A stretch of 37,097 bases of DNA from Bacteroidales bacterium (GTDB lineage Bacteria > Bacteroidota > Bacteroidia > Bacteroidales > UBA932). A model generated the notes under the pieces. That model had not been told where the DNA came from. It was given only the letters and a program-made list of their open reading frames with translations, and searched no databases. Numbering within the stretch: position 1 is the first letter of the stretch; the number at the start of each line of letters is the position of its first letter. Made by a program: the position numbers and the translations under genes. The stretch spans positions 1-37,097 of the forward strand of contig JAGAIM010000008.1 in assembly GCA_017626555.1 (NCBI GenBank), in the 5' to 3' direction. This document shows, piece after piece, positions 1 to 37,097 of the stretch.

Positions 1-91
<91 letters not shown>

Positions 92-100
92 TCTTATACG

Positions 101-137
101 AGTCCCTGACATCTGATGATGTCGGGGACTTTTCGTT
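101..137 (+). terminator. Rho-independent terminator of the rRNA operon
   Basis: A 13-bp stem (101-113 with 118-130, one G-T pair) closes a 4-base loop TGAT and is followed by a T-rich stretch. It begins about 10 bases after the 5S rRNA end, as expected for the end of an rRNA operon. Confidence 0.9.
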
Positions 138-186
138 TATGGCAGAATGTTTGAAATATCATTATCAGATATTTAAACGAACTGCT

Positions 187-633
187 ATGTTTTATAATTT
201 TCTTTTTCCCCAATCATTCAGAGGGAAGGGAGTTTCCCTTCTGATTCTTCTGATCCGAGTCGTTTTCGGTGTCTTGTTTATGATCCACGGTATTGATAAG
301 ATGGTGAATTTCAATACTTTGGTAGAAGGATATCCAAGTGTCCTTGGCTTTGGCAGTTATATGACCCTGATGGTGTCTATATTTTGCGAATTCTGTTGCT
401 CTCTTTTCCTGATCGCTGGTCTCCTTGACAGGATTATCACTATTCCTATGATTGTGGCGATGGGTGTTGCTTTTTTCGATATTCACGATGCTATCCTGCC
501 CGAAGGTGAACTTGCCCTGATTTATTTCATAGTCTTCATAATTCTATTCTTATTCGGTCCTGGAAGATATTCATTGGATTATATGATTGATATGAGGGTT
601 CAGAAGGATCGCAAGGATTTACATTATTCTTAA
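187..633 (+). CDS. DoxX family membrane protein
   Basis: A small integral membrane protein of about 148 residues with four predicted membrane segments. DoxX family features seen are an early LLIRVVFGVLFMIHGIDK segment with a central Gly-Ile-Asp-Lys, a middle pair of hydrophobic helices, and the family's closing GPGRYSLD motif. The open frame extends back to ATG 139, but that codon sits right after the T-run of the 5S terminator and would add a hydrophilic leader. ATG 187 gives a normal DoxX N-terminus and is preferred. The biochemical role of the family is poorly defined; some members are linked to quinone or thiol redox chemistry. It stands alone between the rRNA operon and the ATP synthase operon, which has its own promoter. 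No Shine-Dalgarno sequence is visible, as is usual in Bacteroidetes. Confidence 0.8.
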   Translation: MFYNFLFPQSFRGKGVSLLILLIRVVFGVLFMIHGIDKMVNFNTLVEGYPSVLGFGSYMTLMVSIFCEFCCSLFLIAGLLDRIITIPMIVAMGVAFFDIHDAILPEGELALIYFIVFIILFLFGPGRYSLDYMIDMRVQKDRKDLHYS

Positions 634-639
634 GTCTCT

Positions 640-670
640 TTTGTATTTTCTTTTAAAAATGATAACTTTG
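640..670 (+). promoter_or_regulatory. Bacteroidetes-type promoter of the ATP synthase operon
   Basis: A perfect -33 box TTTG (640-643) and a perfect -7 box TAACTTTG (663-670) are separated by 19 bases. This is the consensus layout for the primary sigma factor (SigABfr type) of Bacteroidetes. Transcription would start near 676-680, about 30 bases before the atpD start codon. Confidence 0.8.
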
Positions 671-705
671 AAATCTGCAGTTTGTCGCTGCGGATTTAAT
701 TTTGA

Positions 706-2226
<1,521 letters not shown>

Positions 2227-2230
2227 AAAT

Positions 2231-2485
2231 ATGTCAATCGGTTGTCACATATCATTGGCGGTACTTACTCCAGAGGCTACACTTCTTGAAAAGAATGTGA
2301 GCAAGGTATCTCTACCTGGTACTAAGGGGTGTTTTATGATTCTGAAGGATCACGCTCCGATAATTTCTTCACTGGATGAAGGGTATATCGTCTTTGAATC
2401 GGTGGATGGAGAGGAAAAGATATATATCAGATCAGGTTTCGTAGAAGCCTCGTATAATAAGGTAACAGTATGTGTTGAAGTATGA
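2231..2485 (+). CDS. atpC: F1Fo ATP synthase subunit epsilon (short form)
   Basis: Epsilon subunit of the central stalk, joining gamma to the c-ring. At 84 residues it covers only the N-terminal beta-sandwich (motifs LPGTKGCF, DHAPIISSL and the final GFVEASYNKVTVCVE). It lacks the C-terminal helical hairpin that lets longer epsilon subunits (130-140 residues) inhibit ATP hydrolysis. Short epsilon subunits are usual in Bacteroidetes, so this looks native and not broken. The stop codon overlaps the atpB start as ATGA, which indicates translational coupling. Confidence 0.95.
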   Translation: MSIGCHISLAVLTPEATLLEKNVSKVSLPGTKGCFMILKDHAPIISSLDEGYIVFESVDGEEKIYIRSGFVEASYNKVTVCVEV

Positions 2486-3561
2486 AGCCGATAAAAATCA
2501 TATTGTTTCTGATTGTACTGTTCTCTTGGTTCCATCCTCTTTATGCTGAGGATGTGTCAGGTCGTCAGTATGACGATATTGATGTCGGTGAAATACTTTT
2601 CGGTCACGTGGGTGATTCTTACGGATGGCATATAACCGAGTGGAATGGTCAGCATATATCAATACCTCTGCCCTGCATTGTCAGAAGCAGTTCGGGTTGG
2701 CATTGCTTTATGTCATCCAGACTTGAACACGGTCACACTTATGAAGGTCTTTATATTGCACAGGAGGGCAAGTACGAAGGAAAGATAGTGGAACATAGCC
2801 AGGATGGGACGGAAGTGCGTCCTTTTGACATATCTATAACAAAAAATGTGGCTTCCTTGATATTCACTGCAGTTCTTCTGATCATACTTGTGCTTCTCAC
2901 CGCCCGCTGGTACAGGAGGCACGATGCTTCTCAGGAGGGCGCACCCGGCGGTTTTGCGGGGCTGATGGAACTTATGATAATGATGGTGAACGATGAGATC
3001 ATCAAGCCTTCTGTGGGCGAGATGCATTATAGGAAGTATGCCCCTTATCTTCTTACGGCATTCTTCTTCATATTTCTGTGCAATCTTCTCGGTCTTGTGC
3101 CGTTCTTTCCAGGAGGTGCAAATGTGACGGGAAACATTGCTGTGACTATGATGATGGCTCTATTCACATTCATCGCTATTAATCTTTTCGCAGACAGGCA
3201 TTATTGGAAGGAAATATTATGGCCGGATGTACCGCTTTTCCTGAAATTTCCTATTCCGATAATGCAGACAATAGAGTTGTTCGGACTCATATCTAAGCCT
3301 TTCTCTTTGATGGTCAGACTTTTTGCAAATATAATGGCGGGGCATATGATGGTATTGGGTTTAGTGTCCGTTATTTTTGTGACCGTGAAACTGGGGCCAG
3401 TAATCAATGGCTCAATGACAGTGATAGCGATGCTTTTCGGTCTGGTGATCAACTGTCTGGAGTTGCTTGTAGCCTTTATTCAAGCATACGTTTTTACGAT
3501 GCTTTCGGCAGTGTTCATAGGGATGGCGCATCAGGGAGATGCCCATAAAGAAATATCATAA
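2482..3561 (+). CDS. atpB: F1Fo ATP synthase subunit a, with signal peptide and N-terminal extension
   Basis: Membrane stator subunit holding the proton half-channels. Residues 1-22 look like a cleavable signal peptide ending near YAED. Residues about 23-120 form a hydrophilic periplasmic extension absent from E. coli subunit a, followed by six or so membrane helices. The essential arginine is R279 in the motif SLMVRLFANIMAGH, and the C-terminal helix contains ELLVAFIQAYVFTML. The length of 359 residues and the extension are usual in Bacteroidetes. The start codon overlaps the atpC stop (ATGA). Subunit I (atpI/atpZ) is not found next to it. Confidence 0.96.
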   Translation: MKPIKIILFLIVLFSWFHPLYAEDVSGRQYDDIDVGEILFGHVGDSYGWHITEWNGQHISIPLPCIVRSSSGWHCFMSSRLEHGHTYEGLYIAQEGKYEGKIVEHSQDGTEVRPFDISITKNVASLIFTAVLLIILVLLTARWYRRHDASQEGAPGGFAGLMELMIMMVNDEIIKPSVGEMHYRKYAPYLLTAFFFIFLCNLLGLVPFFPGGANVTGNIAVTMMMALFTFIAINLFADRHYWKEILWPDVPLFLKFPIPIMQTIELFGLISKPFSLMVRLFANIMAGHMMVLGLVSVIFVTVKLGPVINGSMTVIAMLFGLVINCLELLVAFIQAYVFTMLSAVFIGMAHQGDAHKEIS

Positions 3562-3596
3562 TAAATACGTCAATCAACAAACTAAAAATTATAACT

Positions 3597-3848
3597 ATGT
3601 TACTTTCAGCAGTTTTACTACAAGCCTCAACGATAGCCTGGGGAGCCATCGCGGGAGCAATCGGAGCCGCAACAGCAGCACTTGCAGCGGCCTGGGGAAT
3701 CGGAAAGATCGGTCAGTCGGCTATGGAGTCCATCGCTCGTCAACCGGAAGCAGCAGGAAATATCCGTACTGCAATGCTTATTATCGGTGCTCTTGTAGAG
3801 GGTGCCTGCCTCTTTGCTATCCTTGTCTGTCTTCTTGCAGTTGTATAG
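3597..3848 (+). CDS. atpE: F1Fo ATP synthase subunit c (proton type)
   Basis: Proteolipid of the rotor ring, 83 residues, forming a helical hairpin. The polar loop is ARQPEA at 47-52 and the ion-binding carboxylate is E68 in GALVEGACLF. The residues that mark sodium-binding c subunits (Gln in helix 1 and Ser after the Glu) are not present: the helix 1 position is Ile and the residue after E68 is Gly. Proton coupling is therefore inferred. A lysine sits in helix 1 (GIGKIG), which I recall as common in Bacteroidetes. It lies 35 bases after atpB and 6 before atpF. Confidence 0.97.
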   Translation: MLLSAVLLQASTIAWGAIAGAIGAATAALAAAWGIGKIGQSAMESIARQPEAAGNIRTAMLIIGALVEGACLFAILVCLLAVV

Positions 3849-3854
3849 CGGCTT

Positions 3855-4370
3855 ATGAACCTGATGTTGCCTGACACCGGTCTCCTGTTTTGGATGACCA
3901 TAATATTTGCTATCGTATTCTTCATACTTGCCAAGTTCGGATTTCCTGTCATAACCGGTATGGTGGAGAAGCGTAACAAGCGTATTGAAGATGCACTCTC
4001 GGCAGCCCGTAAGGCTGAGGATGCTCTTGCACACCTTCGTCAGGAGCAGGAAAGGATTATGGATGAGACAAGGGCTGAACAGGCCCGTCTTCTCCAAGAA
4101 GCCGCATCAGAACGTGAGTCTATGATGGCAAAGTCAAGAGATGAGGCTCGTATTGAAGCAGCCTCCATCATTGCCGAAGCCAGACAAAGGATTCAGGAGG
4201 AAAAGGAATCGGCTTTGAGGGATGTCCGCAGGGAGGTGGCTATGATGTCTGTTTCCATAGCAGAGAAGATAGTCAGGAAGGATCTTGCGACGGAAAAAGG
4301 ACAGATGGAACTTATAGACAGGCTTGTTTCTGAAATTAAGGAACCAAACACTCCGGATGTTATGAATTGA
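3855..4370 (+). CDS. atpF: F1Fo ATP synthase subunit b
   Basis: Peripheral stalk subunit of 171 residues: one N-terminal membrane helix (about 9-27, after the family's LPDTGLLFW start), then a long charged coiled coil rich in Ala, Glu, Arg and Gln to about residue 155. It anchors subunit delta and the alpha/beta hexamer to subunit a. Only one b-type gene is present, so the stalk is probably a b2 homodimer. The gene is separated from atpH by a single base. Confidence 0.96.
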   Translation: MNLMLPDTGLLFWMTIIFAIVFFILAKFGFPVITGMVEKRNKRIEDALSAARKAEDALAHLRQEQERIMDETRAEQARLLQEAASERESMMAKSRDEARIEAASIIAEARQRIQEEKESALRDVRREVAMMSVSIAEKIVRKDLATEKGQMELIDRLVSEIKEPNTPDVMN

Positions 4371-4371
4371 T

Positions 4372-4926
4372 ATGAATTCAGGGATTATAGCATCGAGATA
4401 CGCTAAGGCGCTTCTTAAATATGTGCAGGAGACCGGTAATGGGGATAAGGTATATTCCCAGGCTGGTGTTCTTGTAATGCGTATGGAGGAGGTCCGTCAG
4501 TTGCGCGAATATGTTGAAGCGTACAGGGAAGTAGAGCCGGAAAGGAAATTCAGTCTGCTGGAGGCTGCACTGGGCGAATCAATGGCCGATGAATTGAGGA
4601 GATTTCTGACTTTGGTGATAGCACGCAGAAGAACGGAATACTTTCTTAGGATGCTGCATTCCTTTATTTTGCAATATCGTATCTCATTGAATATCAGAGT
4701 TGGTAGTCTGATTACAGCCTTGCCTGCAGAAGGGTTGAAGGAGAAACTGGAGGAATTTACCGGCAGCATAACCGGAGCCTCTGTGCATCTTGAAATGAAT
4801 GTGAATCCTGATATTATCGGAGGTTTTGTCTTTACGTTGGATGATGTGAGGATGGATGCCAGTGTCCGGACGCAGATCAGAAGGATCAGGAATCGTCTTG
4901 TAGAAAAGAACAATAGAATCGTATAG
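4372..4926 (+). CDS. atpH: F1Fo ATP synthase subunit delta (OSCP)
   Basis: Links the peripheral stalk to the top of F1. The 184 residues begin with the usual [13 protein letters not shown] motif of the N-terminal helical domain. The C-terminal part has the conserved pattern [22 protein letters not shown] and ends in an arginine-rich helix. It lies 1 base after atpF and 5 bases before atpA, inside the operon. Confidence 0.95.
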
Positions 4927-4931
4927 GAATT

Positions 4932-6518
4932 ATGACAGATACAATAAGACCATCCGAAATATCGGAAGTGCTTCTCAGTCAGTTGAAGGAAATATCTTCC
5001 GACATCCGTATGGATGAAGTCGGGCAGGTACTTCAGGTCAGTGATGGAGTGGTGAGACTGCACGGATTGTCCAATGCCGAAGCAGGTGAACTTCTTGAAT
5101 TCGATGAAGGAATTATGGCCGTCGTTATGAATCTTGAGGAAGACAATGTCGGAGCGGTGCTCCTTGGGCCGACAGACAGGATCAAGGAGGGAATGTCGGC
5201 CAGACGTACAGGCAGAATAGCATCTGTGAATGTCGGTGAATCTATGCTGGGTCGTGTCGTGAATCCTTTGGGCGAGCCTCTGGATGGGAAAGGTGATATC
5301 GGAGGCGAACTCTATGAGATGCCTTTGGAAAGGAAGGCACCAGGTGTGATATTCCGTCAGCCTGTGACTGAACCTTTGCAGACAGGGCTGAAGGTGATAG
5401 ATGCGATGATTCCTATCGGACGAGGACAGCGTGAACTGATCATCGGCGACCGTCAGACTGGCAAGACGGCAATTGCCATAGACACCATCCTCAATCAGAG
5501 AGATGCATATCTGGCCGGGAAACCTGTATATTGCATTTATGTTGCCATAGGACAGAAGGGTTCCACGGTAGCATCGATAGTGAATACTCTCAAGGAAAAA
5601 GGTGCTATGGATTATACGATAGTTGTTGCTGCTACCGCCGCCGATCCTGCTGCACTTCAATATTATGCTCCATTTGCGGGTGCAGCCATCGGAGAGTATT
5701 TCCGAGATACAGGACGTCACGCTCTGGTGGTTTATGACGATCTGTCCAAACAGGCTGTCGCATATCGTGAAGTGTCTCTTATCCTTCGCCGTCCATCCGG
5801 CCGTGAGGCATATCCCGGAGATATATTCTATCTGCATTCCCGACTGCTCGAAAGAGCAGCGAAAATAATAGGTCAGCAGGAGGTCGCTGAGAAAATGAAT
5901 GATCTGCCGGTATCATTGCAAGGCAAGGTCAAGGCAGGAGGATCTTTGACAGCCCTTCCGATAATTGAAACTCAGGCAGGAGATGTCTCGGCCTATATTC
6001 CTACCAATGTCATATCCATCACAGACGGTCAGATCTTCCTTGAAACGGATCTGTTCAATCAGGGATTCCGTCCGGCAGTGAATGTGGGTATATCTGTATC
6101 CCGCGTGGGTGGAAGTGCCCAGATCAGGAGTATGAAGAAAGTGGCAGGAACGCTCAAGATAGATCAGGCTCAATACCGTGAACTTGAGTCTTTCTCCAAA
6201 TTCAGCAGCGATATGGATCCAGTTACGGCAATGGCTCTGGATAAGGGACGTAAGAACAATAAGTTGCTAGTTCAGCCACAATATGCACCAATGCCGGTTG
6301 GAGAGCAGATAGCGGTGCTCTATTGTGGTACTAAAGGGCTTCTGAAGGATCTGTCCCTTGATCAGATAGACGATTTTCAGACCACATTTCTCAGCAAGAT
6401 GAGGACTTTCCACTCGGAGGATGTCCTCAAACCGCTCTCGGAAGGCCGGGTTGATGAAATGATTACTGCAATTATAGAAAAAGAGGCATCTTCCATCACT
6501 AATGGAATGATGATGTAA
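4932..6518 (+). CDS. atpA: F1Fo ATP synthase subunit alpha
   Basis: Non-catalytic nucleotide-binding subunit alternating with beta in the F1 hexamer. The 528 residues contain the Walker A motif GDRQTGKT (172-179), the motif [15 protein letters not shown], and the family signature [18 protein letters not shown] with the arginine finger. The length is normal for Bacteroidetes (about 525-530). Long antisense frames over this gene are coding shadows. atpG follows 10 bases downstream. Confidence 0.98.
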
Positions 6519-6528
6519 ATACCTTACA

Positions 6529-7467
6529 ATGGCATCTTTAAAGGAAATAAAGACCAGGATAGGCTCTGTGAAGAACACGCTGAAGATCACTTCTGCAATG
6601 AAGATGGTCGCCTCGGCCAAACTTCACAAGGCTCAGACCGCCATTGGCAACAAACTTCCGTACGAACAGAAACTGCATCGTATCCTGGCCGGACTCCTTC
6701 AGTCGGATGAACTTCGCACGGCGCTTGTCAAGGAACTCGGCTTTGGAGAGAAAGGCAGCCGGGCACCTGTCGTCCTTCAGGATGTCGAAAAGGACGGGCT
6801 TCCTTCAATGCCTGATGTAAAGAGGGTCGCACTTGTCGGCTTTTCTTCCAACACTTCCCTCTGCGGTTCATTCAACGCCAATATAATAAAGAAATTCAAC
6901 GATACCGTAGTTCAACTTCATCTTCGCGGCTACTCAAAAGATGATATCGATGTATATACCGTCGGTAGAAAGGTATCTGAGGCAGCAAGAAGATCCGGCT
7001 TCATCCTCAAGGGTGATTATTCCGACCTCGCTGACAAGCCATCTTATGACCGGGCATCTGATCTGGCAGAAGTGCTCATAGACAGTTTTGCGCAAGGCGA
7101 AGTGGAGCAGGTCATATTCATATACAGCCATTTCGCATCTCCGGCGTCCCAGCCGGTAGTCCGGACAAACTATCTCCCTCTTGCTTTGAATGATTATTCT
7201 TCCGAAAACGGACCGATGGACTATATCCTCGAACCTGATCCTCTTTCACTGGTCAAGGACCTCCTGCCTAAAGTGCTTCTGCTGAAGATATATACGGTCG
7301 CTCTGGATGCAAACGCTGCAGAACACGCTGCCCGCACTCTCGCAATGCAGATAGCCTCCGACAATGCCAAGGATCTCATTACTGAACTGACTCTGGCCTA
7401 TAACAAAGGCCGACAGCAGGAAATTACAGCCGAAATCCTCGATCTGCTGGGCGGTACGTTGGCATAA
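6529..7467 (+). CDS. atpG: F1Fo ATP synthase subunit gamma
   Basis: Central rotor shaft, 312 residues. The N-terminal helix MASLKEIKTRIGSVKNTLKI, with TSAMKMVASAKL following, and the C-terminal helix ending ITAEILDLLGGTLA are the two coiled-coil strands that insert into the alpha/beta hexamer. The middle is a Rossmann-like domain with the conserved CGSFNANI segment. It is somewhat longer than the E. coli protein (287 residues), within the family range. It is the last gene of the operon and is followed 26 bases later by a 14-bp hairpin. Confidence 0.97.
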   Translation: MASLKEIKTRIGSVKNTLKITSAMKMVASAKLHKAQTAIGNKLPYEQKLHRILAGLLQSDELRTALVKELGFGEKGSRAPVVLQDVEKDGLPSMPDVKRVALVGFSSNTSLCGSFNANIIKKFNDTVVQLHLRGYSKDDIDVYTVGRKVSEAARRSGFILKGDYSDLADKPSYDRASDLAEVLIDSFAQGEVEQVIFIYSHFASPASQPVVRTNYLPLALNDYSSENGPMDYILEPDPLSLVKDLLPKVLLLKIYTVALDANAAEHAARTLAMQIASDNAKDLITELTLAYNKGRQQEITAEILDLLGGTLA

Positions 7468-7493
7468 AACCTTCTGATTATCAACTATATACA

Positions 7494-7529
7494 AATTATG
7501 CCTGCTGCAAATTTACAGCAGGCATAATT
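7494..7529. terminator. Hairpin terminator between atpG and the DUF1015 gene
   Basis: A perfect 14-bp stem (7494-7507 with 7516-7529) closes an 8-base loop. It lies between two convergent genes and is flanked by AT-rich sequence on both sides, so it can serve both strands. The inner stem (ATGCCTGCTG / CAGCAGGCAT) is identical to the hairpin at 13761-13788. Confidence 0.75.
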
Positions 7530-7570
7530 CGTAAGATTCTGAGTACCAGAATTTTATGTGTTACCGAAAA

Positions 7571-8809
7571 TTACGACAATTTATGTATCGCAAGACCGCT
7601 GCGGAGTTTAGGCTCGAACCAGGTGGTCTTAGGCGGCATAATGTTGCCCGAATCGGCGATATCGACAAGTTGCTGCATAGACACCGGATAAAGCGCGAAT
7701 GCAACCGCCATCTCTCCGTTATCGACTCTGCGTGAAAGTTCTCCGAGACCGCGGATACCGCCTACGAAATCGATGCGCTTGTCGGTACGGAGGTCCTTGA
7801 TGCCGAGAATCTTGTCGAGCACGAGGTTGGACAGGATAGTCACGTCAAGCACACCGATCGGGTCGTTATCGTCATAACGGCCTTCCTTTGCAACCAGCGA
7901 GTACCACTTTCCGCCGAGATACATAGAAAATTCGTGAAGTCTGCCTGGCTTATAGATTTCAGTTCCCTCTTCGCGAACCTCAAAATCCTCTGCCAGAGCA
8001 GCGACCAACTCTTCCTGTGTAAGTCCGTTTAGACCTTTTACCACGCGGTTATAGTCGATGATCTTAAGTTGGCTGTCCGGGAATACTACAGTCATAAACC
8101 AGTTGTATTCCTCCTCTCCGTTATGATTTGGATTCTGAGTCTTCTTCTCTGCTCCCACGAGGGCTGCAGCGGCTGTACGGTGGTGACCGTCAGCAACATA
8201 GAATGCAGGAATCTCTGCAAATATCTCCGTGATGCGGTCGATATCTGCCTGCTCGTCAATCACCCAGAAATGGTGACCGAATCCGTCAGCAGCAACGAAA
8301 TCATACTCAGGTTCTCCGACAATGTATTTGTTAACGATAGCGTCGATCTCGTCATTGTCCGGATAAGAGAAGAATACAGGCTCTATGTTGGCATCCTGAA
8401 TGCGGACGTGAATCATACGGTCTTCCTCCTTGTCCTTTCTGGTGAGTTCGTGCTTCTTGATCTTGCCTTCTGCATAATCGTCTGTATGTGCGCATACTAC
8501 AAGTCCGTACTGTGTGCGGCCTTCCATAGTCTGTGCATATACGTAATAGTATGGCTTCTCATCCTGTACAAGCCATCCTTTCTCCTGCCAATCCTTGAAG
8601 TTCTGAACAGCCCTGTCATACGCAGGCTGGCTGTGCTCGTCAATTATCGGATCAAAGTCGATTTCAGGCTTTGTGATGTGCAGAAGAGACTTTTCGCCTG
8701 CTTCGGCCTTGGCTTCCACTGAATTGAGGACGTCATACGGTCTTGCAGCTACTTCCTCTACGTACTGCTTTGGCGGGCGTATTGCCGCGAATGGTTTTAC
8801 TCGTACCAT
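7571..8809 (-). CDS. DUF1015 family protein, serine-operon associated
   Basis: A 412-residue soluble protein of the DUF1015 family (sometimes called SerC-like or HTH-associated), whose activity is not established. The family mark seen here is the ADGHHRTAAA motif near residues 202-211, a His-rich segment that could bind a metal or phosphate. The N-terminus (MVRVKPFAAIRPPKQYVEEVAARPYD, within the first 30 residues) is typical. In Bacteroidetes this gene commonly follows serC and serA, as it does here, so a link to serine or phosphoserine metabolism is inferred from context. A terminator-like hairpin at 8821-8854 separates it from serA, so it may be transcribed partly by read-through. Confidence 0.85.
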   Translation of the reverse strand: MVRVKPFAAIRPPKQYVEEVAARPYDVLNSVEAKAEAGEKSLLHITKPEIDFDPIIDEHSQPAYDRAVQNFKDWQEKGWLVQDEKPYYYVYAQTMEGRTQYGLVVCAHTDDYAEGKIKKHELTRKDKEEDRMIHVRIQDANIEPVFFSYPDNDEIDAIVNKYIVGEPEYDFVAADGFGHHFWVIDEQADIDRITEIFAEIPAFYVADGHHRTAAAALVGAEKKTQNPNHNGEEEYNWFMTVVFPDSQLKIIDYNRVVKGLNGLTQEELVAALAEDFEVREEGTEIYKPGRLHEFSMYLGGKWYSLVAKEGRYDDNDPIGVLDVTILSNLVLDKILGIKDLRTDKRIDFVGGIRGLGELSRRVDNGEMAVAFALYPVSMQQLVDIADSGNIMPPKTTWFEPKLRSGLAIHKLS

Positions 8810-8820
8810 AAAATAATTCT

Positions 8821-8854
8821 AAAAAGGTGTTTCAATATGCAGAAACACCTTTTT
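8821..8854. terminator. Hairpin with poly-A/poly-T arms between serA and the DUF1015 gene
   Basis: A 13-bp perfect stem (8821-8833 with 8842-8854) closes an 8-base loop. The arms start with five A and end with T residues, giving a U-run in either direction. It lies 14 bases after the serA stop codon (- strand) and 12 bases before the DUF1015 start, so it would end or attenuate the serC-serA transcript. Confidence 0.8.
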
Positions 8855-8867
8855 TATTAAAATATTA

Positions 8868-9779
8868 CTATTTGTTTACCTGGAACTTTGTGCAGCCTGT
8901 CGCAAAGTAATTCACGATCTGGCTTGCAGCCGCGAGACCTGCATTGATGTTTGCTTCTGCTGTCTCTGCTCCCTGCTTCTTAGGAGTAGCGAAAATCTGC
9001 TTTGCATACTTATCCTTAAGTTCTGCGTATGCAACAGGGGCAATGTCAGTCGCATATTTGAGGTCGGCTCTCTCTGCAAGGGCCTTGTCAAGGCCTTCTT
9101 CGCAGATGATTTCCTTGCGTGCTGTGTTGATAAGGCAGCCACCCTTAGGCATCTTCGACAGGAGGTCGTATCCGATCATCCCCTTGGTCTCCGGTGTTGC
9201 AGGAATATTGACTGATACGAAGTCTGACTTGCTGTAAAGTTCCTCGATGGTAGGAACAGTGTTCCATCCCTGATGCTTTTCAGCCGGCTGAGGTGCAAGA
9301 ACGATAACGTTCATTCCGAGGCCGACAGCCTTCTTTGCTACAAGTTGGCCAATATTTCCGAAGCCCTGGATACCGATGGTCTTGCCGCTGAGTTCGCATC
9401 CTGTGCCAGGAGTGAACTGATTACGTGACATATAGATCATAAGACCGACAGCGAGTTCTGCCACAGCATTGGAGTTCTGACCTGGAGTGTTCATAGCCAC
9501 GATGCCGCGCTCAGTGCAGGACGGAAGGTCTAGATTGTCATATCCTGCACCTGCACGAACTACGATCTTGAGTTGCTTCGCTGCTGCTACAACATCTGCT
9601 GTAACCTTGTCTGAACGTACTATGAGAGCGTCGGCGTCTGCTACGGCAGCAAGCAACTGCTCCTTCTCTGTATATTTCTCAAGTAGTGCGAGTTCGTGGC
9701 CTGCGCCTTCAACAATCCCGCGGATGCCGTTCACAGCCGCTGCTGCAAATGGCTTCTCTGTTGCTACCAATACTTTCAT
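8868..9779 (-). CDS. serA: D-3-phosphoglycerate dehydrogenase, short form with active-site lysine
   Basis: Oxidises 3-phosphoglycerate to 3-phosphohydroxypyruvate with NAD+, the first step of serine synthesis. The 303 residues include the NAD-binding GFGNIG motif (139-144) and the catalytic Arg221 in NTARKE. It lacks the ACT/regulatory C-terminal domain of E. coli SerA (410 residues). Where most 2-hydroxyacid dehydrogenases have a catalytic His (TPHxG), this protein reads TPKKQG, with K267/K268 instead. This matches the lysine class (type IIIK) described for the Entamoeba histolytica enzyme, which is believed to derive from bacteria of this group. It lies 3 bases downstream of serC on the same transcript. 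No serB is seen in the window. Confidence 0.93.
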   Translation of the reverse strand: MKVLVATEKPFAAAAVNGIRGIVEGAGHELALLEKYTEKEQLLAAVADADALIVRSDKVTADVVAAAKQLKIVVRAGAGYDNLDLPSCTERGIVAMNTPGQNSNAVAELAVGLMIYMSRNQFTPGTGCELSGKTIGIQGFGNIGQLVAKKAVGLGMNVIVLAPQPAEKHQGWNTVPTIEELYSKSDFVSVNIPATPETKGMIGYDLLSKMPKGGCLINTARKEIICEEGLDKALAERADLKYATDIAPVAYAELKDKYAKQIFATPKKQGAETAEANINAGLAAASQIVNYFATGCTKFQVNK

Positions 9780-9782
9780 AAC

Positions 9783-10856
9783 CTATTTCTTCGATGCTTC
9801 AAATTCCTTCATACAGTCAACGAGTGCCTGAACGCTTTCCTTAGGACAAGCGTTGTAAATCGATGCACGGAATCCGCCTACTGATCTATGACCCTTGATG
9901 CCGACCATACCGCGCTCCTTTGCAAATGCCATAAATTCGTCCTGAAGGCCCTCGTAGCCAGGTGCCATAACGAAGCATACGTTCATAAGCGAACGGTCTT
10001 CCTTTGCTGCTGTACCTACGAAGAGAGGGTTGCGGTCGATTTCATCATAAAGAAGGGCAGCCTTCTCCTGGTTCATCTTGTAAACAGCCTCTACACCTCC
10101 CATTTCCTTGACCCATTTGAGAGTCTCGTTCATCACGAAGATAGAGAATACAGGAGGAGTGTTGAACATTGAACCACCGTCGATATGTGTCTGGAGGTTA
10201 AGCATTGTAGGGATGTAGCGGCTCACCTTTCCGAGAAGGTCCTTTTTCACGATGAAGAAAGTCACACCTGCAGGACCTACGTTCTTCTGTGCACCACCGT
10301 AGATCATAGCATACTTGCTTACGTCAACAGGACGGCTCATTATGTCAGATGACATATCAGCGATGAGAGGAACAGGACAGTCTATATCCTCGTGAAGTTC
10401 GGTACCATAGATGGTATTGTTGGTTGTCACGTGGAAATAGTCGAGATCGGCAGGGATCTCGTAACCCTTTGGTATATAGTTGAATGTGGTTTCAGCAGAA
10501 GATGCTACAGCGTATGCGTTGCCAAGTCCCTTAGCCTCTTTCAGAGCCTTCTTGGCCCAAACTCCGGTCTCAAGATAGCCAGCCTTGTTTTCAAGGAAGT
10601 TCATTGCTACATAGAGGAAGCCGAGACTTGCTCCGCCACCGAGGAATACTACCTCGTGAGTATCCGGAATGTTGAGAAGTTCCTTCCAGAGAGCACGGCA
10701 TTCATCCATAACTGCATCCCACTCCTTCGATCTATGTGAAACGCAGATTACCGGCATACCTGTGCCTGCGAAATCCTTAAGAGCCTCGATTGCCTTGTCA
10801 ACAGCCTGCTGCGGCAGTACGCAAGGGCCTGCATTGAAGTTGTGTACCTTTTTCAT
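9783..10856 (-). CDS. serC: Phosphoserine aminotransferase
   Basis: Pyridoxal-phosphate enzyme converting 3-phosphohydroxypyruvate and glutamate to phosphoserine. It has 357 residues, starting with the family's [11 protein letters not shown]. The PLP-binding lysine is K191 in [12 protein letters not shown], the substrate-contact HRS is at 41-43, and the C-terminus has [16 protein letters not shown]. It is the first gene of serC-serA. A possible -7 box (TATCTTTA on the - strand, 10904-10897) lies about 40 bases upstream, overlapping the gap after pyrI. The enzyme may also act in pyridoxal phosphate synthesis, as in E. coli, but nothing here shows that. Confidence 0.96.
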
Positions 10857-10914
10857 TGTCTTATGTGGTTGTTAAAAATTGTAATCAAAATCGCGTTAAA
10901 GATAATGATTTAAT

Positions 10915-11367
10915 TTAGAAAATATGTTTTGAGTCGGTAATTTTTTCGCAATAGTGGCATAAAAGTGAAATTTCGTTACCTTCTTCGATGGTCTTGAACC
11001 AGGTGCTTATAGGCTGGTGGTTTGTGACGCATTTAGGATTGCGGCACTTTGCAATGCCGTGAATCTCTTCCGGCATCACAAGTTTCTTCTTTTCCACTAC
11101 CTTGAAATCACGGATTACATTGACTGTCGCCTTTGGTGCGATGAGTGCGAGTTTGTTCAGTTCCTCGTCCTTAAAGAATTTGTCCTCAATCTTTATGATA
11201 CCTTTCTTTCCGAAGAACTTGCTGGTGAGGTTTATTCCTATGGTTATCTGATTCCCGATCCCTTTCAGGTCGAGGATATCCAGAGCCTTATATACGTTTT
11301 CTGCGGGTATATGGTCCAGTACGGTGCCATTCTCCAACGCGCTTACTACCAATTCTTTCCTTGTCAT
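10915..11367 (-). CDS. pyrI: Aspartate carbamoyltransferase regulatory chain
   Basis: Regulatory subunit of aspartate transcarbamoylase, binding CTP/ATP and holding catalytic trimers together. It has 150 residues: an N-terminal allosteric domain (VSALENGTVLDHIPA, then GIGINLTSKFFGKKGIIKIEDK over about 40-63), and a C-terminal zinc domain with four cysteines in the pattern C-x4-C ... C-x2-C (CRNPKC and CHYC). The gene lies 41 bases downstream of pyrB, and a short repeat of the TGTCAT(C/T)TCGA family occupies most of that spacer. Confidence 0.96.
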   Translation of the reverse strand: MTRKELVVSALENGTVLDHIPAENVYKALDILDLKGIGNQITIGINLTSKFFGKKGIIKIEDKFFKDEELNKLALIAPKATVNVIRDFKVVEKKKLVMPEEIHGIAKCRNPKCVTNHQPISTWFKTIEEGNEISLLCHYCEKITDSKHIF

Positions 11368-11378
11368 AATTCTTTGTC

Positions 11379-11406
11379 TGTCATCTCGAACGAAGTCGAG
11401 GGGTCT
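11379..11406 (+). repeat. Short repeat TGTCATCTCGA...GGGGTCT between pyrB and pyrI
   Basis: A 28-base sequence beginning TGTCATCTCGAACGAAG and ending GTCGAGGGGTCT. It shares its head and the general layout of its tail with the copies at 25349-25387, 25630-25669 and 34722-34757. It fills most of the pyrB-pyrI spacer without harming either gene. Confidence 0.6.
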
Positions 11407-11408
11407 GT

Positions 11409-12317
11409 TTAACGATATCCGAGCAGGTATGAAATGATTGCCATACGTACATAGAGTCCGTTTTCAGCCTGCTTGAAATAATATGCATATGGAGTGTCGT
11501 CAACATCCTGGGCAATCTCGGTGACACGTGGGAGTGGATGAAGGATCTTCATATTGCTTCTGACTTCCCCGAGCATAGAGGCGTTGAGGGTATATACATC
11601 CTTCACCCTTTCATACTCCATCAGATCTGTGAACCTCTCCTGCTGCACTCTGGTCATATAGAGGATGTCGCAGTCGTTCAGATGCTCGTTGAGAGAATCC
11701 GTTTCTATGTATTCTATGCCCCTGCTGTCAAGAAAATCCTTGTATTCCTTAGGCATTTTGAGTTCATCGGGTGCCGTGAATATGAATCTTGGATTGAAGT
11801 GTGACATCGCTTGAAGAAGCGAGTGTGTGGTGCGTCCGTATTTAAGGTCGCCTACCATATTTATTGTCAGCCCTTCAAGTTTACCCTGGGTCTGGAGAAT
11901 GGAATAAAGGTCTAGGAGGGTCTGGGACGGATGCTGGTTGGCACCGTCTCCAGCGTTCACCACCGGAACAGAAGCCACTTCTGACGCATATCTCGAACTT
12001 CCTTCGAGAGGGTGCCGCATAACGATCATATCCACATAATTTGACACCATCTTGATCGTGTCCTTGAGGGTCTCTCCCTTACTCTGGCTTGTGTTGCTTG
12101 CATCAGAGAAGCCTATCACTTTCGCTCCGAGACGGTTTATTGCAGTCTCGAAACTGAGCCTTGTTCTTGTCGAAGGTTCGAAGAACAGGCTTGCTATCAC
12201 CTTGCCTTCCAGAAAGTTCTGTACCTTGTTCTGTTCGAACTCTCTGGCTGTTTCCAGCACGTGCAGGATCTCCTCCTTGCTGAAATCACGTATTGAAATC
12301 AAACTCTTTCTGCTCAT
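11409..12317 (-). CDS. pyrB: Aspartate carbamoyltransferase catalytic chain
   Basis: Joins carbamoyl phosphate and aspartate to form N-carbamoylaspartate, the committed step of pyrimidine synthesis. The 302 residues carry the carbamoyl-phosphate motif [11 protein letters not shown] (about 49-59), the HPSQTLLD motif, the RVQQERF segment, and the HPLPR loop that contacts substrate. The length is normal. It is followed by pyrI and preceded 30 bases upstream by yigZ, all on the - strand, so the three may be co-transcribed. No attenuator-like leader peptide was recognised. Confidence 0.97.
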
Positions 12318-12347
12318 ATATTAGAAACTGTTTTATGTCCTTTGTCA

Positions 12348-12962
12348 TTAAATCTCTTCGATTCTGCATCCTTCCACATCCCCCATCCTCTCGAGGAATG
12401 TGTCAGTCAGGGAAAGACGCACGCTCGTATCCAGGCTGCACTCCATATCGAACTTCTGGTTCTTCTGCTCCAGCCCCATATCCTTCATCACCTTCATCAC
12501 TCCATTCATATTCAGGTATCCGAAGTGTACTCTGTACATTCTGGAGGCAATCTTTTCCACAATCTGTGCATTTTCCAGGGCATCTGCAGTGGAACTCTTG
12601 TATGCCCGGATAAGACCTGGAATCCCTAGTTTGATGCCTCCGAAATACCTCACCACCACAACCAGAATGTCACTAAGGCCGTATGAATCTATCTGACCGA
12701 GAACCGGTCTGCCGGACGAGCCGGAGGGTTCTCCATCGTCGTTTGCACGGAACTTGTCTCCTTTGTAACCGAGACGATATGCATATACGTGGTGCCTTGC
12801 GTCATAATATTCTTTTTTAAGGGCGGCTACTATCTCCTTCACCTCCTCCTCTGTCTCAACGGGATAAGCGTGGGCAATGAATCGACTTCCATTGTCCTTG
12901 AAGAGTCCTCTGGCTTCCGAGGCGATGCTTTTGTATGAATCCTGTATTTCCGATGTACCCAT
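12348..12962 (-). CDS. yigZ: YigZ/IMPACT family protein
   Basis: A 204-residue protein with an N-terminal UPF0029 (IMPACT) domain, roughly 8-125. It contains the family pattern SRFIAHAYPV, DARHHVYAYRLG, the loop DDGEPSGSSGRPVL, and VVVVRYFGGIKLG. A smaller C-terminal DUF1949-type domain follows. The eukaryotic relative IMPACT regulates the kinase GCN2. The bacterial role is unclear, and ribosome or RNA binding is suspected. It is the first gene of the apparent yigZ-pyrB-pyrI run. A -7-like box (TATTTTTG, - strand 12978-12971) lies so close to the start codon that the mRNA would be nearly leaderless. No good -33 box accompanies it. Confidence 0.88.
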   Translation of the reverse strand: MGTSEIQDSYKSIASEARGLFKDNGSRFIAHAYPVETEEEVKEIVAALKKEYYDARHHVYAYRLGYKGDKFRANDDGEPSGSSGRPVLGQIDSYGLSDILVVVVRYFGGIKLGIPGLIRAYKSSTADALENAQIVEKIASRMYRVHFGYLNMNGVMKVMKDMGLEQKNQKFDMECSLDTSVRLSLTDTFLERMGDVEGCRIEEI

Positions 12963-13087
12963 ACCAAATCCAAAAATAATAAAAATTTTGTCTAAATTTT
13001 ACGTTTTGTTTGATTTTTTGAATGTTTTATTTGATAAAGACAATCATCTTCGATAGTTTTAAATCCTGTGCATACTTTTCGTCATTT

Positions 13088-13122
13088 TTTGTGTAGGCTG
13101 AAAGAAAAAATTATTATCTTTG
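13088..13122 (+). promoter_or_regulatory. Putative promoter of the pRiA4b ORF-3-like gene and miaA
   Basis: A perfect -7 box TATCTTTG at 13115-13122, with a TTTG at 13088-13091 as possible -33 box. The 23-base spacer is at the long end of the usual range. Transcription would start near 13130, about 50 bases before the ATG at 13180. The rest of the 12963-13179 divergent spacer is AT-rich with nothing else recognised. Confidence 0.5.
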
Positions 13123-13179
13123 ACTTCGCTTCCGCAGTTTGTGGAGGCGTTTTTATGCAATATTCAATTCTAACTGACT

Positions 13180-13719
13180 ATGATTCTTAAATATAGAGTG
13201 TCGCTCCCGGGTATAAAGGGATTTGCAAGGATTTACGAGGTGAAAGGCAGTGCCTCGCTATATAGTTTTCACAAGCAGATGAGGGCGGATATGGACTTCC
13301 CTCAGGATCAGGTGGTGCTCTTCAAGTCTTTTGACAAGGATGGCGAAGTTGTGGCACGATACAGTGTATTTACCGATTTCGGATTCGGTACTATTGACAA
13401 TGTGACAGCGGAACAATGTCATAAACGAGGAGAAGATAAGTTCATATACTTCTATGATACAACCAATGTGAAAAGCGTGATCGTCACCTTTGAAGGTGAG
13501 GCGGATGAACGCCGCAATGTAATATATCCGTTGCTGGTGGAACAGAAAGGACCTAATCCTGTTGAGTTCGAAAACGGATATGTTGCATTTGAGGATCTTC
13601 CTGATGAGAAGCGTAAGAATCCGGATGATGAAGACTTCGATGATGACGATATTGACGTGGATGAGGAAGATGCAGATGAGGAGACAGAGGAGATATATGG
13701 CGATGATGACGATGAATAA
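13180..13719 (+). CDS. Plasmid pRiA4b ORF-3-like family protein with acidic tail
   Basis: A 179-residue protein resembling the pRiA4b ORF-3 (IS1096 TnpR-like) family. It has an N-terminal half of alternating strands (KYRVSLPGIKGFARIYEVKGS, residues 4-24, then SLYSFHKQMRADMDFPQDQ and FKSFDKDG). The last 40 residues are almost entirely Asp and Glu. In Bacteroidales this protein is often encoded just before miaA, as here (94 bases upstream). Its function is not known, and the transposon-derived family name should not be read as activity. The acidic tail is low-complexity and may be disordered or bind basic partners. Confidence 0.7.
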   Translation: MILKYRVSLPGIKGFARIYEVKGSASLYSFHKQMRADMDFPQDQVVLFKSFDKDGEVVARYSVFTDFGFGTIDNVTAEQCHKRGEDKFIYFYDTTNVKSVIVTFEGEADERRNVIYPLLVEQKGPNPVEFENGYVAFEDLPDEKRKNPDDEDFDDDDIDVDEEDADEETEEIYGDDDDE

Positions 13720-13760
13720 CGTATGCAGTTAATGAACTGATTTTCATTCGGTTATTGAAT

Positions 13761-13788
13761 ATGCCTGCTGCATCTGTACAGCAGGCAT
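13761..13788 (+). terminator. Hairpin after the pRiA4b ORF-3-like gene
   Basis: A perfect 10-bp stem (13761-13770 with 13779-13788) and an 8-base loop, followed by TT and AT-rich sequence. The stem sequence is identical to the inner 10 bp of the atpG terminator at 7494-7529. Only the loop differs. It ends 24 bases before the miaA start, so it would attenuate read-through into miaA. Confidence 0.65.
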
Positions 13789-13818
13789 TTAAATTAAATC
13801 ATTAAACGTCAGTTGGTT

Positions 13819-14736
13819 ATGAGGCGCAGGTTGGTGATCGTATTGGGCCCCACTGCGGTGGGAAAGACAGACTATAGCATCGAAATGGCGCTCAGGTACG
13901 GGTCGCCGGTGATATCCTGTGATTCGCGTCAGATATATAGGGAGATGTCCATAGGTACCGCCGTACCTTCGCAAGACCAGTTGGCTGCCGTAAAGCATTA
14001 TTTCATACATTCCCATACTGTCACGGATCTTTACACGGCAGGAAAATACGAGGTGGAGGCTCTTGAACTCATCAACAGACTGTTCGCTGAAGGATATGAT
14101 ACTCTTGTAATGGCTGGAGGATCAGGTTTTTATGTAGATGCTCTGGTCAACGGACTTGATGACTTTCCTTCAGCAGACCTTCAGTTGCGCTCCGAACTTA
14201 CTGCTCGCCTCAAGGAGGAGGGTGTTGAGGCCTTGAGGCTGGAACTTAAGGCATTGGATCCGGAGAGTTATGCATCCATAGATATAGCGAACGGACAACG
14301 TGTGGTAAGAGCGCTGGAGGTATGTATTATGTCAGGAAAGCCATTTTCTTCTTTCAAGACTTCATCGCGGAAAGAACGCAATTTCGAGATAGAGAAGATC
14401 GGATTGACCAGGCCGCGTGAGATCCTTTACGACCGGATCAACCGTCGCGTAGTGCAGATGATAGATGACGGTCTGGTGGATGAGGTGCGTTCTTTGACCC
14501 GGTACCGTGATCTGGCTGCACTGAAAACCGTAGGATATAAGGAAATCTTCGACTGGTTCGACTATGAGGCCGGACTTGTTACATCCGAAGGATGGGGACC
14601 TACCGTACCTGGGGACGGACCGGTTACGTCTCTGGACCGCGCCATAGAACTCATTCAGCGCAATACGCGTCATTATGCGAAACGTCAACTTTCCTATTGG
14701 GGACGCGACAAGGATATAAGATGGATCGAACTATAA
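13819..14736 (+). CDS. miaA: tRNA dimethylallyltransferase
   Basis: Adds a dimethylallyl group to A37 of tRNAs that read codons starting with U. About 305 residues, with the P-loop GPTAVGKT near the N-terminus, the motif SCDSRQIYREMSIGTA, the AGGSGFYVDAL segment and the NGQRVVRALEV segment that contacts tRNA. The open frame starts at 13813 (MVMRRRLVIVLG). Either ATG 13813 or ATG 13819 is possible, and 13819 is chosen because the next residues RRRLVIVLG form the family's first strand. It converges with recQ across a large palindrome at 14735-14838. Confidence 0.94.
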   Translation: MRRRLVIVLGPTAVGKTDYSIEMALRYGSPVISCDSRQIYREMSIGTAVPSQDQLAAVKHYFIHSHTVTDLYTAGKYEVEALELINRLFAEGYDTLVMAGGSGFYVDALVNGLDDFPSADLQLRSELTARLKEEGVEALRLELKALDPESYASIDIANGQRVVRALEVCIMSGKPFSSFKTSSRKERNFEIEKIGLTRPREILYDRINRRVVQMIDDGLVDEVRSLTRYRDLAALKTVGYKEIFDWFDYEAGLVTSEGWGPTVPGDGPVTSLDRAIELIQRNTRHYAKRQLSYWGRDKDIRWIEL

Positions 14737-14838
14737 AACACAGGAAGACTGCTATATAAGTGACGTGCCACCCACGGCTAGGGGGTGCCCGAACCTGTGA
14801 GGGCGGGGGTCACTGGTATAGCAGTCTTCCGGTGTTTT
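14735..14838. repeat. Large palindromic element between miaA and recQ (core-sharing family, copy 1)
   Basis: Outer arms 14735-14756 and 14817-14838 pair over 22 bp with one mismatch. An inner stem pairs AGTGAC (14759-14764) with GTCACT (14809-14814). The interior (14768-14809, read on the - strand) is a GC-rich 42-base core starting CCCCCGCC and containing GGCACCCCCTA. This core is 35/42 identical to 24882-24923 inside murB. The element sits exactly between the stop codons of convergent genes and can act as a terminator for both, since the outer arms end in A4/T4. Confidence 0.8.
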
Positions 14839-14842
14839 ATGA

Positions 14843-17044
14843 TCAATTGGCTACTTCACAGAGGAACTTGATTCGAACGAGTCTCACTTCATACTCGTCA
14901 TAGTCCGACCCCAGATCGGCCATCGCATCCTCAAGAGACTCGGACTCTGCTTCGTCGTGGAAATAATCGTATATCTCATCAACGATATCATCGTCCAGTG
15001 ACTGACTTATATAATAATCCAGATTGAGTTTGGTTCCGGATAATACGATTGCTTCGATTTCGCTGAGAAGTTCTTCCATATCCATACCCTTGGCATCTGC
15101 GATGTCTTCTAGAGGAAGCCTTCTGTCAATGCTCTGGATGATGAATACCTTGTTTACAGATTTGTTTACGATGGACTTCATAACGAAGTCGTCAGGACGT
15201 TCTATCTCATTCTCTTCCACATACTTGGCAATGAGTTCTATGAACTCCTTACCAAACTTGCGGGCCTTGCCTTCTCCTACTCCCTGACAATTCTTCAGTT
15301 CGTCGTAGGTCATAGGATACATTATCGACATATCTTCCAATGAAGGATCTCCGAATATGACCCAAGGTTGGAGTCTCTTCTTTTTTGCCACATCCCTTCT
15401 CAGATCCTTGAGCATAGTAAGCAGTTGCTCGTCTCCTCCTCCGCCACCTCTTGCACCTGCCCCGGATATAGCATCGTCATCATCGTCTTCTCCTTCAGCA
15501 AACTCCCTGTCTTCTGTCAGCATAAGGGCGTATGGTTTTTCGTAGAATTCCATACCTTGCTTTGTGACGGAAATGAGACCGTATGACTCGATGTCCTTGT
15601 GAAGAAGATGCAATACCATACCTTGATGTATGACGGCGCACCAGAATTTCGCAGAATGATCCTTTCCTGCTCCGAAAAGTTCCAGTTTATCGTGCTTGTA
15701 TGACTTGATGATCGAATTCATCTCTCCTGCAAGTATGTTCGCGAGGTGCTCGATCTTGAAATGTTCAGGTAGCGTCCGGATGAGTTCGATTACCATTGCC
15801 ATTTCCTCGCGTCCGTCAAACTGTCTCTTCGGATGCAGGCAGTTGTCGCAGGCTCCGCAGTTTTCAATCTGGTAATCTTCTCCGAAATAATTGAGCAGCA
15901 GTTTCCTGCGGCAGGAATTGGACTCGGCGTATGCCACGGTCTCCATAAGCAGTTGCCTGCCTATTTCCTGTTCGGCGACAGGCTTGCCCTGCATAAACTT
16001 CTCCAGTTTCTGTATGTCCTTGTAACTGTAGAAAGTGATGCACTGGCCTTCTTTACCATCACGTCCGGCACGTCCTGTCTCCTGGTAGTAGCCTTCGATG
16101 CTCTTAGGAATATCGTAATGTATGACGAAGCGGACGTCCGGCTTGTCAATGCCCATTCCGAATGCAATGGTGGCTACTATGATATCGACGTCCTCCATCA
16201 GGAACTTGTCCTGATTCTCCGCACGCGTCCTGGCATCAAGTCCTGCGTGATATGGTGCTGCCTTTATTCCGTTGATATTCAGCAGTTCTGCAAGTTCTTC
16301 CACCTTCTTGCGGCTCAGGCAATATATGATTCCCGATTTGCCTTGATTCTGCCTTATGTATTTTATTATGTCTCTTTTAGGGTCGGATTTGTCCCTTATC
16401 TCATAATAGAGATTAGGCCTGTTGAATGATGACTTGAACACAGTTGCGTCAGTCATTCCGAGATTCTTTATGATGTCGCTCTGCACTTTCGGAGTCGCAG
16501 TAGCCGTGAGTGCTATGATCGGTGCAATGCCGATTTCTTCAATTATCGTCCGTATGCGTCTGTACTCCGGTCTGAAGTCGTGTCCCCACTCCGATATGCA
16601 ATGAGCCTCATCGACAGCATAGAAGGAAATCTTTATCTCCTTGAGCATAGCAACGTTTTCAGCCTTGGTCAAAGACTCAGGAGCCACATACAGAAGTTTT
16701 GTGGCGCCGGACATAAGGTCGTTCCTGACCTCGTTTATCTGCGCTTTGTTCAACGAGGAGTTCAGAAAGTGAGCGATGCCATCGTTGCCGGCTACAAAGC
16801 CTCTTATGGCATCCACCTGATTCTTCATAAGCGCAATCAATGGTGAGATCACAATGGCAGTACCTTCCATAACGAGGGCAGGCAACTGGTAGCACATAGA
16901 CTTACCGCCGCCTGTAGGCATTAGGACGAAGGCATTGTTGCCATCTACAAGATGCCTGATGATGCGTTCCTGATCTGCTTTGAAGGAATCAAATCCGAAA
17001 AATTCCTTAAGTTTGGCGTGTAACATTGCGGAATCACTTGACAT
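14843..17044 (-). CDS. recQ: ATP-dependent DNA helicase RecQ
   Basis: 3'-5' superfamily 2 helicase in recombination and fork repair. The 733 residues hold Walker A TGGGKS (44-49), the DEAH box (145-148) with the aromatic-rich loop after it, motif VI QETGRAGRDG (321-330), and a zinc site C378, C396, C399, C402. A winged helix follows. A low-complexity linker rich in Asp and Gly lies at about 525-550, then an HRDC domain (about 560-620) and a C-terminal helix-turn-helix region common in Bacteroidetes RecQ. It is monocistronic, transcribed away from the FKBP gene, and ends at the palindromic element next to miaA. Confidence 0.96.
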   Translation of the reverse strand: MSSDSAMLHAKLKEFFGFDSFKADQERIIRHLVDGNNAFVLMPTGGGKSMCYQLPALVMEGTAIVISPLIALMKNQVDAIRGFVAGNDGIAHFLNSSLNKAQINEVRNDLMSGATKLLYVAPESLTKAENVAMLKEIKISFYAVDEAHCISEWGHDFRPEYRRIRTIIEEIGIAPIIALTATATPKVQSDIIKNLGMTDATVFKSSFNRPNLYYEIRDKSDPKRDIIKYIRQNQGKSGIIYCLSRKKVEELAELLNINGIKAAPYHAGLDARTRAENQDKFLMEDVDIIVATIAFGMGIDKPDVRFVIHYDIPKSIEGYYQETGRAGRDGKEGQCITFYSYKDIQKLEKFMQGKPVAEQEIGRQLLMETVAYAESNSCRRKLLLNYFGEDYQIENCGACDNCLHPKRQFDGREEMAMVIELIRTLPEHFKIEHLANILAGEMNSIIKSYKHDKLELFGAGKDHSAKFWCAVIHQGMVLHLLHKDIESYGLISVTKQGMEFYEKPYALMLTEDREFAEGEDDDDDAISGAGARGGGGGDEQLLTMLKDLRRDVAKKKRLQPWVIFGDPSLEDMSIMYPMTYDELKNCQGVGEGKARKFGKEFIELIAKYVEENEIERPDDFVMKSIVNKSVNKVFIIQSIDRRLPLEDIADAKGMDMEELLSEIEAIVLSGTKLNLDYYISQSLDDDIVDEIYDYFHDEAESESLEDAMADLGSDYDEYEVRLVRIKFLCEVAN

Positions 17045-17175
17045 AAGCCGACATTTTGGATTATAAAATTATAAACTTTTTCTTGAAAATTCAAAACTTT
17101 TTTGGTGAAGACCGACTTTGTGAACTTCCATTTCTCAGGTTTTATTATATATGTAGGGCAATGATGTAACAAAAA

Positions 17176-17206
17176 TGTGGCTTTGTCCAAAAAATCATTA
17201 CCTTTG
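17176..17206 (+). promoter_or_regulatory. Promoter of the FKBP gene and DUF3127 gene
   Basis: A perfect -7 box TACCTTTG at 17199-17206, with TGTG at 17176-17179 as an imperfect -33 box (19-base spacer). Transcription would start near 17212, leaving a roughly 40-base AT-rich leader before the ATG at 17253. The 17045-17175 part of the recQ/FKBP divergent spacer is AT-rich with nothing else recognised. Confidence 0.6.
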
Positions 17207-17252
17207 CAAGTTGTATTGACAATTATTTATAAACAAATAAAATTTTAAGACA

Positions 17253-18002
17253 ATGAAGGCAATCAAATTTTTCGCAATCGCGGCTTGTGCAGCAGCACTC
17301 GCAGTATCTTGCAACTCCGCTACCAGCGAGGTTGCAGTTGAAGCAGAACTCCCTACAGCAGCGGAGACTGATTCTGTAAGTTACCTCATCGGTATCAATT
17401 TCGGTTCATTCCTCAAGGGCAATAACTTTGCAGAGGAACTTGGCGAACTCAATATGTCAGAGATCAAGAAGGGTATGCAGGATTTCCTTGCTGCAGAGGG
17501 TACACCATACGATCCTGAATTCGGTGAGCAGTTCAAGATCAACCCTAACGAGATGCAGCGTCTTCTCAATGGCTTCATCTCAAAGAAGCAGTCTTACAAG
17601 GCAGCAAAGAATCTTGCAGAGGGTAAGGCATTCCTTGCTAAGAACGCTCTCAAGGAGAATGTTGACACAACTGCAAGCGGTCTTCAATATACAATCGTAG
17701 CAGAGGGCGCAGCCGAGAAGGTGGCTCCACAGGATACTGTATGGGTAAACTACAAGGGTACTCTCCTTGACGGAACAGTTTTCGATGAGAACGACTCTAC
17801 TCAGTTCGTGGCTAACCGCGTAATCAAGGGTTGGACAGAGGGTCTTGGTCTTCTCGGTGAGGGTGGAAAAGCAACTCTCTACATCCCTGCAAACCTTGCA
17901 TACGGTGAAAGAGGCAACCGCTCTATCGAGCCTAACTCAACTCTCATCTTTGATGTTGAGATCCTCAAGGTAGGCAAGTTCGTTCCTAAGGAAGACAAGT
18001 AA
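17253..18002 (+). CDS. FKBP-type peptidyl-prolyl isomerase lipoprotein
   Basis: Predicted envelope folding factor of the Mip/FkpA kind. Of 249 residues, 1-20 are a lipoprotein signal ending in the lipobox LAVSC (Cys20). About 35-125 form the helical FKBP N-terminal dimerisation domain, and 140-245 the FK506-binding isomerase domain. Isomerase motifs seen are VWVNYKGTLLDGTVFDEN, VIKGWTEGLGLLGEGGKATLYIPANLAYG (over about 190-220) and STLIFDVEILKV. It has its own promoter and is followed 2 bases later by the DUF3127 gene, so the two are co-transcribed. The link between the two functions is unclear. Confidence 0.92.
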   Translation: MKAIKFFAIAACAAALAVSCNSATSEVAVEAELPTAAETDSVSYLIGINFGSFLKGNNFAEELGELNMSEIKKGMQDFLAAEGTPYDPEFGEQFKINPNEMQRLLNGFISKKQSYKAAKNLAEGKAFLAKNALKENVDTTASGLQYTIVAEGAAEKVAPQDTVWVNYKGTLLDGTVFDENDSTQFVANRVIKGWTEGLGLLGEGGKATLYIPANLAYGERGNRSIEPNSTLIFDVEILKVGKFVPKEDK

Positions 18003-18004
18003 TA

Positions 18005-18472
18005 ATGGCTCTTGAACTTGAGGGCAGAATCGCCCGCAAACTCAATGTCCAGACCGGAACTTCGGCAAGAGGTGCTTGGGCAAAGCAGGAGTTCATCTTT
18101 GAATACCAGGAAGGTAACTTCCCATCTCAGGTTTGTATGAATGTCTGGGGTGACGATAAGGTGAAGGAACTCGACAAGTATCAGGTCGGTGACAAGGTTA
18201 AGGTGTCCTTCAACATCAGCAGCCGTGAGTACAACGGACGCTGGTACACTGATGTGAGAGCGTGGAGGATAGAACCTGCCGGTGCATCTCAGCCTGATTA
18301 TGCAACCGGAGCCGTTGCTGGTGGAGCCGGCTATATGGGAACTCAGACCCCGTCTCCGTCCCAGGGTTATAACTATACTCAGTCAGCAGGAGCCTATTCT
18401 GCTCCGACCGGCGCACCGATGCCGTCAGCAGATGATATGAGTTCTCCTGTAGAGGACGATCTTCCGTTCTAA
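18005..18472 (+). CDS. DUF3127 protein with SSB-like acidic C-terminus
   Basis: A 155-residue protein. Residues 1-95 match the DUF3127 family: beta-rich, with motifs TSARGAWAKQEFIFEYQ, KYQVGDKVKVSFNISSREYNGRWY (over about 58-80) and DVRAWRIEP. Strand spacing and aromatic residues suggest an OB fold. Residues about 96-145 are a Gly/Ser/Gln/Tyr/Ala-rich linker, and the protein ends DDMSSPVEDDLPF. This linker-plus-acidic-tip layout, with a final Asp-Asp-x-Pro-Phe, is the hallmark of single-stranded DNA-binding protein SSB, whose tip docks RecQ, PriA and others. An SSB-like role is inferred and not shown. The gene lies about 1 kb from recQ and shares the FKBP promoter. Confidence 0.82.
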   Translation: MALELEGRIARKLNVQTGTSARGAWAKQEFIFEYQEGNFPSQVCMNVWGDDKVKELDKYQVGDKVKVSFNISSREYNGRWYTDVRAWRIEPAGASQPDYATGAVAGGAGYMGTQTPSPSQGYNYTQSAGAYSAPTGAPMPSADDMSSPVEDDLPF

Positions 18473-18510
18473 GATGTTGTAGCGGATTTTCAGAAATCTG
18501 CACATTTATA

Positions 18511-18560
18511 AGCAAAACCGCTTGCAATACCTTGAAAATGGTGTTACAAGCGGTTTTGCT
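18511..18560 (+). terminator. Terminator hairpin after the DUF3127 gene
   Basis: A perfect 14-bp stem (18511-18524 with 18547-18560) including AAAACCGCTTG/CAAGCGGTTTT. The 22-base interior can pair further (TACC with GGTG). It lies 39 bases after the DUF3127 stop. Further down the same spacer, CTGCGTGC (18612-18619) pairs with GCACGCAG (18633-18640). The rest of 18561-18683 is GC-rich, hairpin-prone and without a recognisable gene. Confidence 0.75.
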
Positions 18561-18683
18561 GTGCTGTGTGCTGCAGAGGGTAATGCCCTGATGCTCAATA
18601 ACATATAGCTACTGCGTGCCGCACTATGGGGAGCACGCAGGGATGGTAAGTGCTTGGATGGTAGCGGGTTAGGCTATGCTTGG

Positions 18684-19511
18684 CTATAGCGGCAACTGGA
18701 CGAGCCGGCGCTGCTCATAGTGTGCGGTCCAGCGGAAGCCAAGTGATTTCAAGAGTTCTCCGTGAAAGGTGAAGCCGGCACCTACTCTGGTCGGCTCGTG
18801 GGAATCGGAACCGAGGCTGATGATTTCTCCGCCCATTTCACGGTATCTGAGGAGGACATTGTGATCAAGTTCTACGATACGGCCGCGGTGCCCTTCATAA
18901 CTCTTGGTGTTGATCTCAAGGGCTTTGCCTTCGTTGATGAGGTAGCGGAACATTTCGTCGAAGATGTCGCTGAAATCGCGGTAGAGGATGGAGGTGACGG
19001 GATAGGGAGCGTAGCGGACGATGTAGTCGTAATGTCCCATAATGTCGAAGTCGCCGAGCCAGGTCATCTCCCTGTAGATTGTCTCAAGATAGCCTCCGTA
19101 GGCCTGTTTCCAGTCTTTTCCTTCGTAGTATCCGCCATAGTAGGGGTCGGTCTGTTCGATGTAGTGAACCGAAGCGAGTACTTGATCAAATGAATTGCTG
19201 CTGAGGACGTTGCGGATCTGCTCGTGACATTCTTCGTACATTCCTATCTCTATGCCCTTAAGAATCTTGAGATTGTCTCCGAGGATATTCTGTACACGGC
19301 TGATTTCAGCCTGCTGCTCCGGAACATTGAAATATTCCTTTTGCACATCTTCGAATTCAGCCTTCAACGGTGGTACATAATGGTCACAGTGGTCACTGAA
19401 GCAGATACCTCCAAGGCCGGCCGACATTGCAGCACGGGCGCTGGCCTCCACGGTGGTCATTTTACCGTCGAAAGAAAATTGGCTGTGATTATGATTATCG
19501 AACAAAACCAT
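18684..19511 (-). CDS. PHP-domain phosphatase, histidinol-phosphatase (HisJ/HisK) type
   Basis: A metal-dependent phosphatase of the PHP superfamily, about 275 residues. The metal-binding motifs are visible in order: DNHNHSQFSFDGKMT near the N-terminus, FSDHCDHY, a Glu in KGIEIG, HYIEQTDPY, GHYDYIVRY, and GSDSHEP near the C-terminus. Closest in kind are bacterial histidinol phosphatases, but no his genes are nearby, so the substrate is uncertain. The frame is open back to ATG 19535. However, a - strand -7 box (TATTTTTG, 19542-19535) covers that ATG, so transcription would begin about 19528. The ATG at 19511, starting MVLFDNHNHS, is therefore preferred. Confidence 0.82.
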   Translation of the reverse strand: MVLFDNHNHSQFSFDGKMTTVEASARAAMSAGLGGICFSDHCDHYVPPLKAEFEDVQKEYFNVPEQQAEISRVQNILGDNLKILKGIEIGMYEECHEQIRNVLSSNSFDQVLASVHYIEQTDPYYGGYYEGKDWKQAYGGYLETIYREMTWLGDFDIMGHYDYIVRYAPYPVTSILYRDFSDIFDEMFRYLINEGKALEINTKSYEGHRGRIVELDHNVLLRYREMGGEIISLGSDSHEPTRVGAGFTFHGELLKSLGFRWTAHYEQRRLVQLPL

Positions 19512-19534
19512 CTTATAAACCTCAGAAACGGCCA

Positions 19535-19562
19535 CAAAAATACTAAAAAATTCCTATTTTTG
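19535..19562. promoter_or_regulatory. Back-to-back -7 boxes between the PHP and DUF308 genes
   Basis: TATTTTTG occurs on the + strand at 19555-19562 and on the - strand at 19542-19535, pointing away from each other. Both match the Bacteroidetes TAnnTTTG -7 consensus, but neither has a clear TTTG at the -33 distance. The + strand box would serve the DUF308-dnaG-metG run. Confidence 0.4.
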
Positions 19563-19660
19563 CATTTTATGTGCAATGGTATGCTTCAGATGGAGGGTTA
19601 TGTTCTTCGGACAGTATGCCTTCAGTGAAGTGTTATGTCCAATATTTAAATGAAAGACAA

Positions 19661-20293
19661 ATGTTTACGTTTGGTTATAAAAGCAAGGTAAATGGTCCTA
19701 TGAGGGCTTTCATAGCCCTGGTGATAGGCATTATGATGGTGGTCTCACCTGCAAATGCTCTGACGACTGTAGTAAAGATCATTGCGGCCTTTATGCTCGC
19801 TTCCGGAGTAGTTTCTCTTGTGGTGGGTCTTAAGGACAAGGAAAAAGGTTCTCTTCCATTGATGTCATTCAATGCATTGGTTGACCTTGTTCTGGGTCTG
19901 CTGATGTTCGTGTTCCCTGGAGTGATAGCCAAGTTTATGATATATCTTATCGGCTTTGTGCTTCTTGGTTTCGGTATTGTGCAGATTCTCGCTCTTTTCA
20001 GTGCCAGACGTATCGTCGGAATGGGCTTTGGAGCATTCATTCTTCCGATCATCGTTACATTGGTGGGAGGTTTTATTCTCTTCAATCCGTTTGCCGAGTC
20101 TGTGATGACTATGATTGCAGGTTCTGCTTTGATTGTGTATGGAGCATCCGAACTCTTCTCGTCCTGGAAGATGAAGAAGGCTATCGATGAGTACGAAATC
20201 CATCAGGCGCCAAAGCAGGAGCAGTCTTCGCAGCCGGGAAATCCGCTGTCCTCTGTTAAGGATGTTGAATACGAAAAGGTTGATGAACAGTAA
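19661..20293 (+). CDS. DUF308 / HdeD family membrane protein
   Basis: About 210 residues with six predicted membrane helices arranged as three hairpins: AFIALVIGIMMVVSP, VVKIIAAFMLASGVVSLVVG, ALVDLVLGLLMFVFPG, YLIGFVLLGFGIVQILALF, GFGAFILPIIVTLVGGFILF and MTMIAGSALIVYGASELF. This is the pattern of HdeD/DUF308 proteins, some of which are linked to acid resistance in E. coli. A polar tail of about 40 residues follows. The frame opens at 19571, but the first 30 residues lack family character and ATG 19661 is preferred. It ends 3 bases before dnaG, so it is probably the first gene of that transcript. Confidence 0.8.
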   Translation: MFTFGYKSKVNGPMRAFIALVIGIMMVVSPANALTTVVKIIAAFMLASGVVSLVVGLKDKEKGSLPLMSFNALVDLVLGLLMFVFPGVIAKFMIYLIGFVLLGFGIVQILALFSARRIVGMGFGAFILPIIVTLVGGFILFNPFAESVMTMIAGSALIVYGASELFSSWKMKKAIDEYEIHQAPKQEQSSQPGNPLSSVKDVEYEKVDEQ

Positions 20294-20296
20294 GTT

Positions 20297-22354
20297 ATGA
20301 TACCTCAGGAGACGGTAAACAAGATTCTCGATGCGGCTCAGATCGTAGATGTGATAGGGGACTTCGTGACATTGAAGAAGCGAGGTGCCAACCATATCGC
20401 GTGCTGTCCGTTCCATAACGAGAAGACTCCGTCGTTCTCTGTTTCCGCGTCAAAGGGAATATATAAATGCTTTGGTTGCGGAAAGTCCGGAACGGCAGTG
20501 GGTTTCGTTATGGAGCACGAGAATATGTCTTTTACCGAGGCTCTGAAGTATCTAGCGAAGAAATATCATATAGAGGTCGTAGAGAAAGAAGAGACTGCTG
20601 AGGAAATTGCGCAGAGGCAGAGACACGAGAGTCTTTTGCTTGTGTCGGAATTCGCGGATAAGTTTTTCCAGGAAAGCCTTCATACACCGGAAGGTCAGTC
20701 CATAGCCTGGCAGTATTTCAAAAGTCGTGGTCTTGAGGATGAGACGATCAGAAAGTTCGGCCTGGGCTGGGCGCCTCTCAGCAGGAAAGCATTGTCTGAT
20801 GCGGCGCGTGCGGCCGGTTACAAGGAAGAGTTTCTTGTTGAATCCGGTGTAAGCATAAAATATGACGACGGCAGGCTTGTTGACCGTTTTTATGACCGTG
20901 TAATGTTCCCGGTTCATTCTGTGAGCGGACGTGTCATAGCCTTCGGAGGCCGTACACTCAAGACAGACAAGAGTGTTGCAAAATATGTGAATTCTCCCGA
21001 AAGCGAGATATATGTGAAGAGCAGGTCGCTCTATGGAATATATTTCGCAAAGAATGAGATTTCCCGTCAGGACAGGTGTATCCTTGTGGAGGGATATCTG
21101 GATGTCCTGTCGATGCATCAACTCGGAATCACCAATGTGGTGGCTTCCAGCGGTACATCGCTGACTGTGGACCAGATCAGACTCATCAGGAAGTTCACCA
21201 ATAACATAACCATCATCTATGATGGAGACGGTGCCGGTATAAAGGCTGCCCTCAGGGGTATAGGCCTGGTGCTGAAGGAAGGAATGAATGTCAAGGTCGT
21301 GCTTCTTCCTGATGGTCAGGATCCCGATGACTTTTCTAAGAAACATAGTCTGGAGGAGGTAAAGGACTATATATTCCGGAATGAACAGGATTTCATAAAT
21401 TTCAAGACGGAACTTCTGCTTGGCGAGGCCGGAGGCGATCCATTGAAAAAGGCGAACCTCATCAATGATATAGCGGATACGATAGCACTGATTCCGGATG
21501 CCGTGATAAGAGCCGTTTATGTACGTAGCAGTGCCGACCGTTTCGAGATAGATGAGAAGATACTGGCAGACAGGGTAAGCCGCACCCGGACCGATATGCT
21601 CCTGGCCGATGAAAAGCAGAAGGAGCGTGAAAGGCAGCGCGCTGCCGGAACGAACAGGGCTGTGCCTCAGCCGGATATGCCTTCCGGTGATGATGTGCCG
21701 CTTCCTTCGCCGGATGATTTCTATCAGGACGGCTATGCTGAGTCTGTTACTGATAATCCTCCTGTAACCCCTCCTGACGTTTATGAAGGTCCGATAGTGA
21801 TCAATGAGCCTTATCTTGCTCCTTGTGAGAGGGAACTTCTTGGATTCATCCTGGAGGAAGGATGCTCGGATCTTAAGTTCGACGTCGATTCTAAATATTA
21901 TATTGAGGGAGAGACTGTCAATGTTGCAGAGTTTATTGACGGGATTTTGGCCGATGATGAGACCGAATTTATAAATCGTTCATTCAGAAGGGTTTATGAT
22001 GAATATTTCCGAATGTATGATGAGGGGCTTTCCCAGCAGCAGATCCAGTCACGTCTCCTTAACAGTATGGATGTGGAAATTTCTGCCGTGGCGCGCGAAC
22101 TCCTCATCGAGAAATATCAGATCACGGTCAAGAGTTACGAGCAGTCGATGACCTCCACCTCTACCAAACTTGTGCAGTTCATCCCCAAAGCCCTTCTGGC
22201 CTATCAATGCAAGAAGGTCGAACTTATTCTCCGTGATCTCACTGCGCGTCTGGCATCAGAGACAGATCCCGAACGTCAGATCGGACTTCTCTCCGAAATC
22301 GGTGATTACAATAAAGCCCGCACAAGGCTCAATAATGAATTAGGAAGAGTATAA
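20297..22354 (+). CDS. dnaG: DNA primase
   Basis: Makes RNA primers for DNA replication. The 685 residues begin with the zinc-ribbon domain (CCPFH at 36-40 and CFGCG at 58-62, with EKTPSFSVS between). The primase core follows, with [21 protein letters not shown] and the TOPRIM motifs [12 protein letters not shown] and [14 protein letters not shown] Pro/Asp-rich linker covers about 440-510, and a helical C-terminal region that would bind the DnaB helicase follows. It is not in the rpsU-dnaG-rpoD order of many bacteria but lies between a DUF308 gene (3-base gap) and metG (8-base gap). Confidence 0.97.
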
Positions 22355-22362
22355 ATAATATA

Positions 22363-24534
22363 ATGACAATGGAAAAGAAATTCAACAGAACGCTTGTGAC
22401 CTGCGCGCTTCCGTACGCGAACGGTCCTGTCCACATCGGCCATCTTGCCGGTGTTTATGTGCCTGCAGATATCTATGTGAGGTACCTCAGGATGAGAGGA
22501 GAGGATGTCCTTTATGTCTGCGGCTCGGATGAGCACGGAGTGCCTATCACCATCAAGGCTCAGAAGGAGGGATGTACTCCTCAGGACATTGTGGACAGGT
22601 ATCACAAGATCATAAAGAATTCATTTACAGGACTTGGAATCAATTTCGACATCTATTCCAGGACATCTTCAAAGACCCATCACAAGAATGCGGCTGACTA
22701 TTTCCGCAAACTTTATGATGAGGGCAAGTTCATCGAGAAGGTGAGCGAGCAGTATTATGATGAAGAGACCAAGACATTCCTTGCGGACAGATATATTACC
22801 GGAACCTGCCCACGTTGTGGCGCGGAGGGAGCATACGGCGACCAGTGCGAGAAGTGCGGTGCTACACTCAGTCCGGACGAACTGATCAATCCGAAGTCTG
22901 CTCTCAGCGGCGGCGAACTCGTGAAGAAGGAGACCAAGCATTGGTATCTGCCTCTGGATCAGTATGAGGGATGGCTTTCAGAATGGATTCTTGAAGGACA
23001 CAAGGAGTGGAGGAGCAATGTTTACGGCCAATGCAAGAGTTGGATCGACGGCGGTCTTCAGCCACGTGCGGTGAGCCGTGACCTGAACTGGGGCGTTCCT
23101 GTACCGGTGGAAGGATCTGACGGAAAGGTGCTCTATGTGTGGTTCGATGCTCCTATCGGTTATATCTCCAACACCCAGGAACTTCTGCCTCAGAGTTGGG
23201 AGAAATGGTGGAAGAGCGAGGATACAAAACTTGTTCATTTCATCGGAAAAGACAATATCGTTTTCCATTGCATCGTGTTCCCGTCTATGCTTAAGGCTGA
23301 CGGAAGTTATATCCTTCCGGACAATGTGCCGGCAAACGAGTTCCTTAATCTCGAGGGAGACAAGATTTCGACATCACGCGGATGGGCTGTATGGCTTCAC
23401 GAATATCTGGAGCAGTTCCCTGGCAAGGAGGATGTGCTTCGTTATGTGCTCACTGCCAATGCTCCTGAGACAAAGGATAATGATTTCTCCTGGAAGGATT
23501 TCCAGGCTCGCAACAATAGCGAACTCGTTGCCATCCTCGGCAATTTCGTGAACCGTGCAGTGGTGCTTACACATAAATATTTTGAAGGGAAGGTACCGGC
23601 TGATCTCAAGCCGGAGGCGATTGATGCCGAGACGCTTGCTCAGATCCAGCCTCTCAAGGAGGAAATGCAGAGATACCTTGACGGATATAAGTTCCGCGAG
23701 GCTCTCAAGGAGGCAATGAACATTGCCCGTCTTGGCAACAAATATCTGACTGATACAGAGCCTTGGAAGGTCGCTAAGACCGATATGGACAGAACTGCGT
23801 CGATTCTGAATGTTTCTCTCCAGATATGTGCATCGCTTGCGATCGCATTCGAGCCATTCCTTCCGTTCTCGGCAGAGAAACTGCGCGGTATCCTGAATGT
23901 GGGCATCGCAGCCGGAAGCGATCATCGTGCCGGTGAGGAAGGATCTGTAAGCGAGAATATTTATACTGCTTCCGAGGGGGCGGCTCTTCATACAGGTGTT
24001 GCATACGAGGGTCTCACTCTTTCTTGGGACGATCTCGGCAAGGCCGTTCTTCTTCCTGCCGGTCATCAATTGAATCCGGCGGAACTTCTTTTTGCAAAGA
24101 TTGAGGATGAGACAGTGGATGCTCAGATCGCCCGTCTGAATGATATCCGTGCAGAGCGTGAGGCTGCGGCAAAGGCTGCCGAGGCTGCTGTGGTGACTCC
24201 TCAGAAGGAGGAATGCACATTCGATGATTTTCAGAAGATGGATATCAGAACCGCTACAGTTCTTGAGGCTGAGCGTGTTCCAAAGACTGACAAACTGCTG
24301 AAACTTACTATAGATACAGGCATTGACAAGAGAGTCATTGTTTCCGGTATTGCAGAGCAGTATTCTCCTGAGGAGATGGTGGGCAAGCAGATATGTATCC
24401 TTGCAAACCTTGCTCCGCGCAAGATCCGTGGCATCGAGTCGAAGGGTATGATCCTGATGGCTCGTCAGAACGATGGTAAGATGCGTTTCGTTACGCCTGC
24501 GGAGACTCTTTGCAATGGTGCGGAGATAGGATAG
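22363..24534 (+). CDS. metG: Methionyl-tRNA synthetase
   Basis: Charges tRNA-Met. The 723 residues contain the HIGH motif as HIGH in [13 protein letters not shown], a zinc-binding insertion with CPRCGAEG and CEKCGATL, the KMSKS-equivalent DKISTSRG, and a C-terminal tRNA-binding (EMAP/Trbp111-like) domain from about residue 610 ([20 protein letters not shown]). It seems roughly 40 residues longer than the Bacteroides enzymes I remember (about 680). The extra part is a polar stretch at about 515-555, after LRGILNVG. The start could be ATG 22363 or ATG 22369. The gene follows dnaG by 8 bases. A long antisense frame on the - strand is a shadow. Confidence 0.97.
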
Positions 24535-24628
24535 CATTATTTAATTTTCAATGACTTCTATCCTTTTAAATCAGTACATTGATAAGGAGAGATTCTCCTG
24601 CGGCTACACTATATCCGGTAGATAAGTT

Positions 24629-25888
24629 ATGATAAAGACGGAGTATTATAAGGATCTGACGAAGATGAACACCTTCGGGATGAGGGTGAAGGCGCGCTGT
24701 TTCATTGAGTATGATTCGGTGGCTGATCTTGTGGATATCGAGTTCGATGAACTGGCAAGGCCTGTGCTGCATATAGGTGGCGGCAGCAATCTGCTTTTCA
24801 CCGATGATTTCAAGGGTACGGTCCTGCATTCGAAGATAGATTTCATTGAAATTCTTGACGAGTGCCATCGTATTCCGGAGGCCCCCGCCTTCGCAAGCTC
24901 AGGCACCCCCTACCCGGGGGTGGGAAAATGCCTCCTTCATACAAATGGCACATCGTCAGCAGATTTCAGCCAATCAAGCAAGGTGCTGGTATCAGTCGGT
25001 GCGGGAGTGGTCTTCGATGATTTCTGTGAATGGGCGGCGAAGGAAGGCCTATGGGGAGTGGAGAATCTGTCGTATATTCCGGGAGAAGTCGGTGCGTCGG
25101 CTGTGCAGAATATCGGTGCGTACGGGGTTGAGGTGAAGGATGTCATCCGTAAGGTTTATTGCTATGATACTGTTGAGGAAGAGTTCGTTCATTTCGATGT
25201 GGAGGAATGCGGATATGGCTACCGTGATTCGATGTTCAAGAGGCCTGAGGTCAAGGGTAGGTATATCGTGACTCACGTGGTGTTTGCTCTTTCTCGCGCT
25301 CCGCAGCCGAAATTGGAATACGGCCATCTGAAGGAAGCGGTTGCAGACTGTCATTTCGAGCGGAGCGGTAGCGGAGACGAGAAATCTCTTACACCAGCAA
25401 TGATCCGCAAAGTGATCATCAAGATCCGCAAGGAGAAACTTCCGGAGCCGTCGGTGAAGGGTAGTGCGGGAAGTTTCTTCAAGAATCCTGTGGTGCCGAT
25501 GGAGCAGTTCCTGAAGATTGAGGCTGCGGCTAAAGCCGAGCACGGTTCCGATTACAAGGTTCCTCATTATGTCTTAGGTGGTTATGAAAATGTGACATCT
25601 GCCTCACCTGCCATCTCGAATGACCCGTCTGTCATTTCGAGCGAGGATGCAGTCCGTGTCGAGAAATCTCCGTCAGTCAAGATCCCGGCAGCCTGGATGA
25701 TAGAGCAGTGTGGCTGGAAGGGAAAGCGCAGCGGTGGAGCGGCCGTCTGGGACAAGCAGCCTCTGGTGATTGTGAATCATAGCGGAGAGGCGTATCCGGA
25801 AGAGATTGTCGGATTGGAAAAACGTATCATTTCTTCAGTCAAGACCAAGTTTGGAGTAGAACTCCATCCTGAGGTGGAACATATATAA
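24629..25888 (+). CDS. murB: UDP-N-acetylenolpyruvoylglucosamine reductase with three repeat-derived insertions
   Basis: FAD/NADPH enzyme that makes UDP-MurNAc for peptidoglycan. FAD-binding motifs GGGSNLLF (50-57) and PGEVGASAVQNIGAYG (151-166) are present, as are Arg199 (YRDSMFK), the catalytic Ser in GSAGSFFKNP (about 282) and Glu415 in HPEVE. It has 419 residues against about 335-345 in relatives. Three inserts account for the excess: about 79-117 (palindromic element, DNA about 24848-24967), 241-253 (25349-25387) and about 321-349 (including 25630-25669). All keep the frame and contain no stop codon. Removing them leaves about 338 residues, the normal size. All catalytic motifs survive, so the protein is probably active, with the inserts as surface loops. 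It is followed 15 bases later by a lipoprotein gene and then murA. Confidence 0.95.
   Translation: MIKTEYYKDLTKMNTFGMRVKARCFIEYDSVADLVDIEFDELARPVLHIGGGSNLLFTDDFKGTVLHSKIDFIEILDECHRIPEAPAFASSGTPYPGVGKCLLHTNGTSSADFSQSSKVLVSVGAGVVFDDFCEWAAKEGLWGVENLSYIPGEVGASAVQNIGAYGVEVKDVIRKVYCYDTVEEEFVHFDVEECGYGYRDSMFKRPEVKGRYIVTHVVFALSRAPQPKLEYGHLKEAVADCHFERSGSGDEKSLTPAMIRKVIIKIRKEKLPEPSVKGSAGSFFKNPVVPMEQFLKIEAAAKAEHGSDYKVPHYVLGGYENVTSASPAISNDPSVISSEDAVRVEKSPSVKIPAAWMIEQCGWKGKRSGGAAVWDKQPLVIVNHSGEAYPEEIVGLEKRIISSVKTKFGVELHPEVEHI
24848..24967 (+). repeat. Palindromic element inside murB (core-sharing family, copy 2)
   Basis: Nested inverted repeats occupy about 120 bases (40 codons). Outer arms are 24848-24868 and 24945-24967: GTGCCAT pairs with ATGGCAC, then GACGA with TCGTC after a 1-base bulge, then GAAAT with ATTTC. 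A second stem pairs GGAGGC (24877-24882) with GCCTCC (24930-24935), and a central hairpin pairs CACCCCC (24904-24910) with GGGGGTG (24916-24922). The core 24882-24923 is 35/42 identical to the - strand of 14768-14809. The left arm encodes normal MurB residues (EILDE), so the true insertion point may be inside the left arm. Confidence 0.75.
25349..25387 (+). repeat. Short repeat TGTCATTTCGAGCG...GAGAAATCT in murB (copy A)
   Basis: A 39-base (13-codon) sequence with head TGTCATTTCGAGCG and tail GACGAGAAATCT, read in frame as residues 241-253 of MurB (CHFERSGSGDEKS). Its ends match the copies at 25630-25669 and 34722-34757, and its length is a multiple of three. Confidence 0.75.
25609..25669 (+). 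repeat. Short repeat, one partial and one full copy in murB (copy B)
   Basis: A partial head TGCCATCTCGAATGA (25609-25623) is followed by a full unit at 25630-25669 with head TGTCATTTCGAGCGAGG and tail GTCGAGAAATCT. Both are read in frame within the third MurB insertion (about residues 321-349). The arrangement of a degenerate unit then a full unit resembles the tandem pair at 34695-34757. Confidence 0.7.
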
Positions 25889-25903
25889 AAGCGGACTAAA
25901 ACT

Positions 25904-27160
25904 ATGAAGAAAATCATATTCTTTTGCTTGATGATTATTTGCTGTGCTTGTGATCCTTCTCAAACACAGGCCGGGAAGTACTCCATCAGTGGTGTCATCA
26001 GTGATGCGGAAGGAAGTCTGGAGCGCCTGATGACCGGTGTGAATGCAGTCGTTACAAATAGTACAGGAAAGCAGGTGTATAATGGAGAGGTGATTCCTGA
26101 AGGTGTCGTCGGAGGCAGTTATTCGATAAAAGGCATTCCTCAAGGTGAGTATGAGGTCGTGTTCCAGGGAGATTATTATAAACCTGGTTCGTACGTTGTT
26201 TCTGTTTCAGGTGATACGGAACTGGATGTGGAACTCGAACCGATCCATCTGATGACCATCGATCAGAATGAAATCCTTTTCGAGCCGCGTGTCAATGACC
26301 GGATTTTGACTATAAGGAATCTCAGTGAAACTCCGATAAGTTTTGGTATAAGGGCGGATGTGCCTATGGGGGATCTTTTTTTTCTTGAGATGTCTGCTTC
26401 TGGCTTGAAACCCGATGGCAGAGGATGGCACGGCACGGTTGATCCAATGTCTTCATTGGATGTCAATATGAAGATATCCAGGGCTTCAATGGAGAATGTC
26501 GAAGGCGTTCTGCATATATTCTCGACTGCTCCTTATACCTGGGAAAAGTATGATATACCGATGGTCATAGAGACATCTGAAAAGGATATGTATGCAAATC
26601 TGAGGGGAACGGTAAGGGATGTCGATGGAATGCCTCTTGAGGGAGTGGCGGTCTGGAATAGTTGTACGGAAACCCTGACTTATACTGATGAGAACGGTGA
26701 ATACAGTTTTGAATCATTGCCTTACATCAGTATGATAAGGACGGAGGTTTATTCGGAGTATCACCAACATCAGTCGCGATCTGAAGAATATGCCGTCAGG
26801 GAGTTCGTGATGGACTTTGTGCTGGAGCCGGTGCATAAGCATATTACTTTCGACAGAATGAATATAGATTTTGGAGAAGGCAGGATAGTCGAGGGAGCGG
26901 AGAAGGAGAAGATAGAAGTCAATGCGACTTCCGATATGGGAGAAATGGTAACGTTCAGCATAGTAAGCACGACACGTGAGGCCGATTTTGCTGTAAGTTA
27001 CAATCCGGCATCCGGAGTCATAAAAGATACCAAGAGGTTCGTTTTCACCTTGGATCGCGGACGGTCGAAGGGTTTGGGTGAATATACGCGTCACATCGTT
27101 CTGCATACAGAGGATGCAGGCTCGTATGTATTCCGGATCACATACACAAACATTGAATAA
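25904..27160 (+). CDS. Lipoprotein with carboxypeptidase-regulatory-like repeats
   Basis: A 418-residue exported protein of unknown function. Residues 1-16 form a lipoprotein signal with Cys16 in ICCAC. Two carboxypeptidase regulatory-like beta-sandwich domains are visible, one near 25-105 (YSISGVISDAEG ... GSYSIKGIPQGEYEVVFQ) and one near 225-300 (ANLRGTVRDVDGMPLEGVAVWN ... TDENGEYSFESLP). Each is followed by a segment of similar style (ITFDRMNIDFGEGRIVEGAEK, over about 315-335) that resembles the Ig-like or BACON-type stretches of Bacteroidetes surface proteins. It lies between murB (15-base gap) and murA (18-base gap), so it is expressed with cell-wall genes. An envelope role is inferred. 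No catalytic motif was seen. Confidence 0.75.
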   Translation: MKKIIFFCLMIICCACDPSQTQAGKYSISGVISDAEGSLERLMTGVNAVVTNSTGKQVYNGEVIPEGVVGGSYSIKGIPQGEYEVVFQGDYYKPGSYVVSVSGDTELDVELEPIHLMTIDQNEILFEPRVNDRILTIRNLSETPISFGIRADVPMGDLFFLEMSASGLKPDGRGWHGTVDPMSSLDVNMKISRASMENVEGVLHIFSTAPYTWEKYDIPMVIETSEKDMYANLRGTVRDVDGMPLEGVAVWNSCTETLTYTDENGEYSFESLPYISMIRTEVYSEYHQHQSRSEEYAVREFVMDFVLEPVHKHITFDRMNIDFGEGRIVEGAEKEKIEVNATSDMGEMVTFSIVSTTREADFAVSYNPASGVIKDTKRFVFTLDRGRSKGLGEYTRHIVLHTEDAGSYVFRITYTNIE

Positions 27161-27178
27161 ATTCAGAAGAAACTATAT

Positions 27179-28492
27179 ATGAGTTCATTCGTAATTGAAG
27201 GCGGCCACAAACTTAGTGGCACGATAAGGCCGCAGGGTGCAAAGAATGAAGCCCTGCAGGTGATAAGTGCAGTACTTCTCACAAAGGAAATTGTCAAGAT
27301 TTCCAATGTGCCGGAAATCCTGGATGTACGCAATCTGATTCTCTTGCTGGAGAGTATGGGAGTAAAGGTGACAAGGCACGAGAAAGGGGTATATTCGTTT
27401 CAAGCCGATCAAGTCGATGAAGACTATATAATGAGTGCTGATTTTGTGGGTAAATGCGCCAAACTGCGTGGGTCTGTAATGGTTGTCGGACCTCTCCTGG
27501 CTCGTTTCGGAAGGGCATATTTCCCGAAACCGGGTGGTGATCAGATCGGTCGCCGCAGGGTTGATACTCATATTCTGGGCTTTATGAATCTGGGCGCTTC
27601 GCAGGAATATGATATTGATAAGAAGGCTTTCTATCTTCACATTCCTGAGGGTGGTGCTCTGGAGGGAAGATATATGCTTTTGGATGAAGCATCGGTGACC
27701 GGAACTGCAAATATCGTTATGGCAGCCTGCCTGGCCAAAGGTGTGACGACCATATACAATGCTGCCTGCGAACCATACGTTCAGCAACTTTGCCGGATGC
27801 TTATACGTATGGGTGCAAAGATAGATGGCGTTGGTTCTAATCTGTTGACAATCACTGGAGTGGATTCTCTGGGAGGAACAGACCATACTATCTTGCCGGA
27901 TATGATCGAGATAGGTTCCTTCATAGCACTTGCGGCTATGAATCAGAGTTCCATCACGATCAAGGATGTGGCATACGATGAACTCGGAATGATTCCTGAG
28001 GCTTTCAGGAAACTCGGTGTCAATCTGGAGCGCCGTGGTGATGATATCTATGTGCCGGAACAGGAAAGTTATGTGATAGATTCCTTCCTCGATGGCTCGA
28101 TTCTGAATATTGCGGATGCCCCTTGGCCGGGACTGTCCCCAGACCTTTTGAGTGTGATCCTTGTGATGGCAACTCAGTGCAAGGGAAGTGTCCTTATCCA
28201 TCAGAAAATGTTCGAGAGCCGTCTATTCTTTGTCGATAAACTCATCGATATGGGTGCCCAGATCATTCTCTGCGATCCTCATCGTGCAGTTGTTGTCGGA
28301 CACGACCACCGTTATCAGTTACGGGCTGGAAAGATGTCTTCGCCTGATATACGTGCCGGTATCGCTATGCTGATTGCTGCGATGTCTGCCAAGGGTACGA
28401 GTGTTATAAGCAATATCGAGCAGATCGATCGAGGCTATGAAGAAATCGATGTCCGTCTGAATGCCCTCGGTGCCCGGATCTCCCGCCAGTAA
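27179..28492 (+). CDS. murA: UDP-N-acetylglucosamine 1-carboxyvinyltransferase with Asp at the fosfomycin site
   Basis: First committed enzyme of peptidoglycan synthesis, adding enolpyruvate to UDP-GlcNAc. It has 437 residues with the N-terminal motif GTIRPQGAKNEAL and the DEASVTGTANIVMAA segment. The active-site loop reads PKPGGDQIGRRRVDTH: Asp121 takes the place of the cysteine (Cys115 in E. coli) that fosfomycin alkylates. Asp variants are active and fosfomycin-resistant in other bacteria such as Mycobacterium and Chlamydia, so intrinsic resistance is predicted. It is the last gene of the murB-lipoprotein-murA run and is followed by a terminator. Confidence 0.96.
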   Translation: MSSFVIEGGHKLSGTIRPQGAKNEALQVISAVLLTKEIVKISNVPEILDVRNLILLLESMGVKVTRHEKGVYSFQADQVDEDYIMSADFVGKCAKLRGSVMVVGPLLARFGRAYFPKPGGDQIGRRRVDTHILGFMNLGASQEYDIDKKAFYLHIPEGGALEGRYMLLDEASVTGTANIVMAACLAKGVTTIYNAACEPYVQQLCRMLIRMGAKIDGVGSNLLTITGVDSLGGTDHTILPDMIEIGSFIALAAMNQSSITIKDVAYDELGMIPEAFRKLGVNLERRGDDIYVPEQESYVIDSFLDGSILNIADAPWPGLSPDLLSVILVMATQCKGSVLIHQKMFESRLFFVDKLIDMGAQIILCDPHRAVVVGHDHRYQLRAGKMSSPDIRAGIAMLIAAMSAKGTSVISNIEQIDRGYEEIDVRLNALGARISRQ

Positions 28493-28558
28493 AAGGGTTT
28501 CCTCCCGGGATTCTCTGTCAGTCTGAGATTTCGCAGAAGCCGTGAGAATTTCGGCAGG

Positions 28559-28588
28559 ATGTTCCACGGAATTTTGTGGAACATTTTC
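28559..28588 (+). terminator. Rho-independent terminator after murA
   Basis: A perfect 9-bp stem (28559-28567 with 28576-28584) and an 8-base loop, followed by TTT. It lies about 65 bases after the murA stop. The rest of 28493-28690 is AT-rich with scattered partial repeats of CTGTCAG and GAGAATT. No gene is seen in it. Confidence 0.7.
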
Positions 28589-28690
28589 TCGGAAACATTT
28601 GGATAATTCTGTCAGATTTTCTGAGAGAATTGCCCTTATATAGTTCTCTACTAATGCTTAGGAACTTTGCATCCGTAAACATTAAACTTA

Positions 28691-29265
28691 ATGTATATGG
28701 AAAATAATGCAAAGATCGAAGTGGCCCAGCGATATGTGGATATCCTGACCAATGCCGGGTTCAAGGCTGTGTTTGGCGATGTGGCGAACAAGGATGCTGT
28801 GATGATGATTATCAATCAGTTCTTGCCGAAGAATCGTAAGGTGGAGCATATAGATTATCTTCCGACAAACTATCAGGGACCTGTCCTATCCTTGAATAAG
28901 GAGCATCAGTACGATTTTATGTGTCGTGACAACTCGGGCGCTTTATTCATTGTGGAGATGCAGTGCTATACCGAGAAGGGCTGGTTCCAACGCTGTGTGA
29001 GTTATGCCAGCAGGGCATATTTCAGAATATACGTTCCGCGAAAAAACAACTGGCGACTTGCTTGCCGAAACGATTGAATGGTATGATGAGGGCTAAACTG
29101 GAGGAAGGCATTGAGCAGGGACTGGAGAAAGGCCGCTCTGAAGAACGAACCGATATGGTTCTGAAGATGTACTCGAAAGGTATGACTCTGATGGATATAT
29201 CTTCTTTATTGGACATATCAGAATCAGAACTTAAGTCAATCATCGATACAATTGATTCTAAATAG
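28691..29265 (+). pseudogene. PD-(D/E)XK nuclease family (Rpn/transposase-like) remnant
   Basis: Two overlapping frames are pieces of one ancestral gene. The first (28691-29077) encodes the N-terminal nuclease part, with IDYLPTNYQGPVLSLNKEHQYDF (residues about 56-78) and the catalytic-type block DNSGALFIVEMQ. The second (from about 28963 in another frame to 29265) carries the usual C-terminal tail EEGIEQGLEKGRSEERTDM and a small helix-turn-helix-like end. Full family members have about 280-300 residues. Here only about 190 can be assembled, the middle is missing, and at least one frameshift near 29035-29080 separates the parts. A third-frame fragment, LLAETIEWYDEG, near 29060 supports several lesions. 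Probably inactive. The family includes Rpn recombination-promoting nucleases. Confidence 0.8.
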
Positions 29266-29298
29266 TTTTAAAGTTATTTGATTGATCATACTCATTTA

Positions 29299-29340
29299 AT
29301 TCCGCCAGCGACTCAGTTTGTTCTGGCGGAATGTTTCTTT
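29299..29340 (+). terminator. Terminator after the Rpn-type remnant
   Basis: A perfect 10-bp stem ATTCCGCCAG/CTGGCGGAAT (29299-29308 with 29323-29332), a 14-base loop, and a T-rich tail (GTTTCTTTT). It insulates the starch locus from upstream transcription. Confidence 0.8.
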
Positions 29341-29386
29341 TCGTCATAAAAAACCTACCGTTCGTCAAAAACTTTAAACAATTCAT

Positions 29387-29466
29387 CCTATATAATTATA
29401 TATATAGGGAAAATCTTCGTATATTCGTAGGATGTGTAAGTGTGTGCACTTGAATTGAAATACGAA
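29387..29466 (+). promoter_or_regulatory. Candidate operator region upstream of the starch locus
   Basis: CCTATATA (29387-29394) and TATATAGG (29401-29408) form an inverted repeat with a 6-base centre. Just downstream, TTCGTATATTCGTA (29416-29429) is a direct repeat of TTCGTA, and the same hexamer recurs inverted (TACGAA) at 29461-29466. No clear -33/-7 promoter was found, so this is a candidate regulator-binding region based on symmetry only. Confidence 0.35.
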
Positions 29467-29473
29467 AATAGTT

Positions 29474-31432
29474 ATGAAGATATCAATCAAGAGTTTACTG
29501 ATGGGAACGGTTGCAGTTGCCGCAATGGCTTCGTGCGCATCTGAGAATAGTGCGCTGCCAGTGCCCGAGGCTCCGCTTGAGGAGTGCGTCTATATGGGCG
29601 ACAAGACAGAATTTGCAGTTTGGGCTCCGGATGCAGAGGCTGCGCAATTGAGACTTTATCATTCGGCTTCAGATGAGGCTGCCTTCAAGATCGTGAATAT
29701 GAAACTCGGCAAGGAAGGGCTCTGGAAGGCTACTGTCAAGGAGGATGTGAAGGGTGCTTTCTATACATTCCAGGTGCAGAAGGACGGTCAGTGGCTTGAA
29801 GAGACAGAAGGAATCGCAGCAAAGGCTGTCGGTGTGAACGGTATGCGTGGTGCTGTGATTGATTGGGATGAGACCGATCCGGAGGGTTGGGCAGAGGACA
29901 AGAGCCCGAAGATAGACCCTTCTGACATCATCGTTTACGAACTTCAGCACAGGGATTTCTCGATACATCAGACTTCAGGCGTGGATAATAAGGGCAAGTA
30001 TCTTGCTCTGACGGAGGAAGGTACAAAGAATCCTGACGGACTTGCAACAGGAATCGACCACCTCAAGGAGATAGGAGTGACATATGTCCAACTCCTTCCT
30101 TCGACCGATTTCGCGACCATAGACGAGACCCGTCTTGAAGACAATCAGTACAACTGGGGATATGAGCCTCTCAACTACAATGCTGTGGAAGGCTCGTTCT
30201 CGACAGATCCGTACAATCCTGTGACCCGTATCAAGGAGTTCAAGCAGATGGTCCAGGCTCTGCACAAGGCCGGCTTCCGCGTGATCCTTGATGTGGTTTA
30301 CAACCATACGACAAATGCTGCGAACACAGGTTTCGAGCGCACTATGCCAGGTTATTTCTACCGTATGCGTGAGGATGGATCGTTCTTCGACGGTTCAGGC
30401 TGCGGCAATGAGACTGCTTCGGAGCAGGAAATGTTCCGCAAATATATGGTCGAGTCTCTGGAGTGGTGGATGAAGGAGTATCATATCGATGGATTCCGCT
30501 TCGACCTTATGGCCATCCACGACATCGAGACTATGAACCTCATCAGCGAGCGCCTTCACGCCATTGATCCGGACGTGGTGATCTATGGTGAGGGTTGGGC
30601 TGCTCAGGCTCCTGCATATCCGGCTGAAGAGATCGCTCTCAAGGCCAATACCTATATGATGGACAAGGTGGGAGCATTCAGCGACAATATCCGTGATGCA
30701 GTGCGTGGCCCTCTCGGATGCGAGAATGCCGGTTTTATGGACGGAGTGGCAGGCAACAAGGATAATGTGATGTTCGGTATTGCCGGTGGTGTGGAGCATC
30801 CTCAGGTGAGTGTAGAGCGCTGGACCAACAATCCTCTTCAGCACGTCAGTTATGTAAGTTGCCACGATGATCATTGTCTGCGTGACCGTCTCGAGGAGGC
30901 AACTGATGCGACTGAGGCAGAGCGTCTGAAGATGGTAAAACTTGCTCAGACAGCGGTTTACACCTCACAGGGAATTCCTTTCATCTTCAATGGTGAGGAA
31001 CTTTACCGTCACAAGCAGGGTGTGAAGAACAGTTATAATCAGCCTGATTCCATCAATGCGATCGACTGGACATACAAGACTACTTACAGGGATCTCGTTG
31101 ACTATTATGCGGCTCTGGCTGCTATCCGTCACGCACATCCGGGCTTCTGCCTCGGAGATGCTGACCTTGTGCGCGAGAAACTCCAGTTCATTGATACAGA
31201 GGATCCTTGCGTGGTGGCATTCCGTATCAGCGGCCTTGAAGGCATAGACAGCGCCAAGTCTCTCACTGTCCTTCTCAACGGATCGAAGAAACTCGCTACT
31301 ATTGGTATCCCCGAGGGCAATTACACAGTCCTTGCAAGAGGTGGCGAGGCTGATGTTGACGGTATTACTGCATACTCCGGCAACTGGATCACAGCTACCG
31401 CTACATCTGCAACCATACTTGCTGAAATGTAA
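29474..31432 (+). CDS. Pullulanase type I-like GH13 lipoprotein
   Basis: Predicted periplasmic debranching enzyme that cuts alpha-1,6 links in pullulan, amylopectin or branched limit dextrins. Of 652 residues, 1-21 are a lipoprotein signal (MASC, Cys21) and about 40-130 a CBM48-like beta-sandwich. The GH13 catalytic barrel follows, then a C-terminal all-beta domain. The type I pullulanase signature YNWGYEP is at 226-232. Catalytic residues by alignment of motifs are nucleophile D344 (GFRFDLMA), acid/base E373 (VIYGEGW) and D465 (SCHDDH). Glycogen-debranching specificity cannot be excluded. It is the first gene of the starch locus and is separated from the next gene by a large hairpin. Confidence 0.9.
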   Translation: MKISIKSLLMGTVAVAAMASCASENSALPVPEAPLEECVYMGDKTEFAVWAPDAEAAQLRLYHSASDEAAFKIVNMKLGKEGLWKATVKEDVKGAFYTFQVQKDGQWLEETEGIAAKAVGVNGMRGAVIDWDETDPEGWAEDKSPKIDPSDIIVYELQHRDFSIHQTSGVDNKGKYLALTEEGTKNPDGLATGIDHLKEIGVTYVQLLPSTDFATIDETRLEDNQYNWGYEPLNYNAVEGSFSTDPYNPVTRIKEFKQMVQALHKAGFRVILDVVYNHTTNAANTGFERTMPGYFYRMREDGSFFDGSGCGNETASEQEMFRKYMVESLEWWMKEYHIDGFRFDLMAIHDIETMNLISERLHAIDPDVVIYGEGWAAQAPAYPAEEIALKANTYMMDKVGAFSDNIRDAVRGPLGCENAGFMDGVAGNKDNVMFGIAGGVEHPQVSVERWTNNPLQHVSYVSCHDDHCLRDRLEEATDATEAERLKMVKLAQTAVYTSQGIPFIFNGEELYRHKQGVKNSYNQPDSINAIDWTYKTTYRDLVDYYAALAAIRHAHPGFCLGDADLVREKLQFIDTEDPCVVAFRISGLEGIDSAKSLTVLLNGSKKLATIGIPEGNYTVLARGGEADVDGITAYSGNWITATATSATILAEM

Positions 31433-31436
31433 TACG

Positions 31437-31508
31437 GCATAGCCTGAGGCTTGCAGAGCGAAGCATATTCATACGCTTCTGCGAAGCGAGGCGAGCCTCA
31501 GGCTATGC
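31437..31508. repeat. Large hairpin between the pullulanase and alpha-amylase genes
   Basis: A perfect 15-bp stem (31437-31451 with 31494-31508, GCATAGCCTGAGGCT) encloses 42 bases that pair again imperfectly (GCAGAGCGAAGC with GCTTCTGC). It has no T-run after it. It may stop or slow transcription, protect the upstream mRNA, or be a mobile palindromic element. It forms the left edge of the AGCT-rich two-gene block. Confidence 0.75.
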
Positions 31509-31538
31509 AGAAAATATAAAACAAAATAACACTAAAAT

Positions 31539-32759
31539 ATGAAGAAGATACTTTTTGCAATCTGCGCCTCAGTGCTGGCAATGTCCTGCGCGACCCAGGC
31601 ACCTGAGCAGCAGCCGCTTGAAAATTCGGTGGTTTATGAGATGAACGTACGTCAGTATACTCCTGAGGGAACATTTGCAGCAGCTCAGCAGGAGCTTCCG
31701 CGCCTCAAGGAGCTCGGAATAGACATCCTCTGGCTTATGCCTATTCATCCTATCGGAGTGAAGGAGCGCAAGGGAACCCTCGGTTCTTACTATGCAATCG
31801 CCGACTACAAGGCCATCAACCCGGAGTTCGGAACTATGGAGGATTTCGAGAACTTCCTCGCAGAGGCTCACAAGCTCGGCTTCCGCGTCGTTCTTGACTG
31901 CGTGGCCAACCACACTTCACCGGATGCAAAGTGGATCAACGAGTGCCCTGCAGATTGGTATATGCGTGATTCTCTGGGCAATACAGTAGTCAACTACGAC
32001 TGGTATGACATCGCTGAGCTCAATTACGGCAAGCGTGAGGTCTGGGATGCTATGGCCGATCAGATGCGCTTCTGGATGGAGAAGGGTGTGGACGGATTCC
32101 GCTGCGATATGGCTTGCGAGGTTCCGCTCGAGTTCTGGCAGGAGACAATCTCTGCTCTTCGTGCAGACTATCCCGGAATGTATATGCTTGCGGAGGGTGA
32201 AGAGCCTAAGCTTCATTCTCTTTCAGGCTTCAATTCATCATACGCTTGGGAACTTCACCATCTGCTGAATGCAATCGCCCGCGGTGAGAAGAACATCCCT
32301 GAGCTTCTTGAGTATATCCAGAAGGACGCTGAAAGACACCCTGCTGATGCTTTCCGTCTTATGTTTACATCAAATCACGACGAGAACTCCTGGGCAGGTA
32401 CAGAGTTCGAGAGAATGGGTGATGCTGCAAAGCTTATGGCAGTGCTTACATTCACCCTTCCTGGCGGTCAGCCTCTGATCTACACAGGTCAGGAGATGGG
32501 CTGGAACAAGAGATTCGAGTTCTTCGAGAAGGATCCGATCCCGGCTTGGGAGAAGAACGGATATTTCGACTTCTACAAGTGGCTCATCGACATCCGTCAC
32601 AATAATCCTGCACTCGCAGCTGGTGACAAGGGCGGCAAGTTCGAGGTTATTTCGACAGAGGACAGCACTCTGGTATTCACCCGTACGCTCCCTGAGAACA
32701 AGGTAACGGTAAAGGCAGAGCTCAAGGCTCCTTGGTCATACGAAATCACAGCAGAGTAA
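31539..32759 (+). CDS. GH13 alpha-amylase lipoprotein
   Basis: Predicted alpha-1,4-glucan hydrolase, 406 residues, with a lipoprotein signal (AMSC, Cys17) followed directly by the catalytic barrel (VVYEMNVRQYTPEGTF). GH13 motifs are DCVANHT (120-126), nucleophile D190 in GFRCDMA, acid/base E219 in LAEGEE, and D281 in TSNHDEN. It is compact, without extra carbohydrate-binding modules. Closest in kind are small maltodextrin-acting amylases. Base usage is unlike its neighbours: AGCT occurs about 10 times in 1.2 kb, mostly as GAG-CTN, whereas the rest of the window almost always writes GAA-CTN. One base separates it from the next gene. Confidence 0.9.
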   Translation: MKKILFAICASVLAMSCATQAPEQQPLENSVVYEMNVRQYTPEGTFAAAQQELPRLKELGIDILWLMPIHPIGVKERKGTLGSYYAIADYKAINPEFGTMEDFENFLAEAHKLGFRVVLDCVANHTSPDAKWINECPADWYMRDSLGNTVVNYDWYDIAELNYGKREVWDAMADQMRFWMEKGVDGFRCDMACEVPLEFWQETISALRADYPGMYMLAEGEEPKLHSLSGFNSSYAWELHHLLNAIARGEKNIPELLEYIQKDAERHPADAFRLMFTSNHDENSWAGTEFERMGDAAKLMAVLTFTLPGGQPLIYTGQEMGWNKRFEFFEKDPIPAWEKNGYFDFYKWLIDIRHNNPALAAGDKGGKFEVISTEDSTLVFTRTLPENKVTVKAELKAPWSYEITAE

Positions 32760-32760
32760 T

Positions 32761-34692
32761 ATGAAGAAAATTCTCATAGCAACCGCAATCATTGCCCTCG
32801 CAGCCTGCTCGGGCAAGCCATCATTCGACCCTGCATCAGTTGCAGACGCAACCCAGGATCAGGTAACCCGCGTTGAACCCCTCTCCTGGTGGGTGGGTAT
32901 GAAGACCGACCTCCAGCTCCTTGTGAACGGCAAGGGTATTTCAGAGTATGATGTTGCTATCGAAGGCGGAAAAGGTGTGTCGGTGGAGAAGATCACCAAG
33001 GCGGAAAGCCCTAACTATCTTTTCGTTGATGTGAATGTCGCTCCTACCGCTCAGCCTGGTACTTACTACATAGTATTTTCAAAAGACGGACAGTCTTTCA
33101 AATATCCATACGAAATCGCTGCCCGTGAGGCCGGCTCTGCCGAGCGTAAGAGCTTCACTACTGCAGATATGGTCTATCTCATTATGCCTGACCGCTTTGC
33201 AAACGGTGATGCGTCGAATGATTCAACCGATGATACGACGGAAGATGCCAACCGCGCAAATGGAAACGGCCGCCACGGCGGAGATATCCAGGGTGTCATC
33301 GATCACCTGGACTATATCAGCGAGCTCGGTGCTACATACATCTGGACGACTCCTTTCCTTGAGGACAATGATCCTCAGGGCTCTTATCACGGATATGCCG
33401 CATCCGACTATTACCATATAGACTCGCGCTTCGGCTCGAACGAGCTCTACAAGACTCTCGTAGAGAAGGCAAGGGAGAAAGGCCTCGGCATCATAATGGA
33501 TATCGTTCCTAACCACTGTAGCTATGTGCACTGGTGGATGAACGACCTTCCTTTCCAGGACTGGATCCATCAGTTCCCTGAATATACAGGAACTAACGTG
33601 GCTTTTTCGACAAATATGGATCCTAATGCATCGCAGAAGGACCTCTATATCCAGGAAAGCGGCTGGTTCGTGCCTACAATGGTGGATATGAACCTTGACA
33701 ATCCATTCGTGCTTCAGTATTTCATCCAGTGGGGAGTGTGGTGGATCGAGTATTCCGGCCTTAACGGCTTCCGCGTCGATACATATCCGTACAATGAGAA
33801 GGAGCCTGCTGCAGAGTGGTGCAAGGCCATTATGACCGAGTATCCGAACTTCAATATCGTAGGCGAGTGCTGGACTTCATCCATCCCTCAGCTTGCATAC
33901 TGGCAGGGTGGAAATGCCAACAAGGACGGCTTCGACTCACATCTCCCGTCGATTATGGACTTCCCTCTCCACGACGCGTTGCGTGCAGCTCTTGCAGAGG
34001 ATGAAGGCGGCTGGGGACTCGGAATGACCAAGGTGTATGACATCCTTTCACACGACTTCGTATATCACGACCTTTCGAAGATGCTCATCTTCCCTGGCAA
34101 CCACGACACCGCACGTATCGGTGATATGGTACGCAAGGATCCTCGTGCCCTCAAGATCGCTATGGCTATGATGGCGACAATGCGAGGCATACCTCAGATC
34201 TTTGCCGGTGACGAGCTTATGTTCGTTTCCAACAGGCCTGACAATATCGGTGACCACCCTGGTCTCCGCGTGGACTTCCCAGGCGGATGGGCAGGCGATG
34301 AGATTGACCTCTTCACTGCGGAAGGTCGTGAGGCCCAGACACATAACACAGACGGTCTCAAGGTGGAGAAGGGCCAGGCGGCTGACCTCTTCAACTATGT
34401 AAGCCGTCTTTTCCAGTGGAGAAAGACAGCGGATGTCATCCACAACGGAAAGACAATGCACTTTATGACCCGCGACAACACATACGCATACTTCCGTTAT
34501 AATGACGAAGCCGCGGTGTTCGTATATATCAACAACAACCTGGAACCGGTGAATGTTCCGTGGTCTTACTATTCAGAGATCACCGAAGGCCTTCAGGGTG
34601 GAGTTGATGTCCTGACCGGAGAGCCTGTCAAGATTTCGGATGCCACAGTAGTCTCTCCAAAGACAGCACTTGTAGTAGAATTCAAGAGGTAA
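32761..34692 (+). CDS. SusA-like neopullulanase / cyclomaltodextrinase lipoprotein
   Basis: Predicted periplasmic GH13 enzyme that breaks maltooligosaccharides, pullulan or cyclodextrins, comparable to SusA of the Bacteroides starch system. Of 643 residues, 1-16 are a lipoprotein signal (LAAC, Cys16) and about 35-120 a cyclomaltodextrinase-type N-terminal beta-sandwich (PLSWWVGMKTDLQLLV). The barrel begins at VYLIMPDRFANGD. Motifs are DIVPNH (247-252), nucleophile D340 (GFRVDTYP), acid/base E369 (NIVGECW) and D449 (FPGNHD), followed by a small C-terminal beta domain. Like the previous gene it is rich in AGCT (about 8 sites), unlike the remainder of the window, so the pair probably shares an origin. 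Confidence 0.92.
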   Translation: MKKILIATAIIALAACSGKPSFDPASVADATQDQVTRVEPLSWWVGMKTDLQLLVNGKGISEYDVAIEGGKGVSVEKITKAESPNYLFVDVNVAPTAQPGTYYIVFSKDGQSFKYPYEIAAREAGSAERKSFTTADMVYLIMPDRFANGDASNDSTDDTTEDANRANGNGRHGGDIQGVIDHLDYISELGATYIWTTPFLEDNDPQGSYHGYAASDYYHIDSRFGSNELYKTLVEKAREKGLGIIMDIVPNHCSYVHWWMNDLPFQDWIHQFPEYTGTNVAFSTNMDPNASQKDLYIQESGWFVPTMVDMNLDNPFVLQYFIQWGVWWIEYSGLNGFRVDTYPYNEKEPAAEWCKAIMTEYPNFNIVGECWTSSIPQLAYWQGGNANKDGFDSHLPSIMDFPLHDALRAALAEDEGGWGLGMTKVYDILSHDFVYHDLSKMLIFPGNHDTARIGDMVRKDPRALKIAMAMMATMRGIPQIFAGDELMFVSNRPDNIGDHPGLRVDFPGGWAGDEIDLFTAEGREAQTHNTDGLKVEKGQAADLFNYVSRLFQWRKTADVIHNGKTMHFMTRDNTYAYFRYNDEAAVFVYINNNLEPVNVPWSYYSEITEGLQGGVDVLTGEPVKISDATVVSPKTALVVEFKR

Positions 34693-34694
34693 GT

Positions 34695-34757
34695 TGTCAT
34701 TTCGACCGAACGAAGTGCTGCTGTCATTTCGACCGAACGAAGTGAGTGGAGAAATCT
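34695..34757 (+). repeat. Tandem short repeat upstream of the GH97 gene
   Basis: Two copies of TGTCATTTCGACCGAACG in tandem: a truncated unit at 34695-34717 and a full unit at 34722-34757 ending GTGGAGAAATCT. The full unit shares head and tail with the copies in murB. It begins 2 bases after the SusA-like stop codon and ends 28 bases before the GH97 start, and forms the right edge of the AGCT-rich block. Confidence 0.85.
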
Positions 34758-34770
34758 ATAACACCAGTAA

Positions 34771-36990
<2,220 letters not shown>

Positions 36991-37068
36991 TCCCCAATGG
37001 CGGCCATTAAGGAAACACGAAAACAACACTTATAACCATTAATAACAAACTAAAAAAACACACAAACA

Positions 37069-37097
37069 ATGGAAAAATTTATTTATGAAACTCCACA
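37069..37097 (+). CDS. Start of a further gene, cut by the window end
   Basis: An ATG at 37069 opens a frame reading MEKFIYETP up to the last base. It is preceded by a strongly A-rich stretch (37041-37068), as is common ahead of Bacteroidetes start codons. The N-terminus resembles those of short Bacteroidetes proteins of unknown function that begin M-K/E-K-F-x-Y-E-x-P, but nine residues are too few for a real identification. The spacer 36991-37068 contains nothing else recognised apart from a short AATGGC/GCCATT palindrome near 36996. Confidence 0.5.

What the first reader, a model, noticed from the sequence alone, without database searches (positions are those of the whole stretch)
14735..24967. 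A palindromic element with a conserved 42-bp core, once between genes and once inside murB
The - strand of 14768-14809 (between convergent miaA and recQ) and the + strand of 24882-24923 (inside murB) align without gaps at 35 of 42 positions by eye. The alignment includes an unbroken GGCACCCCCTA and the starting CCCCCGCC. Each core is enclosed by long inverted arms, and the arms of the two copies are unrelated in sequence. Conserved core, variable but self-complementary arms and opposite orientation suggest a small non-autonomous mobile palindrome (REP/MITE-like) or a structured RNA module, not a simple terminator. I do not recognise the core as any named family.
Basis: partly seen in the sequence, partly recalled or inferred. 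Interest (0 to 1): 0.8.

Follow-up and report, generated by a model that had tools for sequence, protein, structure and literature searches.

The report
Mobile hairpin with host-copied arms
A short DNA repeat scattered through a group of gut bacteria has a fixed centre and long mirror-image arms that differ from site to site, and at several sites one arm is a backward copy of neighbouring gene sequence, so the arms seem to be written on the spot and not carried along.

Summary
The two window copies match at 35 of 42 positions. The own genome holds at least 27 copies; 33 of 151 genomes of the genus have the element, and none of 197 other genomes in a sample of the order. Named hits point to Candidatus Cryptobacteroides. 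The core folds as a three-way junction; the arms are mostly unrelated between loci yet nearly perfectly self-complementary. Copies sit just behind stop codons or in frame inside genes such as murB, mostly in sense orientation. It matches no Rfam family, mostly lacks a terminator T-run, and no core lay in 16 regions around Y1 transposase genes. At five empty sites the arms are absent. Elsewhere one arm is the exact reverse complement of conserved coding sequence: 14 nt of htpG, overwriting the end of folE. I infer a REP/RPE-like mobile palindrome whose core nucleates fold-back template switching that writes the arms from host DNA. How the core spreads is unknown.

The parts
14733..14840 (-). 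Copy 1, whole palindrome between miaA and recQ; core in sense on the - strand
   Evidence: R1 hit 14739-14835, 89.2 bits; absent in the close relative G323, where the two stop codons overlap
14733..14764 (.). outer arm A of copy 1 with the distal half of the inner 6-bp stem
   Evidence: inverted repeat I2, 91% over 32 nt
14809..14840 (.). outer arm B of copy 1 with the other half of the inner 6-bp stem
   Evidence: inverted repeat I2
14768..14809 (-). conserved core of copy 1 (the finding's 42-mer)
   Evidence: 35 of 42 to copy 2; aligned with 38 other copies in A1
24857..24957 (+). Copy 2, palindrome in frame inside murB; left arm 24857-24882, right arm 24930-24957
   Evidence: R1 hit 24856-24957, 60.2 bits; fold; murB of G147 (L170) has 37 residues fewer in this stretch (46 against 83)
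24882..24923 (+). conserved core of copy 2
   Evidence: variant ending GGTGGGAAAATG instead of GGTGGCACGTC
24629..25888 (+). murB (UDP-N-acetylmuramate dehydrogenase), host gene of copy 2
   Evidence: TIGR00179 and NF000755 above their cut-offs
13813..14736 (+). miaA, upstream gene; in the own genome its stop codon lies in the arm
   Evidence: TIGR00174
14843..17044 (-). recQ, convergent neighbour
   Evidence: TIGR01389

Best explanation
This is a dispersed, non-autonomous palindromic element. A conserved core of about 55 nt (inner 6-bp stem, two hairpins, three-way junction) spreads to positions directly behind stop codons and, in frame, into gene loops. Once in place the core acts as a hairpin nucleus: during replication the nascent strand folds back on the core and copies the flank on one side into the other side (template switching). 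This writes or lengthens the arms as inverted copies of host DNA, keeps them perfect, flips the core between the arms, and at times leaves core-less palindromes after deletion. Shown by sequence: the family, the structure, empty alleles without arms, flips, arm turnover, and arms that are exact inverted copies of conserved coding sequence. Inferred: that template switching is the process, and that the core triggers it. Unknown: the enzyme or route by which the core itself spreads.
For: Family. Structure: A1, 39 copies, 346 cells with both sides changed against 121.6 in shuffles; outer helix 17 of 17 pairs with such changes. Identity between the 19 own-genome copies falls to background about 15-20 nt outside the core. 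Arms from host: htpG ends AYLK* in 19 of 26 loci, and the last 14 nt are identical in 8 of 26 (two of these 8 are one genome under two handles); in G425 the right arm holds the exact reverse complement of those 14 nt and folE ends LI* instead of LIR*/LIK*/LIKQ* as in the other 21 of 23 loci with folE. L120: 10 nt of a conserved gene end. L029: 6 nt. Of 41 arm-to-gene boundaries, 11 extend 5 nt or more into coding sequence (about 0.04 expected at 1/4 per base) and 6 extend 8 nt or more. Core-less fold-back palindromes made from native gene ends: G000 L244, 19-nt arms; G359 L311, 18-nt arms including 9 nt of htpG. Arm turnover: 30 of 45 same-orientation orthologous pairs have different arms; 11 further pairs have a flipped core. 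Wobble pairs not enriched. Template switching is reported to create and maintain perfect stems and to invert loops (PMC8794818, passages).
Against: Among the few alignable orthologous arms, one-sided changes (11) outnumber compensated ones (7), so arms also decay. Some boundaries counted may lie where a gene reads into the arm and stops there (the folE side of L138 is one), and stop codons are A+T-rich, so 1/4 per base is too strict a null. Remnant alleles with one or partial arms (L131, L255, L257) can be deletions between 2-4 bp repeats; for L255 the related filled locus L154 supports deletion. Two of five empty sites show short direct repeats around the insert (7 bp exact; 9 of 10 bp), as a transposase might leave; at these two sites the arms lie inside the insert. 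Outer arms of L003, L007 and L010 share about 11-12 inner bp, so part of the arm does travel. No experiment; no genome closer than about 80-95% at the flanks.
Confidence: 0.58

Rival explanations
1. A REP/MITE-type element moved as a finished palindrome by a transposase in trans (Y1/RAYT or other), with arms that later diverge.
For: Dispersed copies, empty alleles, direct repeats at two empty sites; Y1-family genes in 8 of 10 genomes searched; a subfamily with conserved arms, 20 copies in 19 loci.
Against: Arms at different loci are unrelated beyond about 15-20 nt from the core, which a copied palindrome would not show; 0 of 16 Y1 regions hold the core; Y1 genes also occur in three genomes without a pattern hit, G003, G016 and G033; arms contain host coding sequence.
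Confidence: 0.2
2. A structured RNA or bidirectional terminator at gene ends; arms stay paired through selection on the transcript.
For: Position behind stop codons, 51 convergent and 45 codirectional of 131 copies; sense bias 28 to 6 codirectional and 10 to 1 inside genes; paired changes.
Against: No T-run: 6 of 85 copies have 5 or more T in the 8 nt after the hairpin, mean 2.25 against 2.08 background. G.T mismatches are not in excess of A.C (27 to 68). Copies inside coding genes; relatives without it. No Rfam match.
Confidence: 0.12
3. The core inserts into the loop of pre-existing long hairpins, so the arms are older than the core.
For: L257 carries the outer arms of L009 as a palindrome without loop; core-less palindromes exist (L244, L311).
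Against: Five empty alleles have no such palindrome. For L255 and the htpG place, other species hold the core with related arms (L154, L329), which favours loss of the core.
Confidence: 0.1

Closest known systems
CGTC-tagged REP repeats, including rickettsial RPE-4/RPE-6 (PMC3733652, passages read)
   Same: Short palindromes, intergenic and intragenic, reported in Bacteroidetes among other phyla, no dedicated transposase found. Repeats that look like them (CGTCATTGCGAG..., TGTCATTCTGAGCG...) occupy the same gene-end and murB places here.
   Different: CGTC REPs have 8-9 bp stems and 4-5 nt loops with conserved stems; here a three-way-junction core and much longer locus-specific arms.
Rickettsia palindromic elements (RPE), in-frame in genes (recalled; only listings and the PMC3733652 passages seen)
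   Same: Palindromes inserted in frame into protein genes and between genes.
   Different: As recalled, an RPE family conserves the whole palindrome; here only the core is conserved.
REP/RAYT systems (PMC2817692, listing only)
   Same: Small dispersed palindromes; Y1-family genes present in the genus.
   Different: No core beside 16 Y1 genes; no GTAG tag seen in the consensus.
Template-switch-made hairpins in RNA genes (PMC8794818, passages read)
   Same: Reverse-complement copies create perfect stems; multi-base paired changes; loop inversions.
   Different: There in rRNA and microRNA genes; here around a spreading core of fixed sequence, in bacteria, at gene ends.
Coding palindromes in Nematomorpha mitochondria (PMC6649704, listing and abstract start only)
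   Same: Long perfect inverted repeats inside protein genes.
   Different: Other domain of life; whether a shared core exists there was not checked.

Membership tests
REP (GTAG) / RAYT | palindromes flank a Y1 (RAYT) transposase gene | tested here: not met
   0 of 16 fetched Y1 regions, of 24 matches listed, hold the core motifs
REP (GTAG) / RAYT | GTAG tag at one foot of the hairpin | tested here: not met
   no GTAG in the consensus of 39 copies
CGTC-tagged REP | 8-9 bp conserved stem, 4-5 nt loop, CGTC/TGTC tag and CCA-like tail | tested here: not met
   GGCAYGTC is present but lies inside the paired structure; stems and loops differ
MITE of a DDE transposase | shared terminal inverted repeats and a target duplication of fixed length | tested here: not met
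   arms not shared between loci; direct repeats of 7 bp and of 10 bp with one mismatch at two of five empty sites, at most 3 bp or none seen at the others
Rickettsia-type palindromic element | in-frame insertion in protein genes | tested here: met
   15 of 131 copies lie inside predicted ORFs, 13 of them in sense; murB
Rickettsia-type palindromic element | whole palindrome conserved between loci | tested here: not met
   exception: a subfamily with conserved arms
intrinsic terminator | T-run directly behind the stem | tested here: not met
   6 of 85 copies
Rfam family | score above a curated threshold | tested here: not met
   whole window at gathering thresholds: only 5S rRNA; copy 1 by E-value: two matches at E 0.89 and 2.4, far below gathering scores
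template-switch palindrome | one arm is an inverted copy of older native DNA | tested here: met
   htpG 14 nt, L120 10 nt, L029 6 nt; core-less L244 and L311

The most novel reading that the evidence does not exclude
A new way for a mobile element to have inverted repeats: the element carries only a three-way-junction core, and its long inverted repeats are manufactured at each site by fold-back copying of the host's own DNA, coding sequence included, so every copy has private arms that are rewritten, extended and flipped over time.
Probability: 0.4. Interest if true: 0.85.

Novelty: new variant of a known kind. Interest (0 to 1): 0.68.

Why it matters
Template switching is thought to create and repair hairpins, but its traces are usually single events. 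Here a conserved core marks well over a hundred replicate sites across related genomes where arm creation, arm replacement, flipping and loss can be compared, and where the process overwrites gene ends and adds in-frame segments to an essential cell-wall gene. That makes the origin of perfect inverted repeats in bacteria directly testable, and shows a route by which small palindromes could spread without carrying terminal repeats.

Tried and rejected
REP/RAYT: Y1-family genes were found in 8 of 10 genomes, but no core lay in the 16 regions fetched. Terminator: no T-run. Rfam: nothing. RNA selection by G.U excess: not seen; A.C exceeds G.T, which I could not explain. The search of L061's genome with flanks of G024 copies gave only three short weak matches; that genome holds one copy, so I take the L061 contig to be binned with the wrong genome (inference) and did not use the pair for presence/absence. 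One pattern hit outside the genus (L020, G048) lacks the rest of the core and is taken as chance. Three literature searches on the repeat itself gave no description of it: Bacteroidales, palindromic, repetitive element, intergenic, core: 1 paper; Cryptobacteroides, repeat, palindrom: 4 papers, listings only; 0 papers. This covers only the held open-access library.

Rows dropped before counts: one search left out copies with less than 60 nt of flank, repeated arms and the conserved-arm subfamily (133 rows to 111 copies); one search did likewise except for the flank limit (112 copies placed, 85 with genes on both sides); one search used 115 copies and an ungapped comparison, so arms that differ by one indel (L013/L085) count as different. 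Gene calls are my own codon-score ORF picks, not an annotation. Clean empty sites were read by eye.

Full report
WHAT IS THERE. The two places match at 35 of 42 positions; the next best ungapped match in the window is 24 of 42. Copy 1 lies between miaA and recQ, copy 2 in frame inside murB (names). GGCACCCCCTA occurs 19 times in the own genome and its reversed control 0 times. A covariance model from 39 copies finds 27 matches in the own genome, the maximum scored there; 33 of 151 genomes of the genus have a match. In a sample of 198 genomes of the order only the own genome matched; that sample held one other genome of the genus and one genome of another genus in the family.

STRUCTURE. From outside in: unique outer arms, a small internal loop (TTCC facing TYCA), a 6-bp stem, a short internal loop, 2 bp, and a three-way junction with a variable hairpin (GCC...GGC) and an invariant-looking hairpin (ACCCCC TAGCC GGGGGT). 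On the MAFFT alignment A1, not fitted to the structure, 88.6% of cells pair (66.7% in shuffles), 346 cells have both sides changed (121.6 in shuffles) and the covariation score is 0.529 against 0.135; sliding partners by 1-3 columns removes this. Both-side changes occur in 17 of 17 outer pairs, 4 of 6 pairs of the inner stem, 2 of 5 of the variable hairpin and none of the other hairpin, which hardly varies. One measure, further pair types, does not exceed shuffles (77 against 81). Arm length including the inner stem averages 34 nt, range 1-68. Identity among the 19 own-genome copies falls to background about 15-20 nt from the core.

WHERE IT SITS. Of 131 distinct copies in the loci then held, 51 lie between convergent genes, 45 between codirectional genes, 2 between divergent ones, 15 inside ORFs and 18 at contig or locus edges (own gene picks). 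Without the conserved-arm subfamily and repeated arms, 28 codirectional copies are in sense and 6 antisense, inside genes 10 and 1. The copies start directly behind stop codons. The T content behind the hairpin is at background (2.25 against 2.08 of 8; 6 of 85 with 5 or more), so they are not ordinary intrinsic terminators.

EMPTY SITES. Five orthologous empty sites were compared: miaA-recQ in G323, L243 for L232, murB of G000 for the G026 copy L028, L123 for the L001/L021/L060/L136/L141 place, and L001/L024 for the L123 copy. In all five the arms are absent as well as the core. Direct repeats flank the insert at two of them: CGGTTGC, 7 bp, and TATTAGGATC/TATTTGGATC, 9 of 10. At miaA-recQ at most 3 bp could be duplicated, and I saw none at the other two.

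ARMS CONTAIN HOST CODING SEQUENCE. The clearest locus is htpG-folE. Of 26 htpG loci, 19 end AYLK*, and 8 share the exact last 14 nt CTTATCTGAAATAA (two of the 8 are one genome under two handles). In that genome, G425, the element stands behind htpG and its right arm holds TTATTTCAGATAAG, the exact reverse complement of those 14 nt; the convergent folE, which ends LIR*, LIK* or LIKQ* in the other 21 of 23 loci with folE, ends LI* there. At the same place G359 (L311) has no core but a palindrome with 18-nt arms and a 1-nt loop that includes 9 nt of htpG, and G421 (L329) has the core flipped, with the inner arm CCGGCAGATAT in common with G425. Other cases: L120, where the right arm copies 10 nt of a gene end whose protein end is conserved in L044 and L156; L029, 6 nt of the gene upstream of murB; and, without our core, L244 in the own genome, where 19 nt of a native gene end are followed by GG and their exact reverse complement. 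Over the set, 41 arm-to-gene boundaries are reached by a paired arm; 11 run on 5 nt or more into the gene and 6 run on 8 nt or more, against about 0.04 and 0.0006 expected at 1/4 per base. This null is too strict, since stop codons are A+T-rich and some gene ends may themselves derive from an arm, but it does not explain the conserved cases.

TURNOVER. Of 45 same-orientation orthologous pairs, arms differ in 30, are alignable in 8 and identical in 7; 11 more pairs have a flipped core (ungapped comparison). In the few alignable pairs 7 changes are compensated and 11 are one-sided, so simple compensatory drift is not the main story. L060 combines the left half of an L136-like copy with the right half of an L021-like copy, so its arms do not pair. 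Mismatches in the arms are 68 A.C, 27 G.T and 70 others against 2293 Watson-Crick pairs: near-perfect at the DNA level, without the G.U tolerance that selection on a sense RNA would allow. The excess of A.C, which would be G.U on the other strand, is unexplained.

MECHANISM. Shown: a spreading core of fixed sequence; locus-specific arms; arms made of inverted host coding sequence; flips; core-less palindromes. Inferred: the core's hairpins make the nascent strand fold back and copy a flank (template switching), which writes, corrects and extends the arms. The literature passages that I read report that template switching creates perfect stems, makes multi-base paired changes and inverts loops (PMC8794818). 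Unknown: how the core reaches new sites. The short direct repeats hint at a staggered or template-switch insertion; Y1-family (RAYT-like) genes are present but not linked to the core.

KNOWN RELATIVES. By position and in-frame insertion it resembles Rickettsia palindromic elements (recalled) and CGTC-tagged REPs (PMC3733652, passages), which also lack a dedicated transposase and are reported in Bacteroidetes. Repeats that look like CGTC/TGTC REPs occupy the same places in relatives. It does not meet their defining stem and loop, nor those of GTAG REP/RAYT or of MITEs with shared terminal repeats. I therefore call it a new variant of small mobile palindromes and not a member of a named family.

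Noticed in passing
L158-L187 (murB of 30 loci); window 24629-25888: murB of this genus carries in-frame inserts at three places (by eye: after FIEILDE, after GHLKEAV, after VPHYDL); stop-to-stop frames are 352-468 aa in 30 loci. Inserts include translations such as CHSERSEES and RHCEE..., alone or in tandem, and four different core types.
   Followed up: partly
L161, L131, L126, L251 (core B); L202, L247 (core D); L166, L246 (CCCCTCCC...CCCCCTACCCGGGGGTGGGAAAATG): Further core types with the same plan, a conserved G+C-rich multi-hairpin core inside long unique arms, sometimes at the same gene end where a relative has our core.
   Followed up: partly
L244 (G000:C146:24450-25050): A gene end followed by GG and a 19-nt exact reverse complement of itself, without our core.
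   Followed up: no
L052, L069, L097, L115, L139, L153 and others: A subfamily whose arms are conserved (GGGCGGCACC...), 20 copies in 19 loci, several at contig ends and amid other repeats.
   Followed up: partly
L004 and L053: In two genomes a full element is followed by the 3' half of a different one, and the two are exchanged between the genomes.
   Followed up: no
window 31437-31508: Another hairpin, 15-bp perfect arms around a 42-nt structured loop (TGCAGAGCGAAGC...).
   Followed up: no
outer arms of 111 copies: A.C mismatches exceed G.T mismatches 68 to 27 in sense orientation, a strand asymmetry.
   Followed up: no
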